This document shows, piece after piece, positions 1 through 64,000 of a stretch of DNA of 64,000 nt. A model generated the notes under the pieces. That model was not told the origin of the DNA, made no database searches, and worked only from the letters and a program-made list of their open reading frames with translations. Within the stretch, counting starts at the first letter, position 1; every line of letters starts with the position of its first letter. This stretch comes from a virus, in IMG/VR virus record IMGVR_UViG_3300010367_000378, positions 23,901 through 87,900 of that record; one strand, written 5' to 3'. Made by a program: the position numbers and the translations under genes.

Positions 1-791
1 AGGCGGCGAGCCACCGAGTCCAGCGTCTCCTTGAGGCGGCCGGCGGCCTCGGCGACGATGAACCGCTGCTGCGCCGCCGCCTTCTCGCCGCTGTTGCCCT
101 GGCTGTTGAGCAGGTCGATCAGGGCGCCGTGATCGTCGAGCACGCCCTCGCGGTCCCGTGCGAGGAGGAAGACCAGGATCTCCTCCGTCGAGCGGAAGGG
201 CTCGATCTTCACCCGCTTGTTTTCGCCCTTGGCCTTCTCGGTGAGCGTCGTCCAGAGCTTCCGGCGATCGGTGCCGGGGTCGATCTCGAAAGCGCGGCCC
301 TCGAGCACCCGGGCCAGGCGGCGGACCATCTCCTCGGTCGAGGGGATGGGGGAGTAGAGGAGGAGGTTCTGCAGGCGGACTCGCGCGCGTCCCTCCTGGT
401 TGTCGAGGCCGAGGTTGTTGGCGCTGATGATCAGGTCGATGGGCGCCGGCATCGTCTCGATCGGCGGCAGCGTGTCGAGCCCGGTGCGCTCCGGCTCCAC
501 GATCTCCCCCGTGGGCAACGACCGGAACGCGATCTTCGCGAGCGCGATCTCGAAGACGGCGTGCATCTCTCCGTGGGTGATGTCGGCGTCGGACCGGAAG
601 ACCCGGTCCTGCTGGAGGAGCTCGATCATGCGGAGGTGGTGGCTCTTTCCGCTGGCGTTCTCCCCGAGGAAGTTGTAGAGACCAGGTGCCCCCACCCGGC
701 CCAGCAGATGGTCCCCGGCGGCGGGCCCGATGTTCTTTGATCGGACGTCGCCGCCCCCCCAGACTTCGAATCCCGTTGTCTCTGTGGTCAT
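1..791 (-). CDS. P-loop ATPase, RecF/SMC-like, partial at left edge
   Basis: Reading leftward from ATG at 791, the frame stays open to the window edge (about 263 residues seen). It contains the P-loop GENASGKS near residues 43-50, preceded by LYNFL, the pattern of RecF/SMC/AAA_15 ATPases in which the Walker A motif follows an N-terminal strand. A later segment predicts helices (REGVLDDHGALIDLLNSQG) as in the start of a coiled coil. The C-terminal Walker B and signature motif lie outside the window. In phages such proteins are often partners of an SbcD-like nuclease or have recombination roles; that role is inference. It is the second gene of a short leftward unit behind the 818-1252 gene. Confidence 0.7.
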   Translation of the reverse strand, partial: MTTETTGFEVWGGGDVRSKNIGPAAGDHLLGRVGAPGLYNFLGENASGKSHHLRMIELLQQDRVFRSDADITHGEMHAVFEIALAKIAFRSLPTGEIVEPERTGLDTLPPIETMPAPIDLIISANNLGLDNQEGRARVRLQNLLLYSPIPSTEEMVRRLARVLEGRAFEIDPGTDRRKLWTTLTEKAKGENKRVKIEPFRSTEEILVFLLARDREGVLDDHGALIDLLNSQGNSGEKAAAQQRFIVAEAAGRLKETLDSVARR

Positions 792-817
792 GGTGCCTTC
801 GGCTTCCTTCCCCCCGG

Positions 818-1252
818 CTACGCCGGGACTTCTTCTGCCGGTTGTTGAAGGGTGGCAGCGGCACGGTGTCCCATCGCCACGAGACCAGCCTCAATGGTCT
901 CGGTGAGCCTCTCGGCCCGCGCGATGAGCACCAGCTTGCCAATGGCGCCGACTTTGATCCCCCGTCGGTTGGCCACCTCTACGAGTCGCGTCTTCTCGGC
1001 GAGCGGAATGTGAAACCCTCTCGAGATCCTCTCCTCCCCCGGCCCTTGAGCACCCGCGAGGGCCTGGCCGACGGTGATCGCGTCGTCGAGATCCACGCCA
1101 CGCATCAGGGCGACGAAGGCGGCCGTCTCAGACACGTGGCTGCCGCCTCTGCTTCTGATCGATGTCCGGATTTCGTCGGCCGCCGCATCGAAGCGGTCGA
1201 GGACACCCTTGGGAATCTCATCGATCCGGTAGAACTTCAGCTTCTCCGCCAT
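818..1252 (-). CDS. Hypothetical phage protein
   Basis: 144 residues from ATG at 1252, with a good ribosome binding site (AAGGAAAGGACGG) upstream. I do not recognise a family. It opens with KLKFYRIDEIPKG, and the middle and C-terminal parts are predicted helical and rich in Ala, Glu and Arg. It is the first gene of a leftward unit, divergent from the gene at 1377, and the shared intergenic region holds an inverted repeat of the phage-wide operator type. It is probably co-transcribed with the ATPase to its left. Confidence 0.6.
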   Translation of the reverse strand: MAEKLKFYRIDEIPKGVLDRFDAAADEIRTSIRSRGGSHVSETAAFVALMRGVDLDDAITVGQALAGAQGPGEERISRGFHIPLAEKTRLVEVANRRGIKVGAIGKLVLIARAERLTETIEAGLVAMGHRAAATLQQPAEEVPA

Positions 1253-1305
1253 GGTCCCGTCCTTTCCTTCTCCTCTGGGTCTCGGATGGGGGTTGATCCC
1301 CCCGG

Positions 1306-1342
1306 TTGAGATACTCTATACAAATCTATCGGGCTTGTATAG
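1306..1342. promoter_or_regulatory. Divergent promoter/operator with CTATACAA...TTGTATAG repeat
   Basis: Between divergent genes, an exact 8-bp inverted repeat CTATACAA (1316-1323) / TTGTATAG (1335-1342) is separated by 11 bp. The rightward sequence starts TTGAGATACTCTATAC, sharing ATACTCTATAC with the 13.2-kb operator. The half-sites match those of the other sites but the spacing is longer, so this may bind the regulator differently. The exact -10 boxes cannot be assigned with confidence. Confidence 0.5.
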
Positions 1343-1376
1343 ACTAACCGCAGTTGAGCCCGGAAGGAGGGGCCAG

Positions 1377-1649
1377 ATGGCGAATTCAACGGAGGAACAG
1401 CGCGTCGTGGCGTACCGGGTCGGGCAGCTTCTGATAGGCGCCCGGAATCCGGAGGAGGCGGTCGAAGGCTATCGCCTCTACACCGGCGAGAGGACGGACT
1501 CTGTCCCTGAGCCGGAGCCGGCGGACGCGTCCGCGCCCTGGCCGCCGGATGGCTCGACCCGCTTGACGATCGGGAGCCTGCTCGAGGAGGCGCTCGCGGA
1601 GAAGCCGAACCCGCCGCTGTGGCTGGCGTCGTTCGAAGATCTCCAGTAA
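1377..1649 (+). CDS. Hypothetical small phage protein
   Basis: 90 residues from ATG at 1377. The start is fixed by a near-perfect Shine-Dalgarno GGAAGGAGG at 1362-1370. No family is recognised. The N-terminal 40 residues are predicted helical (EEQRVVAYRVGQLLIGARNPEE), the centre is Pro/Glu/Asp-rich and the C terminus is again helical. It is the first gene of the long rightward operon, directly after the divergent operator region. Confidence 0.6.
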   Translation: MANSTEEQRVVAYRVGQLLIGARNPEEAVEGYRLYTGERTDSVPEPEPADASAPWPPDGSTRLTIGSLLEEALAEKPNPPLWLASFEDLQ

Positions 1650-1852
1650 AGGAAGGAGGCCAGCGTCACCCGTTCGAGGCAAACGGGGAGAGGCTGGCCG
1701 CCGAAGGCTTTGCAGTTGAGCCGGGGGGCCGGCTCTTCCACACCCTGGATGGTAGGTCCCCTGGACAGTTGGCGTCAACCGAGATTCGGGCCGTCCCCGG
1801 GGGCGCGGCTCGACATCCACGTCTATGCCCCCGGACTGCGAAAGGAGAGGCG
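1650..1852. other. Non-coding leader before the 547-residue gene
   Basis: 203 bp without a convincing gene. It holds a short near-palindrome GTTGGCGTCAAC around 1768-1779 and ends in the ribosome binding site AAAGGAGAGG (1841-1850) of the next gene. No clear sigma-70 promoter or terminator is seen. Confidence 0.35.
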
Positions 1853-3496
1853 ATGCCGAAAGAAGGCGATCGCAAGACGTCCAAGGGCCTGCTCAAGGCC
1901 AGGGACAAGACCGAGGACATCATGGCTACCCTGGCCAACATCGACGCCGAGTCGGACATGGTGGCCACCGAGGTCCGGCGCTCCCGGGGCCTGGCCGCCG
2001 CGATGAAGAAGCAGCTCTTCCGGCTCGACGAGGTGATCCAGCACGAAGCGCAGGGCCGGACCGCGCCGCAGATGAGCCTCGAGGAGGTCCTGCAAGGGGC
2101 GTTCGTCAACATGCCCGGGCTGCGCGATGACGAACGGGCGGCGATCCGCGCCGCGGCGAAGCGGGGCGAGGAGATGCCCGACGATCCGGACGAGGAGGAA
2201 GAGGAGGACGGCGAGGAGGATGGTGGCCGGCCGCCGCGGCCGAGCCGCTCCCCGTCAGCCGACAACGCCGAGGTCTTCTTCGCAGCGCCGGCGGTGGTGG
2301 CGGAAGCGCTCGCCGCCGCCGGCCGGCCTATCCCCGAGACGTTTATCTCGATTTGGCCGGGGGACGCTCGCTCCTCGGCCCTTGCCTGGGCGCGGAAGAA
2401 GCAGGAGGGGGGCGACCCTCCGCAGCCGCCCGTGCTCCAGAAGCGCTACCTCGAGGACCTCGACCTTTCCGCTCCCGGGGAGGGCCGGCGCGAGCTCGCC
2501 GGCTGGATGCGCCTCCCCCTGGCCCTGGGTGACGACGAGGAGGCCTGGGCGATCCTCGGCGAGTGGATGGTGACGGCTCACCGCCGCGATCGCGGCGAGC
2601 GCGGCGTCCACATGGTCGAGCTGCCGGACATCATGCTCCCGAGCGTCGAGTTGCTGGCCGAGGTGAAGCAGTCGATCTGCACGTTCCACGGCAACCGCCT
2701 GCAGGTGGTGGAGCGCTTCCTTCCCCAGGGGCTTCTCGCCGCGGCGAGGGTGGGCTTCTCGATCGACACGCTGCTCGCGGCCTCCGAGCTCACTCTGGGT
2801 GACGACGGCGAGCTGGTGACCGGCCGGCCGGATCTGGTCGACCCTCCGGAGCGGCTCATGATCCGCGCCCGGCACGTGCTCGATCGCGGCGGCAACTTGC
2901 CGCAGCAGGGCGAGGGCGGCGAGGCTGAAGGAGAGGAGTCGGCTGCCGCTCCCGAGGAGGAGCCGAGGGTTTCCTACCGCGAGGCCAGGATCGCCGACCT
3001 CCGGGTCCCCTTCGTCGACGATGAGGAGGGCGTCCTCCCGGTGGTGCTGAGGTTCTCCGGCGAGAAGCGCTTGCCCGAACAGATCACCGGCGTGGCGCTC
3101 CTCGAGGTCGGCGGAACCTACGAAGGGGTCCGCGACAACTCGGCCCTCACCTACCTCGAGGACCCGGTCATCCTGGCGAGGGTCGCCGAGTCCTACGGCA
3201 GCCTCATGAGCTGGGAGGAGGCGCAGGCCGCCGGCCAGGAGGAGCCCGATGTCGAGGAGGAGGGTCTCGACCAAGAGCCGGCGGAGGTGGTGGAGGAGCC
3301 GACGGCCGAGGAGCGAGAGCAGCTCGACGAGGAGACGGTGGCCGAAGAAGCACCGCCGCCGGTGCCGGGCCCGAACCCCTGGGCCGGGACCGAAGGCGCC
3401 GAGGCTTGGGAAGGGCAGGGTGAGGAGGAGGTCGAGCCCCAGCCGGTCGAGCCCACCCCGATCACTCGGCCGCGGCGGCGCCGGGGGGCCATCTAA
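1853..3496 (+). CDS. Hypothetical phage protein with acidic regions
   Basis: 547 residues from ATG at 1853, chosen because AAAGGAGAGG lies just upstream; the open frame extends further 5' but without a start signal. Not recognised. The layout is: a helical N-terminal third (to about residue 105), an acidic linker of Asp/Glu runs near residues 105-125, a folded-looking middle (LELAGWMRLPL to ASELTLG region), and a long Glu-rich tail from about residue 470 ending in a basic cap (RPRRRRGAI). The basic end after a polyacidic tail could bind nucleic acid. Followed 3 bp later by the RecU-like gene, so probably in the same operon and possibly in DNA processing; this is inference only. Confidence 0.6.
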   Translation: MPKEGDRKTSKGLLKARDKTEDIMATLANIDAESDMVATEVRRSRGLAAAMKKQLFRLDEVIQHEAQGRTAPQMSLEEVLQGAFVNMPGLRDDERAAIRAAAKRGEEMPDDPDEEEEEDGEEDGGRPPRPSRSPSADNAEVFFAAPAVVAEALAAAGRPIPETFISIWPGDARSSALAWARKKQEGGDPPQPPVLQKRYLEDLDLSAPGEGRRELAGWMRLPLALGDDEEAWAILGEWMVTAHRRDRGERGVHMVELPDIMLPSVELLAEVKQSICTFHGNRLQVVERFLPQGLLAAARVGFSIDTLLAASELTLGDDGELVTGRPDLVDPPERLMIRARHVLDRGGNLPQQGEGGEAEGEESAAAPEEEPRVSYREARIADLRVPFVDDEEGVLPVVLRFSGEKRLPEQITGVALLEVGGTYEGVRDNSALTYLEDPVILARVAESYGSLMSWEEAQAAGQEEPDVEEEGLDQEPAEVVEEPTAEEREQLDEETVAEEAPPPVPGPNPWAGTEGAEAWEGQGEEEVEPQPVEPTPITRPRRRRGAI

Positions 3497-3499
3497 CCC

Positions 3500-4255
3500 A
3501 TGGCCACCGGGAAGAAGCGGGAACGGCCAGGCGAAGACTTCGAGGCGCAATTTCTGGCCTCGGTGCCTCGAGGGGTCTACCGGCGCAAGCTGCGGACCCC
3601 TACGCCACCGGCCTATGAGGCGCCGCGGCTGGTGAGCCTGGTGGAGGAGCTCTGCCAGCGGCTCCGTGAGCCGGCACCGGACTGGGTCAAGTCGGCCCTG
3701 CGCTGGGTCCGGTTCACCTCCAAGGCGGGATACGACATCCTCCTGGCCGTTCCCGCTCCCTTCTCTGCCGGCGCCATCGACCTGCAGGACCACCTCGGGC
3801 GTTCCGCGCCGCTCAAGGTGCAGCCGGTGATCACCTTCGCTCTGGAGCTCAAGAGCGTGGACGGGATCTCTCTCCCCTTCAGCAACGTCGAGCCCAACCA
3901 GGAGAAGGCGCTGCGCGAGGCAGCGGACGAAGGACTGCTCGCGGGCTTCGTGATCGAGTTCCGGAAGGCGGGCGAGGTGTGGTTCGTGCCGATCGGCGCC
4001 TGGACCGAGATCCGGGCGGTGACCGACCGCGCGAGCCTCCCCCTCGAGGCCGCCCGCCGGGTAGGCATGGAGATCCTGCCCGACCCCTACCGCGGCACCA
4101 GCCGCGCCTATTGGAACGTCACCGAGTGGCTCGTCCGGTGCGGAGGACTGATCCCGGACCGACCCAAGAAGAAGCGGGGGCAGAAGGATGCTCCCGCGCC
4201 GAAGGCAAGACCGTCAACGACCGCGGGCCCGGTGGTCCGCGGCCTATTCGACTAG
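3500..4255 (+). CDS. RecU-like Holliday junction resolvase
   Basis: 251 residues. The N-terminal GEDFEAQFLASVP followed by a basic YRRKL element matches the RecU start (G..FE..f..s.P). The PD-(D/E)XK core is visible: Asp79 in GYDILL, Glu116 and Lys118 in ALELKS, and Gln134 in NQEKAL, after a SLPFSN element typical of RecU. The family cleaves four-way junctions, here probably to resolve recombination or replication intermediates before packaging. The last 30 residues are a basic, Pro/Ala-rich extension beyond the usual fold. It is 3 bp after the previous gene and 9 bp before the next. Confidence 0.75.
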   Translation: MATGKKRERPGEDFEAQFLASVPRGVYRRKLRTPTPPAYEAPRLVSLVEELCQRLREPAPDWVKSALRWVRFTSKAGYDILLAVPAPFSAGAIDLQDHLGRSAPLKVQPVITFALELKSVDGISLPFSNVEPNQEKALREAADEGLLAGFVIEFRKAGEVWFVPIGAWTEIRAVTDRASLPLEAARRVGMEILPDPYRGTSRAYWNVTEWLVRCGGLIPDRPKKKRGQKDAPAPKARPSTTAGPVVRGLFD

Positions 4256-4264
4256 GGGGGCAAC

Positions 4265-4984
4265 ATGCGACATGCGAGAGACGACTACAACCGTATCCAA
4301 GACCCGGCCGCGCATCCCGACGTTCACATCCACCGCTTCCTCGGCGAGCTCGCCGACGCCTTCGAGTCCGAGAACCGGCAGGAGGCGATCCTCTCGGCGG
4401 TGGTGGGCTTCTTCGGGGTGAACCCTGCGCGCGCCGAGCAGCGCCTGGCGGTGGCTCGGGCCTTCGCAGCCCGGGCGATCCTGGGGGAGACCTCCACGGC
4501 CTTCGGCAACGACGAGCCGGTCTTCCTGATCAGGGGTCAGGACATCTGCGCGCCGGCGGCGATCGCCACCTACGCCGAGATGGCGCGCCTGGCCGGTTCG
4601 GCGGAGATCGCGGACCGCGCGGCCGAGTGGGCAGATCGCGTCCGGGCCTGGCAGGCCTCGCCCGAGGGCCGCATCCGCCGTCCGGACCTGCCGTTCGAAG
4701 GTGAGCACCGCGGTTCCAGAGCGGTCCCTCCGCCGGCGCCGGCGGCCTCGCTCGACGAGGATGCCAAGGAGCGGGTCGAGGCGCTGGTGCTCGGCTACGA
4801 TCCCTTCGACGCCGACGGCAAGGAGATCCTGTCCCGGCGGACGATCTTCGAGGGCGGCCGGTGGCTGGCCCGCTACGGGCTCCAGGACGAGGGCGAGCCG
4901 GTCCTCGTCTATGAGGTGTTCATCGCAAGCAACGGCGCCGGCATCAACGACACCGGCCTCGATCTGCGGAGGGTGGACCGGTGA
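4265..4984 (+). CDS. Conserved phage hypothetical (IPEDEPVF/RGQD type)
   Basis: 239 residues. The opening DDYNRIQDP and the motif EPVFLIRGQD followed by PAAIATYAEMARLAG are those of a small protein widespread in tailed phages, whose function is not known. Here that module (about residues 75-130) is flanked by an N-terminal helical segment and a C-terminal segment (residues 160-239) with FDADGKEILSRRTIFEG. It may therefore be a fusion of two or three small phage modules. It overlaps the next gene in a GTGA junction, showing translational coupling. Confidence 0.6.
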   Translation: MRHARDDYNRIQDPAAHPDVHIHRFLGELADAFESENRQEAILSAVVGFFGVNPARAEQRLAVARAFAARAILGETSTAFGNDEPVFLIRGQDICAPAAIATYAEMARLAGSAEIADRAAEWADRVRAWQASPEGRIRRPDLPFEGEHRGSRAVPPPAPAASLDEDAKERVEALVLGYDPFDADGKEILSRRTIFEGGRWLARYGLQDEGEPVLVYEVFIASNGAGINDTGLDLRRVDR

Positions 4985-5322
4985 TCGGCCTCGAGGACTC
5001 CACCGGCACCCTCGGCATCCTCAACGTCGGCGCCGGCGACCTGAAGCTCGACCTCGGGCCCGGCGTTCCGGACGAGCAGCGCGCCACCGCGGCGAAGATG
5101 GTGGAGGACCTGCTGCGCAACGGCTACTCGATCATGGTCGAGATGCCGGATGGCACCTGCAGCCGGGCCACGGCGTTCGACCCCGCCGCTCTCGCCTACG
5201 TGATCTCGGAGCCCAAGCCCGCCGGCCGCCGCCGGGGAAGGCCTCGCAAGGCGACCCCGACGGCGATGGTTCCGGCGGCCACCACCAGAGCGACCGCTGT
5301 CGCTCGCTCGGCGGGAGGGTGA
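4981..5322 (+). CDS. Hypothetical protein with AT-hook-like tail
   Basis: 113 residues from GTG at 4981, overlapping the upstream stop by 4 bp. The first 78 residues look like a small alpha/beta domain (LKLDLGPGVP, then a helix, then YSIMVEMPDG). The tail contains RRRGRPRK, an AT-hook-like basic motif that can bind the DNA minor groove, followed by a low-complexity Ala/Thr stretch. Function unknown. Confidence 0.55.
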   Translation: MIGLEDSTGTLGILNVGAGDLKLDLGPGVPDEQRATAAKMVEDLLRNGYSIMVEMPDGTCSRATAFDPAALAYVISEPKPAGRRRGRPRKATPTAMVPAATTRATAVARSAGG

Positions 5323-5324
5323 TC

Positions 5325-6077
5325 ATGCCGCCGGTCACCTGGGAAGAAGCGGTCGCAACGATCCAGACGGCGGCGATCGAGATGGGCGAGCTCGCCGGAG
5401 TTCCGATTCCTGTTCACGACCACCGGATTGCTATGGCCGAAGGTCACCGCCGGGCCCGGGACTGGGAGGGAGCTACGTTGGGGGTCACCGAGCCCTCCCT
5501 CCGGGTTTGCTCCTCTACGGACGTCGACGAGCAACTGCAGGTCCGGAACACCTGGTGGTCGGCGCGGCTCAAGACCACGATCACGATTCTCTGGCACGGC
5601 AAGCCCGGGGCGCCGGGCTTCAAGGTCGAGAGTGTCTACAACCGCTGGGGGGTCCATCTCGACGGGCTGAACCGCTGGCGCATGCTGCTCGACACGATGC
5701 ACGCGGGTCTCCAGACCTGGGATCTCGAAGCCGAGGCGCGCGCCATGATGCTGCTGGGTGGGCTGGTGAGCGAGCACCAGATGAAGAGCTATTGCCTGAC
5801 CGGCTGCTTCATGGAGAGCTCGCGGCGGAGCCGAGCCGTGTACCTCTTCCGCCGGCTGCGGCCGACGGTGGTCCTTCTCCCCGGTTCCGAAGGCAGCTAT
5901 CACCCCTCCTGCACGCTCTGCTTGCACCCGCTCGCCTACTACCACGGCACCTTCGCCGGCGCCATGGTCCCCACCGACGAGGTGGTGGCCCACCTCCTCC
6001 TGATGCGCGGCGATGAGCCCGGCTTCTGGCGGCGGGCCAACCAGCACTCGATCGACCGGAAGGAGGCGGGACTGTGA
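5325..6077 (+). CDS. Conserved phage hypothetical protein
   Basis: 250 residues from ATG at 5325; GTG at 5319 is an in-frame alternative, but GGGAGGG spacing favours ATG. The C terminus VPTDEVVAHLLLMRGDEPGFWRR resembles a phage protein of unknown function that I have seen in other siphoviruses. It carries a CTLC pair. The central part, WWSARLKTTITILWHGKPG, looks like a beta-rich core. It overlaps the LAGLIDADG gene by 4 bp. Confidence 0.55.
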   Translation: MPPVTWEEAVATIQTAAIEMGELAGVPIPVHDHRIAMAEGHRRARDWEGATLGVTEPSLRVCSSTDVDEQLQVRNTWWSARLKTTITILWHGKPGAPGFKVESVYNRWGVHLDGLNRWRMLLDTMHAGLQTWDLEAEARAMMLLGGLVSEHQMKSYCLTGCFMESSRRSRAVYLFRRLRPTVVLLPGSEGSYHPSCTLCLHPLAYYHGTFAGAMVPTDEVVAHLLLMRGDEPGFWRRANQHSIDRKEAGL

Positions 6078-6514
6078 TCTCGGACGTGGACCTGATCTGG
6101 GCGGCCGGCCTCTTCGAGGGTGAGGGCACGATCACGCTCGCCGTCCGAAATCAGGACGAGACCTACAGACTGTTGGTCATCGTGGGAAACACCGACCGCC
6201 AGATCCTGGACTTTTTTCAGGAGCGATGGCCAGGGTGGCTCCAGCCCGCCTACGGCAAGCGCCCCAGACGGCAGCCGGCGTGGACTTGGACGCTCGCGGC
6301 GGGCAAGGCCGAGGCCTTCCTCCGAGCGATTGAACCCTACCTGCGCACCGACCGGGTGAAGGACAAGCTGCGTCTCGCCCTGGAGTTCCGTTCTTTTCAG
6401 ACCACCAAGAAGCGGGAGTGGGGCCGGCCTGAGTATCGAGCCAGGCAGCGGAAGCTTTACGCCGCCATGCGGGTGCTCAACCGGCGAGGCATCCCCGAGG
6501 AGGCAGCGGCATGA
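6074..6514 (+). CDS. LAGLIDADG-like homing endonuclease
   Basis: 146 residues from GTG at 6074. Residues 7-18 read LIWAAGLFEGEG, the dodecapeptide of LAGLIDADG nucleases with the acidic residue (Glu15/Glu17) in the metal-binding position; strands (TITLAVRN) and helices follow as in the single-motif, dimeric class. Such proteins cut double-stranded DNA to spread themselves. Unusually, it is not in an intron or a gap: it overlaps both neighbours by 4 bp, so it is translated as part of the operon. Confidence 0.7.
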   Translation: MISDVDLIWAAGLFEGEGTITLAVRNQDETYRLLVIVGNTDRQILDFFQERWPGWLQPAYGKRPRRQPAWTWTLAAGKAEAFLRAIEPYLRTDRVKDKLRLALEFRSFQTTKKREWGRPEYRARQRKLYAAMRVLNRRGIPEEAAA

Positions 6515-8280
6515 AGAGCCGGGATCTGAAGGTTTCTGAAGACCTCTCATTGCCTATGGAGGCGGTGACGGAGACGTTCGCGCTCCTCGCTGTCAAGGGG
6601 GCAGGCAAGACCAATGCTGGACGCGTCATGGCGGAGGAGATGTTCGCCGCCGGCGCGCCATTCGTCGTCATCGACCCGGTGGGCTCCTGGTGGGGCCTCC
6701 GCGCCGGCCGCGAGCCCGGTGACCCGGGGCTCCCCATCCCGATCTTTGGCGGCCGTCACGGAGATGTTCCCCTGGAGCGCGGCGGAGGGACCGTCATCGC
6801 GGACCTGGTCGTAGACCAGAGGGTCTCCTGCGTCATCGACCTCTCCGACTTCGAGAACGAGGCGCCCAAGAAACAGTTCCTCCTCGATTTTTCCCGGCGC
6901 CTCTACCACCGCAACACCGAGCCGCTTCACCTCTTCCTCGAAGAGGCCGACGACTACGTGCCCCAGACGATGCGGGGGGCGACTTCCGAGAAGGGGGTCG
7001 AGCCTCAGCTCCTGCGCGCGATGGAGAACATCGTTCGCCGCGGCCGGGCCCGCGGGTTGGGAATCACGATGATCACCCAGCGCAGCGCCTCGATCAACAA
7101 GAGCGTCCTGACCCAGGCGGGAACCCTGATCGCCATGCAGGCGACGTCTCCCCAGGACCGGAAGGCGATTGAAGACTGGGTCAAGTATCACGGCGAGAAG
7201 GAAGAGATTCTGGCCTCCCTCTCCTCGCTCAACAAGGGAGAGGCATGGATCTGGTCCCCCCTCTTCCTCGGTAAGACGGTCCGCATCAGGTTCCGCCTCT
7301 CGCATACCTTCGATTCGGGCCAGACCCCTCGCCTGCGCAAGAGCGCCGCGACTCAGCGGGCGGCGACCCTGGCGGACGTCAACCTGGAGCAGATCCGCTC
7401 CAAGATGGCAGAGACGATCGAGAAGGCGAAGGCCGATGACCCCAAGGAGCTCCGGGCCCGCATCAGGGAGCTGGAGGCGCAGGCCTCCCGGGACCGGCGC
7501 CGAATCGAGACGCTGGAGCGGCAGCTCGAGGCGGTGCCGAAGAAGCAGCCCGGCCGGCCGGCGGGGCCGCTCCACCCCGGCACCATCCACGACCTGGAGA
7601 TGCGAGGCCGAGCGATGCAGAACCTCGGCCGGGAGCTCGAGGAGAGGGGCAAGGATCTCGAAGGCCTGGCTGGCCGCCTCCGGAAGGAAACCGCGTCGGC
7701 TGAAGGTACGCCCCCTGCTGCTGCGCCCGCCTCAGCGCCCGCTGCGCCATCTCCACGGCCGGCTCCTCCTCCACCTCGATCCTCACCCCCGCTGCTCCCC
7801 CGCGGGGACGGCGCCAAGCTCGGCAAGTGCGAGATCGCGGTCCTCGGCGTGCTCGCCCAGAATCCGGACGGCGCCGACAAGGGGAAGCTCTCGCTCCTCG
7901 CCGGCTACCGCTACAGCGGGGGGTTCCGCAACTCCCTGAGCTCCCTCCGCTCGAGCGGCCTGATCGTCGGCGGCAACGAGGAGGTGATGAAGATCACCGA
8001 CGCGGGGCTGGCCGCGGCCGACGGGCTCTACGACGAGCTGCCGCGTGGCGAGGAGCTGGTGGCCTACTGGCTCAACCACCCCTCCCTGGGCAAAGCGGAG
8101 CGCGCCGTTCTGCGGACGCTGATCGACCGCGGCCCGATGAACGGCCAGGACCTCGCGGCTGCCACCGGCTATGGGTACAGCGGGGGGTTCCGCAACGCGC
8201 TGTCTGCGCTTCGGACCGCCGGGCTGCTGCTGGGGAAGAACACGGAGACGATGTCCGTCAACCCGGACCTTCTAGCCTAG
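6511..8280 (+). CDS. HerA/FtsK-like ATPase with two winged-helix repeats
   Basis: 589 residues. Walker A is GAGKTNAG (residues 30-37) and Walker B is LHLFLEEAD (about 139-147), followed by GRARGLGITMITQR (sensor region), the arrangement of HerA/DUF87-type DNA translocases. A coiled-coil arm (about 300-400) and a Pro/Ala/Ser linker lead to two copies of a winged-helix-like unit of about 75 residues. The repeats contain YRYSGGFRNSLSSLRSSGL and YGYSGGFRNALSALRTAGL. Members usually work with the NurA nuclease, or act alone as plasmid or phage motors; a partner nuclease is not obvious here. The duplicated DNA-binding tail is unusual. Confidence 0.7.
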   Translation: MKSRDLKVSEDLSLPMEAVTETFALLAVKGAGKTNAGRVMAEEMFAAGAPFVVIDPVGSWWGLRAGREPGDPGLPIPIFGGRHGDVPLERGGGTVIADLVVDQRVSCVIDLSDFENEAPKKQFLLDFSRRLYHRNTEPLHLFLEEADDYVPQTMRGATSEKGVEPQLLRAMENIVRRGRARGLGITMITQRSASINKSVLTQAGTLIAMQATSPQDRKAIEDWVKYHGEKEEILASLSSLNKGEAWIWSPLFLGKTVRIRFRLSHTFDSGQTPRLRKSAATQRAATLADVNLEQIRSKMAETIEKAKADDPKELRARIRELEAQASRDRRRIETLERQLEAVPKKQPGRPAGPLHPGTIHDLEMRGRAMQNLGRELEERGKDLEGLAGRLRKETASAEGTPPAAAPASAPAAPSPRPAPPPPRSSPPLLPRGDGAKLGKCEIAVLGVLAQNPDGADKGKLSLLAGYRYSGGFRNSLSSLRSSGLIVGGNEEVMKITDAGLAAADGLYDELPRGEELVAYWLNHPSLGKAERAVLRTLIDRGPMNGQDLAAATGYGYSGGFRNALSALRTAGLLLGKNTETMSVNPDLLA

Positions 8281-8293
8281 AAAGGATTTATTC

Positions 8294-8626
8294 ATGGAAC
8301 AAGAAAGGATTTCCGTTCCAAAGGAGCTGGTCGACGGCAAGCCTGCCGAGCATTACGTGTTGCGGGTGATCGGCGACTCGATGATCGCGGAGGGCATCCT
8401 CGACGGAGACTTCGTGATCGTCCTGCGCCGGCCGGTGGCCGAGACGGGCGAGATGGTGGTGGCGCGGATCGGAGACGAGGCGACTCTGAGACGCTTCTAT
8501 ATCCACCACGACGGCAGGGTAAGGTTGATGTCGGCGCATCCGAAACTGGACCCCATCTATGTCGCTCCAGAGGAGCTCACCATCGACGGCATCGTGGTTG
8601 GCCTCATGCGGAGGTTGCGTCGATGA
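8294..8626 (+). CDS. Free-standing LexA/S24-like domain, catalytic Lys replaced
   Basis: 110 residues, the length of an S24 peptidase domain without an N-terminal DNA-binding part. GDSM (Ser29) matches the nucleophile position of LexA, UmuD and CI, and GILDGDFVIV follows as in LexA. In LexA/UmuD the next motif is TVKR or TVKK with the catalytic lysine; here it reads TLRR, so the lysine is Arg66. No Ala-Gly cleavage site precedes the domain. It could be an inactive decoy for host LexA/UmuD, or half of a split repressor. AAAGGA lies upstream of the ATG. Confidence 0.8.
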   Translation: MEQERISVPKELVDGKPAEHYVLRVIGDSMIAEGILDGDFVIVLRRPVAETGEMVVARIGDEATLRRFYIHHDGRVRLMSAHPKLDPIYVAPEELTIDGIVVGLMRRLRR

Positions 8627-8907
8627 GAGAGCCCGGCCAGGACTCGATCGAGGACTACTGGCAGGTCGCGATCGACGAGCCGATCCCCGTCCCGACGCTG
8701 GGAACCGACCTCTGCGGTTGCCCGAAGAAGCCCCCTGGCTGCTGGGGGGCCTACGGCTTCCACCATCGACCAGACCCGCAGCACCCGGATTCCCTCTCCG
8801 CGGCCCAGGTCTACGAGAGGTGTCCCGCCTACAGTGCGGCTGTCGAGCGTTCCGGCGGGTACCAGAAGAAGGGCCGGGGCAGCAGCCGAAGCAAGAGGCG
8901 AAGGTGA
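8623..8907 (+). CDS. Small Cys-containing phage hypothetical
   Basis: 94 residues from ATG at 8623, overlapping the S24 gene by 4 bp. It contains CGCPKKPPGC, a tight cysteine cluster that could bind metal, and ends in a strongly basic tail (KKGRGSSRSKRRR). No family recognised. Confidence 0.5.
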   Translation: MREPGQDSIEDYWQVAIDEPIPVPTLGTDLCGCPKKPPGCWGAYGFHHRPDPQHPDSLSAAQVYERCPAYSAAVERSGGYQKKGRGSSRSKRRR

Positions 8908-9098
8908 AGGTCCCCTGCCCGTTCTGCCGGACCGACGTCCCTGTGCAGGGGGGGCGCCTCGCCGACCACCCCGCCATGAAGGGGAAGACCGCGTCCTGCC
9001 TCGGCTCCGGAGCACCGGTCGCCGAGATCCGGGCGCTCAACGAGGAGCACAGACAAACCCGGGAGCGGACCGACCGCATCACCGGGAGGAGGAGATAG
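8904..9098 (+). CDS. Small zinc-ribbon-like protein
   Basis: 64 residues from GTG at 8904 in a GTGA overlap with the previous stop. It starts VKVPCPFCRTDVPVQG and has a later Cys (SCLGSG) with a His between, so one zinc site of CxxC...H...C type is plausible. The C-terminal half is a charged helix. Function unknown. Confidence 0.5.
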   Translation: MKVPCPFCRTDVPVQGGRLADHPAMKGKTASCLGSGAPVAEIRALNEEHRQTRERTDRITGRRR

Positions 9099-9100
9099 CG

Positions 9101-9304
9101 ATGGAGAGACATCCAGATCCTGAAGTGCAGGCGGCCATCACCCGTCTGCTCGATGCGCTCTGTACCTGGGAACGCAGCACCGGTCGTGGGTCCGTACTGA
9201 TCCTCCGGGAAGCGGGAGGCTTCGAGGTCCGCGCCCAGGACGGCAAGCCGCTCTCGATCGACGTGCCGGACGACGTGCTGCTGGGGAGCGTGGGCCATGG
9301 GTGA
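9101..9304 (+). CDS. Conserved small phage protein
   Basis: 67 residues from ATG at 9101, with GGGAGGAGGAGA just upstream. The order LDALCTWERSTGRGSVLILRE then G.F..RAQDGKP is that of a short protein common in phages of Proteobacteria, with no known function. It overlaps the DUF5131 gene by 8 bp. Confidence 0.55.
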   Translation: MERHPDPEVQAAITRLLDALCTWERSTGRGSVLILREAGGFEVRAQDGKPLSIDVPDDVLLGSVGHG

Positions 9305-10385
9305 GAAATCGGGGATCGGTTGGACCGACGCAACGTTCAACCCCTGGTGGGGATGCTGGCCGGTGAGCCCCGGCTGCGCCCTCTGCTACGCCGCCCGGGA
9401 GGCCGAGCGCTACGGCTGGACCGAGGGAGGCGGATCAGGGCCGGACCTCTGGCAGAAGCAGGGACCCCGCCGGGTCTTCGGCGAGGCACATTGGAGCGGG
9501 AAGAACAGCCCGCGCCGGTGGGCGACGACGTTGCCGGCCGAACTCGGCCGCCGGCCCCGCGTCTTCACTGCCAGCATGGCAGACATCGGGGAGGATCACC
9601 CGATCGCCGAGCAGGAGCGGCCGAAGCTCTGGGCGCTGATCGAAGACACCCCCCAGCTCGACTGGCTGCTCCTGACGAAACGGGTTGAGACCGCTCGCCA
9701 GTGGCTCCCGGCCCGCTGGCTGGAGCCCGGCGGGTGGCCGGCGCATGCCTGGTTCCTCTTCAGCGCCGAGGATCAGCAGCGCTTCGACGAGCGCCTCCCC
9801 TATATCCTGGACATCCCCGCCCCGGTTCTGGGGTGCTCCTACGAGCCCTCCCTGGGAGGGATCGACTTTCGGGCCGGCCTGTCGATCGCCTGGCAGTGCT
9901 CTTTCTGCCGGCGCTACTTCCCGGGCCCCTACCAGAAGACCTGTCCCGCCTGCTCGCGCGAGTACGGCTGGAGCGGGTCCCACCGCTTCAACCCGCCCCG
10001 CGGCCAGCGCGGCCCGGGGTTGAACTGGATCATCGCCGGCGGGGAGAGCAGCCGGCCCCGCGATCGCGCTCGAGCGCCGCATCCCTCCTGGTTTAGATCG
10101 GCCCGCGACCAGGCGGTGGCGGCCGGCGTCGCATTCTTCTTCAAGCAATGGGGGGAGTTTGCCCCGCTGAACGAAGGGGCGACGGGGAGCTTCGGCGACG
10201 TATGGGTCTGCGACAACGGCAACGGCCAAGCGGTCCACCGGCAGAAGTGGGAGCCGGGAAGCCAGGGCGCGGAGCCCGGCAGGTGGGGCGCCGGCGACGT
10301 GTTGATGCGGCCGGTGGGGAAGCAGGCCGCCGGCGAGCACCTGGATGGCAAGCTCTGGCACCAGTTCCCGGGCGGTGCGCCGTGA
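9297..10385 (+). CDS. DUF5131 (Gp37/Gp68-like) phage protein
   Basis: 362 residues. IGWTDATFNPWWGC...SPGCALCYA (Cys27, Cys30) is the start of the Gp37/Gp68 phage family, which has a radical-SAM-like cysteine layout, and LDWLLLTKR and IIAGGESS also match the family. About residues 200-226 form an inserted CxxC...CxxC ribbon (CSFCRRYF...CPACSRE). The last 80 residues, with VAFFFKQWGEF, also fit. The biochemical role of the family is unproven. Confidence 0.85.
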   Translation: MGEKSGIGWTDATFNPWWGCWPVSPGCALCYAAREAERYGWTEGGGSGPDLWQKQGPRRVFGEAHWSGKNSPRRWATTLPAELGRRPRVFTASMADIGEDHPIAEQERPKLWALIEDTPQLDWLLLTKRVETARQWLPARWLEPGGWPAHAWFLFSAEDQQRFDERLPYILDIPAPVLGCSYEPSLGGIDFRAGLSIAWQCSFCRRYFPGPYQKTCPACSREYGWSGSHRFNPPRGQRGPGLNWIIAGGESSRPRDRARAPHPSWFRSARDQAVAAGVAFFFKQWGEFAPLNEGATGSFGDVWVCDNGNGQAVHRQKWEPGSQGAEPGRWGAGDVLMRPVGKQAAGEHLDGKLWHQFPGGAP

Positions 10386-10465
10386 CGTGGCCCGAGGCGG
10401 CGGTCCGGATCGTCCTGGTGATCGCGGTCGCCTACATCTTCACCCGCCCAGAGGAAGAGCCGTGA
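10382..10465 (+). CDS. 27-residue single-pass membrane micropeptide
   Basis: GTG at 10382 overlaps the upstream TGA (GTGA), and TGA at 10463 overlaps the next GTG. The product is 27 residues with one hydrophobic segment (VRIVLVIAVAYIF) and a charged end (TRPEEEP). Exact nesting between two coupled genes supports translation. Function unknown. Confidence 0.5.
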   Translation: MTWPEAAVRIVLVIAVAYIFTRPEEEP

Positions 10466-11163
10466 GCGCTTGCGGTCGCGAGGTCCCGATGCTCTTTTCG
10501 GCGCCGATGATCCGGGCGCTCCAGCGCCGTTGGAAGCTTCAAACCCGTCGGCTGGTGAAGGACGGCGGGCTTCCCTTCGTTCGGCTGGACGGCACCGGCA
10601 AGACCTGTTTCACCCCTGCCGGCAAACTCAGCATCCGTGGATGGACGGCTGCGGGAGAGTATGGGGAGAGCTTCCGCCGGCCGCCGTGCTGGGCCGGGGA
10701 CACGCTCTGGGCGCGGGAAACGTGGGGAGCCCCTTTCGCTGATCACCCTCTATGCCCGGGAGGGCGGAAGCCAGCGCAGGGAGACCGGATCGTCTACCGG
10801 GCAGAACCAGGGGACGAGTACCAATGGACCGGCACCAGCGGTTTTGCGTGGCGGCCGTCGATCTTCATGCCCAAGTGGGCGTGCCGCTTCCGGCTCCCGG
10901 TGACGCAGGTCCGCGCGGAGTTGCTGCTCGACATCACCAACGAGGACGCCATGGCCGAAGGCATCCCCCAGACCGCCGGCGAAGCGCAGGAGTTGGGGTT
11001 GATCGACCTGGATCGCACCCCCGGCCATGAGTGGGACAACCGGACCTCGCGGGAGAACTACCTGCGTCTCTGGGACACCATCAATCCGAAATATCCAGCG
11101 GCTTCCAACCCCGCGGTCTGGCGCCTGGAGTTCCGCTACTTCAACCCCGAGGAGAGACCATGA
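10462..11163 (+). CDS. Phage protein of the ASCH-like 'GDTLWARETW' family
   Basis: 233 residues from GTG at 10462 (GTGA overlap); ATG at 10489 is an alternative start. The order LFSAPMIRAL...QTRRL, CWAGDTLWARETW, RPSIFMPKWACRFRLPVTQVRAE, ITNEDAMAEGI and W....NPAVW..EFR is that of a phage family often annotated as ASCH-domain or morphogenetic-like; ASCH folds are predicted RNA-binding. Start and end junctions both overlap their neighbours. Confidence 0.6.
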   Translation: MSACGREVPMLFSAPMIRALQRRWKLQTRRLVKDGGLPFVRLDGTGKTCFTPAGKLSIRGWTAAGEYGESFRRPPCWAGDTLWARETWGAPFADHPLCPGGRKPAQGDRIVYRAEPGDEYQWTGTSGFAWRPSIFMPKWACRFRLPVTQVRAELLLDITNEDAMAEGIPQTAGEAQELGLIDLDRTPGHEWDNRTSRENYLRLWDTINPKYPAASNPAVWRLEFRYFNPEERP

Positions 11164-11480
11164 AGGACGTCGACGAAGTGGAGGTCGAGATCTGCCGCGC
11201 CGAGCTGGAGGAGGCCTCAGCCGCCTTCACCGCCGCGCAGCGACGTTTCACAGCAGCCCGGACCGCGCTCGCCGATGCGGCCTCGCCCTGGGCCCCGGGG
11301 GACTATGTGCGCCACCCCGAAGGCACCAGCTACCGCGTCGACGACGTGATCTTCGCCCCCGGTGACGAGCTCTACATGCTCCGTGTGGAGGATGAGACCG
11401 GCAGCGTCTTCACCCTGAAGAGCTCCACGGTCCTGGTGCCGGCGAACCCCTGGCCAGCGCCGGCGGAGGCCAGTCGATGA
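11160..11480 (+). CDS. Hypothetical phage protein
   Basis: 106 residues from ATG at 11160, overlapping the previous stop by 4 bp (ATGA). The first 40 residues form an Ala/Glu-rich helix. The rest looks like a small beta barrel (WAPGDYVRHPEGTSYRVDDVIF), similar to short SH3-like phage proteins. No function assigned. Confidence 0.5.
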   Translation: MKDVDEVEVEICRAELEEASAAFTAAQRRFTAARTALADAASPWAPGDYVRHPEGTSYRVDDVIFAPGDELYMLRVEDETGSVFTLKSSTVLVPANPWPAPAEASR

Positions 11481-11965
11481 AGGCGGTGGCGATTCGTTCC
11501 GGGGTAGAAGATCCGGATGTCGACACCTCCAGCGATCTCAAGATAGAGCCCGGTCCCGATCTCTTCCCCATCCGATCGGCAACCATCTCGTCGAACCGAG
11601 GCGGCTGGGTCCTGGGGCACGCCGAGATCTATTTCGAGCGGGTCGAGGTCCGGGCCCGGTGCCATTTCAACTCCGAGCTCCCGGCTCTCGACGAGCTCGT
11701 CGCGCGTGGCGGCCGCTCGGTCAAGAAGACCGGAGGCGGGGTCTTCGTCGCTCTCGTAAAAATCCTCCCCGGCTTCGTCTCGGTATCGATCGATGACCAG
11801 GAGCTGCCGATCATCTCGGTCACGGTCGAGATCAAACCGGACGCGCCTGTCGAGGCGAACGTCGTCTTCCCAGATGCCCGCGAGCCTGGCGCATGGACTC
11901 CCAGCCTCTGCCGCCGCCTGCTCGAAGCCTGCGGGTGGGAGTTCTCCCCGGTGGGGGCTGTATGA
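11477..11965 (+). CDS. Hypothetical phage protein
   Basis: 162 residues, ATGA overlap with the previous gene. Strongly beta-patterned (WVLGHAEIYFERVEVRAR; FVSVSIDDQELPIISVTVEI). No recognised motif. It overlaps the BCS1-like gene by 4 bp, so the two may be made in coupled amounts. Confidence 0.5.
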   Translation: MKAVAIRSGVEDPDVDTSSDLKIEPGPDLFPIRSATISSNRGGWVLGHAEIYFERVEVRARCHFNSELPALDELVARGGRSVKKTGGGVFVALVKILPGFVSVSIDDQELPIISVTVEIKPDAPVEANVVFPDAREPGAWTPSLCRRLLEACGWEFSPVGAV

Positions 11966-13194
11966 ACTGGTCCGCCCTCTTCAGCAACCAGTTCTTCTCC
12001 GGCGGCATCGCCCTGGGCGCGATCGCCGCGCTCGTAGCGTTCGGCCGCCGCTACGTGGTGCTGCTCGCCGACGTCGTGCGCCGGCGCTTCGTGTCCGAGA
12101 TCGAGGTCCGCGACGGCGACATGGTGGTGTGGCTCGGGCTCTGGCTCGCCCACACCCCCTATGGCATCGCCTGCAAGCGGCTCTCGACATATGTCCTCCA
12201 CCAGGAGGGCGAGGGCGTGCCGCTCCTCTACTTCGAGCCGGGGATCGGCCCCCACGTCTTCCGGCACGAGGGGACCTTGCTGGTGATCGATCGCCGGCGA
12301 GATGAGCCCTCACCTGGTGCGTCGGTCTATCCGCGCGAGTGGTATGTCTTCCGGGCTTTCGCCCCCCGCGAGCGGGCCGCCGAGCTCCTGGACCAGGCGA
12401 AGGTCTTCTCCCGCGAGTTGCTCTCCCGGCGCCACACCGCCTTCCTCTCCGATGGCCGAGGCGGATGGGATCGGATCGGCGTCGGCGTTCCCCGCGAACT
12501 CTCCTCGGTAGTGCTCCCGGGCGAGACCATTGGGGAAATCGTGAAGCGCGTCCGTCTCTTCCAGGATCGGCGCGCCTGGTACGCCGAGCGCGGCATCCCC
12601 TGGCGGCTCGGGTTCGGCTTCTTCGGCCCGCCGCGCACCGGCAAGACCTCCCTCGTCCGCGCGATCGCCCACGACCTGAGCCTGCCGCTCTACGTCCTCG
12701 ACCTCACCAGCAAGGAGTTCAGCGACAAGGACCTGATCCTCACCCTTTCCAGGGTGCCGATCGGAGCCGTGCTCCTGATCGAGGACATCGACGAGCAGCT
12801 CGGCTCGAAGTCCTCCTTCGTCACCCTTTCGGGGATGCTCAACGCGCTCGACGGACCGCTCGCCTCCGAGGGCCGGATCTTGTTCGTCACCTCGAACACC
12901 CCCGAGCGCTTGGATGCCGCGCTCCTGGGCGAGGGCCGGCTCGACGTCCACATCCACTTCGGGCTCGCCACCCGCGAGCAGGCCGGGCAGATGTTCCTCC
13001 GCTTCTTCCCCGGCCTCGAGAAGGAGGTTCAGGCCTTCGCCGCCGCCCTGCCGGAGGGAGTGATCCCTCCCGCAGCGATCCAGGAGCACCTGGCGGTCCG
13101 CTCGGACGATCCCGTCCGGGCGATCGCGGAGGCCTCGGCTCTCGCCGGCCGGACGTTCAAGGCGGTGGCCCGCGGGGAGGTGGCTGCTGCGTAG
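11962..13194 (+). CDS. BCS1-like AAA ATPase with N-terminal membrane anchor
   Basis: 410 residues. One N-terminal transmembrane segment (about residues 12-37), then a BCS1_N-like region (EIEVRDGDMVVWLGLWLA), then an AAA module. Walker A is GPPRTGKT (222-229, Arg replacing the usual Gly), Walker B LLIEDID (271-277), sensor 1 FVTSNTPERLD (about 308-318), and GEGRLD where BCS1 proteins have RPGRLD. This order is that of mitochondrial BCS1, which forms a ring that moves a folded Fe-S protein through the membrane. The phage substrate is unknown. The small exported OB-fold protein next door could be related to it, but that gene has its own promoter. Confidence 0.8.
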   Translation: MNWSALFSNQFFSGGIALGAIAALVAFGRRYVVLLADVVRRRFVSEIEVRDGDMVVWLGLWLAHTPYGIACKRLSTYVLHQEGEGVPLLYFEPGIGPHVFRHEGTLLVIDRRRDEPSPGASVYPREWYVFRAFAPRERAAELLDQAKVFSRELLSRRHTAFLSDGRGGWDRIGVGVPRELSSVVLPGETIGEIVKRVRLFQDRRAWYAERGIPWRLGFGFFGPPRTGKTSLVRAIAHDLSLPLYVLDLTSKEFSDKDLILTLSRVPIGAVLLIEDIDEQLGSKSSFVTLSGMLNALDGPLASEGRILFVTSNTPERLDAALLGEGRLDVHIHFGLATREQAGQMFLRFFPGLEKEVQAFAAALPEGVIPPAAIQEHLAVRSDDPVRAIAEASALAGRTFKAVARGEVAAA

Positions 13195-13218
13195 GAACTT
13201 CCCGGTCCGGCTGGGGTG

Positions 13219-13247
13219 TTGACATACTCTATACGATCGTATAGAGT
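13219..13247 (+). promoter_or_regulatory. Promoter with perfect palindromic operator
   Basis: -35 TTGACA (13219-13224), 15-bp spacer, -10 TATAGA (13240-13245). The palindrome CTATACGATCGTATAG (13229-13244) is perfect and stays symmetric for 3 more bp on each side (22 bp in all). A bound regulator would cover the -10 box, so repression is likely. It drives the small secreted-protein gene at 13297. Confidence 0.75.
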
Positions 13248-13296
13248 TGCCTTGTTCCGGTCGAACCGGGCCCTCGGGCCCAGAAAGGCAACGACG

Positions 13297-13677
13297 ATGA
13301 ACACTCCCTCGATTAGCAGCCGCATCCTCCTCGCCCTTCTCCTGCTTTTCCCCCTGGCCGCGCCCGCGGCGGCCGAGGAGGACGCCTACTTCTCGATGGC
13401 GTTCCCGGACCTGGTGACGGCGCCGGCGAACGCCCACATCCACACCCACCTCTGCGTGACCGGGTTCGTCCAGAAGACCCGGAAGGAGAAGGACGGCGAC
13501 ATCCACGTCCAGCTTTGCCAGGGAAGCCTCTGCATGGTGCTGGAGATCATGCCGGAGCTGCCGGTGGCCCGCCCCCGGAAGGGCCAGAAGATCCAGGCCT
13601 GCGGGGTTGTCCGGTATGACGGCTGGCATTCCTGGTGGGAACTCCACCCGCTGGTCCGGTGGGAGGTGGCCCGGTGA
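13297..13677 (+). CDS. Secreted OB-fold-like protein
   Basis: 126 residues from ATG at 13297, about 50 bp after the operator promoter. A Sec signal peptide (ILLALLLLFPLAAPAAAEE) should be cleaved after AAA. The mature part carries ACGVVRYDGWHSWWELHPL, a signature of small periplasmic OB-fold domains (G..RYD..H.WWE.HP), plus two cysteines flanking a strand (CQGSLC). It probably acts in the periplasm or at the cell surface, perhaps altering the infected cell; the role is inference. It has its own operator, so it may be expressed apart from the operon, as morons are. Confidence 0.65.
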   Translation: MNTPSISSRILLALLLLFPLAAPAAAEEDAYFSMAFPDLVTAPANAHIHTHLCVTGFVQKTRKEKDGDIHVQLCQGSLCMVLEIMPELPVARPRKGQKIQACGVVRYDGWHSWWELHPLVRWEVAR

Positions 13678-13832
13678 CGGGGCGGGAGCTGGCGATCACC
13701 GAGCTCCACGTCGACGAGCTCGCCCGGCGCCGGCGAGAGCTACTGGCGCTCCCCTCGCCGCTCGGCCTGGAGGACCGGCTGGCCCTGGAGGCTATCGACG
13801 AGGAGCTGGAGCTGCGCGGGGAAGAATCATGA
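13674..13832 (+). CDS. Small hypothetical phage protein
   Basis: 52 residues from GTG at 13674 in a GTGA overlap, ending in a TGA that overlaps the next ATG. Almost entirely helical and charged (LHVDELARRRRELLAL...LEAIDEELELR). Supported mainly by its exact fit between coupled genes. Confidence 0.45.
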   Translation: MTGRELAITELHVDELARRRRELLALPSPLGLEDRLALEAIDEELELRGEES

Positions 13833-14647
13833 TCTCCTGCCCGGAGCAGGCTGCAGCGTGCATCGCCGAGGGCGCCCTCTTCGTCGCCAACCATTCCGGT
13901 GGGAAGGACTCGCAGGCGATGCTGATCCGCCTCCTCGAGGTGGTGCCGCGCGAGCAGCTCCTCGTCGTCCACGCCTCGCTCGGTGAGATGGAGTGGCCCG
14001 GCGCGCTCGAGCACGCGCAGCAGCAGGCCACAGCGGCCGGGCTCCCCTTCCTCGTGGCCCGGGCCGGGCTCTCTCTCTTGGAGCTCGTAGAGCGCCGCTA
14101 CAGCCGGCGGCCGGAGGTGCCAGCGTGGCCCTCCGCCTCGAACCGCCAATGCACCTCGGACCTCAAGCGGGACCCCATCATGCGCGAGGTCCGCCGCTAC
14201 GCGAGGCAGGCCGGAGCGGAGACGGTGGTCACCTGCATGGGGATGCGCGCGGCCGAGAGCCCGCGGCGGTCCCGGATGGCCACCTGGTCGGTGAACAGCC
14301 GCGGCACGACGTCGCGACATCGCTGGTTCGACTGGCTGCCGATCCACGACCTCTCCACCGAGGAGGTCTTCGCCACGATTCGCGGCGCCGGCCAGGAGCC
14401 GCACCCCGCCTACGCTTCGGGGAACGAACGCCTCTCCTGCATCTTCTGCATCCTCGGCTCTCGCCAGGACGCCAGGAACGGCGCCATCCACCACCCCGAC
14501 CTCTACGCCCGCTACGTCGCGCTCGAGGAGCGCACCGGCTACACCGCCCACCAGTCCCGCGAGTCGCTGGTCCAGTTGACCGGGCTCACGGTAGAGGACG
14601 CATACCGATCTCACGAATCTCTTTCTGAGGAGGATTCCCGTGCCTGA
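13829..14647 (+). CDS. PAPS-reductase-like PP-loop protein
   Basis: 272 residues. The PP-loop SGGKDS (residues 23-28) follows a hydrophobic strand, as in adenine nucleotide alpha hydrolases; ASNRQCTSDLKRDP and ERLSCIFCILGS supply the downstream region and cysteines seen in phage PAPS reductase/DndC-like proteins. The family activates substrates with ATP to form adenylates. In phages a link to DNA or RNA thio-modification, or to sulphur metabolism, has been suggested but no Dnd-type partners are present here. It overlaps the next gene by 8 bp. Confidence 0.8.
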   Translation: MISCPEQAAACIAEGALFVANHSGGKDSQAMLIRLLEVVPREQLLVVHASLGEMEWPGALEHAQQQATAAGLPFLVARAGLSLLELVERRYSRRPEVPAWPSASNRQCTSDLKRDPIMREVRRYARQAGAETVVTCMGMRAAESPRRSRMATWSVNSRGTTSRHRWFDWLPIHDLSTEEVFATIRGAGQEPHPAYASGNERLSCIFCILGSRQDARNGAIHHPDLYARYVALEERTGYTAHQSRESLVQLTGLTVEDAYRSHESLSEEDSRA

Positions 14648-16673
14648 CTTCAAGCTCTTCAAGGCGGCCATCGCCAGCCAGTTCGCGCAGATGCAGCAGC
14701 AGCCCCTGTTCCAGGTGGAGATCGATGGCGATGCCCTCTGGACGACGTATCTCGCGAGCTTCCCGCCTGGCACCAACCCCATCTTCCGGGAGCGCACGGA
14801 ATACGACTGTAGCTGCTGCCGCCACTTCATCCGGACCGCCGGCGCCGTCGTCTCGATAGTGGACGGCAAGCTCGTCTCGCTGTGGGACATCGAGGTCGAG
14901 GAGCCCGCCTACGCCGCCGTCGCGGCGGCCCTCTCGACCCTCGTGAAGAGCAAGCCGCTGGCGGGCCCGTTCGTCCACTACGAGGCGACGGCAGGGATCG
15001 ACAAGAACGTCGAGCTGGTCGGCTCCGACAACCCCGAGCCCACCAGGACCTGGAACCACTTCTTCGTCAACATCGACCGGCGCCACGTGCGAGCCAAGGA
15101 CGGGATCGCCGCCTGGCTCGGCGAGCAGCGCGCGCGGCACGACGTTCTCCTCCGGAGCCTGCGCGAGATCGGCGCGGCCGAGGTTGAGACTGTCCTCGAC
15201 CTGATTGCCCAGGGTTCCCTCTACCGGGGCGAGGAACACCGGGTGGCCATCACGCAGTTCCGCGACCTCAAGGCCCGCTTCGATGCCCTCGCTGGCAACG
15301 AGACCGCCGAGGACGTCTTCGCCTGGACGGCTGATGTCTCGGGTGCCGTTTCCCGCTTCCGCAACACGGCGATCGGGTCACTGCTCGTAGACCTGAGCGA
15401 GGGCAAGGAGTTGGAGGCGGCCGTCGCTTCCTTCGAGGCAAAGGTCGCGCCCATGAACTACAAGCGCCCCACCGCGCTCGTCACCCCGGCCATGGTAGCC
15501 GCGGCCAAGGAGACCCTCGCGGGGCTCGGCCTGCTCTCAGCCCTCGACCGGCGTTTCGCGACCGCCCGCGATGTTGGCGTGGATGCCGTCCTCTTCGCCG
15601 ATCGCTCGGCCCGGCCGGTTGCCAGCGACGTATTCGACGACGTGGCGCAGGAGGCCGGCGCACGCGCCGGGAAGAAGACCCTGGACAAGGTCGAGGAAGT
15701 CCCGGTGGACCGCTTCCTGGCCGAGATCGTCCCGCGGGCGGAGTCGATCGAGGTGTTGGTCGAGAACCGCCACCTGGGGAATTTCGTCAGCCTGATCGCT
15801 CCCTGCGATCCGACCGCCGGCCGGATCTTCAAGTGGGGCAACCTCTTCTCGTGGAGCTACGCCGGCGAACTGGCCGACGCGATCCGCGAGCGGGTCAAGC
15901 GGGCGGGCGGGAACGTGACCGGCGACCTCTGCTGCAGGTTGGCGTGGCGGAACACGGACGATCTCGACTTCCACATGCAGGAGCCCGGGCGGTACGAGAT
16001 CTCCTTCCAGACCCGGGGCTCGACCTCGCCCTCCGGGGGCCGCCTCGACGTGGACATGAATGTGAGCGGAGAGACCCGCGAGCCGGTCGAGAACATCTGT
16101 TACGCCAGCCGGAGCCGCATGCGGGAGGGGGACTACAGGCTCTTCGTCCACCAGTATCGCTACCGCGAGGCGGTCGACCCCGGCTTCGAGGTCGAGATTG
16201 ACTACCTGGGCGAGGTGCGCCGCTACGCCTATCCCCAGGTCGTGAAGCACGGGCATGAGGTAGAGGTCGCTCGGTTCCGCTACACGCATGCCGGCGGCGT
16301 CGAGATCATCAGTTCGCTCCCCGAGAGCCAGGCTGGCCGCCTCGCCTGGGGGCTCCAGACCCAGAGCTTCCACCGGGTCCGCCTCCTCATGCACTCCCCC
16401 AACTTCTGGGAAGGCCAGGCGGTCGGCAACCGGCACCTGTTCTTCATGCTCGAAGGCTGCCGCAACGACGGGAGCGCCCGCCCCTTCTTCAACGAATTCC
16501 TCCGCCCCGACTTGGAGCCCCACCGCAAGGTCTTTGAGGTCGTCGGCGCCCGCATGAAGCCGGCCGACTCGGACGAGCAGTTGAGCGGGCTCGGCTTCTC
16601 ATCGACCCGCCGCGATTCGGTCACCTGCCGAGTCCGGGGGAGCTTCACCCGCACGATCAAGGTCACGTTCTAG
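14640..16673 (+). CDS. Large conserved phage protein, function unknown
   Basis: 677 residues from GTG at 14640. The N-terminal part has CSCCRHFI, a tight cysteine knot. The C-terminal 270 residues include LAWRNTDDLDFHMQEP, SGGRLDVDMN, FFMLEGCRNDGSARPFFNEFL and LSGLGFSSTRRD, a strongly conserved order I recognise from hypothetical proteins of many tailed phages. It is usually found with a small partner like the next gene. The DVDM and DD pairs could bind metal. Not a known virion protein. Confidence 0.7.
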   Translation: MPDFKLFKAAIASQFAQMQQQPLFQVEIDGDALWTTYLASFPPGTNPIFRERTEYDCSCCRHFIRTAGAVVSIVDGKLVSLWDIEVEEPAYAAVAAALSTLVKSKPLAGPFVHYEATAGIDKNVELVGSDNPEPTRTWNHFFVNIDRRHVRAKDGIAAWLGEQRARHDVLLRSLREIGAAEVETVLDLIAQGSLYRGEEHRVAITQFRDLKARFDALAGNETAEDVFAWTADVSGAVSRFRNTAIGSLLVDLSEGKELEAAVASFEAKVAPMNYKRPTALVTPAMVAAAKETLAGLGLLSALDRRFATARDVGVDAVLFADRSARPVASDVFDDVAQEAGARAGKKTLDKVEEVPVDRFLAEIVPRAESIEVLVENRHLGNFVSLIAPCDPTAGRIFKWGNLFSWSYAGELADAIRERVKRAGGNVTGDLCCRLAWRNTDDLDFHMQEPGRYEISFQTRGSTSPSGGRLDVDMNVSGETREPVENICYASRSRMREGDYRLFVHQYRYREAVDPGFEVEIDYLGEVRRYAYPQVVKHGHEVEVARFRYTHAGGVEIISSLPESQAGRLAWGLQTQSFHRVRLLMHSPNFWEGQAVGNRHLFFMLEGCRNDGSARPFFNEFLRPDLEPHRKVFEVVGARMKPADSDEQLSGLGFSSTRRDSVTCRVRGSFTRTIKVTF

Positions 16674-16735
16674 ACCAGCAGGGACCCGCCGGGATGACCT
16701 CGGCGGGAGAGCGATACCAGAGAGGAGCCTTACCC

Positions 16736-17179
16736 ATGTCCGAGCCCATCACCGCCCCCGCCGCGACCTTCACCACCGCCCCTGACTTCGAGCGGGCCAG
16801 CCGCCTCAAGCTGCGCTTCGACTCCCCTAAGGGCCAGCTCACCGTCGAGGATCTCTGGGATCTCCCCCTGACGTCCGCGACCAACCGCGCCAACCTCGAC
16901 AGCATCGCCGTCGCGCTCCATCGCCAGACCCGGGAGGCGGCCGAGGTGGTCTCCTTTGTCGACAAGACCGCGCCGACCGGCAGCGACGAGCTGCTGCTCA
17001 AGTTCGAGATCGTCCGCCACGTGATCCGCGTCCGGGTCGCCGAGCGTGACGCTGCTCGGGACCTCGCCGATCGGGCGGAGAAGAAGAAGCGCATCCTCGC
17101 CCTCATCGAGCAGAAGAAGGACGAGGCGCTCGCCGGCAAGTCGGTCGAGGAGCTGCTCGCCCTGGCGGAGTCGCTGTAA
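16736..17179 (+). CDS. Conserved phage hypothetical (partner of the 677-residue gene)
   Basis: 147 residues from ATG at 16736, chosen over the upstream in-frame ATG at 16694 because AGAGAGGAG lies just 5' of it. RLKLRFDSPKG.L.VEDLWDLPLTS and an amphipathic helical C terminus match a phage protein that commonly accompanies the larger gene upstream. The charged helical tail (AEKKKRILALIEQKKDEAL) suggests oligomerisation. Confidence 0.6.
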   Translation: MSEPITAPAATFTTAPDFERASRLKLRFDSPKGQLTVEDLWDLPLTSATNRANLDSIAVALHRQTREAAEVVSFVDKTAPTGSDELLLKFEIVRHVIRVRVAERDAARDLADRAEKKKRILALIEQKKDEALAGKSVEELLALAESL

Positions 17180-18046
17180 GTGAGCCAGGTGCTGTGCCAG
17201 GCGTGCGGCGAGCGGCCGGTGATCCCGCCCGTGCTCTCCTGCTGGTTCTGTCGGCAGAAGCCGGCTGATCGCCGTCGCCGGTACGGCGCCTGGCACCGCA
17301 CCCAGATCATCGAGACCTACAAGGCAACCTCCTCGACGGCGAAGGCCGCGGCAGCGGCGGGGACGAGCGCTTCCTACGCCTGGCACATCCTCGACGACGA
17401 GGGGTTGATCACCAACCGCACCCCGGAGTATCCGGCCGAGGTGGTCGAGGAGGCGCTGCGGCTCTACATCGACGAGCGGCTTTCCTGCCGCGGCGTCGAG
17501 GCTCGCCTCCGGGAGAAACACTCGCCGGCGCCGAGCCAGGAATCGATTCACCAGTGGGTGAAAGCCCACGGGTTGCTCCGGACGAAGAGTCAGGCCGACG
17601 TCATCCAGAACAGCCGCCGGAACGGTCGAGACTACGAGGGCGAGGTGGGACCCCGCGCCCAGGAGCTCGCCACGCGCAAGCTGAGCGTCCGGAGGATTGC
17701 CCGCGAGCTCGGGGTGAGCCGCCAGGCCGTGAAGCGCCACCTCAGCGAGGAAGACCGCCCGGGCCCGGCCATGGCCACGATCCGCCAGGCCTGGGAGGCT
17801 GACACCCCCGAGGCACGCGCCCGCCGGGCCCGGCGCGACCAGGTGGTGGTCATGCGCCATGACGGCGCCACCTATCCTGAGATCGAAGAGGAGAGCGGGC
17901 TGTCCACCGCCACCGTCTACCTGTACCTCAAGGGCGCGGGGTTGGTGGCCGACGAGGACCTGCCAGAGGACGTCCGCGCGGTCGTGCGCCAGCTCGCCGG
18001 CCTGCGCAAGGTGATCCGCCGACACTCCAAGGAGGCACGGGGCTGA
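17180..18046 (+). CDS. Zinc-ribbon plus multiple HTH DNA-binding protein
   Basis: 288 residues from GTG at 17180. The N-terminal zinc ribbon LCQACG...CWFCRQ (Cys residues at about 6, 9, 21, 24) is followed by several helix-turn-helix units: SSTAKAAAAAGTS, a transposase-like segment (LSCRGVEARLREKH), KLSVRRIARELGVSRQAVKRHL and YPEIEEESGLSTATVYLYL. It looks like a sequence-specific DNA-binding protein built from repeated HTH modules. The ribbon is shared with the HNH nuclease immediately downstream, which starts within its stop codon. Confidence 0.65.
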   Translation: MSQVLCQACGERPVIPPVLSCWFCRQKPADRRRRYGAWHRTQIIETYKATSSTAKAAAAAGTSASYAWHILDDEGLITNRTPEYPAEVVEEALRLYIDERLSCRGVEARLREKHSPAPSQESIHQWVKAHGLLRTKSQADVIQNSRRNGRDYEGEVGPRAQELATRKLSVRRIARELGVSRQAVKRHLSEEDRPGPAMATIRQAWEADTPEARARRARRDQVVVMRHDGATYPEIEEESGLSTATVYLYLKGAGLVADEDLPEDVRAVVRQLAGLRKVIRRHSKEARG

Positions 18047-18921
18047 TGAAGACCCCCCTCTGCAGCGCCTGCGGCAAGAACCCGGTCATCTGGCCGATCC
18101 TGGTCTGCTGGTGGTGCCGGCAGGCCGGAGTGCCGGTGCCGAAGGCGCCCAGGCGCCGGGGGAAGAAGCGGCCCTACGCATCGCGGAAGCGCTGGACGCC
18201 GGCGGACGACGAGCTGCTCCGGCGCACCTATGCCGACACCTCCTCGACCGAGCTCCTGAAGCTCTTCCCGGGGCGGCCGATCGGCTCCATCTACCAGCAC
18301 GCCGCCAGTCTGGGGCTGAAGAAGAGCCGGGCCTACCTGACCGACCAGCGCCGGGAGGAGGTTCGACGCCTGCGCGAGCACGGACAGGCCTATCGATTTC
18401 CCAAGGGGCACGTCCCCGCCAACAAGGGGAAGAAGGGCCGGCCCTCGACCGGCCGCATGGCCGAGACGCAGTTCAAGAAGGGGAACAAGCCACACACCTG
18501 GCTGCCCGTGGGGACCACCCGCTTCGACAAGGACGGCTACCTGCAGCGCAAGGTGAGCGACACCGGCTATCCGCCCCGGGACTGGCGCAATGTCCACGTC
18601 CTGCTCTGGGAGGAGGCGCACGGGCCCGTCCCGCCGAAGCACCGGGTGGTCTTCCGCAACGGCGACAAGACGGACATTCGCCTGGAGAACCTGGAGCTCA
18701 TCTCCTTCGCCGAGGCGATGCGCCGCAACACCATCCACCGAGCCGAGATGCCCGAGGAGATCCGCAGCGTGCTGCGGCAGATCGGAGGCCTTCGGCGCCG
18801 AATCACGATGAAGGAGAGGAAACATGGCAAAGAACGAGACGGGGAAGACGATCGAGGACCTGAGGGGCCTGCTGTTCAAGACGGCCGAGCGGCTGGACGC
18901 GGCGACGCCGGAGCAGCTTGA
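18046..18921 (+). CDS. HNH endonuclease with zinc-ribbon and SANT-like HTH
   Basis: 291 residues. The N terminus LCSACGKNPVIWPILVCWWCRQ is clearly paralogous to the previous gene. A Myb/SANT-like helix region follows (KRWTPADDELLRRTYAD), with a second HTH (GRPIGSIYQHAASLG). Then comes an HNH_3-type nuclease: WRNVHVLLWEEAHGPVP, HRVVFRNGDKTDIRLENLELIS. Such enzymes nick or cut DNA, as homing nucleases or in packaging. The last 33 residues are low-complexity and lie inside the next gene (98-bp overlap), suggesting that the original stop was lost. Confidence 0.75.
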   Translation: MKTPLCSACGKNPVIWPILVCWWCRQAGVPVPKAPRRRGKKRPYASRKRWTPADDELLRRTYADTSSTELLKLFPGRPIGSIYQHAASLGLKKSRAYLTDQRREEVRRLREHGQAYRFPKGHVPANKGKKGRPSTGRMAETQFKKGNKPHTWLPVGTTRFDKDGYLQRKVSDTGYPPRDWRNVHVLLWEEAHGPVPPKHRVVFRNGDKTDIRLENLELISFAEAMRRNTIHRAEMPEEIRSVLRQIGGLRRRITMKERKHGKERDGEDDRGPEGPAVQDGRAAGRGDAGAA

Positions 18922-19159
18922 CGTCGAGCTGCTGCGGGCTCGGGGCATCGGCGACATCGCCAAGGTCCTCGTGGACACGGCGCGGGTCGAGGTGGCCCGG
19001 GAGAAGGCGACGGGGCAGCACAGCGGGAGCGGATTCTTGCCTTCGCGGGGCGAGCTCCCGCCGGTAGAAGGAGAGAAGACGAAACCCCGGTTGGTGGGAA
19101 ATTCCGGGGGGGGGGGTAAATTCGCGTCTATCGGTAACGAACAGGAGACGTTGAAATGA
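18824..19159 (+). CDS. Small phage hypothetical with G11 tract
   Basis: 111 residues from ATG at 18824, preceded by AAGGAGAGGAAAC. The N-terminal 65 residues are helical (IEDLRGLLFKTAERLD). The C-terminal half is disordered and is encoded across an 11-G run (19106-19116) giving Gly4. A one-base slip there would change the last 15 residues and uncouple the ATGA overlap with the next gene. Confidence 0.5.
   Translation: MAKNETGKTIEDLRGLLFKTAERLDAATPEQLDVELLRARGIGDIAKVLVDTARVEVAREKATGQHSGSGFLPSRGELPPVEGEKTKPRLVGNSGGGGKFASIGNEQETLK
19106..19116 (+). repeat. G11 homopolymer in coding sequence
   Basis: Eleven consecutive G with flanks ATTCC and TAAA. Almost the same flanks (GTTCC and CAAA) surround the G11 run at 56616-56626. 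Such tracts are slippage-prone. Confidence 0.9.
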
Positions 19160-19838
19160 ACGAAGAAGACGAGGGAGAGATCGGCTACGTCGAGGGGAAG
19201 CGCCGAGCGTTGTTGGGGGTACTCCGTCACGTCCTCGGCGAGTTGGGAGTAAAGGACCCCGAGGCGGGCAAGGTGCGGTGGGTGATCGAGCGCCAGGAGA
19301 CGGTCGCCCAACTTCGCGCGGTCTGCGCCGATCACGGCGACAACGACTGGGACGAGGACCTCCACCTCGGCGATGTCATCGAGAAGCACCTCGCTGACCC
19401 CCTCCGCGAGGCGGTGGAAGCGGACGAGATTCCCGACCTGGTAGCAAACAGCCGTGTAAGGCTGGCCGGGTTCGTCTACCGGCTCACCTGGGGGAATCCC
19501 GACCGTGCCGACGAGAGGACTCGCTGGGTTCTCGTCCCGGATGGACCCGAGTCGCCGGCGGACTTCTTCGCCGCGGCCGAGGAACTGGCGGCTGCAGGTA
19601 GGACGGTGATGGCCCGGGCCTGGGTCGAGAAGCAGAAGGGACCGCTCCTGGACGCGTTGATGGAGTGCCTCGCCAGGGTCGACTGCCGCGCCGCAGCCGA
19701 GGATGTCGAAGCTCAGCGGAACGCGAGGCAAGTCCTCTCCGACCTGGGGATTGAGGTCCCGAGCTTGACCTACCCCGACAACGTTCTCGGCGGCGCCGGA
19801 AGAGCGAGGTCGCCTTCGCCGAGGAGCCCTCCGAATGA
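19156..19838 (+). CDS. Conserved phage hypothetical, apparent 3' frameshift
   Basis: ATG at 19156 overlaps the previous stop (ATGA). DNDWDEDLHLGDVIEKHLADPL matches a small phage family of unknown function, here extended by a second helical region (PADFFAAAEELAAAGRTVMARAW). Frame 1 reads sensibly to about YPDNVLGG (19,790). After that, only the -1 frame looks coding (KSEVAFAEEPSE, stop at 19836-19838), and that stop would overlap the next ATG in the usual ATGA way. I therefore annotate one gene with a one-base loss at about 19,785-19,815 rather than the 386-residue continuous frame. Confidence 0.55.
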
Positions 19839-20316
19839 GCGACCAGCGGACCGCCTACCCCGACGCCCCCCTGACCCTCCCGGCCGAGGACGTCGCCGCG
19901 CTGCTCCGGAGGGTCCTCGCTGGCGAGCTCATATTCGCCTCCTCCTCGACGACGTCGACTTCCAGACGGCCTACTGCAACTCGGTCCTCTTCGCCGTCGA
20001 CGTCCGCGAGGGCCGCTGGCTCCTCTCGGTCTTCAACGACTGCGCCGAGGTCGACTACGTCGAGGTCGCGGTCGCTCCCGACGGGCGGTCCGGCGAGTTC
20101 GACCTCTGGGCGGACTCGCTCCCCGAGGTAGGGATCGCAGCCGGCCCGCTCGACCTCCTGACCGAGGAGGAGCAGGGCCGGCTCGAAGAAGTCGTCTTCG
20201 CCCTCGCCCCGGCCGGGCGGCCGAAGTGCCCGAAGTGCGGCTCCTTCGCCCATCTTGAGCGGGCCGGGCTCTGGTTCGCGTGCGAGAAGCGGCACGCCGC
20301 GGAGGAGGAGCCTTGA
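19835..20316 (+). CDS. Conserved phage hypothetical, apparent internal frameshift
   Basis: Starts at ATG 19835: MSDQRTAYPDAPLTLP, then AEDVAALLRRVLAGEL. Near 19,930-19,950 the coding signal moves to the -1 frame, which gives LLLDDVDFQTAYCNSVLFAVD and continues to the stop at 20316. The end has a zinc ribbon (CPKCGSFAHLERAGLWFACE) and LTEEEQGRLEEVVF. The total of about 160 residues needs one missing base. Role unknown; it could be a true pseudogene or a base-call error. Confidence 0.5.
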
Positions 20317-20535
20317 GCGTCCAGCCGCAGTGCCGCGAGTTCTTCCTCGTCGGCGCCGACGTCTTCGTCCGACCGACCGGCTCCCGAGCTCGGCCCTGGT
20401 GAGGTGGTCGTCCATAGCATCGGCAGCCGGTTCCCGCTGATCGTCGAGGGTCGGATCGAGGTCGAGTATGAGGCCCCCGGGCCGCGCCCAGGACGAGGAC
20501 CCCGCGACTACTTCCCGGACAGGAGGAGATCGTGA
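20313..20535 (+). CDS. Small phage hypothetical, apparent frameshift
   Basis: A TTG start at 20313 overlaps the previous stop. Frame 0 gives QCREFFLVGADVFVRPTGS; after about 20,380 the sensible frame is +1, with LGPGEVVVHSIGSRFPLIVEG ending RDYFPDRRRS at 20535. Together this resembles a short SH3-like phage protein. As read literally the product stops at 20402. Confidence 0.4.
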
Positions 20536-20708
20536 GGTGGATCGGTCCGAGGGAGGAGGACCTCGACGCCAGCGGCGTCCGCCTCCTCCGCCCAGTTCCT
20601 CCCGAGCGCTGGCCCTACGGTCCGCCCGAGGACCACCAGGACTGCTGCGGCCTCCGCGAGGGGGGCCTCTTCTGCGACTGCACGGCGAGCTCCGAGGAGG
20701 AGGGTTGA
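20532..20708 (+). CDS. Small Cys-rich conserved phage protein
   Basis: 58 residues from GTG at 20532 in a GTGA overlap. The C-terminal motif CCGLREGGLFCDC is characteristic of a short conserved phage protein of unknown function, and its five cysteines could bind zinc. The frame is intact, in contrast to the three preceding genes. Confidence 0.55.
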   Translation: MRWIGPREEDLDASGVRLLRPVPPERWPYGPPEDHQDCCGLREGGLFCDCTASSEEEG

Positions 20709-21544
20709 CTCGTCGCTCCCCGGAACGCCCGACGTTCGCCTCGGAGCGCGCTCTCTGCGAGGCGTTCCTCGCCGGGGCTGCCGTCCCCGACGGCTGGACC
20801 GCCTATCCCGAGACCGACGGCTGGGACATCCTCCTGATCCGCGACCAGGTGCAGGTGGGCGTGCAGGCGAAGCTCCGGCCCTCGCTCGAGGTGCTGGCGC
20901 AGGCAGCTCGGCCGCTCCGACGCTGGCGTGATGCTCGTGGCCCCCATTACATCGCCGTCTTGGTTCCCTGGACCGAGGGCAATTTCTCTGACCTGGCCGA
21001 GATCCTGGGGCTCGTCGTGTTGCGGCCCTGGTTGCGGCAGCACCGAGGGCGGGATGGCGAGCAGGTCTTGACCTGGCACCCTGTCTCGCAGGCGATCGCA
21101 GGACTTCCGCCGCTTCACTTCGAGGCGCCAGCGTGGGTGCCGCCGGTGGTGCCCGATGTCCCCGCCGGCGTCCCGTCACCGGTCCAGCTCACCGAGTGGA
21201 AGATCCGTGCTCTGCGCTTCATGGCCCGCCTGGAAGTCCGAGGCTACGTCACGGTCCACGATCTGCGCGACTTCGGGATGACCTCCTCGCTCTGGTATCA
21301 CCGCTGGCTCGTTCCGCAGGAGGGGCCTTCCCAGAACCCGCCGCGGTGGGTGCGCAAGCCTGGGGTCGCGCTGGTAGATGCTCAGCACCCCGAGATCTTC
21401 GCGCAGTTCGTCCAGGCGACGAGGGAGGAGGGCATCCCTGTATCAGAGCGGGAGCGCGTGGCGGCCGAGCGCCGGGAACGAAGCGATCAGCGCCTCCAAT
21501 TGCTGCTCGATGGCCTGGCCTGGGCCGATGGCTCAGGAACCTAG
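20705..21544 (+). CDS. Phage nuclease-like protein (PD-(D/E)XK candidate)
   Basis: 279 residues from TTG at 20705, overlapping the previous TGA. GWTAYPETDGWDILLIR then VQVGVQAKLRPSLEVLAQA is a conserved phage module with the layout of a restriction-like nuclease core (D...QxK), although the middle acidic residue is Gln. The C-terminal region (residues 155-279) is helical and predicted to bind DNA (WKIRALRFMARLEVRGYVTVHDL). Last gene of the rightward operon; its stop overlaps the stop of the leftward endolysin by 4 bp, so the two operons converge here. Confidence 0.55.
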   Translation: MTRRSPERPTFASERALCEAFLAGAAVPDGWTAYPETDGWDILLIRDQVQVGVQAKLRPSLEVLAQAARPLRRWRDARGPHYIAVLVPWTEGNFSDLAEILGLVVLRPWLRQHRGRDGEQVLTWHPVSQAIAGLPPLHFEAPAWVPPVVPDVPAGVPSPVQLTEWKIRALRFMARLEVRGYVTVHDLRDFGMTSSLWYHRWLVPQEGPSQNPPRWVRKPGVALVDAQHPEIFAQFVQATREEGIPVSERERVAAERRERSDQRLQLLLDGLAWADGSGT

Positions 21545-22185
21545 CCTGCCGTCCAGAGCGGCAGCAGGTAGGGCTTGCCGGCCTCGAACCGGGCCCGGAC
21601 CTCCGCGAGCGACAGGCCGGTCGCCGCCTGGTGATGCGGGAGGTCCTGCTTCTTCCCGGGCCAGAGGCCGCCCCATTCCAGCCCCGGGATCGTGCCCGAG
21701 ATCTTGCCGGCGAGCCGGTAGGGGGGAAGATCCCCCGGCTGGTCGCCGTTGAGGTATCGGCCGCCGGCAAAGATGCCGAGGTCGACGGCGAGGCCGAAGT
21801 TGTGGTTCGACTGTCCCCCGCGGGCGTAGGTCACGATGTCCCTGGGATCGCCGTTGCGACCCTGGCGGAACAGCTCGTCCTGTTCGGCGTAGTTCCGGGT
21901 GCCGCTGATGACCCGGGCATCGAGCCCCTCGACGTGGAGCTTGGCGAGTAGGTGTCGCATCAGCACCTGGGCGCCCGGCAGGAGGGTGCGCAGCAGTCCC
22001 TCGGTGCGCCCGTCGAGCTCGTTACCGGCGGCGGTCCGGATCGAGGCGAAGGCCTCGTCCCATGCCGCCTGGGCGCGGTCGGTCTTGGAGCCCCAGTCGC
22101 CGTCGAGCTTCCCGGTGTAGAACCCGGCGGCCGAGGCGAGGCGTTGGAAGTAGAGGACGTCGCCGGCGAAGAGGGGGGAGCTCAT
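21541..22185 (-). CDS. Endolysin, M15-type L-Ala-D-Glu peptidase with PG-binding N terminus
   Basis: 214 residues. The N-terminal 60 residues resemble a small peptidoglycan-binding domain (VLYFQRLASAAGFYTGKLDGDWGSKT). The catalytic part has SGTRNYAEQDELFRQGR, then SNHNFGLAVDLGIF with zinc ligands His128 and Asp135, and DLPHHQ with His184, the VanY/CwlK (M15) layout. It would cut peptide cross-links or stems in peptidoglycan at lysis. No signal peptide, so a holin-type pathway is expected. First of the leftward lysis genes by position, last in transcription. Confidence 0.85.
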   Translation of the reverse strand: MSSPLFAGDVLYFQRLASAAGFYTGKLDGDWGSKTDRAQAAWDEAFASIRTAAGNELDGRTEGLLRTLLPGAQVLMRHLLAKLHVEGLDARVISGTRNYAEQDELFRQGRNGDPRDIVTYARGGQSNHNFGLAVDLGIFAGGRYLNGDQPGDLPPYRLAGKISGTIPGLEWGGLWPGKKQDLPHHQAATGLSLAEVRARFEAGKPYLLPLWTAG

Positions 22186-22640
22186 CGAGTGGCCTCCTTG
22201 GCGGTCAAGGGCTCCTCGCCGTGATCCACGTAGGAGATGGCGTGGGCATCGAGGAGAGCGGACATGCGGGTGAGGCGCCGGGTGAGCGCCGCGATCGTGA
22301 TGTCGCGCTGCGCGACTTCGACCTGGTGCTCAGCGACCGCCGCCCTCATCTCGGCCTGGTGGCGAGCCTGCCGCTCGCGGGCGAGCTCGTCGAAGGCCGC
22401 CTTCTCCCGGGCGTAAGCCTCGCGTCGCAGCTCGGCCGCTTCGTCGAACACCCGAACTTCCAAGGCCATCCCCTCCTGACGCTTTTCCCGGCGAGCCCGG
22501 AGCCATGCTGAAACCCATTTGACGAGCGCCCCGGAGCCAACGAGGCCGAGAAGGATCTGGGCGGCCTTGTCCGCCAGCCCCTCCATCTGGGCTGGAACGA
22601 ACTGGACACGGTGGCCCGGAAGAGTCACAACTGCACGCAT
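22182..22640 (-). CDS. Spanin- or holin-like membrane/coiled-coil protein
   Basis: 152 residues, overlapping the endolysin start by 4 bp. A hydrophobic stretch (AAQILLGLVGSGALVKWVSAWL, about residues 26-47) is followed by a basic patch and a long coiled coil (EAAELRREAYAREKAAFDEL to about residue 135). One membrane segment plus a periplasmic coiled coil is the plan of inner-membrane spanins (Rz). A holin is the alternative. No overlapping lipoprotein partner was found with confidence. Confidence 0.5.
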   Translation of the reverse strand: MRAVVTLPGHRVQFVPAQMEGLADKAAQILLGLVGSGALVKWVSAWLRARREKRQEGMALEVRVFDEAAELRREAYAREKAAFDELARERQARHQAEMRAAVAEHQVEVAQRDITIAALTRRLTRMSALLDAHAISYVDHGEEPLTAKEATR

Positions 22641-22749
22641 AGGCCAGATGCCCCCCGAGGGAGAAAGAGTCAGAAATTCTGAAGAAGAGGGTCCCCGATA
22701 GCGGGGGGGGGATCAACCGCGAAACGGCCAGGGAGGCCCTTCCGTGACG
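22641..22749. other. Short intergenic region with G9 run
   Basis: No gene. It holds a G9 run around 22702-22711 and no clear terminator. Ribosome binding for the 22640 start is weak. Confidence 0.3.
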
Positions 22750-23208
22750 CTATTGAGGATCTTCTGGTTGCTTGCCGCCGAAGGAGAGGGTGGCGCCGAG
22801 AGCTGGATAGGGGTGCCGATCGATCCCGGAAGAGTCGTGCGAGGACACGAGGCCCAGGGCCACCGCGATCACGTGCGGGAACTGCGGGGTCGGCGAGTAG
22901 GCCCGCCAGGCGACCCCGACGCCGACCGTCTTGGACCCGAGGACCGCGACCCAGGAGAGCCGCTTCCAGGAGAACAGGGAAACCCCGATCCCGACATCGC
23001 ACCCCGGCCGTGAGGAGTCGGCGCGATGCGAGCCCACCGTGCACCAGGTCGAGGCGATGAGCGGGGAAGATTCCGAGGGTGAGGGGGACGCCGCGGCGGG
23101 CTGGGGCTGCGGGGGCGGCTCGCCAGCCGCCGGCGAAGCGAGGGCCAGGAGGAGCGCACCGAGGGCGAGGCCGGCGAGGTTCCGGAGCTTCGAACGCTGG
23201 GGGTTCAT
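22750..23208 (-). CDS. Secreted hypothetical protein
   Basis: 152 residues with a Sec signal peptide (LAGLALGALLLALASPAAGEPP), then a Pro/Ser linker. The mature part alternates polar and hydrophobic residues (VGIGVSLFSWKRLSWVAVLG, SKTVGVGVAWRA, ALGATLSFGG), as in an outer-membrane beta strand set. Such small exported proteins occur next to phage lysis genes; a role in surface exclusion or lysis is possible but not shown. Confidence 0.55.
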   Translation of the reverse strand: MNPQRSKLRNLAGLALGALLLALASPAAGEPPPQPQPAAASPSPSESSPLIASTWCTVGSHRADSSRPGCDVGIGVSLFSWKRLSWVAVLGSKTVGVGVAWRAYSPTPQFPHVIAVALGLVSSHDSSGIDRHPYPALGATLSFGGKQPEDPQ

Positions 23209-23324
23209 GGCCCCCTATCCTACTCCTGGTCGATCCTGGGGCCGACGGAAGAGAAGATGGTGGGCCCCCGGGAGAGCCGACTGCACGCCTCCCGGGGGGG
23301 ATGGGTCGCGGAGAGAGAGCGGAG

Positions 23325-23756
23325 TTACTGCGCGGGCGGAGCGAAGTATCCCTCGACGACGAGGGTCAGATCGATCGCGGTCGTGGAGCGGGCGGAGAGG
23401 TCGCGGAAGCACTCTCCGGCCGGCGCGCAGAGGCGGACGTCGGCGAAGCTGCTCGCCGTCCCCCCGCCGAAGGTCACGGCGCTGGCCGAGGACTGGGTGC
23501 CGTCGTACTCCCAGAGCTTCAGGGAACCGGCGCTGGTCGATGAGACGTGGACGGCCACGAGGACGGCGGTGGCCTCCTGCGGGATGTTGCAGGCGCCCCG
23601 GACCACCAGGTCCTGGTTGGAGTCGGCCGCCAGGCTGCCGCTGAAGAGCTGGCACGGCGCCAGCGCGGTGTGCAGCGAGGGGGCGGCGTTTGACTGCGCA
23701 CCCGCGATGGAGGCGAGGGACAGAAGGCAGAGGGCCAGCAGGATGGTTTTCTTCAC
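23325..23756 (-). CDS. Secreted surface-domain-like protein
   Basis: 143 residues from GTG at 23756, with AAAGGAGAAA upstream. Signal peptide ILLALCLLSLASIAGAQS. The mature domain begins LAPCQLF and has CNIPQEATAVLVAVHV...LVVEGYFAPP, the order of a repeated extracellular domain (PCR...CGIP..A.AV.VN.....GYF) common in Acidobacteriota and related bacteria. It suggests capture of a host surface domain, perhaps as a fibre accessory or adhesin. It follows the secreted gene at 23792-24349 in the same leftward unit. Confidence 0.6.
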   Translation of the reverse strand: MKKTILLALCLLSLASIAGAQSNAAPSLHTALAPCQLFSGSLAADSNQDLVVRGACNIPQEATAVLVAVHVSSTSAGSLKLWEYDGTQSSASAVTFGGGTASSFADVRLCAPAGECFRDLSARSTTAIDLTLVVEGYFAPPAQ

Positions 23757-23791
23757 GGTCGGATTTCTCCTTTCTGGAACAGGCATGGATC

Positions 23792-24349
23792 TCACGGGGC
23801 GACGGCAGTCAGGTAGGTGGGGCCGGCCGACGTCGAAAGCTGGCAGTCGATGATGTCGCCGAGCAGGAACTCGCCGGCGACGGTGTTGTAGGTGTGCCAG
23901 GCGCCGGACGTGCCCTCGGAGCGCAGCTTCACATCGATCAACCCGTCGGCCGTGGAGATGAATCCGACGTTGCTCGGGATGCCTCCGGCGTTGACAATGT
24001 AGCCTTCCGTATAGCCTGGAGCGTTGCATTCATCCAGGCCGTAGGACCTCGTATAGCCACAGGTCTGGCTGTCGTCGATCGAGACGCTGGACGGCGCCTG
24101 GGCATCGGTCGGCAGGAGGATGTCGAGGACGCGCAGCGGGTAGTACTGCCCGTCCCGGACCCAGAAATCGCGGCCAGCGCCCGAGTCGTTCTTCAGGTGC
24201 AGGCGGACCCACCCGGTGCCGCTCGGGATGAAGCCGCAGTTGTCGGGTGGCGTGGCGGTGACGCCCGCAGTGGAGACCACGGTGGTGGCCATGGCGGGGA
24301 AGGACGACAGACACACGGCGAGCACCAGCAGCAGGACTTTGCTTCTCAT
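23792..24349 (-). CDS. Secreted fibre-associated hypothetical protein
   Basis: 185 residues from ATG at 24349 (CAGGAGAGGAGAAC upstream). Signal peptide VLLLVLAVCLSSFPAMATT. The mature part contains VTATPPDNCGFIPSGTGWVRLHLKN and later YLTAV, beta-rich with four cysteines that could form disulphides. First gene behind the operator promoter at 24455-24483, so it is expressed separately from the structural genes. Confidence 0.6.
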   Translation of the reverse strand: MRSKVLLLVLAVCLSSFPAMATTVVSTAGVTATPPDNCGFIPSGTGWVRLHLKNDSGAGRDFWVRDGQYYPLRVLDILLPTDAQAPSSVSIDDSQTCGYTRSYGLDECNAPGYTEGYIVNAGGIPSNVGFISTADGLIDVKLRSEGTSGAWHTYNTVAGEFLLGDIIDCQLSTSAGPTYLTAVAP

Positions 24350-24454
24350 ACGGTTCTCCTCTCCTGTAAGAGATTGGTGGGCCAAGAGCGGCCCTCACCG
24401 GTCAATGTAGACCCGGTCCTTCCACAACTGTTTAGACCATACAGGCGAGGTGAA

Positions 24455-24483
24455 CTATATACACCAGTATAGAAGCGCGTCAA
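24455..24483 (-). promoter_or_regulatory. Leftward promoter with operator palindrome
   Basis: On the minus strand: -35 TTGACG (24483-24478), then CTATACTGGTGTATATAG (24472-24455), an imperfect copy of the phage operator, overlapping a TATATA or TATAGT -10. It lies between the fibre gene and two small secreted-protein genes and would drive the latter. Confidence 0.65.
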
Positions 24484-24507
24484 CATCCCGCGAGTGACAT
24501 TCTTCTG

Positions 24508-27234
24508 TCAGAGTGCCACGCTCTCCAGCCAGAATCCCGAAAGATCTGCCGACCTCGTACTGCTGGAGGTCTGCAAAACGATTGCTCCAGGGAAGACAGT
24601 CGCGCTCGGCCCGACGGAGGTGATCCCGTCCCCGTTGACGTGCGTCCCATTGATCGTCCAACTCCAGTCTCCGGGAGAGATGCCGCGGTCGATCTCCAGG
24701 CGCTGAAAGGTGGTGGTGGCCGTCACGCCGGTGTCTGCGCGGTTCACCAGCGAGCCGCCGGACCACACCTCTACCCACCAGTGGGTGTTTCCGCGCGCCG
24801 CGGAGTCCAGCACGAAGAACACGCTGTTGCTACCGAAGTGGGAGGTGTCGGCGGTGTCCACCCCGACACCCACAATGAGCCGCACGCCGGAGACAGTGGA
24901 GACTGGCCGCACGAGCCAGCCGAACAGGTCTATGTCTAGGGCCTTGATCCCGGACTGCAACGCTACGCCGCCGCCGGTCACGTCCGGGGTGACGCTGGTG
25001 ATCCGCATAATGGTGGGGCGGCCGGTCTCCGGGGCCTGCATCGCTGGCGCGCTGCTGCCCTGGGGGGTCCACCCCAGTCGCCCAAAGGCCCCGGTCGCGT
25101 CATTCGTGGAGGAGTAGTAGAAGTCGTCGTACAGGGTGAAGCGCTGCCAGGGACGTGCGACGCGAACGTCCGTGGCGGTCACCACCTCGCCGGCCGTCGT
25201 TTCCCTGTTCGTGCTCAGGATCGCCGCGCCCTTCTGGGTGGTGCTCGCGTCCGGCACGTCCAAGTCCACCTTCTGGTTGCCGGAATCGAGGGTGACAGTG
25301 ACCTTGGAGCTGGCCGCGTTGATCTTGCGGAACCGAAGGTCGACTCCGCCCTTGTTGTCGAACAGGCCGACGCCGGCCGTGCCAACGTTGGATGCGGTGT
25401 TCGCCTCCCCGGAGACCGCCACCCAGGTTTGGTCTCCCCGGAGGAAGGTGCTGCTGCTGGCGCTCCCGCTTCCGAGGCGCGCGGTACCGAGGGTGCCGCT
25501 GGAGATGTTGCTCGCGTTGGTCGTGTCCGTCGTAGCGCTCGCGGCGAGCCCTGTGACCCGGGCGACCGGGACCGTCCCGGCCGCGAGGCTCCCGGTGATA
25601 TCCACATTCCACAGAGTCGATCCGCCAGCAGTCTTGAAGGTCTGGAAACTACCCGTCGGCGACGTATCCGTTGCGCGTGACATGGTGATTCCGGTGTCAC
25701 CGTTGACCGCTTGGTTCACGGTCGCGTCCGTCAGGGTGGGTGAGGTGCCGAACAGCGCTGCGCCGGAACCGCTTTCGTCCGAAAGGACCCCGCGTAGGTC
25801 CGCAGAGGTCGATGCGGCCAGGTGCGAAATCCCAGCGTTGGTGCTCCAAGTCCCGGAAGAGACGCGCAGCACCCCGGAGGAAGCAGAGGTGTCCAGGCCG
25901 GTACCGCCCTTGGCGGCTGTGACGGTGGGAAGCTGGCTCACCGTGATCGCGCACAGGGAGACGCTGGTCGTACCGCCGCAAGTTCCCACGACTCTGTCCG
26001 CCGTCTGCGAGGTCGCGGCGGCCACGGTGATTGTCCCCGAGGTGGTGACCGGGGAGCCAGTTGCGGCGAGCCAGGACGGCACGGCGAGCCCAACGCTCGT
26101 GACGGTCCCGCTCCCGGCCGGAGTCGCCCAGGTGTTGTCCCCGCGGAGGAACGTCGAGGAGTTGGCCGTACCGCTTCCCAAGCGGGCCGTCCCCACGGTT
26201 CCCGAGGAGATGTTCGACGCGTTGGTGGTATCGGTGGTGGCCGAGGCCGCCAGACCGGAAACCCTCGCCGCCGGCACGGTCCCGGCCGAGAGCGAGCCCG
26301 TGATGTCGATCCCCCACAGGGTTGATCCCCCGGCCGACTTGAACAACTCGAAGCTCCCGGTGGGACTCGTGTCCGTTGCTCGCGTGAGCAGCAACGCGGT
26401 GTCCCCGTTCGAGGCCTGATTCACCGAGACGTCGCTCATCGTCGGCGACGTCGCGAAGACGGCGGCACCGCCGCTCCCCGTCTCGTCCGAGAGCACCGCC
26501 CGAAGGGCGGCGCTCGTCGAACTCGCCAGGTCGGAGAGCCCGGCCCCTACGGACCAGGTCCCGCTGGAGACCTTGGGCACACCGGTGCTGGAGGAGGTGC
26601 TGATCCCCGTCCCCCCCTTCGCCGCGCTGACCGTGGGAAGCTGGCTATTCGTCATGGCACACAGCCCAATGGACGTCGCTCCGTTGCAGGTGCCGATGAC
26701 CTGGTCCGCGGTCTGGCCGCTGGCGGCTGAGATCGCGATCGTGCCGGTGCTAGTGATCGGACTGCCCGTCGCGGTCAACCAGCTCGGCACCGTGACGTTG
26801 ACGCTGGTGACCGTCCCCCCGGAGCCGGCTGGTACCCCCCATGTCGCATCTTCCCGAAGAAAGCGGGTGGTCCCCGCCGAGGAGCCAGGATCGGGAACGA
26901 CTCCCGAGGCGTGGGACCCGCCGGACGCGCCGAACGTCGAGGCCGAGAGCGTGAAGCCGCTGGCGAGCGAGTGCGAGGTCCCCCCGCCGCAGAGAAGCGG
27001 CGGCGAGCACGTGATCGTCGTCGATCCCAGCGCGTAGGAGGAGAGGCTGAGGTCGGCCTTGAGCGCGGCCCAGGTGACGTTCTTGGACCCGGCGCAGTTG
27101 GCGCTCGCCTCGAAGTGCAGGGTGTCGGCGACGGTCCCCGAGGGCAGGCTGCAGATGCTCTGGGCGCCCGCGGCGGTGGTGAGAACGAGGAGGAGCACGG
27201 CGGCGAGGCCGAGCGGAAGCTTCTTGACGTTCAT
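24508..27234 (-). CDS. Tail fibre with signal peptide and two large tandem repeats
   Basis: 908 residues from ATG at 27234 (GAAAGGACACC upstream). The N terminus LPLGLAAVLLLVLTTAAGAQS is a Sec signal peptide, unusual for a phage fibre. Residues about 137-374 and 375-608 are two tandem repeats (VTVPSWLTATGSPITSTGTI / LAVPSWLAATGSPVTTSGTI; SQLPTV.AAKGGTG; SSTFLRGD.TW). FLRGDNTWA-type units are common in fibres. The C-terminal 200 residues (QRFTLYDDFYYSS... WWVEVWSGGSLV) look like a carbohydrate-binding jelly roll. It follows the tail-tip genes, so it is probably the receptor-binding fibre. Confidence 0.75.
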   Translation of the reverse strand: MNVKKLPLGLAAVLLLVLTTAAGAQSICSLPSGTVADTLHFEASANCAGSKNVTWAALKADLSLSSYALGSTTITCSPPLLCGGGTSHSLASGFTLSASTFGASGGSHASGVVPDPGSSAGTTRFLREDATWGVPAGSGGTVTSVNVTVPSWLTATGSPITSTGTIAISAASGQTADQVIGTCNGATSIGLCAMTNSQLPTVSAAKGGTGISTSSSTGVPKVSSGTWSVGAGLSDLASSTSAALRAVLSDETGSGGAAVFATSPTMSDVSVNQASNGDTALLLTRATDTSPTGSFELFKSAGGSTLWGIDITGSLSAGTVPAARVSGLAASATTDTTNASNISSGTVGTARLGSGTANSSTFLRGDNTWATPAGSGTVTSVGLAVPSWLAATGSPVTTSGTITVAAATSQTADRVVGTCGGTTSVSLCAITVSQLPTVTAAKGGTGLDTSASSGVLRVSSGTWSTNAGISHLAASTSADLRGVLSDESGSGAALFGTSPTLTDATVNQAVNGDTGITMSRATDTSPTGSFQTFKTAGGSTLWNVDITGSLAAGTVPVARVTGLAASATTDTTNASNISSGTLGTARLGSGSASSSTFLRGDQTWVAVSGEANTASNVGTAGVGLFDNKGGVDLRFRKINAASSKVTVTLDSGNQKVDLDVPDASTTQKGAAILSTNRETTAGEVVTATDVRVARPWQRFTLYDDFYYSSTNDATGAFGRLGWTPQGSSAPAMQAPETGRPTIMRITSVTPDVTGGGVALQSGIKALDIDLFGWLVRPVSTVSGVRLIVGVGVDTADTSHFGSNSVFFVLDSAARGNTHWWVEVWSGGSLVNRADTGVTATTTFQRLEIDRGISPGDWSWTINGTHVNGDGITSVGPSATVFPGAIVLQTSSSTRSADLSGFWLESVAL
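25405..26825 (-). repeat. Two tandem repeats of about 710 bp in the fibre gene
   Basis: The two halves (about 26,115-26,825 and 25,405-26,114) encode the 235-residue fibre repeats in the same order of motifs. Protein similarity is high while the DNA differs at many sites, so the duplication is not recent. Confidence 0.75.
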
Positions 27235-27245
27235 GGTGTCCTTTC

Positions 27246-27587
27246 TCAATCGAGGATTCTCAGGCCCTTCCAGCCGGACCCGCCGTTGACCTCGGTCTTC
27301 CCGGTCGAATCGACGCGGAAGACCGGTTGCATGACGCCGGCGCGGAGGACGCTCACGACGATTCGAGCGCTCTCCGATCCCGGGGTCGAGTCGGTGAGCT
27401 CCACCGTGATCTGCGCCCCCAGCAGGCCGCCAGGGGCGGTGGTCAAGTTGACCGTAGGCGTGACGCTGGAGACCGCCGCCCCGATCGTGTTCAGAAAGGC
27501 GTTCGGGTGGCCAGCCGCGAGCGCCGCGTTGGCCTGGGCAAACTGCCCAGCTAGGATCAGGTTCAGAATCGTGACGTCGAATGCCAC
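27246..27587 (-). CDS. Small tail-tip-associated protein
   Basis: 113 residues from GTG at 27587, two bases after the upstream stop. The N-terminal AFDVTILNLILAGQFAQANAALAAGHP is helical. The rest is beta-rich and ends TGKTEVNGGSGWKGLRILD, like the end of a small fibre head or chaperone. Its place between tail-tip proteins and the fibre suggests a fibre connector. Confidence 0.5.
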   Translation of the reverse strand: MAFDVTILNLILAGQFAQANAALAAGHPNAFLNTIGAAVSSVTPTVNLTTAPGGLLGAQITVELTDSTPGSESARIVVSVLRAGVMQPVFRVDSTGKTEVNGGSGWKGLRILD

Positions 27588-27588
27588 C

Positions 27589-28539
27589 TTAGAAGGTCTC
27601 CTGCAGGGTAAAGCCGGCCAGCCCCGGCCATTCGAGGGTAGCCATCGTTGGCTTCGGCGGCTGCTCAATGCAGCAGACCATCGACGTGTCGTAGAAGAGC
27701 CAGCGCTGGGATGGTTCCGGCCAGAAGAAGATCCGGGCGAGCTCCCCGCGGCCCACGAGGAACCGCGTCATGACCTGGCGGAAGACTTCGATCCGGCCGC
27801 TCTCCGGTGTCTCAGGACCGAGTTGAGGCAGCTCGAAGGCCGCTGAGCGCTGCATCGATCGCGTCCGACCGAGCTTTGCCCCGCTCTCGGTCCGGACGAC
27901 CTCGGAGCGGGGGATCAGCGGAAGCGACCAGCCGAGCGCCATGTTGATCGAAGGACGATAGCGGCGGCCGATCATGGGAAGGGCGAACTGCAGGAAGTTG
28001 CTCCCGTCGTTGGTGTGGCTCGAGGTATCGAAGGTGAGGACGACGCTCTTGACGCTCGGATAAGCCCCAACGGGAAAGGTCACGAAGGAGTCGAGCATGA
28101 ATTCGGCCGTCGCATCTTCCAGCCATTCCGCGTCAGGCCCAAGGGTCCAGAGGAGGCTATCCCAGGGGAAATCGGAGAGGCTTGCGAGAACCACCGGTTC
28201 CGTCCAGGCGGAGACCGCGAGGCTGCCGCCGAGGGCATCCTTGAGCTCGACTTTGAAGGGGAGCCGGATGTTGCTCTTGTGGAAGGAAAGCCAGTCGACC
28301 GGCCGGACGCGGTTGAAAGTCCACGTCACCGAAACGGTTGAAACCGCGGCGATCGATCCACTCCGCCATGGCGCAGAGAGATCCTCGTTGAGAAGGTTCT
28401 CGGCGGTCATCTCGGTCAAGGGATCGCCCGAAGAGACAGCCGTCGACGAGGCTACGCAGGTCGTGCCATAGGCAGCCAGCGCCCAGTTTTCCAGGATCAG
28501 AAGAGCCTCGTAGGATTCGAGGGTCGGCTGTTCTGCCAT
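27589..28539 (-). CDS. Tail-tip/baseplate structural protein
   Basis: 316 residues from ATG at 28539, whose last base pairs with the upstream TAA (ATGTAA junction). Segments such as VDWLSFHKSNIRLPFKVELKDA and SVVLTFDTSSHTNDG fit a beta-sandwich virion protein. No specific family recognised. Placed between the hub-like protein and the fibre, it is probably a distal tail component. Confidence 0.55.
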   Translation of the reverse strand: MAEQPTLESYEALLILENWALAAYGTTCVASSTAVSSGDPLTEMTAENLLNEDLSAPWRSGSIAAVSTVSVTWTFNRVRPVDWLSFHKSNIRLPFKVELKDALGGSLAVSAWTEPVVLASLSDFPWDSLLWTLGPDAEWLEDATAEFMLDSFVTFPVGAYPSVKSVVLTFDTSSHTNDGSNFLQFALPMIGRRYRPSINMALGWSLPLIPRSEVVRTESGAKLGRTRSMQRSAAFELPQLGPETPESGRIEVFRQVMTRFLVGRGELARIFFWPEPSQRWLFYDTSMVCCIEQPPKPTMATLEWPGLAGFTLQETF

Positions 28540-31109
28540 TACGTGAGGACCTCCAGGACCGTTTGATTGCTGCCCTTGTCGACCGAGACGCTCATGATCC
28601 GCGCCGAGGCCCCGTTCTCGAAGGTCCCCGTGGGAGGCTCGTAGACGAACTCGTGCTCGTCCCCCGCGCGGACGGCTGCCGCGATCCATGCCCCGGCCAG
28701 GGTCACCTCCCACCAGGATCGCTCCTCGAGAAAGAGCGGCGCGGCATAGTCGAGCCACGTTGACGCGGCGGCCGGATCGTCGAGGAGGTAAGTCTGGAAC
28801 GGTTCAGTCCTCGGCTTCGCCTGGGGAAAGTTCTTCATCGTCGCCGATCCCGCAGAGCGGGGCAAAAGCTGATAGTCGGTGCTGAGCCGCGAGCGGAGAT
28901 TCGCAGGGACGGAGCCCGGAATATTGCTTTTATCAACGACGAGATAATTCTTTCCGTAGCCCACCGTGATTCGTGAAAATGGGTCCGTAGAAGAGAGATT
29001 GCGGATTGCAATGATCTCGGGCCGGAATCGCCGCGACGGAGAGCCAACCGGCGGCCGGATCGTGATGAGACGAAAGCTTCCCGTCTCGTCTTCTACCCAC
29101 CAAGCCATGGCCGACAGGGCGATCGAATCCAGGACAGCCTTTCGAGTCGTCGAGGCATTGAGAAGGTGACCGACGGCGAGGTTGGGATTCCACAGGAGGC
29201 CGGAGGTGTCCACCGTGCTATCCGAGACCACGCCGAAGAGAGCGCTCGCCGTGTAGGCCCCGGCAGGGCCGCCTGTAGCGTCGATCCCGAAGGCGCCGGC
29301 CTGAGTGCTCACCAGCAGGGAGGCGGTCGAGTTCGGGAGGTCATAGGTGTACTGGCGGTCGGCTGCCAGAGTGCGGATGACCACTGGCGTCGGCGCGAGC
29401 AGGGTCTCGCTGATTAGGACCTCTTCGACCCGGATATCCCTGCCGTCCGGGGAAATAGCCGGCTGGCCTCCAGCGCCGTCCTTTGCGATCGTGAAGGTGC
29501 CGTTGTTCGATGATGTTCCCGTCACCGAGATCCGCTGGCCAGTCCGGTCCGGATCGAGTTGGCCGGGGACGAGACGCTTCGCGGTCATTGGCAGGCTGGT
29601 GTTGGCGTCCGTCCCACTGAGGGAGATGACGTGGGGGTCGTCGAAACCGAAGGAGATGCTCCCTGCCGCCCCGAGGGCGATTGTCTCGTCCGGCACCAAC
29701 GGCACGCCGTTCGCTCGTAGGCGTCCCCAGATGTCGGTGGACGTGGCCAGGCCGGTGTTGATTTCCGGCGATCGCCAGCCATAGGTCCTCGTCTGGGTGT
29801 CGAGCAGGACGAGCGGGAAGTGGAAGACGGGGCCCCAGCAAGTCGGTTTGGTCTGCCCGAGAGGCCCGCCAGAGAACACCGCCGGATCATCGCCGTCCAG
29901 GCTGGGCTTCCAGCTTGCGGCTCCCTGTAGGGTCAGATCGACCCTCCTGAGCTCGGAGAGGGCGGTCGTGCCTTCGTCCTCCCCGAAGCGCCAGGCGTCC
30001 AGGATTCCGGTGACCCCTGCGCCGCCCGCAGGAAGGGGGCGGTCAGAGCTGGCGAGGAGGGTGTCGTAGTCCGGGGCCGCGGCGCGGAGGCGGATCTCCC
30101 AGACATGGAGGCCGACCGAACTGGTGCCGGCGCGGCCGACCAGCGGGATGCCGTGGTCCGGATCGGTCTTCGAGACTGCGACTGGCATGGTCAGAGTCCC
30201 CACGACGGTGAGCGCGCCGAGGGCGAAGCCGGCAGCTCCGACTGCCACTCCCGTGGTGCGGTTTGTGGCCCACACGGCGGCATAGAGCGTCACGCTGACA
30301 CCGTCCGGGGCAACCACCCCGGCGAGGTAGATCGGGACGCCTGTGGGCGGCGTGTAGGCCGAGAAACGGATCGAGGAGGTGTCCGTTTCGGATGCGCCAG
30401 TCACGAACCCCAGCGCGCCGGCGGCGCTCAGGATCAGCCCGTAGAAGTTGGACACCTGGAACAGCGGCGCGAAGCCGGTCCCTGTGTGGGTCCCCAGGAG
30501 GACGCCGATCCATTCAATCGCCAGGGCGCCGGCGACGTTGTGGTCCTCCGAAGCCGTGCCGATGAGCCGCGAGGTCCCATCGGCCGGCACAAGAACGCCC
30601 ATGCCGTAGCCGTGGTAATAGTTCTGGACCAGCGGATTGTCGAGAGAGGACTTCCTGCCGATCGCCGAAATCGAAATCTGGGTCGTCCCGGTGCACTGCA
30701 CGGTAACCCCTGAGAAAAGCCGGAGATAATCGGAGAAGGCAACAACATCTCCGGCCGGTCCGCGAGGAGACCCCAGATAGACTTCGAAGGGCTGGTCTGC
30801 CCAGACAAGCCCCTTGAGGAAGGTCAGAGAACCGTCACTGTTTTCCAGGTCAAAGCTTGCCGTTTCAATCGAGCTCGGGCCCGTGAGGTTCCCGGAAGCC
30901 GCGACTGCTCTCTTGAGCTTCCAGGTCGGCATGAGGCGCGTGATGAAGCGGGCGTTCGGGGGGCTCTCCCCCGGGCCGGTGTAGAGCGCCCTGGCATCGG
31001 TGAACAGCAGCGTCCGCGCCGCCCCCGTCTCCCGGCTCTTGGGATGGAAGACGACGGCGAGCCAGGCGTCACCGCCCTCGCGCCAGACGTCGATTAGAGT
31101 CCTCGCCAT
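28539..31109 (-). CDS. Tail-tip protein with LamG-like insertion
   Basis: 856 residues, directly after the tape measure in transcription order, where siphoviruses encode distal tail and hub proteins. Beta-rich from the start (WLAVVFHPKS, RFITRLMPTWKL). Residues about 190-400 (LAIEWIGVLLGTHTG... LHVWEIRLR) resemble a concanavalin/LamG-type carbohydrate module. The C-terminal 200 residues (SRITVGYGKNYLVVDKS... NQTVLEVLT) resemble a hub domain. It probably combines structural and receptor-contact roles. Confidence 0.6.
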   Translation of the reverse strand: MARTLIDVWREGGDAWLAVVFHPKSRETGAARTLLFTDARALYTGPGESPPNARFITRLMPTWKLKRAVAASGNLTGPSSIETASFDLENSDGSLTFLKGLVWADQPFEVYLGSPRGPAGDVVAFSDYLRLFSGVTVQCTGTTQISISAIGRKSSLDNPLVQNYYHGYGMGVLVPADGTSRLIGTASEDHNVAGALAIEWIGVLLGTHTGTGFAPLFQVSNFYGLILSAAGALGFVTGASETDTSSIRFSAYTPPTGVPIYLAGVVAPDGVSVTLYAAVWATNRTTGVAVGAAGFALGALTVVGTLTMPVAVSKTDPDHGIPLVGRAGTSSVGLHVWEIRLRAAAPDYDTLLASSDRPLPAGGAGVTGILDAWRFGEDEGTTALSELRRVDLTLQGAASWKPSLDGDDPAVFSGGPLGQTKPTCWGPVFHFPLVLLDTQTRTYGWRSPEINTGLATSTDIWGRLRANGVPLVPDETIALGAAGSISFGFDDPHVISLSGTDANTSLPMTAKRLVPGQLDPDRTGQRISVTGTSSNNGTFTIAKDGAGGQPAISPDGRDIRVEEVLISETLLAPTPVVIRTLAADRQYTYDLPNSTASLLVSTQAGAFGIDATGGPAGAYTASALFGVVSDSTVDTSGLLWNPNLAVGHLLNASTTRKAVLDSIALSAMAWWVEDETGSFRLITIRPPVGSPSRRFRPEIIAIRNLSSTDPFSRITVGYGKNYLVVDKSNIPGSVPANLRSRLSTDYQLLPRSAGSATMKNFPQAKPRTEPFQTYLLDDPAAASTWLDYAAPLFLEERSWWEVTLAGAWIAAAVRAGDEHEFVYEPPTGTFENGASARIMSVSVDKGSNQTVLEVLT

Positions 31110-31132
31110 CGCCTCAGTTTCATCCCCACTTT

Positions 31133-34100
31133 TTAGGACAATCCGGCCGGATACTTCGCCTCGATCGCTCGAACGAGAGCGGCGACCTGGCCGACCAGGC
31201 TGGTGATCGCCGCCCGGTCAGCAGCCCTTTCCTGGGCTTCCGAGAGCGCCACCGTCGACCGACGGTTCTTCTCCTCGTTGAGCTTCTTCTGTCGTTCCTG
31301 CTCGTGAGCTTGACGCTTCCGCTCGATTTCTTCAAGCGCCCGAAGCACGGCGAGGAGCTCGGGGCCGCACCCCTCTCCACGTTCCGAGACCACCGAGGAA
31401 GCGGCCGGCGACGGGGACTCGGACCGAGCGGCCGAAGCCGTGGAGGGCTGGGAGGGGGAAGCGATGCTTTCGCTGGTCGCCGCCACGATCCTGCTGCCGG
31501 AGGAGGTGGTCGAAGCCGTATTGTCCCGGATCGCCGCGAGCAGGGAGTTGGACTGCTGCAGGTGGTTGACGATCGGGTTGTCGGTCCCGCTGAGGAGCGG
31601 GTTGCTCCCGGTGAGCGCCTGGATGGCGTGGGTGATCTCGTCCACCACCGCGTTCGAGCCCACGCCGGCGCCGAGGAAGCTCTGGGCGGACGCCTGATAG
31701 TCCCGGCCGGCCTGCTCGAGCTGCGACAGGGCATCCAGATCTCCGGCCCGGGCCCGCGCCAGCAGGTCGCGGAAGTGATCACGCGAGGTCGTGAACTGGT
31801 CGGCGCTCGACGTCCGCGGGTCGTTGTGCTGGAGCTCCTGCAGGAAGGAGGTGAGCCCCGAGGTTGCCTGCCGCCAGAAGTCGTTCAGCGCGTTGACCCG
31901 CGCGGCCTCGTAGCGGGCCATATCCTGGGCCGAGACCCCGAGCCGGAGGAGCGCGGTGTGAGCGTCGCCGAGCTGCTTCAGCAGGTCGCGGAGCTGGAGC
32001 TGGAGGGGGTTCTTGCCGAGGTCCTCCCACCCCTTCAGGGTCTGGTCGACGAAATTCTCGACGGCCGCCTGGCTGGCGGAGGCCAGTTGGGCGAACTGGT
32101 CGGCGCTCGCCCCCAGGGTCACGAGGGCCGCATGGGCATCGTCGAGCTTGTCCCGGAGATCCTGGGCGTCCTTGACCACTTGGGGGACCGGCAGGAGCCC
32201 GGCGATCGTGTCGGAGACGAACTTGTTGACGGCGACCTGGTAGGCCGCCTGGAGCTGCGACATCGCCACGGTGAGCTTGCCGCCGGTCCATGCGAGGGCC
32301 GCCTCCTGTTTCGACAGGTCGGCCATCTTGTCCTTGAGGTCCTGCGCCCCCTTGGCCGCGGGCCCGAGGGAGAGCTGGTTCCACTCTTTGACCTGCTGGC
32401 CGATCGTGTCGATGAGGGTCGCCGCCTGCGTCCACGGGTCGTCATTGCTCTGCTGAGCCTGGGGCCGCTGCGGCGCCGGCCTCGTGAAGTCGGGCTGGTT
32501 GGCGGGGTCGTTGATCTCCTTCCGGAGGTTCTCCAGATCGGCCTTCTGGGCGTCCGTCAGGATGCCGAGCTGCTCGTAGGAGTCGAGGAGGAAATTGAAC
32601 TGGAGCACCTGCAGCTCGAAGTTCAGCTTGTCCGCCTCGCGCCGGGCCTTGTCCGCGTCGTCGAACTTGCCCTCCTGCTCCAGGAGGTCGGCCGCCTGGC
32701 TGAGCAGGTTCTGGGTCGCCTGCGTCCCGAGCTGGCTGATGACGTCGTTGAGCCGGCCGGCGGTGATCGCCCCCTTGGCGGCCGAGTCGCGCAGGAAGGC
32801 GACGGTGTCCCCGAGTCCCTTGACCTGCTGACGGGTCTGCTCCATCGGCAGGTTGAGCGAGGAGATCGCGTCTTCGGCGAGCCCGTTCAAGGCACGCAGC
32901 TCGGCCTGGTTGAGCTTCCAGAAGGCGATGGCCCGCTGGCCGGTCTCATCGAGGAGCTTCTGGTTCGCCGCCCGCGCCTCATCGAAGGTCTTTTCGATGT
33001 CCCCGGCCTTCGTCTGCCACTGCGACTGCCCGTAGGTGCCGCCGTCCCCGGGGCCGAGGTACTGGCGGACCGGGTCGAGGATCGTCTTCTTCGTCTGGTC
33101 GATCAGCGCCTGCCGGGCCGCGCGGAGCTGATCCTCCGAGATCTTCAGCTCCTTGGCCTTCTTCGCCATCTCAGCCAGCTTGTCGCCGAGATCGAGAACC
33201 GCCTGCACACTCGACGGCAGCCCGAGGCGGGTGTCGGCCTTGAGCTGGTCGAGGAAGTCCTGCTTGTCGGTGCTCTTGCCCCCTCCGTGGCCGGCGTTCG
33301 GCTTCTTGCCCGCGTCGTGCATCGCCGCGTTGTAGGCATCGGTCCACATGCCGGCGTACTTGTCCCACATGTCGAGGGCGACGAGCTGCATCTTGATCGC
33401 CTGGAACTCCAGGTCGACCTTCATCCGGGCGAATTCGACCCGCTGGGCCTCGTACTTTTGGCTCCCCTGGAGGTACTGGTAGAGCTGGTTGAAGACCGCC
33501 ATCGACACTTCCTGCTCGGAGAGCGCCTGCGGGATCTTGTCGAGCTCGGCCGTGTAATCGGCGATCTGCTGGCGCAGCCGCGCGATCCGCGAGTCCCACT
33601 CAGCCTGGGCCGATGCGCGGTCGTCATCGGTCATGCCGGGGCGGAGCCGGGGGCCGGTGCCCATGCTGTTGATGTCGCTCTGGGTAGCCGCGATCTCGTC
33701 CTCGAGCTGCTTCCGGGCGGACTCCCCGGCCTTCTTCATCTGGTCGTTGAAGGCGACGAGCCCTGCGAGGAAATCGGCGGTGCTGGTGTCGATCCCGAGT
33801 GCCTGATTCTTCAGAGACTGGACGGTGTCGGAGAACTTCCTGGTGATGCTTTCGACGGCCTGGTCGAGCGCGGCGGCGTCGCCAGCGAAGGTCTTTTTCG
33901 CCTGCTCCAGATCGGAGAAATACTGCTGGGCAGCCGCGGCGACCTGCCCCGAGATGCCGGGGAGATTCTGGGTCGCCAGGCGCTGCGCGAATTCAATCTG
34001 GGCCTTGAATTCGTCGAGGTCCTTGCCGGCGTAGTCCTTGATCGCCGCGACGACGAGGGGGTCGAGCCCGATGGAGGAGGAGTGCTTGATCGCCTCGATC

Positions 34101-37100
34101 AGGGCGTAGCTCATCGCCGCCTCGGCGTCCTTGCCGAAGTTGGTGACGATCCCGTCGACGTAGACCTTCCACTCGGTGTTCTTGCCCTGCCCGCGCCTCT
34201 TGACGGCGATCGAGGCGTCCAAGCTCTGGAAGATCCCGCCGTAGGCGATGAAGAAGCCCTTGATCTCGTCGGCGAGCTTCTTGCCGGCCGTGATCAGCCC
34301 GTCGATGTGCTTGCCGCCCTTGTCCATCTGGACGTCGAGGGCCGAGTTGAAGGAGATGACGCTCTCCTCCGTCTTCTGGAGATGGGCGGAGAGCTTGTTG
34401 ACCCCGATCGCGAAGACGGCCAGGACCACCACCCACGCGGCCACCATGCCCGCGGCGCCGGCGGCGCCGGTACCAGAGAAGAGCCCCGCAACGCCAGAGC
34501 CGCTCCCCGCAGCCCCGGTTCCCGCGCTCCCCCAAAGACCGCCGAGGCCGCTCCCCGTTCCGCCACCGCCCCAGATGTGCCCCGCCTGGCCACCGATCGA
34601 GGTCAACCCGCCGGTGACACCCTGGCCCTTCGCGAGGCCAGCGTTCCCGGCTGCGGCATTTGCCGCCGCGGTTTGAAGGGCCACCGCCGTCGCGAGCTCA
34701 TGGGCAGCGATCCAGCGGACCAGCCACTGCTCGATGTACTGAAGGGCGGTCTTCAGGGCGCTCTGCCAGAAGGACTCCCAGTCGCCTTTTCCGGTTACCA
34801 GGGCATCGTTGAGGGTCGAGAGGAAGTTGCTGGAGATGGTGCTCCAGGCCTCCTTGAACGGCTCCTCGAGCCACTGCTGGATTTCGGCGTCCGCCCACGT
34901 CTTGCGGATCTCGTCGATGAGCTGGTGCTGCTTCGTGATCTGGGCGGTGAGCTCCTGCTCGGTGAGCTTGTTGTCCTTGCGGTTCAGCGCCGCGGTGACC
35001 TCCATCTTGATCTGGAGGTCTTCCTGGGCGTGGCCGAGGAGCCCGTACTTTTCCAGGATTCCGGCGAGCCCGGCCCCGTAAGCCTTCACGGCGTCGACGT
35101 TTGCCTGCCAGTCGGAGAACTGGGCGGAGAGCTGGTCGCGCTGCTTTTCGGCTTCAGCGTCGAGGCGCAAGGCCTGGGTGTGCCTCGCGAGGGTGTCGGT
35201 CTCCCTCTGGTAGTTCTCGTCGGTCAGCTTGATGGAGGCGGCGAGCGGCAGCCCGGCGATCGCGTTCTGCGCCCGCTGGTCCTTCTCGATCTTGAGAGCC
35301 AGGGCGTTCGCCTGCGAGGCGAAGGTCGTCCGGTTGATGGCGTCCTGGAGCTCCGCTTCGGCGGTCCGGAGGGCGATGCTCTGCTCGTTGGCCGTCTTGA
35401 TGGAGACGATCCGTCGCTCGATCTCGATCCGATCTTCAGCGACCGCCACCGCGTGGGCCTTCCAGGCCTGTCCCTCCCGGGAGAGCAGCTCGACCCCAGC
35501 AACGATCTGGACCAGCCCGAGCTTGCGGGCCTCCTGCTCGCCCTTGAAGGCGGCGGCGGCGAGGGTCGAGTTGATCGTGGTGCCGGCGAGCGCGTCCTGG
35601 ATCTTGGCCTCGCCGTCGACGACCGCCTGGTCGTCCGAGATCCGCTGCTGCCGGAGAGCGGCGGCCTGGCGCTCGACCACCTGCGCGTCGGAGAGGGCTC
35701 GGATGCTCGACCTGATCCCGAGCTCCTCCTCTTTCGTGAGGGTGGTCTTGTCCTTCTTCGCCTTAGCGGTCGCTTCAATGACCGCCTTGTTCTGCTGCTC
35801 CAGGATGACCGCCTGCCGGACCGCCTCGTCCCCGATGAGCTGGGCGGCAGCCTGCGCCAGGGTCCCCCGGGCCTCCTCGTTCTTGACGTCGATCTGCTTC
35901 TTGATCCAGTCGTGGAAGTTCTCGACGCTCTTGGCGGCCTTTTCCGTGGTCTCGGTCCCGACGCGCTGGGAGGCCGTCTGGAGGTCGAGCTCGGCCTCCA
36001 GGGCGGAAACCGCCTTCGTCGAGGTGGTGATCCGGTCGTTGTGGAGCTGGAGACTCTTCGCCAGGTTGTCGACGTCGCTCTTCGCGGCCCGCAGGTTCGC
36101 CTGGATTTCTGGCCCATACGCCTTCTTGTAGGAGTCCGACCCGCTCGCGGCGAGGCCGTCCGCGGCGGTCTTGGCGATGTCGAGCCGGCGCTTGGCGGTG
36201 TCGAGCAGGCTCTCGAGCTGGCCGGTCTTGGACTTCTCGTTCTCGATCGCCGCCTTCGAGTTCTCCACCAGCGCCCGGGTCTCCCCCTCGAGGGCAGCGG
36301 TCGAGCGGTCGCGCGCGATCTTGGCCGCCTCGAGGGCGACCTTGTTGGTGCCGGCGGCCTCGGTGGCCTTGGCGTAGGCGAGGTTGATGGAGTTGAGCTG
36401 GCCGAGGAAGTTGTCGGCCCCGGAATCCCGCAGCACGATGGCCGAGTTGTCGGCCGCGCCGGCGCTCACCTTGGCGGGCCCGGTGATGAGACCCACCCCG
36501 CTCGCCCCGAGCGCCGCCTTTTTCGAGACCGCGAGGACGTCGTACTGCTTGGTGAGCTTCGACAGGGCGATGGCGTTCTCGTTCGCCGCCGCCACTTCGT
36601 TGAGGAACGCCTGGTCCCCTTCCTTGCTGGTGGTGATGAAGTGGTTGAGCACCCCGAGCAGCACCAGGACGGCCGCCGCCGCGGCGCCGAAGGGATTGGC
36701 CTCGATCGCCGCCGTCAGGGACTCGATGCTCGCGAGGAGCCCCGTGCTGGAGGCGGCCAGGTCGATCTCGGCAGCCTCGGCGACCGTCAGGGACCCCGCG
36801 TAGGCCATCATGCCGGCGGAGAGCCCGGCGGTCTGGGTGATCAGGGCGAACTCGGCCGCGTCGGCCGCCGTGGCGCTCTCGGCGAACGCGAACATCCCGG
36901 CGGTCAAGGTGGTCTCGGAGGCCGTGAGGGTGGCGTTGGCGCCGGCCGCCGAGAGGGCGAACGCTGCGTAGGCGCCGAGGACGATCGGCAGGTTGCCCAG
37001 CACCAGCCCAAGCGCGTTCGTGATGAGCATCACGACCCGGAAGGCGCCGGCGACCCCGTTGGCCCACGCCTGCAGGTCGCCGCTTTGGACGGCTCCCCGG

Positions 37101-39196
37101 ATCTCCTCGGCGAGTTGGACGAGCTGCGGCAGGAGCCCGGAGACGATCTGGAGGGATGCCTCCTCGACCGCCGCCTTCATCTGCTTGAAGACGAACGCCG
37201 GATCGGCCTTGACCAGGGCGTAGGCCTCGTCGGTCGCGTGGCCGATCGAAGCGTTGACCCGGTCCTGGATGCCAACGTACTCCTCGCCCTGACTGGCGGC
37301 GGTCGACAGGATGTCGCGCAGCGCCCGGATGTTCGGCACGACCTTGGCGAGCGCGTCGTTGTTGCCGTCGAACCGCTGGACCAGGTCGAGGAGGGCCGCC
37401 GCGAGCCCCTTCTGCTGGATCTCGGTCCGGAGCGAAGCCACGGAAAGGCCGACCGTCTTGAGCGCCTCGTTGGCGGACTTGGCCCCCTTGACCTCCAGGG
37501 CCGAGAGGATGCCGGAGAGGCCGGTCGCGGCCTCTTGCGCGCTGACGCCGACGCGGGTGAAGGCGGCGATCGACCCGCCGAGATCCCCGAACTTGACCCC
37601 CACCGCCGCGGCGACACCGGTTACGCGGGCGAACGCACCGACGAGGCTGTCGACGGTGGTGTTGCCTTCCCTGGCGGTCGCGATGTAGACGTCGAGGGCC
37701 TGCTTGGCGGTGAGGGTGCCGGCCCCGTAGGCGGTCATCGCGGCCACGGCGCCGCGGGCGACGGTCGTCTGGTCACCGAGCCCGATCGCGGCCCCCTTGG
37801 CGCTCGCAGAGAGGGCATCGAGGGCAGCCTGGCCTCGCAGGCCCGAGGACTCGATGGCGAACGCCGCCTTGGCGTTCTCTGCGGCGCTCTGGCCGGTCTC
37901 CAGGGAGATCCCGTGGATCGCCTCCCGGACGCTCTGGACTTCCTGCGCGGAGGCGCCGACTAGCGTGCGGAGGCGGACCAGGGCGCTCTCGAACTCGATC
38001 GCCGCGGCGACGGCCTCCTTGAAGCCCTGGATCAGCTCGATGATCCCGCCGTAGACCGCCATGTACTTGAGGGCGGTCCCGATCTCACCGATCGCCCGGG
38101 AGAGCATTCCGGCGCCGGAGGAGGCCTTGCCGAGGGTGGCCTCCTGTTCGGCCCGGACCTGCGCCAGGACGGCGCGCTGGTCTTCGAGGGCGATGACCTC
38201 CTCGCGGATGGCCGCGGCGCCCTGCTGGTCGATCACCACCAGCCGGCCGCGCTCGTTCATCTCGGCGACGCCGGCGGCGAGGAGCTGCGCCTGGATCTCC
38301 AACTGCTGGTTGAGGGTGGCCTCGGCGGCGGCCCCCTGCCGGGCGGCGGCCACCCGGTCGCCGGTCTGGTTGGTGCTGGTGCGGAGCTCGATCAGGACCT
38401 GCTGGAGCTTCCTTTCGGCCGCGGTCGCCTGCTCAGCGGCGGCGGTCTCGGCGGCCCGGTCGGCGCGCACCTTCTCCAGGGCGGTCGTGAGTTGTTGCCA
38501 AGCGCGGAACTCGTTGAGCACCGCCCCCGCGAGTCCGTCCTCGGCGGTGATCCCCGCCTTGACCAGGGCCTCCATTTCGAGGAGCCCCTGCTTGCGAGTT
38601 GCGATCGCGGCTGTACCCTCCCGCTCGGCCTGGATGTCGAGCTGGAGCTCGGCGCTCAACTGCCGCATGGTCTGGATGTAGCTGAGGGCGCTTTCGCTCC
38701 CGAGGAGCGTCTCCTTCCCAAGGAGGCCGGCCCCCTCGGCCGCCGTCCTGAGCGAGGCGGCGAGCCCCTCGCTCGCCGACATCAGGGTCTCGGTGGATGT
38801 AGCCGCCGAGACCGCGCCGCTCGCGACCGACTCCAGGCCGGTCCCCATGGAACCGAGGGACCCTGCGGACTTCGCGATCGAGGAGTCGGCCGCCGCGACC
38901 GAGGAGGCGAGGGTGTCTGTGGACGCCGAGGCGCTCGCCACCGAGACCTGGGCGCGGCTGACGGAAGAAGCGAGGCTGCTGGAGGCGGAAGCGACCGAGG
39001 AAACCGAGCCGGCGACACTGCGGGTGGAGATGCCGAGGCGCTCGGCGGTCGCTACTACGCTGTCGAGCCTCGCCTGCAGGCGGTCAGCCTGCTCGCCGGT
39101 CTTGACGAGGTCGGACTGGAGGGCCTCGACTCCAGGCTTTGCGGCGCTGGAGTCGAGCCCTACCTTGAGATCGTACTGGGTACCGCCCTCGCTCAA
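31133..39196 (-). CDS. Tape measure protein (2687 residues)
   Basis: 2687 residues. The N-terminal 350 are coiled coil; then ALVRLRTLVGASAQEV..., GISLETGQSAAENAKAAFAIESSGL and VGAFARVTGVAAAVGVKFGDL form the TP901-type tape measure core. Hydrophobic segments follow (e.g. GAAAAAVLVLLGVLNHF; VAAWVVVLAVFAIGV), then long helical regions to the C terminus. It sets tail length and is threaded in the tail tube; at about 0.15 nm per residue the tail would be near 400 nm. It is immediately downstream of the chaperone pair, as usual. Confidence 0.95.
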   Translation of the reverse strand: MSEGGTQYDLKVGLDSSAAKPGVEALQSDLVKTGEQADRLQARLDSVVATAERLGISTRSVAGSVSSVASASSSLASSVSRAQVSVASASASTDTLASSVAAADSSIAKSAGSLGSMGTGLESVASGAVSAATSTETLMSASEGLAASLRTAAEGAGLLGKETLLGSESALSYIQTMRQLSAELQLDIQAEREGTAAIATRKQGLLEMEALVKAGITAEDGLAGAVLNEFRAWQQLTTALEKVRADRAAETAAAEQATAAERKLQQVLIELRTSTNQTGDRVAAARQGAAAEATLNQQLEIQAQLLAAGVAEMNERGRLVVIDQQGAAAIREEVIALEDQRAVLAQVRAEQEATLGKASSGAGMLSRAIGEIGTALKYMAVYGGIIELIQGFKEAVAAAIEFESALVRLRTLVGASAQEVQSVREAIHGISLETGQSAAENAKAAFAIESSGLRGQAALDALSASAKGAAIGLGDQTTVARGAVAAMTAYGAGTLTAKQALDVYIATAREGNTTVDSLVGAFARVTGVAAAVGVKFGDLGGSIAAFTRVGVSAQEAATGLSGILSALEVKGAKSANEALKTVGLSVASLRTEIQQKGLAAALLDLVQRFDGNNDALAKVVPNIRALRDILSTAASQGEEYVGIQDRVNASIGHATDEAYALVKADPAFVFKQMKAAVEEASLQIVSGLLPQLVQLAEEIRGAVQSGDLQAWANGVAGAFRVVMLITNALGLVLGNLPIVLGAYAAFALSAAGANATLTASETTLTAGMFAFAESATAADAAEFALITQTAGLSAGMMAYAGSLTVAEAAEIDLAASSTGLLASIESLTAAIEANPFGAAAAAVLVLLGVLNHFITTSKEGDQAFLNEVAAANENAIALSKLTKQYDVLAVSKKAALGASGVGLITGPAKVSAGAADNSAIVLRDSGADNFLGQLNSINLAYAKATEAAGTNKVALEAAKIARDRSTAALEGETRALVENSKAAIENEKSKTGQLESLLDTAKRRLDIAKTAADGLAASGSDSYKKAYGPEIQANLRAAKSDVDNLAKSLQLHNDRITTSTKAVSALEAELDLQTASQRVGTETTEKAAKSVENFHDWIKKQIDVKNEEARGTLAQAAAQLIGDEAVRQAVILEQQNKAVIEATAKAKKDKTTLTKEEELGIRSSIRALSDAQVVERQAAALRQQRISDDQAVVDGEAKIQDALAGTTINSTLAAAAFKGEQEARKLGLVQIVAGVELLSREGQAWKAHAVAVAEDRIEIERRIVSIKTANEQSIALRTAEAELQDAINRTTFASQANALALKIEKDQRAQNAIAGLPLAASIKLTDENYQRETDTLARHTQALRLDAEAEKQRDQLSAQFSDWQANVDAVKAYGAGLAGILEKYGLLGHAQEDLQIKMEVTAALNRKDNKLTEQELTAQITKQHQLIDEIRKTWADAEIQQWLEEPFKEAWSTISSNFLSTLNDALVTGKGDWESFWQSALKTALQYIEQWLVRWIAAHELATAVALQTAAANAAAGNAGLAKGQGVTGGLTSIGGQAGHIWGGGGTGSGLGGLWGSAGTGAAGSGSGVAGLFSGTGAAGAAGMVAAWVVVLAVFAIGVNKLSAHLQKTEESVISFNSALDVQMDKGGKHIDGLITAGKKLADEIKGFFIAYGGIFQSLDASIAVKRRGQGKNTEWKVYVDGIVTNFGKDAEAAMSYALIEAIKHSSSIGLDPLVVAAIKDYAGKDLDEFKAQIEFAQRLATQNLPGISGQVAAAAQQYFSDLEQAKKTFAGDAAALDQAVESITRKFSDTVQSLKNQALGIDTSTADFLAGLVAFNDQMKKAGESARKQLEDEIAATQSDINSMGTGPRLRPGMTDDDRASAQAEWDSRIARLRQQIADYTAELDKIPQALSEQEVSMAVFNQLYQYLQGSQKYEAQRVEFARMKVDLEFQAIKMQLVALDMWDKYAGMWTDAYNAAMHDAGKKPNAGHGGGKSTDKQDFLDQLKADTRLGLPSSVQAVLDLGDKLAEMAKKAKELKISEDQLRAARQALIDQTKKTILDPVRQYLGPGDGGTYGQSQWQTKAGDIEKTFDEARAANQKLLDETGQRAIAFWKLNQAELRALNGLAEDAISSLNLPMEQTRQQVKGLGDTVAFLRDSAAKGAITAGRLNDVISQLGTQATQNLLSQAADLLEQEGKFDDADKARREADKLNFELQVLQFNFLLDSYEQLGILTDAQKADLENLRKEINDPANQPDFTRPAPQRPQAQQSNDDPWTQAATLIDTIGQQVKEWNQLSLGPAAKGAQDLKDKMADLSKQEAALAWTGGKLTVAMSQLQAAYQVAVNKFVSDTIAGLLPVPQVVKDAQDLRDKLDDAHAALVTLGASADQFAQLASASQAAVENFVDQTLKGWEDLGKNPLQLQLRDLLKQLGDAHTALLRLGVSAQDMARYEAARVNALNDFWRQATSGLTSFLQELQHNDPRTSSADQFTTSRDHFRDLLARARAGDLDALSQLEQAGRDYQASAQSFLGAGVGSNAVVDEITHAIQALTGSNPLLSGTDNPIVNHLQQSNSLLAAIRDNTASTTSSGSRIVAATSESIASPSQPSTASAARSESPSPAASSVVSERGEGCGPELLAVLRALEEIERKRQAHEQERQKKLNEEKNRRSTVALSEAQERAADRAAITSLVGQVAALVRAIEAKYPAGLS

Positions 39197-39202
39197 CGGC
39201 GA

Positions 39203-40260
39203 TCACTCCTCGTCGTCGTAGAGGGCCTCGGATCGCCCCATCCCCAGGAAACGCAGGACGAGGCGAGCGATCATCTGGCCCTCCGGGTCATCCACCCCGT
39301 AGGCCGTCAGCATGGCGTTGACGGCGACGGGGTCGTGGAAGCAACCGTTCTGGTCGAGGGCTCCGATCAACTCCTCGTCGATCGTCAGCCACCAGCGCAT
39401 CTCGGGGGAGATCGGGACGGGGGCGTGCTCTGGTTCGAGCCCTCCCGGCGTCCCGGTCTCAGGATCAATTGGCCGGGTTTCCAGCCGCTTGATGTGGTCG
39501 TAGAGGTCCTTGTCCTTCGACCTCAGTCGGCCCAGTCGAATTCGCCGGGCCGCCCAAACTCGTAGGCTTCCCCCAGCTTGTAGATCTCCTCCTCCTTCAC
39601 GCGCTGCAGCGCCTTGGAGGTCTGGAAGAGCTGGGTCAGCATGGTGATCGACGTCTCGAGCATGGGCGACAGGATCGTGCGCAGCTTCTCGGCGTTGCGG
39701 GCGCGGTCCTCCGACGAGCTCTTCTTCGGCAGGCGCTCGAAGTTGATGAGGATGAACCCGCCCTCCACCTCGTCGACCTTCAGCCCGTAGTCGCGGGCCT
39801 TCTGGAGCGCGCGGCGGCCCCCCTCGATCTGGGCGAGGATGTCCGGGTCCTGGCTCTCGACGCCGGGCTGGCCGACGTTGACCTGGCCCTCGATCTCGGT
39901 GATCGCCATCGTCACCGCGGCCCGCGTGATGCCGATCTGCTCCTCCGCCGGGATGTCGTCGTTGTCGTTGAGGCCGAGACGCACACGGACCGCCCGCTCG
40001 GCAGCCTCGCGCTTCGCCACGACCGCGCCGACGTGGAAGGGGCGCAGGCGCACCTTCAGGCCGCCGAAGCGGGGCCCCAGGTTGCACCAGATCCCGAGGC
40101 CGAACTGCTTCTGGACGGCCTCGTGGACCACGAAGTTGAAATAGCGGGCGACGGGCCGCTTGCCGAGATCCTCGGCGGGCACGGCAGTCTCCGGGGTCCC
40201 GCCGTCGGGCCGCGCCCCGTCGCTGGGGTTGGGGGTCGTGGTGTCGGTGGTGAAATCCAT
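39203..40260 (-). CDS. Tail chaperone GT fusion made by -1 frameshift
   Basis: The second frame (stop at 39203) runs on from the end of the chaperone gene with no usable start: ...RLRSKDKDLYDHIKRLETRP to RSEALYDDEE. It overlaps the first frame up to its TGA at 39523 and is in the -1 frame relative to it. A G5AA run (GGGGGAA, plus-strand 39568-39574) in frame as CTG GGG GAA is the best slip site seen. This is the classic gpG/gpGT arrangement before a tape measure. Fusion length is about 350 residues if the slip is there. Confidence 0.65.
39523..40260 (-). CDS. Tail assembly chaperone (gpG-like)
   Basis: 245 residues from ATG at 40260 with AAAGGAGAGAACG upstream. It sits between the tail tube and the tape measure. 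Mixed alpha/beta N-terminal half (KRPVARYFNFVVHEA...VRLRPFHVGAVVAK), helical C-terminal half ending EYGRPGEFDWAD-like (EFGRPGEFDWAD). Larger than lambda gpG (about 140) but within the range of long-tailed phages. It should coat the tape measure during tail assembly. Confidence 0.65.
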   Translation of the reverse strand: MDFTTDTTTPNPSDGARPDGGTPETAVPAEDLGKRPVARYFNFVVHEAVQKQFGLGIWCNLGPRFGGLKVRLRPFHVGAVVAKREAAERAVRVRLGLNDNDDIPAEEQIGITRAAVTMAITEIEGQVNVGQPGVESQDPDILAQIEGGRRALQKARDYGLKVDEVEGGFILINFERLPKKSSSEDRARNAEKLRTILSPMLETSITMLTQLFQTSKALQRVKEEEIYKLGEAYEFGRPGEFDWAD

Positions 40261-40277
40261 TCGTTCTCTCCTTTGGC

Positions 40278-40324
40278 AAAAAAGCGGGGGGGACGACCAG
40301 CCCGGGAAGCTGGCCGCCTCCCCC
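40278..40324 (-). terminator. Rho-independent terminator after tail tube gene
   Basis: On the minus strand GGGGG (40324-40320), CCAGC, loop, GCTGG and CCCCC form nested stems (outer G5/C5, inner 5 bp), followed by GC and T6 (40283-40278). It lies between the tail tube stop and the chaperone ribosome binding site, and could lower downstream expression relative to the abundant tube protein. Confidence 0.6.
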
Positions 40325-40391
40325 GGAAAACCACCACCGGAAGAAGGCGATCAGGCCCGGCCCCGGGCTGGCTCCTTGGGTCCCGCGTCGA

Positions 40392-41681
40392 TTACGTGCC
40401 GCTGGCGCTGAAGCGCTGCCAGATGAAAGTCCGAGCCGTGTTCGGCCCGAGCTGCGTCTTGAAGTTGATCGAGTTGTCCGTCCGGCTGTTCTTCGCGCCC
40501 GGCTTCGGGGCATTGGGCTCGAAGAGAGCCAGCGGGTGACGACCCCAGTAGAAGTTCCCGGCCGGGTCGATGATCTTGAAGTCGATCGGAACCCGGTTGC
40601 CGTTGCGTCCGAGGGTCACCAGGACGGCCGAGAGGGCCTTCTTGTGGTAGACCTTGAGGCTTCCCGTGTAGTCGATGTCGCCGACCGTGATCCCGGGGCG
40701 GAACCGGCTGCCCGAGGTGTCGTCGATACCGGAGGCGTTGCCGTTGCCGTTGGTGTCGAAGGACGTCAGGTTGTCCCCGGAGAGGACCGTGATGCCGCCG
40801 ATCGCGAAGTAGGCGAGGTCCTCGCCGGCCGTCATCACGTCGTTGCCGAGGTAGGGGTTGGGGGTCTCGCCGCTCCCCACGCTGGCGCTCGCCTCGTCGT
40901 TGTAGTCGAGGGCGTCGTAGCTGAAGGAGAGGTCGATGTTCGCTTTTCCGGTGATCCCGAGCTTCATCGACTTCGACGTGCAGCCCTTCACCAGGAAGAA
41001 GTCACCGCCCGGCTGGTCGGTGTGGGAGAACTCGAAGTTGGTGGAGCGGATGTTCTGGATGCCCCGGTTCTTCAGCCACCGGCCGAGACGGATCGTTCCG
41101 CTCTTGCCGGTCTCCGTGACGAGCTGCTCCCGGAACGCGCCCGCCAGCGCCGAGGCGTATGCCGGGATGATGTCGATCTGGCTGCCGTCGGACTTGACGT
41201 CCTTGATCGCCCGGGGCCACTTGTTGGCGGCGTTGATCGCCGCTCCGGAGACCTCCATCATCAGGCCGTGGTAGTCGCCAGTCGTATAGAGACTGGTGAA
41301 GGTCCCGCCGGTGGCCGTGATGACCGGGCCGGTCGTGCCGTCGACGTGAGTGCCGGCCTGGTTGAACCCGAAGCTGCCGGCGATCGTGACCTCGCTGACC
41401 GGCCACGAATCGCGCATGAAGTCCTCGAACTCCTTGTCGTTCAGGCCGAACACCAGTTGCGACGGGAAGTCGACCATCGCCGCCCGCAGGCCGGGACGGA
41501 CCGACTGCACACCGCCCGAGCCCGTGTTGATCCCGGAGGTGTTGGTGTTGCCGGAGGGCGCCCACGTCGGGGCGGTTCCATAGGTCCGGTACCGCGCCCC
41601 GCCGACGACGGTTCCGGGGGTGACCTCGTCTTCGCGGGTCACCGTGACTAGATCGTTCTGGGAGAACCTGCCTCCACTCAT
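40392..41681 (-). CDS. Major tail tube protein
   Basis: 429 residues. FSQNDLVTVTREDEVTPGTV opens as in phage tail tube proteins (a start that fits lambda gpV/phage_tube families), followed by many beta segments and an Ig-like C-terminal region (GITVLSGDNLTSF..., VPIDFKIIDPAGN). Location upstream of the chaperone pair and downstream of the terminator-type genes agrees. It overlaps the preceding gene by 4 bp and is followed by a strong hairpin. Confidence 0.75.
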   Translation of the reverse strand: MSGGRFSQNDLVTVTREDEVTPGTVVGGARYRTYGTAPTWAPSGNTNTSGINTGSGGVQSVRPGLRAAMVDFPSQLVFGLNDKEFEDFMRDSWPVSEVTIAGSFGFNQAGTHVDGTTGPVITATGGTFTSLYTTGDYHGLMMEVSGAAINAANKWPRAIKDVKSDGSQIDIIPAYASALAGAFREQLVTETGKSGTIRLGRWLKNRGIQNIRSTNFEFSHTDQPGGDFFLVKGCTSKSMKLGITGKANIDLSFSYDALDYNDEASASVGSGETPNPYLGNDVMTAGEDLAYFAIGGITVLSGDNLTSFDTNGNGNASGIDDTSGSRFRPGITVGDIDYTGSLKVYHKKALSAVLVTLGRNGNRVPIDFKIIDPAGNFYWGRHPLALFEPNAPKPGAKNSRTDNSINFKTQLGPNTARTFIWQRFSASGT

Positions 41682-42502
41682 GGTAGGGCGACCTCCTGGG
41701 CGCCAGCGTGCGGTCTGCGGACTCGGATCTGGACCTGGACCGTCAGGTAGGACCGTCTCCAGGTGCCGTCGTCGGCCCCCTCGCGCTTGACCGTGGGGAA
41801 CCGGGCGTGGTTGCGGATCGAGAGGACGTCGGTCCCCTCGGGATAGATGGCGAGCCCCTTGAAGAGGCTCTCGATCTCGAAGCGCCGGAGCTCGGCCGTG
41901 GTGGTGGTATCCGACGCCTTCGAGGGGAGCAGAACGATGAAATCGAGAGCGACCTGGATGAACTCGCCCGAGACGATCCGTTCCGATCCAGGGGGCCCTT
42001 CCGAGGTGGCGGTCAGCCCGTCGTCGGCGCGGGCCAGCTCGCGGAACCGCAGGACGACGTAGCCGACTGTCGAGCGGACCTGGTCGACCGTCCAGGGGGC
42101 GACATCCTCCGCGTTCTCAGCGTCGAAGGAGACCTCGCCCGGGAGCGCCACCGGGCAGTCGAGCCAGGCCTCCAGGAAGTAGGTGGCGAGGAGACGCCGA
42201 TAGACGGTCTCCGGGGGGATCGGCGCGCCAGACACCGAATAGACCGGGAAGTAGGCGTAGGAGGAAGCTCCCGCGTCGACCAGCAGCGACAGGTAGAGCC
42301 GCCGCGAGCCGGTCGGGACCGTCAGGGAGATGGGAGCGCCCGGCGCGAGCGCGGTCCGCGCCAGGACATCGCAGTCGCCCGCCGAGGTGCCGGCCAGCGC
42401 GATCGCCCCGATGGTGCCGACCGGCGCCGTCCAGGAGAACATCGCCGGGCCCACGGGCACCGAAGAGCCCGGAACCGGTACCAGCGCGACGTCAGGCCGC
42501 AT
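41678..42502 (-). CDS. Tail terminator-like protein with extra N-terminal domain
   Basis: 274 residues from ATG at 42502, overlapping the previous gene by 11 bp. The C-terminal 150 residues (VYRRLLATYFLEAWLDCPV, VSGEFIQVALDFIVLLPSK, WRRSYLTVQVQIRVRRPH) have the layout of tail terminators that cap the tube. The first 110 residues (GTIGAIALAGTSAGDCDVLART, GSRRLYLSLLVDAG) look like an added beta-sandwich, perhaps a decoration that binds carbohydrate. That fusion is unusual. Confidence 0.55.
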   Translation of the reverse strand: MRPDVALVPVPGSSVPVGPAMFSWTAPVGTIGAIALAGTSAGDCDVLARTALAPGAPISLTVPTGSRRLYLSLLVDAGASSYAYFPVYSVSGAPIPPETVYRRLLATYFLEAWLDCPVALPGEVSFDAENAEDVAPWTVDQVRSTVGYVVLRFRELARADDGLTATSEGPPGSERIVSGEFIQVALDFIVLLPSKASDTTTTAELRRFEIESLFKGLAIYPEGTDVLSIRNHARFPTVKREGADDGTWRRSYLTVQVQIRVRRPHAGAQEVALP

Positions 42503-42968
42503 TCTGCAGGTACCTCCAGTGCGCCATCCGCGCCACGGCCACGTCGATCCCCAGGTGGACCCACCCATCGGGGGCCTGCTCGGACCCGATGGGGCGGCCA
42601 TTCTTGTCGACCGTGCGACCCTTCTCGATGATGTTGGCGTAGGGCGCCGTCCACCGTTCCCAGAGGGTGTCGCCGATCTGGAAGCCGCCGAGCTGTACGG
42701 CGCGGCGGACATCGGCCTCGGTGGTCAGCGGGAAGGGGCCGCCGTGCTGGCGCGGATTGCTGATCCCCTCGTCGGCGTTCGGGACGCCGACGGAGATCTC
42801 GAGGCTCCCCCGCAGGTTGCCGGTGTCGATCGGAGCGGGCGGCGCGCCGTCCATCCCGAGGTTGTTGGCGTTGACGATCTCGACCCCGAGCTGGATGGTC
42901 CCTGCGAGGACGAAATTCTCGACGCTCGAGGCGGCGCGCAGCATGATCTCCTGGTTGGTGTTACCCAC
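42492..42968 (-). CDS. Head-tail neck protein (HK97 gp10-like)
   Basis: 158 residues. VENFVLAGTIQLGVEIVNANN, TGNLRGSLEIS and the ending APYANIIEKGRTVD...GWVHLGIDVAVARMA fit the gp10-like neck/tail-completion family (APYA..VE.G....P.pf...a). It lies between head-closure and terminator genes. Confidence 0.65.
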   Translation of the reverse strand: MGNTNQEIMLRAASSVENFVLAGTIQLGVEIVNANNLGMDGAPPAPIDTGNLRGSLEISVGVPNADEGISNPRQHGGPFPLTTEADVRRAVQLGGFQIGDTLWERWTAPYANIIEKGRTVDKNGRPIGSEQAPDGWVHLGIDVAVARMAHWRYLQNAA

Positions 42969-43323
42969 GGGTCACCGTCCCTTCCCAGGACGTCGAATCG
43001 TCCCCGAGGGTGATGTCGGTGATCGAACACCAGGCGCCGTCGAGGAGCACCTTGAAGTCGGAGGAGAGGCCGCCGAAGGGGACGAACGGCTCGTATTCGA
43101 CCTCGATCCGCTCCTCCCGCGCCCAGAGCCCGTCGGCCTTGCGGCGGGTCTCCATGTTGACGGAGGCCCGCGCCGGGACAGGATCGCCAGCCGCAGACCA
43201 CTCCTCGATCCCCGCCTTCTTGTCTTTGACGGCGGTGAAGCGCTGGAAGGTCGTCAGCTCCCCCAGATGGAAGAGCATGCGGCCCGCCGAGGCGCGGAAG
43301 CGGGAGAGCGCGGGCGAATTCAT
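42961..43323 (-). CDS. Head closure protein
   Basis: 120 residues. The small beta-barrel-like pattern (TTFQRFTAVKDKKAG... ITDITLGDDSTSWEGTVTRG) and its place between the adaptor and neck genes fit an SPP1 gp16-like head-closure (stopper) protein. Assigned mainly by position. Confidence 0.5.
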   Translation of the reverse strand: MNSPALSRFRASAGRMLFHLGELTTFQRFTAVKDKKAGIEEWSAAGDPVPARASVNMETRRKADGLWAREERIEVEYEPFVPFGGLSSDFKVLLDGAWCSITDITLGDDSTSWEGTVTRG

Positions 43324-43820
43324 AGCTGGGGAATGACGAAGGAGATCTTCGACCAGGCCTCGGAATGATTGGCGGCCAAAGAGCCCGGATTTACGCCCTG
43401 GCGATAGGTGATAGACCCCCGACGCGACGACTCGCTCGCGATGTTGAGTGGGGTCTTTGCGACCTGCATGAACGTGCCGGCGATGATCTCCGCGGCGAGG
43501 AGGAAGATGCCCTGGCGATAGATCAGCGGACGCTCGTTCTCCTCCATCAGCCGTCCGGAGGAGTCGTAGGCTCCAACGCCAGGGAAGAGAAGGGCCTGCG
43601 TGGGCTCGAAGTGAACGAGACGCACATGCTGGCGAATGGCATCCTCGGCGGCGTCCGTCGCTCGGACGAGCGCCGCCTTCTGGACATCCTCATCCGCCAG
43701 GCCGAAGGCGGTCAGCCCTCGCCGGTCGAGCCAGGCCTTCGCCGCGTCCACGTTGTCGTAGACGATGGCGGTGGACCGCCCGGTCCCGTCCTCTACCTCC
43801 TCTGGAGCAAAGCCGGCCAT
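43320..43820 (-). CDS. Head-tail adaptor (DnaT-like ssDNA-binding domain annotation family)
   Basis: 166 residues. AKAWLDRRGLTAFG, EDVQKAALVRATDAAEDAI and RPLIYRQGIFLLAAEII match the gp6-like adaptor family often labelled 'DnaT-like ssDNA-binding'. In virions these bind the portal and form the first ring below it. It starts the leftward connector block, and its C terminus overlaps the head closure gene by 4 bp. Confidence 0.65.
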   Translation of the reverse strand: MAGFAPEEVEDGTGRSTAIVYDNVDAAKAWLDRRGLTAFGLADEDVQKAALVRATDAAEDAIRQHVRLVHFEPTQALLFPGVGAYDSSGRLMEENERPLIYRQGIFLLAAEIIAGTFMQVAKTPLNIASESSRRGSITYRQGVNPGSLAANHSEAWSKISFVIPQL

Positions 43821-43828
43821 GACGTCCC

Positions 43829-44482
43829 TTAGCTGGTCGGCGCCGTGAACTGCTCGTAGAAGACCGTGCAGCGGATCGCGCCGGCGCCGGGGGTTCCGGT
43901 CGTCGTGATCACCAGCGGCGCCGCGGCGGCCTGGGTGGGACCCGCAGCCGTGGTGGTGACGTTCCCCGCCATGTGGGCGAGCCCCACCACGGTGGTGCCC
44001 GCCGTCATCGTCGAGTTGGAAGCGGAGAAGCGAGCCGCGGTCGTGCCGTCCCCCACCTGCCAGGCGGTCGCCGTCGTGATCGTGGTGGTGACGCGGCAGA
44101 CCACCGCCTTGATCAGGGAGTTGGCCGGCAGGAGGTTCCCGGAGCTCGTGGTGGTGGTGCCGGAGGTCGAGAGGGTGATCAGCTCCGTCGAGTAGCTGCG
44201 CGTGTCGGCCGCCCCGTTGGTAGCCGCGAGCGTGCTGGTCAGGGCGGAAACCCAGGCGCCGGAATGCCAGACCCAGATCGCCCCCGTGTCGGTGGCCTCC
44301 CGGATCTCTCCCTCGTGGCGGCCCGGGGTGGACGAGAAGGCCGACGTCGCGATCGGCTCCCTGAAGGTGGTGTTGCCGAAGCAGAGCGGCGCGAGGCCGC
44401 AGACCTGGGCCGCGGCCGGCGCGGCGGTCAGGATCAGGAAGAAGGCGAGCACCAGGCCCGCAGCTCGAACGTGGGTCTTCAT
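43829..44482 (-). CDS. Secreted virion-like decoration or fibre protein
   Basis: 217 residues from ATG at 44482. Signal peptide AAGLVLAFFLILTAAPAAAQV, then beta-rich sequence: TELITLSTSGTTTTSSGN, LLPANSLIKAVVCRVTTTITT, WQVGDGTTAARFSASNSTMTAGTT, AIRCTVFYEQFTAPTS. The same motif set is common near the ends of phage fibre and virion proteins. A cleavable signal peptide on a protein encoded between capsid and connector genes is odd. Confidence 0.6.
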   Translation of the reverse strand: MKTHVRAAGLVLAFFLILTAAPAAAQVCGLAPLCFGNTTFREPIATSAFSSTPGRHEGEIREATDTGAIWVWHSGAWVSALTSTLAATNGAADTRSYSTELITLSTSGTTTTSSGNLLPANSLIKAVVCRVTTTITTATAWQVGDGTTAARFSASNSTMTAGTTVVGLAHMAGNVTTTAAGPTQAAAAPLVITTTGTPGAGAIRCTVFYEQFTAPTS

Positions 44483-44486
44483 CTGG

Positions 44487-45494
44487 TCAGGCTCCCGTAG
44501 TAGGGGTCGGGGTTTCGGTGACCACTTCGTCGGCGACGGTGGCCGGTTCGTTCGCCGTCGTCTCGGCGCCACCGGCCTCGGCCGGCTCCGTGGTCTTCGA
44601 CAGCGGCTCGACGACAGGCGTGACGGGGACCGGGGTCGGCGTCGACGCATCGGGCTCGAACTGCTCGCCCTCAAGCGCGGCGACGAACGCCTCACCGGTC
44701 TCGATCTGAGAGAGGGTCCACTGGGCGGCGAGAACCGCGCGCAGCAGCCCCTCGACCGCGGCCTGGGGCGGCGGCTTGATGGCGGTGAAGCGCTGGAGCG
44801 AGCCGCCGAGGGCGGAATAGACCGTCCCGCCGGCGTCGACCACCGGCAGGCCGGCAATCAGGGCCGCAAGGCCGAGGGGACTGGAGTGGGTGACGGTCAG
44901 CCAGGAGCGGTCGAAGGCCTCCGTCGCCGAGGAGCCGGCGGGCAGGATCTCGTCGACTTCCTCGGTGCCCCGGGAGTCGTCCTCCGCCGCCGGCAGGTAG
45001 ACGATCCGCGAGTCGCAGACCCGGCGAAGGGTGGAGACGGTCTCGTCGAACCACTCGGCGAGCTCCACGCGGGTCACGGTGGCGGAGGCCGGCTGGCCGA
45101 GGACCAGAACGACCTGCGCCTTGACCCGCTTCTTCACCGCGACCTCGATGCCGAGAGCCTCGAGGCGCTCGGCGCTGTCCGGGGCCTCGGCGGCCGGGAG
45201 CCAGCCGGGGAGATCCCCCCGGACCACGAGGCGACGACCCTCCTCGTGGAGGAGCGGCTCGCCGATCTGGAGGACAGGAACCTCAGCCTCACCGTAGTGC
45301 TGGGCGATCTCCGCCAGCTTCCCCCTCGTCCCGCAGGTCACGATGGCGTCGAAGCCGCCGGCGACGTTCCCCGCGGAGAAGGTGGCATGGTAGAGGTGCT
45401 CCGGCCGGTGACCGATGGTCTCCAGACCCTCCAGGACGGCCGCCACGAGGGCGCTACCGTTGGGTCCGTAGACCCCGATCTTTAGCCTTTGCAT
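44487..45494 (-). CDS. GT-B glycosyltransferase-like protein in capsid module
   Basis: 335 residues. The N-terminal half has a Rossmann-like start (RLKIGVYGPNGSALVAAVLEGL), and the C-terminal half carries LTVTHSSPLGLAALIAGLPVVDAGG, a motif seen in the donor-binding half of GT-B enzymes (SS..GLEAL..GKPV). The last 60 residues are a Thr/Pro/Glu tail. It may glycosylate a virion protein, or be a non-catalytic relative. Placed between the major capsid and the secreted protein gene. Function is inferred only from motif layout. Confidence 0.5.
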   Translation of the reverse strand: MQRLKIGVYGPNGSALVAAVLEGLETIGHRPEHLYHATFSAGNVAGGFDAIVTCGTRGKLAEIAQHYGEAEVPVLQIGEPLLHEEGRRLVVRGDLPGWLPAAEAPDSAERLEALGIEVAVKKRVKAQVVLVLGQPASATVTRVELAEWFDETVSTLRRVCDSRIVYLPAAEDDSRGTEEVDEILPAGSSATEAFDRSWLTVTHSSPLGLAALIAGLPVVDAGGTVYSALGGSLQRFTAIKPPPQAAVEGLLRAVLAAQWTLSQIETGEAFVAALEGEQFEPDASTPTPVPVTPVVEPLSKTTEPAEAGGAETTANEPATVADEVVTETPTPTTGA

Positions 45495-45528
45495 TTCCTG
45501 TCCCTCCTCTTGGTTTCCCGGGTTCCGC

Positions 45529-46599
45529 TTACGTGCTCCGGATGATCACGCCGGGCCCGAGCTTCGAGCTGGTCACCGCCTGGGTCCAGTTGCCGGCGGT
45601 GGCGAGGCCTGAGGAGTCGGGGTTGTCGGTCGCGGAGGAGTAGCTCATCCCCTTGACCTTGAGGGTGTAGGCCCAGTTCACCTGCAGGCGCCAGGTGATG
45701 TTGGCGGGGGCCGCGGCGACGGCGCCGGTGACGGGCCCAAAGACCCGGGCCTCGGGCTCGGTGTCCTCCACGTGGACCGCATCCGGGACGAGGCCCATCG
45801 TCAGGTAGTTGTCCGGGTTCGGGGTGGCGTCGAACAGGCTGGGGTCGTCCGTGACGACCGGCACCCGGCCGCCCGTCCGCGTGGTGCCCTCGTAGATGGC
45901 GAGCTGGCCGGCGGCGAAGTTCTGGTTGACGATCGCGTCGCCGATCAGGTCGTGCCAGGGCTTGGAGTGCATGAAAAGGGAGACGATGCTGCTGCTGTGG
46001 TCGCCCAGCTTCGCGTACCCCGAGTTGAGGGCCGGGTGGTTGAGGGTCGGCGTGGCCGCGCCCGAGATGTCGAGGGTGACGGCAGAGCCGATGGCGCCGA
46101 ACGCGCCGATGAGGGCGGCCAGGGCGGTGTTGAGCATGTCCTTCGCCTTGAACTCGCCGAACTGGATGCCGGCGAGGCGCTGCCCCTCCTCGGTCCCGAG
46201 ACCCAGGTCCAGGAAGTCCTGGTTGGTCCAGTCGTGGACGAACGAGCGGTAGACCTTGATGTCGGTGTACCCGACGTTCGAGAACAGCGCGGGGGTCACC
46301 GTGCCGGCCGAAGACGGGTCGCGGCGGGTGACCGGGGAAGAACCGGGGGCCGTGAAGAAGGTCGACTTCCGCCGGCGGCCGACAGCCGAGCCGCCGACCA
46401 GCCGGATGGCCCCACCGCCCGTGGCGTCGAAGCCAGTGATGATCTGGGACTGCCCCTCGTAGGAGCCGCCGCCGAACTGCTCGTCATAGAACACGAAGCC
46501 GGAGGGGCTCGCGCCGCGCGGGCGGGGAGAGCTCAGGTTCAGGCGGGCCGGCCACCGGCCGTTGCCACGGGAAAGCTGCTTCTGCATACGGGTCTCCAT
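45529..46599 (-). CDS. Major capsid protein
   Basis: 356 residues from ATG at 46599, chosen for GGGGAGGA upstream; the frame is open further 5'. SLFMHSKPWHDLIGDAIVNQNF then AIYEGTTRTGGRVPVVTDDPSL is the signature seen in one family of siphovirus major capsid proteins (fold HK97-like). FSNVGYTDIKVYRSFVHDW fits the N-terminal arm region. It directly follows the scaffold gene. Confidence 0.75.
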   Translation of the reverse strand: METRMQKQLSRGNGRWPARLNLSSPRPRGASPSGFVFYDEQFGGGSYEGQSQIITGFDATGGGAIRLVGGSAVGRRRKSTFFTAPGSSPVTRRDPSSAGTVTPALFSNVGYTDIKVYRSFVHDWTNQDFLDLGLGTEEGQRLAGIQFGEFKAKDMLNTALAALIGAFGAIGSAVTLDISGAATPTLNHPALNSGYAKLGDHSSSIVSLFMHSKPWHDLIGDAIVNQNFAAGQLAIYEGTTRTGGRVPVVTDDPSLFDATPNPDNYLTMGLVPDAVHVEDTEPEARVFGPVTGAVAAAPANITWRLQVNWAYTLKVKGMSYSSATDNPDSSGLATAGNWTQAVTSSKLGPGVIIRST

Positions 46600-46646
46600 C
46601 TGTCGATTCCTCCCCGGGCGCTCGCCGGCGACCGGTCGTTTGGGGT

Positions 46647-47612
46647 TTAAGCCGCCCGCCGGCCCGTCGCCGCCTGGGCGCGCTCGAGCAGGTCGTCGTC
46701 GACCATCTTCTGGGCGGCCTTCGCATCGGTCCGCCACATCTCGCTCTTCTGCTTGTCGTCGAGTTGGGACCACTTGCGCCCCGCGTTGGGGTTCGTGGTG
46801 TTGACCGTCTCCGTCCCGCTACCCTGGCCCGCCGAGCGGAACAGGTACGAGAGCTTCGCGAGCGGCCCCTTGCCCTGGCGGGTGAGGAGCATCAGCTCCG
46901 CCGGGGTCATCATCCCGTCGGGGCTCGGGAGGACGCCGGTGGTGGGGAGCAGCGTGCCGTTGACGACGATCCGGGCCACCTGGCCCTCGATGCCGTCGAC
47001 GGTGCGGGGCTCAATGATGCTCTGCATCGCCGAGACGAGCTGGTCCCACGCACCCGGGTGGACGACCTGTGCGCTCTCCGGGATCGTGGCCAGAACGAGC
47101 TGGGCCTCCGTCCAGGCGCGCCGGTTGGCCTGCTTGAGATTCTCGATCTCCGTCGTGGCCGCCGTGAGCTTGTCCTCGCGGTCCTTGAGAACCAGCTTGT
47201 GCTCCTCCTCGAAGACCTTGTGCTTGGCCTGGGCGGCGGAGTCGACGTCGGCCTGGTACTTTTCGGGCTCCACGCCGTGCTCTCCCGCCTTGGTCTTGGT
47301 GCGGACGCCTTCCAGTTCAGCTTTCAGGCGGTCCCGCTCCTCGGCCGCGGCCTTCTTCTCGGCGAGGATCTGTTCCTTGTTGGCGAGGATCTTGGCCTTC
47401 TCATCCTCCGCCGTGGTCCGGGCTGCCGTAACCGCCGCGGTGATCAGCGCCTGCACCGCCGGGTTCGACGCGTCGATCACAGGCGTCGAAGGCTCGGCCG
47501 GGGGCTGCTGCTCACCCTCACCGCGAGGAAAGGGGAGCGTGAAAGACGGCCACTGGCCGGGCTTTCGGGAAACCGGATGGACGGGGCGATCGGCTAGGGT
47601 CCTGTTCAACAT
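46647..47612 (-). CDS. Capsid scaffolding protein
   Basis: 321 residues from ATG at 47612 with a perfect AGGAGGT ribosome binding site (minus strand 47625-47619). The N-terminal 45 residues are Pro-rich. Residues about 60-180 form a long coiled coil (EDEKAKILANKEQILAEKKAAAEERDRL...). The C-terminal part has charged helices (DDKQKSEMWRTDAKAAQKMVDDDLLERAQ), where scaffolds bind capsid. Scaffold followed by capsid is the common order. Confidence 0.65.
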   Translation of the reverse strand: MLNRTLADRPVHPVSRKPGQWPSFTLPFPRGEGEQQPPAEPSTPVIDASNPAVQALITAAVTAARTTAEDEKAKILANKEQILAEKKAAAEERDRLKAELEGVRTKTKAGEHGVEPEKYQADVDSAAQAKHKVFEEEHKLVLKDREDKLTAATTEIENLKQANRRAWTEAQLVLATIPESAQVVHPGAWDQLVSAMQSIIEPRTVDGIEGQVARIVVNGTLLPTTGVLPSPDGMMTPAELMLLTRQGKGPLAKLSYLFRSAGQGSGTETVNTTNPNAGRKWSQLDDKQKSEMWRTDAKAAQKMVDDDLLERAQAATGRRAA

Positions 47613-47829
47613 CTGCACACCTCCTGTAGCCGGCACAGCCGACCTACAGATCCGGGGGACCGCGTCAGGAGCACCGCTCCTCCTCCCCCCTGGGTCACCA
47701 ATTGCTGCCGGCCACAAGGCCGACGGTCGTTGTTCCGGTGGGAGATTCGCGAGGTCGCCCACCACTGAGATGAATTTCCCCAAGAATCCACTGCCCCGGG
47801 CGGCGAGACAACCGCGAAAACGAGAGTTG
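47613..47829. promoter_or_regulatory. Divergent intergenic region with hairpin at scaffold RBS
   Basis: 217 bp between the leftward scaffold gene and the rightward XRE gene. At 47624-47649, CTGTAG...CTACAG with inner arms CCGGC/GCCGAC can form a hairpin of about 11 bp with one bulged base. Its 3' end on the minus-strand mRNA overlaps the scaffold Shine-Dalgarno by two bases, so it could control capsid translation or be an operator. No clear -35/-10 pair was fixed. Confidence 0.4.
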
Positions 47830-48192
47830 ATGTACTCTTTTGTCCCAGACATGGAGAAAAGATCCTCGGGGAGGAAGTTGGAGCGGTCCAAGAGGGCAGC
47901 CCTGTCAGAGGCGCTCGCGAATGCGCGTGCCGCAAAGGGTTGGTCCCAGGACCGTGTCGCCGAGGAGGCAACGTCTGCTCTCCGGCTGGCCGCCATCAAT
48001 GAGCCCGAAGCCTCGGTCGAGGAACGGGAGATGTGGGCCAGCATCGAAGTGACCCGGCACCACGTCTTCAAGGTGGAGAACTCGCCCGCCAACCCGATCA
48101 GCACCCTCGAGCGCCGGGCCCGGCTCCTCGGGCTGACGTTGGCGCTCGGGGTCGACCGCAGCCTGATCAACCGGCTTGCCGGGGGGCTCTGA
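47830..48192 (+). CDS. XRE-type helix-turn-helix regulator
   Basis: 120 residues from ATG at 47830; ATG at 47851 is an alternative and neither has a strong ribosome binding site. A central HTH reads LSEALANARAAKGWSQDRVAEEAT, as in XRE proteins (W.Q..LA), and is interrupted by a 25-residue insertion before VTRHHVFKVENSPANPISTLERRARLLGLTL. No S24 domain follows. It is the first gene of a plus-strand island inside the leftward structural region and is a candidate to recognise the phage-wide operator. The opposite arrangement (repressed by it) is equally possible. Confidence 0.65.
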   Translation: MYSFVPDMEKRSSGRKLERSKRAALSEALANARAAKGWSQDRVAEEATSALRLAAINEPEASVEEREMWASIEVTRHHVFKVENSPANPISTLERRARLLGLTLALGVDRSLINRLAGGL

Positions 48193-48194
48193 AG

Positions 48195-48383
48195 ATGGGA
48201 TGGCGGATTCTCTGGCTATGGCATTTCTTCGTCTCCTGCATCGATCGGGAAGGACAGCCGCGGGCGTGGGCCAGCGGCGCTTCTCAGGGCGGGAGGAGGC
48301 TCTTCTGGATCTGCGAATGCGGAAGATCCCATGAAGGTGCTCCCCCAGCCTGGCCAGAACGGCTGGGGTCCCCTTCCTCGTGA
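48195..48383 (+). CDS. Small hypothetical protein with CxC pair
   Basis: 62 residues from ATG at 48195, 2 bp after the regulator stop. An aromatic N terminus (RILWLWHFFVSC) and a later FWICECGRSHEG suggest a tiny Cys-containing domain like other short phage proteins. Weak ribosome binding site; included because of its tight position. Confidence 0.35.
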   Translation: MGWRILWLWHFFVSCIDREGQPRAWASGASQGGRRLFWICECGRSHEGAPPAWPERLGSPSS

Positions 48384-48477
48384 GCGTCCGAGCACGCGTC
48401 CGGTGGTGGAAGACCGGGCACGTCCGGCGCCGGCCATGGTGGGCCTGGCGCGCCGAATACCTGCGCAGGGAAATCGG

Positions 48478-48909
48478 ATGAAGCCCGTCAACCAGACGCT
48501 CCACGGGGAGGTCGGGAACTGCTTCGCTGCCTGCCTGGCGTCCCTCCTAGAGCTCCCCATCTCCGAGGTCCCCAACCTGGCCGTGGACGGCCTGCCGCCC
48601 TTCGATCCTGACGATCATCTCCGGTGGGCAAGGGCCTTCTACCAGAACGTCAACCGCTGGCTGGAGCCCCGGGGCCTTTTCTATTTCGAGGTCGGTTCAC
48701 ACGGCGGGGTCCCCCAAGAGATCTGGGAGGCGATTCCACCGGACGGCTACTGGATCGGGATTGATCCAGAATATGGGCCTCATGGGCACGCCGTTGTAAT
48801 GCAGGGCCGGGAGATGGTCCACGATCCGCACCCCAGCCGGGCCGGGGTTCGGGAAATCTGGTCGGTTGGGCTCTTGATCCCTTTGGACCCGGCGAGAACT
48901 CGGGCTTGA
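48478..48909 (+). CDS. Papain-like/C39-like peptidase-related phage protein
   Basis: 143 residues from ATG at 48478. GNCFAACLASLLELPISEVPN gives an N-terminal Cys in a helix (as in C39/papain-like folds). YWIGIDPEYGPHGHAVVMQGREMVHDPHPS gives the His and Asp, so a Cys-His-Asp triad is plausible. A similar short phage family is often just called hypothetical. It could be a protease or a catalytically inactive relative. It overlaps the next gene by 4 bp. Confidence 0.55.
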   Translation: MKPVNQTLHGEVGNCFAACLASLLELPISEVPNLAVDGLPPFDPDDHLRWARAFYQNVNRWLEPRGLFYFEVGSHGGVPQEIWEAIPPDGYWIGIDPEYGPHGHAVVMQGREMVHDPHPSRAGVREIWSVGLLIPLDPARTRA

Positions 48910-49443
48910 GCCTGGAAGCGCCGACGCTGGTCCGCCGCCCTCGCCTTCCCGGCCTCCCCAAGGGCTGGCACACGAAGATCTCGATCCACCCGTGGAAGAT
49001 CCCGAAGCCATTTCTTCCGAAAGGCCACCAGCCGGAGGTCTTCCTCGTGGTGCGGGTCTACGATGACCCGGAGGCCATGTATAGAGCCTTCCGCAAGCTC
49101 TCGAAGAAATGGAGCAGAAAATCCGGCCGCGATGACTTCGCGGGGGCCGTGATCCCGACGCCGCGCCGGCGATCCGGACGCCTTCTCCATCAAAAAGCCG
49201 TTCGCGGAAGTCTTTCTCCTCCGGTCGGCATTGTGCTCGGAGGTCATCGCCCACGAGAGCGTCCACGCGGCCACCGCTTACCTGCGGGGTCTCCGCTGGG
49301 TGCGCGGGAAGGGGATCGAGCTCTCCGTCGGGCCCTGCGGTGGTTTTCCGCGCGAGGAGAGAGTCGCCTACCTGGCGGGGCAGTTCGCCGGCGCAATCCA
49401 GTCCGCGCTGGTAGAGGCTCGGGTGTGGAGCGGCCGGCCATAG
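48906..49443 (+). CDS. HExxH metallopeptidase-like protein, apparent frameshift
   Basis: Starts TTG at 48906. The first part (HTKISIHPWKIPKPFLPKG, VFLVVRVYDDPEAMYRAFRKL) is coding to about 49,150-49,180. Then the sensible frame changes to +1: GDPDAFSIKKPFAEVFLLRS, then VIAHESVHAATAYLRGL (HESVH = HExxH) and EERVAYLAGQFAGAIQSAL, ending at 49443. The zinc motif and the helix following it resemble phage IrrE/ImmA-type proteins. Next to an XRE regulator this could be an antirepressor. As read literally, the first frame misses the metal site. Confidence 0.5.
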
Positions 49444-49487
49444 AGGAGAGGCGTATACTCTGGCCCGTCGACCCCAAGGAGATCGCG

Positions 49488-49610
49488 ATGAAGAAGAAGC
49501 CGCTGTTCGGGGGCAAGAAAGCCGCCCCCTTCGGGAAGGGTGGTGGCCGGAAAGGGAGTCACCCCAACACGGCCAAGGGGACGCCGCGAAAGAGCAAGGC
49601 CAAGAAGTAG
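49488..49610 (+). CDS. Small basic protein
   Basis: 40 residues from ATG at 49488 with AAGGAG upstream. KKKPLFGGKKAAPFGKGGGR and a Lys/Arg-rich rest make it strongly basic, like small phage DNA- or RNA-binding proteins. A TATACT box at 49454-49459 could be its own -10, and a terminator follows. Confidence 0.45.
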   Translation: MKKKPLFGGKKAAPFGKGGGRKGSHPNTAKGTPRKSKAKK

Positions 49611-49622
49611 GTCAGCAAGCCG

Positions 49623-49645
49623 CCCTCGTCAGACCACGAGGGTTT
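49623..49645 (+). terminator. Rho-independent terminator of the XRE island
   Basis: CCCTCGT (49623-49629), 6-base loop, ACGAGGG (49636-49642), then TTT. A 7-bp stem after the last plus-strand gene of the island, facing the end of the leftward head gene, so it may stop transcription from both sides. Confidence 0.6.
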
Positions 49646-49655
49646 CCCAGCAGCG

Positions 49656-50492
49656 TCAGCCATAGTCCAGGCTTGGCGGGTGCTGGACCTTCATGATCTG
49701 GAACAACGCCTCGAGCGGGATCGGTCCGACCGCGGCCTGCGCCCGGTGAAGCGGCCGGACACGTCCATCGCCCTGTGTCCTCCAGACCTTCTTCGCCGTC
49801 GGAGGAATGCTTCCTGTCTTCTTCGCCTCGAGCCAGCTCTGATGCCGGCCGAAAGAAACCGATTCGATGAGCCCGCGGTCGGCAATGGCCTGCGCCCGCA
49901 ACGCCTTCCCGGCAGCCGCTCGTTCAGCGACGCCGGCTGATACCTGCTCTGGAGTCAAAGAGCTCGCAGAGGCTCCAGCCCGCCAAGCTTCGACGCGGGC
50001 CGCCTGCTTCGGGGTGAGCCCGATGACAGAACGGATTTCTTCCCGCAGTCGGCGCAGCGTCTTGAGGCTTTGATTTCCGACATACTCCTGGGCCGCTCGG
50101 CCGATCGACTGGCGGATGCCCGCCCTGGTCACGGCGTCTATCCCCTCGGCCAGGTCAACCGCCAATTGCCGGCCGAACTCCGAGGCGAGCTCCCCGACCC
50201 TGGCGCTGAGGGCTGGTGCTGCTGCAGAAGGAAGAAGGGCGATTCCCTGTTCGAGTCCGGTCTCGACGAGGCTGTGTTCCACCGCCGAGAGCGCCGCTTC
50301 GAGACGGGAGCGGGCTGCGATCCATTGCGGGCTGTTCGTGAGGGGGTTGGGGGAACCCGTCTTAATCCCTGCGTCAATCCGGGCCGCTTTGACGTCCGCC
50401 TCGAGGCTGGAGGTGTAGTCCTCGATCGCCGCTGCCAGGGTGGTCAGCTCATCCTCCAGGCCGGCGTAGGGGTCCTCCTCGACGGCGGACAT
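49656..50492 (-). CDS. Head morphogenesis protein (Mu gpF/SPP1 gp7-like), early TGA
   Basis: 278 residues. The N-terminal helical region is followed by the morphogenesis module: VSFGRHQSWLEAKKTGSIPPTAKKVWRTQGDGRVRPLHRAQAAVGPIP, the usual RT..D.RVRP.H order. Family members end with a conserved CRC-type cysteine element; here HPPSLDYG is followed by TGA, then CGC TGC TGG (RCW) and 6 more sense codons to a second TGA at 49629. A single C-to-A change would turn TGC into this TGA. It lies just after the portal gene, as usual. Confidence 0.65.
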   Translation of the reverse strand: MSAVEEDPYAGLEDELTTLAAAIEDYTSSLEADVKAARIDAGIKTGSPNPLTNSPQWIAARSRLEAALSAVEHSLVETGLEQGIALLPSAAAPALSARVGELASEFGRQLAVDLAEGIDAVTRAGIRQSIGRAAQEYVGNQSLKTLRRLREEIRSVIGLTPKQAARVEAWRAGASASSLTPEQVSAGVAERAAAGKALRAQAIADRGLIESVSFGRHQSWLEAKKTGSIPPTAKKVWRTQGDGRVRPLHRAQAAVGPIPLEALFQIMKVQHPPSLDYG

Positions 50493-50497
50493 TCAAC

Positions 50498-52177
50498 TCA
50501 CGTCCCGATGAAGGATTGAGTCCTGGCCAGCGCCGAGTTGTCCGCCGCGGCAGCAGGATCAGCACCCCCCGGGCCACCCAAGGCCGCCCTGTTGGCGGCG
50601 TCCCACGCCAGCTCCGAGGCAACGTCGAACGTCTGCTGGTCCACGTCGCCGGCGCGCTTCGCCTCGGCCCAGTAGTTCTTCGGGCTCATCTTGTCGGCCA
50701 CGAAGAGGGCATGGAGCCTCTCCATCCCGGTGTTGGGCAGGCCGAAATCGTGAGGGATCGAGACGGCGCCCCGCTTGGGGAGCCCTCCCAAGAGCGCCAT
50801 GAGGTCGAGAATCCTCTTCCAGGCCTGCTCTTGAAAGATCACCCACATCTCCAGCGCGGAGGAGGCCTGCACCCCCTGGAGGGTGATCTCGCGGGCGGTG
50901 ACGGGCCCCGTGGGGCGTTCGACCTGGATCTGGTGGTGAGCCTTCTCGATGAGGGCGATCTTCCACTCGACGACTTCCATCACGGACTTCAGCGCCGTCC
51001 CCTGCATCTCGGCGATCGTCAGCGTTGCAGCCGCCTCCGTGGAGACGAAGAACCGAGTTCCCCTGGTATCCGGCAGCAGCGGCTTCTTCGTAACAGGATC
51101 GAGCCCGACACCGCTCTGGTGGACGAACGCGATCGTCGCTTCCCGGGCCAGGTTGAGCAACTCGCTGTTGTGGTTCCAGATCGTGTTCTGGGTCCACGCC
51201 GTGTCGAGGAAGGGACAGTGGCCGCGGTAGGGTCCCTTGCGGTCGGTGTAGTGGGGAACCAGCGGGATATCGAGGAGCTCATCCAAGGGGTTGTCGGGGA
51301 GGATGAAGCCGCGCTTGGTCGTGTCCTCAACCCACTCCCCCTTCGAATTCTTGACGTAGAGTTGGGTCCTGACCTTCCGTTCGTCGCTCCCCTTCTCGGC
51401 ATCTGGATTACCGGCCGTCACCACCTTGCAGGCGGGCGTCGCGTCGTCCACCCAGGCGTCGGGGTCCGCAACGTCGACGGTCGTGATCGGCTGGTCGAGA
51501 ACGATCTGCTTCAGGCGCGGGACTCCGTTGCGGGTCTCGAGCGTGATGCGCCGAACATGACAGCGCCGGAATTTCGTGACCCGCGGTTGCGCCCCTGCTG
51601 CTCGCCGGCTTGCGGGATCGGGAAACTGCCGGGGGTCGTTGTCGACGAAAGAGAACACGACCCCCTCAAAGAGCGCGTCGGCGAAGGTCTCGGCGGCGTA
51701 CTCGTCCAGGTTCTGCCCCTCGGCCGTCAGGGTATCGACCCACCCAGGCGTCCGATGCACCAGCTCCCCAGAGGGTCCCATCTCGGACTTGCCGGCAAGC
51801 TCCTCGTCGTAGCCGGCGATGGTGATCCGGGAGCGGAAGGGGAGGCGAGCCGTCGATCGGATCGACTCGGCCCAGGGGTTCGGCATGTCCGAGCGGTTGA
51901 CCCGGCGGAAGTAGAGGGTGTCGGTGAGCCCTGATACGGCAGAGGCGGAGCTCACGGCGCCAGCCGTCGCCGATGGGCCTCCGCCGACCGTGATCACTTC
52001 CATCTCGCCCGGGTTCGGCCACATGAAGCGGAAGCCGCGGGCGTGCTCCCGCATAGCGGTTACGCCCTCCCTCAACGCCACGGCGAGGAGGTGCGCCTCT
52101 TCGTCCTTCCGAATCCAATCGCTCTGTTCATCGACACGGCGACGGACCGGACCGTCGGCAGCCTTTGGAGTTTTCAC
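50498..52177 (-). CDS. Portal protein (DUF4055-like)
   Basis: 559 residues. The C-terminal half (PYRGHCPFLDTAWTQNTIWNHNSELLNLAREATIAFVH... GTALKSVMEVVEWKIALIEKAHHQIQ) fits DUF4055, a portal-type family, and LEMWVIFQEQAWKRILDLMALLGG is the long helix near the C terminus. It forms the dodecameric channel for DNA packaging. It directly follows the terminase gene and precedes the morphogenesis gene. Confidence 0.8.
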   Translation of the reverse strand: MKTPKAADGPVRRRVDEQSDWIRKDEEAHLLAVALREGVTAMREHARGFRFMWPNPGEMEVITVGGGPSATAGAVSSASAVSGLTDTLYFRRVNRSDMPNPWAESIRSTARLPFRSRITIAGYDEELAGKSEMGPSGELVHRTPGWVDTLTAEGQNLDEYAAETFADALFEGVVFSFVDNDPRQFPDPASRRAAGAQPRVTKFRRCHVRRITLETRNGVPRLKQIVLDQPITTVDVADPDAWVDDATPACKVVTAGNPDAEKGSDERKVRTQLYVKNSKGEWVEDTTKRGFILPDNPLDELLDIPLVPHYTDRKGPYRGHCPFLDTAWTQNTIWNHNSELLNLAREATIAFVHQSGVGLDPVTKKPLLPDTRGTRFFVSTEAAATLTIAEMQGTALKSVMEVVEWKIALIEKAHHQIQVERPTGPVTAREITLQGVQASSALEMWVIFQEQAWKRILDLMALLGGLPKRGAVSIPHDFGLPNTGMERLHALFVADKMSPKNYWAEAKRAGDVDQQTFDVASELAWDAANRAALGGPGGADPAAAADNSALARTQSFIGT

Positions 52178-52192
52178 GATGGGTGAATGGTA

Positions 52193-54442
52193 TCACCACC
52201 CCGGAGGACGCGGCATGGCGGCCGACTGCGCAGGGGGAGGGGGCTCCTCATAGACCTCCTCGTAGGCGTCGACCGTCGCGTCGACGTCGTCGTCGATGCG
52301 CCCCTCGTCCCCGGTGAACGACTGCAGGATCTGGAGCCAGAACGTCCACCAGTCGCCAGCGAAGAGGGCTCCCTTCGCCGCGATCTCCCTGAGCTCCGGG
52401 TGGGCCGAGACCTTCTCGCTCCAGTTTTCGACCAGGTGGGAGATGGCCGGTTCCCAGGAGGCGCCGACGAACTGGATGCCCCCGGGGATGTCCGGCGCCG
52501 GCGGTTGGGCCCTGCTCCGGAAGGCGTCGGCGCGCGCGGCCTTCGCCGACAGGGTCGCCGTCGCCGCCCGGCGTGGGCGCTTGCAGATGATCTCCGGGAC
52601 CGGCATCCCTACCCAGCCCGCCACCTCCCGGAGATAGCGGACGATCTCATCCGCCCACCCCTCGCCGCCGGTGGCGGGGTCGATCGGGATGCGGATCTTG
52701 ACCCCCGGGCCATCGAGCAGCATCGCCGCGGCGATGAGTTGCTTCACGCCACGCGGAGCGAACTGGCCCCGGACGACGTGGCGGAGAATGATGTCGCCGC
52801 CAGCCTTCGTTCGACCCATCTTCGAGCCGACCGTGAAGTCGCCGCCGCCCTCGGTCGAGGCGAGGTCCCAGGCCCGGACGCAGATCTCGTAGATGTCCTC
52901 GTTCGCTACGAGCCCGGCGATCGCGGGGTCCCGGTCGAGGCGGACGAACCACTCCGACTCGAAGTTGCCGCCGCGCTCGACGCCCTTCGGATTCTGCTGG
53001 CACTCGCAGGCCGCGATGATCGGCCCCCGGATCTTGAAGACGACCCGCCATGCGTCGGCGCTCCGGCGCTCTGGCCAGAGCGGGGTCCCCGGCTCGGTCC
53101 GGAAGTCCGGCAGGATCTCGAAGAGGGGATACATCTCCCGGTAGCCGTCGAGCACGGCCGGGTCATAGACCGCGGAGAGGGCGAGGATGCCCCACTTCTC
53201 ATCGGCCGTGGGGTTTTCGGCGAGGGCGGCGTGGCTGAGGCCCATGGCGTAGCCGATGAGGTCGCCTTTGTCCCAGCGCGTGACCGTCGCGCAGAGCTTC
53301 TGGCGGCGCATCTCGGCGGCGAACATCGACTCGCGGGCGCGGAGGACGCTGCCGTAGCGGGTCCGTTTCTTCTCCTGGGCACTCTTGTTGACGGCGTCCG
53401 CCCAGTCCTGATCCGGATCGTCGGGGAAGACCCAGGAGGCCGGGTTTCCTGTCTGGCCAGCAGCCATGCCGGCCGACCAGCAGCCGCCTCCTGCCTTCGT
53501 CTTCCACTCCTGGACCGCCTGGCGGCCGGGCTCGAACTCGCCACCGGACTTCTTGAAGTTGGCCCGGGCGTCCGCGCTCCTCTTGTTCGCGATCTTGGTG
53601 TTGTAGGAGACGATCGAGCACCAGTCGCTGGGGAACCGGTGGAGGATGTAGGGGACGGCATGACGCGGGCCGGCCTCGGTCTTGCCGTGCTGGGACGGGA
53701 TAAAGATCGCGAGGTGATCGAAGGCGCCGTCGATCCAGCGGTCGACGGCGCCGACGATCGAGGGGGTGTGGGGGGCCCAGATGAACTTCCCGCCGAAGTG
53801 GCGCTCCAGCCACTCCCGGTAGGATGGGAAGGCCGGGCGCTTGATCAGCTCGGGGTCGAGATCTTTCGGGTCGAGAAGGAAGACGCGGCGGCCAGAGCTG
53901 CCGTTGACGCTCCAGTGTCGAGACACCCAGCCGGGCTCCAAGGCCGATCGAGCAGCAGCGACGACCCTCCGGAGTGGGTGAGGGCTTGCGAGAGTCGCGT
54001 CGCGGAGGAGAGTGAAGACGTGCTCCGAGACGTCCTCGGCCTGGTCGACGAGCAGCACGTCGGGGCGGCGGTCGAGCGCCTTGAGAGCTTCCGACTCCCG
54101 GTTGCAGCCGATCCAACGGATTGAGGAACCATTCCTGAACCGGATCTCGCCTTGAAGAGCCTCGGCGAAGCCGTGGGACTGCATCTCCCGGACCATCGAG
54201 AGAAGGCCGTCCTGGCCGCCGACGTGGTCGCGGTAGACGTCCGTCTCATCTTTCTGGAGGATCAGGACCGAGGTCCCGTCTCGGGATGTACAGGCCCGGA
54301 GCGCCATGGCGCGCAGCAGGTACGACGCTCCGGCCGGGACACCGCGGGCGGCGCTCGACAGGAGGAGCTCCGGAACACCATCGAGGCGGAGTGCCTCGAA
54401 CTGCCCGCGGAACAGGCGGAAGATCGATCTTGGACGGGCCAC
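52193..54442 (-). CDS. terL: Terminase large subunit with extra N-terminal ATPase-like domain
   Basis: 749 residues. The canonical motor starts at residue 221: IFIPSQHGKTE (Walker A, about 247-256), WVFPDDP (Walker B region, about 337-343), ATVTRWDKGDLIGY (coupling motif), and nuclease acids in RAWDLAS (D526), GGGDFTVG (D535) and IPIDPATGG (D588). Residues 1-210 look like a second TerL ATPase: QFEALRLDGVPELLLSSAARGV (degenerate P-loop), VLILQKDETDVYR, IRFRNGSSIRWIG, PDVLLVDQAEDVSEHVFTLL (Walker B-like). The usual HGKTE-type terminases lack such a region. Packages DNA with the portal. Confidence 0.85.
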   Translation of the reverse strand: MARPRSIFRLFRGQFEALRLDGVPELLLSSAARGVPAGASYLLRAMALRACTSRDGTSVLILQKDETDVYRDHVGGQDGLLSMVREMQSHGFAEALQGEIRFRNGSSIRWIGCNRESEALKALDRRPDVLLVDQAEDVSEHVFTLLRDATLASPHPLRRVVAAARSALEPGWVSRHWSVNGSSGRRVFLLDPKDLDPELIKRPAFPSYREWLERHFGGKFIWAPHTPSIVGAVDRWIDGAFDHLAIFIPSQHGKTEAGPRHAVPYILHRFPSDWCSIVSYNTKIANKRSADARANFKKSGGEFEPGRQAVQEWKTKAGGGCWSAGMAAGQTGNPASWVFPDDPDQDWADAVNKSAQEKKRTRYGSVLRARESMFAAEMRRQKLCATVTRWDKGDLIGYAMGLSHAALAENPTADEKWGILALSAVYDPAVLDGYREMYPLFEILPDFRTEPGTPLWPERRSADAWRVVFKIRGPIIAACECQQNPKGVERGGNFESEWFVRLDRDPAIAGLVANEDIYEICVRAWDLASTEGGGDFTVGSKMGRTKAGGDIILRHVVRGQFAPRGVKQLIAAAMLLDGPGVKIRIPIDPATGGEGWADEIVRYLREVAGWVGMPVPEIICKRPRRAATATLSAKAARADAFRSRAQPPAPDIPGGIQFVGASWEPAISHLVENWSEKVSAHPELREIAAKGALFAGDWWTFWLQILQSFTGDEGRIDDDVDATVDAYEEVYEEPPPPAQSAAMPRPPGW

Positions 54443-54579
54443 GTTTGTTTCAAATGGTACGCGATCAGCTTGGAACTTCTAACCTGCCGCGAGTAGAATC
54501 CACGCCTGGAGCCCCCTGGGGCCGGATCGGTCACGTTGACACGTGGTTGAAGCGATGGTGGTGGGGGGCTTCTTTCGAT

Positions 54580-54656
54580 AGCGGGATGGCGCAGCCTGGT
54601 AGCGCGGCGGACTCATAATCCGCAGGTCGCGGGTTCAAGTCCCGCTCCCGCAACCA
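54580..54656 (+). tRNA. tRNA with CAU anticodon (Met, initiator-like)
   Basis: 77 bases, with CCA encoded (54654-54656). The anticodon stem GCGGA-TCCGC has loop CTCATAA (anticodon CAT), T arm GCGGG-TTCAAGT-CCCGC, D arm GCGC-AGCCTGGTA-GCGC. Position 1:72 is an A:A mismatch, like the unpaired 1:72 of bacterial initiator tRNA. However, 11:24 is C:G and the anticodon stem has only two consecutive GC pairs, which is elongator-like. tRNA-Ile2 (CAU) is a possible alternative. It is on the strand opposite the neighbouring genes. Confidence 0.85.
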
Positions 54657-55076
54657 GTTCTTTTCCGATACACCCGCGTGCACCGCGGCCCGGGCCTCCT
54701 CCTTCTAGCCGAGGCGGGGGTCTTGGCCGCCGGTCAAGTCATGCCAGTCCCGGGGCAGTGTGGAGGGTGAACCTGGGGCCGAAGCGAGCCGATGCCTGCT
54801 GGAGAAGGCGGCTCGCGGGTGATGGTGGGACTCCACGGCCGGCACTTCATGCGTAGGGCCCCCGGGGCTGTTCTCCAGCAGCTCCGGGGCTTTCCAGCTA
54901 CCGTTTCCACAACCTCGACAGCAGCCAGCGGATGATCCCCAGGCTCCGACGACCCTGGTGGCGGCGATGGCTGCGCAGCCAGACCCGGCGCCGGCTCCCT
55001 CTTCGAGCCGCCATCCTCCACCACCGGGAGACCGTGTCCGCTTTCATCGCGCCCATCGCCCCAGGTGCGCGCGCCT
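54657..55076. other. 420-bp region without a clear gene
   Basis: Between the tRNA and the end of the leftward gene at 55077. The best candidate is a leftward 52-codon basic frame (ATG 55056 to TAG 54898; VWLRSHRRHQGRRSLGIIRW), but it has no ribosome binding site. No terminator or operator copy is seen. It may hold a packaging signal or regulatory RNA; nothing proves this. Confidence 0.3.
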
Positions 55077-55474
55077 TCAGTTCGACAGCTCGTCTTCGTC
55101 GACGTCTGCCACGGTAGCCGGGGGAGAGGGTGCAGCACCACCACCGAGGGCGGTGTCGATCGCCGCCTCGATGGTGGCGATAAGCCGCTCTTTGGCGGCT
55201 TGCTCCGCAGTTGGAAGCCGTTGACCACGTCCATAGCCATCCGGACGAGATCCTCGGCGGCTTGCTGGCGTTCCACGGTCGGTTCGAGAGACGGCTTGCC
55301 GATCCTCCACCCGGTCCGGGTCATCCAGGTCGTGCAGCCGTCGGAGACCGCGCGCAGCGCGTCCATGGCGTCGAGCACGATCTGCGTGAGGGCCCCGGCC
55401 TTGGCGACCAGCGGCAGCCTCGCGGTCTCGGACTCGTCGAGCGCCTGGCAGAGGACCTCGCCCCATTCCTTCAC
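55077..55474 (-). CDS. Hypothetical, possible small terminase, apparent frameshift
   Basis: GTG at 55474 starts KEWGEVLCQALDESETARLP and runs through AAEDLVRMAMDVVNGFQL. Near 55,200-55,215 the coding frame shifts, continuing TAEQAAKERLIATIEAAIDTAL and ending ATVADVDEDELSN at 55077. Joined, it is a helical protein of about 131 residues just upstream (in transcription) of the terminase, a place where small terminase subunits are found. No HTH is evident, so this is a guess. Confidence 0.45.
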
Positions 55475-55488
55475 CCAGTCCTCGGGGT

Positions 55489-55689
55489 CTAGGACGTTGA
55501 GATCCTCTCTCGGGCGCGCCTCGCCGTTACGCTGCTGGCGCCCTGTTGTGGCGCAGCGGCCCCGGCCAGAGGCGGGATCAGCGACCAGCCGGCACGCTTG
55601 AGCACGTCGACGATCGAGGAGGAGGCCGAGACCCGCCGTTGTAGGCGACCATCCGGCGAATAGAGGACGATCTTCTTTTTATTCAGCAT
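55489..55689 (-). CDS. Small conserved phage protein
   Basis: 66 residues from ATG at 55689 with GGAGAGGA upstream. KKIVLYSPDGRLQRRV then SIVDVLKRAGWSLIPP is the order of a short, widespread phage protein (xLYxPDGxx...VxxxLxxGW), function unknown. The C-terminal 30 residues are low-complexity. It overlaps the upstream gene end. Confidence 0.55.
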   Translation of the reverse strand: MLNKKKIVLYSPDGRLQRRVSASSSIVDVLKRAGWSLIPPLAGAAAPQQGASSVTARRARERISTS

Positions 55690-56770
55690 TTTCCTCTCCA
55701 TTCTCCCGCGGCGTGAATTCCGCCTCGAGGAACACCACCTCCATGCTTCGCGCCTTCCCTTCCTCCACAACGGCGCCGGGCAGGCGCAGATACTCCCGGA
55801 TCTGGTTGGCCTTCTGCTGGACCCGCTGCGCCCGGATGCGGTCGAGCGCCGCCACCTCGCTGGTGACGGGGAGGTGGTCGGCTCGATCGAGGAGGGCGAT
55901 CTCGCGCCCCAGCAGGCCCAGGACCGCCTCCTGCGCCTGAGCGGGGTCCTGGAGCTTCGTGAGGAGCTGAGCGAAGGTCTCGTCCCCCTCGGCCGCCGGC
56001 AGCATGTCGCGGCCGAACTTCACCATCCGCTGTTCCGCCCGCAGCTTCAGCCGGAGCTTGGCGTTCTCCTGCACCCGGCCCCAGAGCTCGGCGCGTCCGG
56101 CGGCTTCGTCCTGGCGGTAGGAGAGGATCTGGGTGGGCTGCGGAGGGCCACCGTTCGCCGCGCTGCCGCGGGTCACCGACTTGCGCACCACCCGGGAGCG
56201 GGCCAGGTCCTCGAGGATCATCTCGTCCATCTGGTAGGTCCAGGAGATCTCCTCCTGAATCGAGGCGAGCTGCTCGTCGAGGAAGGCGGCGCCGTTGGCG
56301 AGGGACCCCTGGCGCAGATCGTTCCAGACGACCCGCATGTCCCCCCGCACCGTCTGGACGCTGAGGCGGGCCGCTTCCGCCGCGGCGTCGGCCTCGGAAG
56401 CCGAGACCCCGCGCGCCAGCGCCTGCTCACGGGCCCGGGCGGAACGGCGTTCGTTGAGAAGCTTCCAGCCCTCGACCGCCGTGAATTTCGGTCCAGCCTG
56501 CCGGGCGAGATTCAGCAGGAAGGCGCGGTCATCCTCCCGCTCCAGGTCGTTCCGTTCTATGCGTGCCATCTGGTGCTCATCAGGATAGCCGGGAAGCTCT
56601 ACGGCTGCCAGTTCCGGGGGGGGGGGCAAAGTATCCCACTCAGGGAACTCCAGCCCTTCCATTCCGGCCGCCAGCTCGTCGGCCAGTTTCTCAAAGGCCT
56701 GGGGGTCGAACCCTTCCAGGTCGTGGTGCTCGTCGATGCGCGGGACCTCCAGTAGATGAGGTAGCCGCAC
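55679..56770 (-). CDS. Hypothetical packaging-region protein with C11 tract
   Basis: 363 residues from GTG at 56770 (a TAA lies in frame just upstream, so this is the first start). Mostly helical: DDRAFLLNLARQAGPKF, AREQALARGVSASEADAAAEAARL, AFLDEQLASIQEEISWTYQMDEMILEDLARSR, KLRLKLRAEQRMVKF. It could be a small terminase or scaffold-like DNA-binding protein by location, but no motif supports this. Near residue 50 an 11-C run encodes Pro4; a slip there would truncate it. Confidence 0.5.
   Translation of the reverse strand: MRLPHLLEVPRIDEHHDLEGFDPQAFEKLADELAAGMEGLEFPEWDTLPPPPELAAVELPGYPDEHQMARIERNDLEREDDRAFLLNLARQAGPKFTAVEGWKLLNERRSARAREQALARGVSASEADAAAEAARLSVQTVRGDMRVVWNDLRQGSLANGAAFLDEQLASIQEEISWTYQMDEMILEDLARSRVVRKSVTRGSAANGGPPQPTQILSYRQDEAAGRAELWGRVQENAKLRLKLRAEQRMVKFGRDMLPAAEGDETFAQLLTKLQDPAQAQEAVLGLLGREIALLDRADHLPVTSEVAALDRIRAQRVQQKANQIREYLRLPGAVVEEGKARSMEVVFLEAEFTPRENGEENAE
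56616..56626 (-). repeat. G11/C11 homopolymer in coding sequence
   Basis: Eleven G on the plus strand with flanks GTTCC and CAAA, almost the same as those of the 19106-19116 tract. It lies near the 5' end of the 363-residue gene, where a length change would act as an on/off switch. Confidence 0.9.
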
Positions 56771-56833
56771 GCCTGGTTAATGGGACGACAGCAGACCGTG
56801 AAGTGCCGGGGGTGCGAAGGCATTATGCACCCT

Positions 56834-57010
56834 TCAGCGTTGCAGCAGGCAGGCATTGAGCGTCGAGGCGATCGAGCGCGCCACCTCCTCCCGATGGTAG
56901 CGGTTGGGCGCGGCCGACGTCGGTCGGCCCTCCCGGGCCTCGAATCGCCGGCCGGTCCACACCACCTTCCAGGTCTCTCCGGGCGGGGGGAGGAGGAGCT
57001 GCTCGCGCAT
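56834..57010 (-). CDS. Small conserved phage protein
   Basis: 58 residues from ATG at 57010, overlapping the methyltransferase stop in an ATGA junction. PGETWKVVWTGRRFEAREGRP then YHREEVARSIASTLNACLL is a plausible small alpha/beta domain. It is too short to be found easily by frame length alone but is supported by the coupling. Confidence 0.5.
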   Translation of the reverse strand: MREQLLLPPPGETWKVVWTGRRFEAREGRPTSAAPNRYHREEVARSIASTLNACLLQR

Positions 57011-58305
57011 CAGGCGCCGAACGCCTCGAAGAGAAGCCCCTGGCCAGCGTCATCGGTCACCAGGGCAGGGCGGCGGCGCCGGAAGAGGACCGGGGCCTCC
57101 AGGGTGTGCTCGATCTCCCCCCGGTCGACGAGCCGCCACAGGGCGGCGTTGACGGGGGTGGTGAACAAGACGTCGGCCGTGAGGTCGAAGATCTCGACCC
57201 CCAGCCGGTTGAAGGTGCGCGGCTCGCCGTCGGCGAGGCCTTCGAGGAGCAGCTCCTCCAGCTCGGCCGCCGGCCTCTTGGCGAGGGTCCGGTGCGGAGC
57301 TCGATCCTGGTGGCCACCCTTCGGCCGTGGGGTCCGCTGGGGATCGCCTGGCGCGCGCACCAGGTGGGTGTAGGCGGCCAGCCCTTCGCGATCGGCGACG
57401 GCGCCAAAGACCCAGGTCAGGATGCCGGTCGCCGCCGGCTGGTTCGCCGAGATCCCGCTCGTGGTGCTGGCGGCCTCCGCCGCTTCCTCCTGGAGCCGCC
57501 CCTGCAGGTGCTCGATGACCTCGTCCCAGTCCACCCCGTAGCAGGAGCCCCCGGTCTTCCCGATCACCGGCGCCACCACCTCGCGCATCTCCTCCGGATC
57601 GGTGATCTCGCTCGCCTGCTCCAGCAGCTCTTGGCGGTGCTCGATCGTGAAGACGGCGTTCGCGGTGCTGTGGTTCGAGAATCCGCAGACCTCGGGCTCG
57701 GACCCGCGCAGCTCGCGGTCCAGGGTGGCGAAGGTGACCTCGATGCCCGTACCGTATTCGCGGAAGGCATTCTTCTCGATCATCTCCCAGGTGGCGGAGA
57801 TGCAGCCCGGGAGCTCCAGCGCGCAGCGGGTCAGCAGGTCACCCAGCCCGTTGGGGCCGAGGGTGACGATCCGGCCGCCGGGTGCCAGCAGGCTCCAGGC
57901 GTGCTCGATGTGCCGCACGTAGGTGTTCCGGGAGAAGGGCGGGTTCATGACGATCCGGTCGTAGAGAACAGCCGGCCGATAGGAGAGGAAGTCTTCCCCC
58001 ACCAGGTGGGCCTCGCCGGCGGCGAGCAGCCGCTCGCGGGCCGCGGCGTCCGTCTCGCAGACGTCGATCTGCTCGGCGCCGGCCAAGCGGAGGAGGTGCA
58101 CGAGGCGTCCGTCGCCGGCGCTGGGCTCCAGGTAGCGCATGGAGGGGAGGGCGGGCCCTGCCTCGCGGACCATGGCCTCGCCCACCTCCATCGGGGTGTA
58201 GAAGGCCTGGCGCGCCTTCCGCTGGGCCTTCGCGTCCAGGACCTCGTTGACCGGCTGGAACGTCACGGTCGCCCCGGGGGACACGTGGGGCGCTTCGTGC
58301 TCCAC
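57010..58305 (-). CDS. Adenine-specific DNA methyltransferase
   Basis: 431 residues. A class I methyltransferase: SAM motif YLEPSAGDGRL (58-68) and catalytic NPPF (121-124) before SRNTYVRHIEHAWSLLAPGG, the N6-adenine type. The phage form lacks an obvious target recognition domain. The C-terminal third (LEELLLEGLADGEPRTFNRLGVEIF) is less conserved. It probably methylates phage DNA to evade restriction. Start GTG at 58305, inside the end of the preceding gene. Confidence 0.8.
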   Translation of the reverse strand: MEHEAPHVSPGATVTFQPVNEVLDAKAQRKARQAFYTPMEVGEAMVREAGPALPSMRYLEPSAGDGRLVHLLRLAGAEQIDVCETDAAARERLLAAGEAHLVGEDFLSYRPAVLYDRIVMNPPFSRNTYVRHIEHAWSLLAPGGRIVTLGPNGLGDLLTRCALELPGCISATWEMIEKNAFREYGTGIEVTFATLDRELRGSEPEVCGFSNHSTANAVFTIEHRQELLEQASEITDPEEMREVVAPVIGKTGGSCYGVDWDEVIEHLQGRLQEEAAEAASTTSGISANQPAATGILTWVFGAVADREGLAAYTHLVRAPGDPQRTPRPKGGHQDRAPHRTLAKRPAAELEELLLEGLADGEPRTFNRLGVEIFDLTADVLFTTPVNAALWRLVDRGEIEHTLEAPVLFRRRRPALVTDDAGQGLLFEAFGA

Positions 58306-58619
58306 CGCGAGAGCGCCGAGTCGATCGAGTAGCGAGGAGACGGCGCGCCCTGCCGGCGCTGCCGGCGATGGGTCCCGCAGTGGCGGCAGGCAGCCAGGTC
58401 CTCAAAGACGAGGTCGAGATCCGCCACCTCGCCGGCGAGCTTCTGGACGGGGTCCCAGCGGTGCCGGGAAACGTTCTCGCCCCCGAGTGCGCGGACGATC
58501 TCCTTCCGGTTCTCGTCGTTCTCTACTGCCTCCCCTTCGCCCTGCTCGATCAGCCAGTCAACATCGCAGAGCTCGCATTCACCGGCTGGCCGGAGATCCT
58601 CATGGCCACAGGCTCTCAT
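58263..58619 (-). CDS. Small phage protein with two Cys clusters
   Basis: 118 residues. CGHEDLRPAGECELCDVDWL (a zinc-knuckle-like group) at the N terminus and CRHCGTHRRQ near the end, separated by a helical stretch. Not recognised. It overlaps the methyltransferase start by 43 bp, which is more than usual, so the real stop or the methyltransferase start may differ. Confidence 0.45.
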   Translation of the reverse strand: MRACGHEDLRPAGECELCDVDWLIEQGEGEAVENDENRKEIVRALGGENVSRHRWDPVQKLAGEVADLDLVFEDLAACRHCGTHRRQRRQGAPSPRYSIDSALSRWSTKRPTCPPGRP

Positions 58620-58972
58620 GGGACTGCTGCTTCCTTTGGTAGGTCGGCTGTGGCCAGGACCTCGCGGATTGGCGCGGCGATCCGGTCGAGGGCCTCGCGG
58701 GCTTCCCGGTCGTAACCCATCGACCAGAGGAGGTGGAGCGTCGCGAGCGCCTCGCCAAGGTCCTCGAAGCCGGCGTCGTCGGCCATTTCCTCAGCGTGGG
58801 AGAGGAACTCGCCGACGTTGGCCCGGGCGACGTCCTCGCCGGCGATCGGCTCGTCTCCATCCGGCCAGGCACGAGCGGCGGTCCAGCCGTGGAAGCGGGT
58901 CGCCCACGGCTTCCCGGTGAGGAGGAGAGGGTGGGCGACCAGGTTGTGGACGAGCTGCCAGAAGAAGCGCAT
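58616..58972 (-). CDS. Conserved phage hypothetical ('HNLVAHP')
   Basis: 118 residues. The N terminus RFFWQLVHNLVAHPLLLTGKPWATRFHGWTA is a conserved phage motif set (HNL.AHP......FH.WTA), here fused to a helical acidic region (LSHAEEMADDAGFEDLGEAL). Function unknown. 4-bp overlap with the next gene. Confidence 0.6.
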   Translation of the reverse strand: MRFFWQLVHNLVAHPLLLTGKPWATRFHGWTAARAWPDGDEPIAGEDVARANVGEFLSHAEEMADDAGFEDLGEALATLHLLWSMGYDREAREALDRIAAPIREVLATADLPKEAAVP

Positions 58973-58982
58973 CGGGGTCTCC

Positions 58983-59243
58983 TCAGAAAGTAGCGATCCA
59001 GACCCGGGCCCGATCGGCCCAGGCGTAGATCAGGTTCCAGGCGTCGTCGAAGGCTTCGACGTCGTCGCCGTCTTCCTCGTCCGCGAGCTCACGGAGGGGC
59101 TCCAGCAGGTGCTCCGGGGGCTTCACCCGCAGAGCCTCGAAGCGCTCGACGATCCCCTTGCACAGGGCGCCGAGGGTGATCTCTTCCTCCTCCTTCGCCG
59201 CCCAGAGGTCGGCGATCTCCAGGCGGGCTTCCCAGTGAGGCAC
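58983..59243 (-). CDS. Hypothetical phage protein
   Basis: 86 residues: IADLWAAKEEEEITLGALCKGIVERFEAL followed by acidic helices and ending WNLIYAWADRARVWIATF. Resembles short phage proteins of unknown role. Small gaps (3 and 10 bp) separate it from its neighbours, which fits one operon. Confidence 0.5.
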   Translation of the reverse strand: MPHWEARLEIADLWAAKEEEEITLGALCKGIVERFEALRVKPPEHLLEPLRELADEEDGDDVEAFDDAWNLIYAWADRARVWIATF

Positions 59244-59246
59244 GGC

Positions 59247-59828
59247 TCACACCTCCAGCCGCGTCAGGCCGCGGCGCTTGATCTCATCGTCGAAGTGGTC
59301 GATGAACGGGGAGACGGGCGCTTCGAGGACCTCGGCGAACTCCGCGTCGAAGGCTTCCTGGGCGGCGTCCCCGTTGGGGCCAGGGCCGGTCAGGTAGGCG
59401 CGCAGGATGCGCGGTCCGATGGCCCCCTTGCGCCGGAGCATCCGGTCCGCGGCCAGCAGGTGGTGGTCCTCCATGGCGGTGACGTGGATGTCCTCGCCCT
59501 CGCGGGTCGTCCAGATCCCCGCGGCGGCCTTCGCTTCCAGGTCCTGGCGTGTTGCCGTACCCATCCTCGGGTCTCCTTCCTTGGGGGCCAGCGGCCCGTA
59601 GATGTCGCAGGTGGCGCAGCGCCCGCACCTCGAGCAGGTGCCACGCGGTTCTCCGTGCAGGGTGCAGGTGATCGGCAGGGAGACGCCGAAGAAGCAGTTG
59701 CCGCTCCGGCGGTGGGTCATGCCGGCGTGCTCGGGCTTCCGCGGCCAGCCGAAGGAACAGCGGCAGCTATCGCGGTCCGGGTTGCCGCACCGGGAGTGGT
59801 GGACGAGGCCGGCGGCGTCAGTCCTCAC
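59247..59828 (-). CDS. Cys-rich plus 'EDHHLLAADRML' phage protein
   Basis: 193 residues from GTG at 59828 in a GTGA overlap. The N-terminal half has many Cys/His residues (HSRCGNPDRDSCRCSFG; CSRCGRCATCDIYG), probably zinc-binding. The C-terminal half IWTTREGEDIHVTAMEDHHLLAADRMLRRKG is a conserved phage module found alone in other genomes, so this is a fusion. Role unknown. Confidence 0.5.
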   Translation of the reverse strand: MRTDAAGLVHHSRCGNPDRDSCRCSFGWPRKPEHAGMTHRRSGNCFFGVSLPITCTLHGEPRGTCSRCGRCATCDIYGPLAPKEGDPRMGTATRQDLEAKAAAGIWTTREGEDIHVTAMEDHHLLAADRMLRRKGAIGPRILRAYLTGPGPNGDAAQEAFDAEFAEVLEAPVSPFIDHFDDEIKRRGLTRLEV

Positions 59829-60141
59829 GCAGCCGCCTCGCCCTCGGTCTTGATCTCGACCGGGTCATCCCACTTCAACCGGTAGGTGGACTCGCCGGCG
59901 GAGAGGACCTCGTCGCCCGCTGCGGCGGTCCGGCGGCTCACCACGAACCGGGCGAACTGCTCGGCGCTCAGCCGGACCCGGACGCTCTGGCCGTGCGTGA
60001 GCTTCGAGGCGACCGCCTGGCCGGGGCATCCGCAGCCAGCCCCAGCGAGTTGCGGAAGATGTCCGCGAGGCGAGCAACGACCTTCGCCGAGTTGGGGGCG
60101 TTGGGGGTGACGATCCGGAAGGTGATCTCGTAGGCGGTCAT
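59825..60141 (-). CDS. Hypothetical phage protein, apparent frameshift
   Basis: ATG at 60141 (GGAGAGGAGCC upstream) begins TAYEITFRIVTPNAPNSAKVVARLADIF. At about 60,020-60,045 the sensible frame changes, giving GQAVASKLTHGQSVRVRLSAEQFARFVVSRR... to WDDPVEIKTEGEAAA, stop 59825-59827, which overlaps the next GTG. The joined product is about 104 residues. Read without the shift it ends at 59968. Confidence 0.45.
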
Positions 60142-60171
60142 AGGCGGCTCCTCTCCGTTACGATTCATACT

Positions 60172-60189
60172 CTATATAGGCTACGTCAA
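60172..60189 (-). promoter_or_regulatory. Leftward promoter with partial operator
   Basis: On the minus strand TTGACG (60189-60184) is followed by CTATATAG (60179-60172) and AGTATGAAT. It shares the ATACTCTATA half with the 13.2-kb and 1.3-kb sites but is not a full palindrome. It drives the 60141 gene and the short-gene operon beyond it. Confidence 0.5.
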
Positions 60190-60242
60190 CAGGCGAGCCG
60201 CGATCCACCGAGAGTTGCGCCCAGTGCAGGCGATACGCGCTG

Positions 60243-60500
60243 CTAGGAATACCACCCGGCGTGGAGCTCACGGACGTCGTCAAAGAGGATCACCACCTGG
60301 GCGCCGCCCACCGTGCGCCCTCTCGCGATGTGGTCGTCGAGGCTTTCCAGCCAGACCGCGACCCTGCGCGGCGGATCGTCGGGATCTCCCGGAGGCCTGC
60401 TGATGATCGTCACCCGTTCGTTGAGCCTCTTGCGCAGCCAACTCCTGGCGACATAGCCGGCGGGGGAGAGGTGGACGTCCTTCTCCTCGAGGAGGCTCAC
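60243..60500 (-). CDS. Hypothetical phage protein
   Basis: 85 residues from GTG at 60500 (GTGA overlap). SLLEEKDVHLSPAGYVARSWLRKRL, then RVAVWLESLDDHIARGR, a small alpha/beta domain. Not recognised. Confidence 0.45.
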   Translation of the reverse strand: MSLLEEKDVHLSPAGYVARSWLRKRLNERVTIISRPPGDPDDPPRRVAVWLESLDDHIARGRTVGGAQVVILFDDVRELHAGWYS

Positions 60501-60709
60501 AGGCTGCCTCCCGGGTGCGTGGCGCGGCGGATGTCGTCGAGCAGCTCCCCCATCTCCCGACGGGCCTCGAGCAACTCCTGGTCCCATCTCTTGCGGCGCT
60601 GGCTTTTGGCCGCGGGCTCCAGGTCGGAGTCCCCAACGATCCGCTGGATCTGGTGGTTGGCCTCCGCGATCCGAGCGAGGATCGCGTCGTTGCGTTCGTT
60701 GAAGGTCAC
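60497..60709 (-). CDS. Small coiled-coil phage protein
   Basis: 70 residues from GTG at 60709 with TGGAGGT upstream. Two helices (NERNDAILARIAEANHQIQRIV; SQRRKRWDQELLEARREMGEL) predict a helical hairpin. Overlaps both neighbours by 4 bp. Function unknown. Confidence 0.45.
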   Translation of the reverse strand: MTFNERNDAILARIAEANHQIQRIVGDSDLEPAAKSQRRKRWDQELLEARREMGELLDDIRRATHPGGSL

Positions 60710-61407
60710 AGATACCTCCAGTCGATCTGCACCAGCTCCCGGGGGGTGGAGCGGGTGTGGAAGCGCTCCCAACGAGCAGGATCGAAGTCGGGCCCGGCTT
60801 TAAGCGGGGAGACGATGCACAACGCCGTCAGCTCGACGACAGCGAGGCCCGCCGGCCGGACCCCCTTCTCCCGAGTCTCGCGCGCGGGCCGCGAGCGGTC
60901 CGTGAGGATCACGGTCCTGTTTTTGGTCATCCACTTGGGGATCGCGTCCCGATAGAGCCGGGTCGCCTGCCGCCTCCGGATCTCGCTGGCGAGTTCCCCG
61001 GCGTTCAGGTGAGCGAGGTAGGGGAGGCGGACGTCGTGGGTGGTGGCCACCTCGGCCGCGAGGCCATGGATGAAGCTGGTGGAGGGGATCACGTGGTCGA
61101 GGCGGACGAACGGCGCCTCGGCCGGTTTCACCCGGCAGAGGCCCGGCTTCCCTGCCGCCCCCCTGGGGAGGACGTAGACCAGCATCCGCTCGGGCAGAGC
61201 GGCGAGCTCGGCCGCGTCCAGGGGGCGGTCCTTCATCGCCCACTGGCCGTGGGAGAGCAGGTGCCGCAGGGCGGGGTCGAAGCTGCGGGGGGACCGGTGT
61301 GGTCCCTTCCGGCCAACCGGCCCGGGCCCCGCTGCTGGGGAGATGCCGTCGGCCGCCAGCCGGCGCGCCACCTCGAGGAACAGATCATCTCCGTCGCGCT
61401 GGCTCAT
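60706..61407 (-). CDS. Hypothetical phage protein
   Basis: 233 residues from ATG at 61407. Not recognised. The N-terminal third is disordered. The rest has ERMLVYVLPRGA, FIHGLAAEVATTHDVRLPYLAHL and RLYRDAIPKWMTKNRTVIL, with a mixed alpha/beta pattern. It follows the gene with the 13-bp tract. Confidence 0.45.
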   Translation of the reverse strand: MSQRDGDDLFLEVARRLAADGISPAAGPGPVGRKGPHRSPRSFDPALRHLLSHGQWAMKDRPLDAAELAALPERMLVYVLPRGAAGKPGLCRVKPAEAPFVRLDHVIPSTSFIHGLAAEVATTHDVRLPYLAHLNAGELASEIRRRQATRLYRDAIPKWMTKNRTVILTDRSRPARETREKGVRPAGLAVVELTALCIVSPLKAGPDFDPARWERFHTRSTPRELVQIDWRYL

Positions 61408-61429
61408 TCGCAGATCTCCAGGATGCCAT

Positions 61430-61737
61430 TCATGTGGCTGCTGCTACTGGACTGCCGAGTTGAAGGTCGAACTCTTCGCCCGAAACGGCAGAGAGAACGA
61501 TGTTGCGAAGAGAGTCGTGCATGTGGTACCCCCCCCCCCCCTGTTCGTGAGCAAGTTCTTACTTACCAGATCCTCCCCGATTCTGCCGAAAGGACGGTGG
61601 GTGCGATCGCGCGCCACCATCGTCAACTCGTAGAAGTGGAGAGGCTCGGAGACGATGAGATCCCGAAGGATCATCATGGTGGTGGCGACGAGGGGCTCGG
61701 CCTCCTCGCTGCCGTTCTTCAGCCGCAGGACCTTCAC
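61430..61737 (-). CDS. Conserved phage protein with C13/G13 tract, apparently out of phase
   Basis: GTG at 61737 overlaps the upstream TGA. The N-terminal 60 residues (MILRDLIVSEPLHFYELTMVARDR, GRIGEDLVSKNLL) match a common short phage family whose ending is like VHDSIRNIVLSAVEGE. After the G13 run (minus strand) the literal frame gives GTTCTTLFATSFSLPFRAK (stop 61444). The frame that needs 11 or 14 G gives YHMHDSLRNIVLSAVSGEEF, the expected family ending (stop 61430). So the gene is either in an off phase or the run length is miscalled. Confidence 0.6.
61529..61541 (-). repeat. C13/G13 homopolymer in coding sequence
   Basis: Thirteen consecutive C on the plus strand inside a leftward gene. 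The family-like reading frame returns only with 11 or 14 bases. Confidence 0.9.
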
Positions 61738-62162
61738 CGGCGCCCCCGCTCGTGAAGGGAGCCAGCAGCTCGCCGATGCCGGTCATTGTTGCCCTGGCCC
61801 AGCGCCGGCGCCGGCTCGGCCGCCGGCCAGGAGTTGCGGACCTGGCCAGCCTGGATGTACTCATGCGGGCCGTAGTGGCCGCCCGCCCGATTGCAGGCGA
61901 CGTGGCCACGGGGATGGATGGCCTGACACCGCCCAGCCTCAAGCCCCAGGGGCGGCTCTACAGCGGCAGGCTCGGCGGCCTCGCACCGCAGTTCGAAAAG
62001 GTGGGCGGCGCCTCCGCCGATCATCACCACGCCGCCGGGCTCCAGCGCGAGGATGTCTTCGCGCACCTGGTCGTCTTCGAAGTCCTGCTCGAGGAAGTCA
62101 GCCAGGTTGATCGGCTGGCCGTTCAGCAGGTAGATCCGGGTGTCGCTCTTGTGGTCTTTCAT
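61734..62162 (-). CDS. Hypothetical phage protein with C..H..C..H motif
   Basis: 142 residues from ATG at 62162 with GGAGGAAG upstream. RIYLLNGQPINLADFLEQDF, then RCQAIHPRGHVACNRAGGHYGPHEY, a zinc-type motif (C-x4-H-x4-C-x7-H...) seen in short actinobacterial and phage proteins. Not assigned. It overlaps the next gene in a GTGA junction. Confidence 0.5.
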   Translation of the reverse strand: MKDHKSDTRIYLLNGQPINLADFLEQDFEDDQVREDILALEPGGVVMIGGGAAHLFELRCEAAEPAAVEPPLGLEAGRCQAIHPRGHVACNRAGGHYGPHEYIQAGQVRNSWPAAEPAPALGQGNNDRHRRAAGSLHERGRR

Positions 62163-62214
62163 GGCTTCCTCCATAGAGAGGGAGCCCCGGGATGGGGCTC
62201 CCCCGGTTACCTCT

Positions 62215-62529
62215 TCAGCGGTAGATCCGCTCGAGCTGGACACTGCGGTGGTCGGTGGAATTCGGGAGCTTGGCGATCGCCTCGTAGGTGCCGTGCTGGG
62301 CATAGATCCGGTAGCTGTGCCCGCGGGACGGCATGATCGCCGTGGGCTGGATGCCGGTGTGGTAGAGCAGCCCCCAGGTCACCACCGCGACGTTGGCGCA
62401 GTCGGAGGTCGGGATCAGGTTCCGGAGCCGGAGATACTCCGGCATCTCGATCCCGGTCGGCTTGCGCCAGGCCGCGATCGCCGCCGTCATCTCCTCGCGG
62501 AGCCGTTCGCTCATCTTCGGGGTCGCCAT
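62215..62529 (-). CDS. Hypothetical phage protein
   Basis: 104 residues: MSERLREEMTAAIAAWRKPTGIEMPEYLRLRNLIPTSD..., then VTWGLLYHTGIQPTAIMP. Predicted helical N terminus and a short beta C terminus. No family recognised. It is 3 bp after the previous gene, so in the same transcript. Confidence 0.45.
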   Translation of the reverse strand: MATPKMSERLREEMTAAIAAWRKPTGIEMPEYLRLRNLIPTSDCANVAVVTWGLLYHTGIQPTAIMPSRGHSYRIYAQHGTYEAIAKLPNSTDHRSVQLERIYR

Positions 62530-62532
62530 GGA

Positions 62533-62973
62533 TCAGGCCTCCCCCAGGATCGTGGCGCAGCCGCCGGCGCAGGAGTAGCAGTCGCGGCCGACCATGTAGC
62601 CCCAGCAGCCGTCATCGTGCCGGGCGGCGTCGACGTAGACGTCGCCGATGAGGGTGACCGTCTCGACCTCGACCGTTCCCTTCGTCCGCCCGTTGCGGTG
62701 GTAGGCGACGATCGTTCCCTTGGGGATGTAGATCTTGGTGAGGGGAAGCGTGCGGGTCGGGTACGTCACCCGCCAGATGCCGCCCTTGCCGGGCTCGCCC
62801 GGGCTGGTGCGCAGGATCTCGCCGCGGACCTCGGCGGCGAAGACGGCGGCCTCCTCGGGGGTGGTGAAGTAGTCGTAGTCGACGGGGCGGCAGGCGCAGC
62901 GCTTGCCGTGGGGCAGGTAGGAGCAGGAGCCGAAGTGGATGATCTCGTTGCGGCCGATGGTCTGGAGCTTCAT
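62533..62973 (-). CDS. Cys-rich hypothetical phage protein
   Basis: 146 residues. GSCSYLPHGKRCACRPVDYDYF, then a beta-rich middle (GIWRVTYPTRTLPLTKIYIPKG), and a C-terminal Cys cluster (GCWGYMVGRDCYSCAGGCATI). Several zinc or disulphide sites are possible. First gene behind the 63.0-kb operator promoter, so probably a major early or regulated transcript. Confidence 0.5.
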   Translation of the reverse strand: MKLQTIGRNEIIHFGSCSYLPHGKRCACRPVDYDYFTTPEEAAVFAAEVRGEILRTSPGEPGKGGIWRVTYPTRTLPLTKIYIPKGTIVAYHRNGRTKGTVEVETVTLIGDVYVDAARHDDGCWGYMVGRDCYSCAGGCATILGEA

Positions 62974-63026
62974 GTCGTTCGTTGCCTTTCTGAGCCCGTA
63001 GGCTCGGTTCGTTCGACGAAGGAAAG

Positions 63027-63053
63027 ACTATACGAACGTATAGAGCCTGTCAA
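63027..63053 (-). promoter_or_regulatory. Leftward promoter with operator CTATACGAACGTATAG
   Basis: On the minus strand TTGACA (63053-63048), 15-bp spacer, TATAGT (63032-63027). The palindrome CTATACGAACGTATAG (63028-63043) spans the spacer and -10, exactly as at 13.2 kb (one symmetry break in the middle). It drives the 62973 gene. Confidence 0.75.
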
Positions 63054-63181
63054 CCCCCTCCGCGCACGCGGATCTTTCTCCCGTTCGGGCGCGGCCGATT
63101 GTGGGGTCGGACACCTCCTCGACCTTTGAGGATGAGCTTCCGCCGGCGCCGATGCGTCCGGCCGATCCGCCGCTTCTTCAA
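63050..63181 (-). CDS. Small, very basic hypothetical protein
   Basis: 43 residues from TTG at 63181, overlapping the TGA of the previous gene (TTGA). KKRRIGRTHRRRRKLILKGR then RPHNRPRPNGRKIRVRGGG. Its stop overlaps the -35 box of the next promoter. Its basic, Arg-rich composition is typical of small nucleic-acid-binding phage proteins, but a 43-codon frame in such GC-rich DNA can arise by chance. Confidence 0.35.
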   Translation of the reverse strand: MKKRRIGRTHRRRRKLILKGRGGVRPHNRPRPNGRKIRVRGGG

Positions 63182-63408
63182 GGCCAGATCACGCAGAAGC
63201 AGACCAGGCCCTCGGTGGCCGGCTGCGTGCCCCACCAGGCCAGACCCGCGCGCTCGGCATCCTGGGCGAAACGCTCGGCTTCGTCGGAGCCGGAGGCCTC
63301 GCCGATATGGAAGTAAACCTCGACGAGCTCGTGCGTGTCGAAGCGGTGGAGGTCAAGGCGATCCTCGCGCCAGGCCCGCATCAGGCGGTTGAGCGTCTCG
63401 GTCAGCAT
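63178..63408 (-). CDS. Hypothetical phage protein
   Basis: 76 residues: LNRLMRAWREDRLDLHRFDTHELVEVYF, then EAERFAQDAERAGLAWWGT and CFCVIWP. A small alpha/beta fold is likely. It overlaps its upstream neighbour by 7 bp. Not recognised. Confidence 0.5.
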   Translation of the reverse strand: MLTETLNRLMRAWREDRLDLHRFDTHELVEVYFHIGEASGSDEAERFAQDAERAGLAWWGTQPATEGLVCFCVIWP

Positions 63409-63560
63409 GAACCGCGGAGCTCCAGCATGCCGGTGAGCTGGCGGATACGGAGGACGGTTTCACGCGCGAGCTCTCGGTCTCGGGAAGCCCGGACCGTGGG
63501 GATCTGGGAGATCAGGCTCTGCCGCAGGGCGATGAGGAAAGAGGTCGAGGGGTTGGTCAT
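63402..63560 (-). CDS. Small hypothetical phage protein
   Basis: 52 residues from ATG at 63560 with GGAGACG upstream. Almost all helical (SFLIALRQSLISQIPTVRASRDRELARETVLRIRQL). First gene behind the 63.6-kb operator promoter. Confidence 0.5.
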   Translation of the reverse strand: MTNPSTSFLIALRQSLISQIPTVRASRDRELARETVLRIRQLTGMLELRGSC

Positions 63561-63611
63561 TTTCGTCTCCGTTTCCTGGGGCTTGCCGCCCCGGTTCGTC
63601 GATAGAGAGAC

Positions 63612-63638
63612 ACTATACAGACGTATAGGAGAAGTCAA
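63612..63638 (-). promoter_or_regulatory. Leftward promoter with operator CTATACAGACGTATAG
   Basis: On the minus strand TTGACT (63638-63633), 15-bp spacer, TATAGT (63617-63612). Palindrome CTATACAGACGTATAG (63613-63628) in the same place as at 13.2 and 63.0 kb. It drives the 63560 gene; the end of the gene to the right overlaps it. Confidence 0.75.
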
Positions 63639-63859
63639 GCGGCCCGCCGGAGCTGTCGCGCCCATCGGATCTTGGGGCAGGTCGGGGCCCGGTCTTCCCT
63701 CGGCCGCGCGGCCCGGTGCCAGGAGCCGCCGCGGGTCCGGCTCTCGGGGCTCCATCCGGCGGCGATGAGGCTGGTGCCGGGCTCCGTCTCCAGGGTGTAG
63801 GTGATGATCCGCTCGAAGCCCCGGCGCTTCGCTTCGCGAGCTGCTGCACCGTAAAGCAT
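63635..63859 (-). CDS. XF1762-like protein, probably truncated
   Basis: About 75 residues (ATG at 63859; the open frame continues to 63964 but loses similarity). MLYGAAAREAKRRGFERIITYTLETEPGTSLIAAGW is the C-terminal half of the XF1762/GNAT-like phage family, normally about 140-160 residues with an N-terminal half that is missing here. The 40 residues at the C terminus are a Pro/Arg-rich tail. It is cut off where a rightward gene begins. Confidence 0.5.
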   Translation of the reverse strand: MLYGAAAREAKRRGFERIITYTLETEPGTSLIAAGWSPESRTRGGSWHRAARPREDRAPTCPKIRWARQLRRAA

Positions 63860-64000
63860 GGAGGCGGCATGGCGGACCAGCGCGGGCGCTACGGTGGGCC
63901 CCACGATCGCCGAACTGGCTGCCGCCAACGACCACATCGGGATCTGGATCGAGATGAAGCGCAACGCCGCCGCCGAGGCACTGGCGAAGTTCCAGGCGAA
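63858..64000 (+). CDS. Partial rightward hypothetical gene at right edge
   Basis: From ATG at 63858 the plus strand reads TSAGATVGPTIAELAAAND then HIGIWIEMKRNAAAEALAK, an amphipathic helical protein that looks coding, open to the window edge (about 47 residues). It faces away from the XF1762-like gene and almost touches it. Because both strands read well here, the assignment is uncertain. Confidence 0.35.
   Translation, partial: MEAAWRTSAGATVGPTIAELAAANDHIGIWIEMKRNAAAEALAKFQA

Follow-up and report, generated by a model that had tools for sequence, protein, structure and literature searches.

Organization of the terminase locus

The window, that is, the whole 64,000-nucleotide stretch of DNA analyzed here, corresponds to bases 23901-87900 of an 87.9-kb virus record. 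Its minus strand carries, at 52193-54442, an ORF with a GTG start coding for a 749-aa large terminase (TerL) of two-part layout, in which a domain predicted to be a pseudo-ATPase precedes a complete TerL. PHROGs profile searches match this protein to both phrog_38 (E=3e-38) and phrog_979 (E=7e-23), and the motifs that an earlier note had quoted for it, reading the letters alone, are all present in the ORF. More than 1200 phage records show some match to the protein, mostly to its C-terminal TerL part, and in none of them does a single place cover 80% of the fused protein. No second TerL was found in the 87.9-kb record; a candidate suggested by a phrog_2666 "terminase" match at 6511-8280 was rejected as a HerA-like ATPase, and the PHROGs label "terminase large subunit" for phrog_2666 is probably a misnomer. 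The gene in question, on the plus strand, encodes a 589-aa HerA/FtsK-like ATPase (Pfam HerA_C and DUF87; P-loop KGAGKT) with a long coiled or proline-rich middle and a repeated C-terminal segment.

The fused TerL gene sits in a packaging gene block and adjoins the portal protein gene (phrog_145, DUF4055-like; 50498-52177, minus strand), which lies directly downstream; a MuF-like head morphogenesis protein (phrog_3517, E=3e-13; 49656-50492, minus strand) and, further downstream of both, a major head protein (phrog_247) are encoded in the same neighborhood. Upstream is a gene for a 363-aa orphan protein (55679-56770, minus strand), which has no relatives in the searched libraries or phage collection. 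It occupies the same place in a second virus with the same terminase fusion (L091, IMGVR_UViG_3300035241_000033, discussed below), where its 34% identical counterpart (L091:3260-4171) has 304 aa, and the small gene between the orphan and TerL is also weakly similar in the two viruses. The portal of L091 (L091:8275-9582; phrog_12/phrog_2662) belongs to another family than that of the window, and the two do not match. The portals being of different families, TerL and portal have been exchanged independently; since the orphan is shared while the portals differ, the unit that stays together comprises the orphan, the small gene and the fused TerL rather than TerL and portal. No recognizable TerS was seen among the genes examined, and on positional grounds only the orphan is a candidate packaging partner, be it a TerS or a DNA-recognition partner.

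Upstream of the packaging block lies a gene for a methyltransferase-like protein (57010-58305, minus strand), several of whose best PHROGs matches fall inside families of very large phage proteins (profiles of up to 3925 positions). Elsewhere in the window, a 677-aa protein (14640-16673, plus strand) shows a full-length match to phrog_1735, a family of unknown function (E=2e-257), which is unusually strong for an otherwise divergent virus.

The C-terminal part is a complete TerL

Profile matches and alignment identify residues 206-749 (52196-53827, minus strand) as a complete, active-type TerL of the PsiM2/phrog_38 type, which aligns end to end with five ordinary TerLs. The Walker A of its ATPase (IPSQHGKT, residues 248-255; 53678-53701, minus strand) is intact, being MPPQHGKS in L091 and having an HGK that is invariant across the five other TerLs; similarly, both aspartates of the Walker B region (FPDDP, residues 339-343; 53414-53428, minus strand) are invariant in the alignment. 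The TRW segment and the nuclease acids are likewise intact. The RNase H-fold nuclease domain, at residues ~515-732 (52247-52900, minus strand), is delineated by the alignment, by relatives from the family of the C-terminal part, and by a match to Pfam Terminase_6C that lies just over the gathering score (E=1e-4; 22.8 bits against 22.6 bits). The earlier note had taken D526, D535 and D588 as its acids: the alignment upholds D526 and D588 (D/E in relatives) and places the third better at the D717/D718 cluster, although D535 is conserved too.

This order of Walker A, Walker B, TRW and RNase H elements is shared with canonical PsiM2/phrog_38 TerLs, such as those of Bradyrhizobium phage BDU-MI-1 and the Synechococcus phages S-CBS2 and S-CRES3. 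However, the sampled members of that family are proteins of ~450-580 aa with one ATPase, whereas the fused TerL has 200 additional N-terminal residues as well as insertions around residues 610-700.

Identity and fold of the N-terminal domain

The additional TerL-type domain, the putative pseudo-ATPase, comprises residues 1-205 (53828-54442, minus strand), as defined by a sequence profile, alignments, AlphaFold and Foldseek. A tblastn search with the first 212 residues recovered the ordinary TerLs of Rosemountvirus KE25 and Escherichia phage fHy-Eco03 (E about 3e-5). Against a profile of 42 active TerL ATPases the domain scores 68.7 bits, the best of 996 shuffles reaching 6.9, and its counterpart in L091 scores 101 bits. 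The AlphaFold2 model displays an ASCE fold (pLDDT 83.9, pTM 0.84), and its 26 best PDB matches in Foldseek are all packaging ATPases (Sf6 gp2, D6E, T4 gp17, P74-26 and phi29), with KaiC, a tandem ATPase, appearing low in the list. The sequence and fold results thus agree, though they are not fully independent of each other because the AlphaFold alignment itself consists of TerLs. The earlier note had reckoned with the chance that residues 1-215 might fold as something other than an ASCE ATPase; AlphaFold gave them a TerL-type ASCE ATPase fold. We are hence nearly certain that residues 1 to ~205 represent a second TerL ATPase domain captured from another TerL family. In the full-length 749-aa model, which is of the monomer, the placement of the domains is not confident (pTM 0.59), and their arrangement was not relied upon because the input alignment had the second half of the N-family rows in the wrong place.

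The source of the domain is the phrog_979/phrog_2 family (Pfam Terminase_6N), whose active members, including those of Rosemountvirus KE25 and fHy-Eco03, have a GGAAGGGKS P-loop. The domain has in common with this family the strand-helix order and the Q, NGS, Asp133 and LR positions. In contrast, the family has an intact P-loop, a catalytic Glu and its own C-terminal part, all of which are lost from the fused protein, where a different TerL stands behind the domain. A four-row alignment used to scan viral contigs recovered 147 relatives of the domain, of which the best 80 were kept: all of these 80 except L091 are ordinary TerLs, mostly of about 480-550 aa, and every P-loop of theirs that a contig includes is intact, most of them reading GGAAGGGKS, while a few of the genes are cut at a contig edge. 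One TerL of this family (L152:1146-2771) has GGAAGGMKS where its relatives have GGAAGGGKS. Others, from L124 (4899-7481), L135, L137-L141 (861-aa ORFs) and L125, combine a GGAAFGGKS P-loop with unusually long frames of 861-867 aa.

Loss of nucleotide-handling residues

The degenerate Walker A of the N-terminal domain spans residues 29-40 (SSAARGVPAGAS; 54323-54358, minus strand) and aligns with the GGAAGGGKS of the active relatives. The earlier note's assertion that the P-loop has been lost is therefore upheld, with the site itself corrected to this segment. The position of Lys39 is K in 100% of the 42 active TerLs, A in the window protein and C in L091. The degenerate Walker B (VLLVDQ, residues 129-134; 54041-54058, minus strand) corresponds to VLLxDE in relatives and to VDN in L091: Asp133 is retained in both fusions, and the catalytic Glu134 has become Q in the window protein and N in L091. 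Further, both proteins have QK in place of the FRR arginines and have lost most of the GAEIH segment. Of 86 columns with at least 90% conservation among the active relatives, 27 are retained and 33 are lost in both fusions; those retained include Q14, a conserved Gln close to the N terminus, as well as R44, NGS, the Walker B Asp and other core residues. Confidence in the AlphaFold model is among its lowest in the P-loop region.

With a functional P-loop Lys and a catalytic Glu absent from both fusions, the sequence predicts that the N-terminal domain neither binds nor hydrolyzes ATP. The pseudo-ATPase reading of the earlier note is supported by the fact that both proteins have lost the Walker A Lys and the catalytic Glu as well as the FRR arginines. 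Weak nucleotide binding is possible, given the retained Asp133 and Q14. The C-terminal nuclease proper to the family of the N-terminal domain is also absent, the nuclease of the fused protein being that of the C-terminal part's family.

A second virus with the same fusion

The alignment-based scan of viral contigs yielded one further case of this layout, the 728-aa fused TerL of L091 (L091:4998-7184), which provides the same fusion in another phage that the earlier note had suggested looking for. The window protein and L091 share 41% identity in the dead domain (over 214 residues) and 37% in the C-terminal part (over 541); by region, the identities are 43% for the dead domain, 47% for the live ATPase, and 36% for the remaining, nuclease region. 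These regional identities being similar, the constraint on the dead domain is about equal to that on the working parts, and by sequence it is a maintained domain conserved in two distant viruses. Trees of the N- and C-terminal parts both recover the two proteins as sisters with full support, with branches in the N-domain tree so long that absolute lengths are unreliable. The simplest history is that the two parts were joined once, in a common ancestor.

The searches for further members used patterns derived from the pair (viral contigs and GTDB genomes) and two DNA patterns, and extended to phages and plasmids; while such pattern-based scans would miss distant relatives with other conserved stretches, they gave no third fusion beyond L091 in IMG/VR, INPHARED, PLSDB and GTDB. 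A BFVD search with the full model returned no near full-length similarity (TM <=0.43 among the 50 matches listed). Nor did we find a described precedent for a pseudo-ATPase or tandem-ATPase terminase in the open-licence literature searched, which concurs with the earlier note's statement that it knew of no described TerL of such layout, without disproving a precedent.

Origin of the two parts

Profile comparison of the N- and C-terminal parts, based on shallow alignments, detected no kinship between them. Since the N-terminal domain belongs to another TerL family and has no detectable kinship with the C-terminal part, an internal duplication of one TerL was rejected, and the earlier suggestion of a captured second terminase is sustained. 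The phrog_979 match to the nuclease had raised the converse alternative, namely the insertion of a second ATPase into a TerL of the N-terminal domain's family; however, the relatives of the nuclease all come from the family of the C-terminal part, with no matches among ordinary members of the other family, which rules this out. We propose that the ATPase domain of a phrog_979/phrog_2-family TerL was joined ahead of a complete PsiM2/phrog_38-family TerL, and that the captured TerL would have lost its nuclease first and its nucleotide-handling residues later.

Proposed role in the packaging motor

TerL has been described as having a single ATPase domain at its N terminus and a single nuclease domain at its C terminus, for example in jumbo phages (PMC7824862). 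Established models have it sitting on the portal as a pentamer, and in several systems neighboring subunits coordinate their ATP hydrolysis (PMC5727402, PMC9410871); its C-terminal arm has been proposed to contact the portal (PMC5727402). Against this backdrop, the sequence features make it fairly probable that a captured, catalytically dead TerL ATPase now serves as a non-catalytic module of the packaging motor in a tandem TerL. Under this proposal, ATP would be hydrolyzed by the C-terminal ATPase only, and five copies of the dead domain (or as many as the motor contains) would add a further, inert layer to the motor, stacked against the working ATPase ring. As the dead domain precedes the live ATPase and the proposed contact with the portal is made by the C-terminal arm, this layer would most likely lie on the DNA-entry side, a placement inferred from motor models of other phages, whose orientation is debated. 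There it might guide or clamp DNA, or dock a DNA-recognition partner, perhaps the upstream orphan. This functional picture of an entry-side collar, clamp or docking platform, drawn by analogy, is tentative, and somewhat more speculative still is the notion of a motor with a stacked pair of ASCE rings that differ in ancestry, in which the one that is permanently dead has been selected as an integral part of DNA translocation, be it as clamp, collar or processivity factor. The capture, inactivation and retention of a second family's ATPase shows that the packaging motor can accommodate, and apparently gains from, what would be an additional inert ATPase layer, and the fused TerL could be a natural tool for studying the position of the ATPase ring, DNA contacts on the entry side and the docking of a DNA-recognition partner.

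Instead of being part of a ring, the N-terminal domain might mainly act as an adaptor for DNA recognition or TerS docking, whereby a retained ancestral TerS-contact surface would offer the fused motor a second route of recruitment to DNA. The loss of catalysis with retention of the core fold, the lack of a recognizable TerS among the genes examined and the orphan common to both fusion viruses all fit this alternative, but the shared orphan has no detectable family, and we regard the adaptor role as rather unlikely. Distinctly less likely is the production of two proteins from the gene, the full-length fusion as a minor regulatory or cap subunit along with a TerL of normal size initiated at an internal GTG at residue 173 (53924-53926, minus strand). 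In both genes the GTG falls at the same point of the alignment and is preceded by a purine-rich stretch, and the resulting 577-aa product would have its Walker A about 78 residues in, similar to ordinary relatives; however, in a genome of 68% GC, Val is commonly encoded by GTG and G-rich stretches occur often, and with two sequences only the coincidence is not beyond chance.

That the domain is merely the decaying, functionless remnant of a recent, tolerated fusion would accord with its lost catalytic residues and long tree branches, but such decay would have destroyed the domain; given an intact frame and about 43% identity in the dead domain, though the live parts are only 37% identical, we hold this to be very improbable. 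Marginally more improbable is a role as decoy or shield against TerL-sensing immune proteins of the Avs type: TerL folds are immune targets, and an Avs3-bound terminase (PDB 8dgc) is among the Foldseek matches, yet the recognition of TerL by Avs counts only as a lead, no finding here links the virus or its host to Avs, and the sensor could just as well be set off by a fused TerL-like fold. Finally, the joining of two TerL genes by an assembly or sequencing artefact, about which the earlier note had cautioned, has a negligible probability: the reading frame is continuous with coding-like third-position GC in both halves of the gene, and an independent contig, L091, carries the same layout at about 40% identity, which excludes an assembly error. 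Since the fusion is also kept in one distant virus, it is genuine, not an error, and its design is probably useful; we return to the inert motor module as the preferred reading.

Comparison with other motors and long terminases

Packaging ATPases of the phi29 type retain a vestigial nuclease (PMC9410871). They provide a precedent for a dead domain being kept in a packaging motor, with the difference that the phi29-type motor combines a dead nuclease with one ATPase, whereas the fused TerL adds a dead ATPase to a complete TerL. Two stacked ATPase layers with one of them inert are known from NSF, with its tandem P-loop rings, one of which is degenerate. This is an analogy in the manner of working between different protein families, and in the fused TerL the second ring is only proposed.

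In their unusual length, the intein-containing TerLs (annotated in the Caulobacter phages CcrRogue and RBC63) resemble the fused TerL; however, their extra sequence lies inside TerL, whereas here it is an N-terminal ATPase domain. An intein-split TerL was accordingly rejected as an explanation, as no interruption of intein size breaks the alignment of the live TerL and what has been added to it is a TerL ATPase, not an intein. Among the BFVD matches listed, actinophage TerLs of 768-919 aa may carry inteins, and in Athena, a cluster-B relative, TerL is interrupted in a way that fits an insert, for instance an intein.
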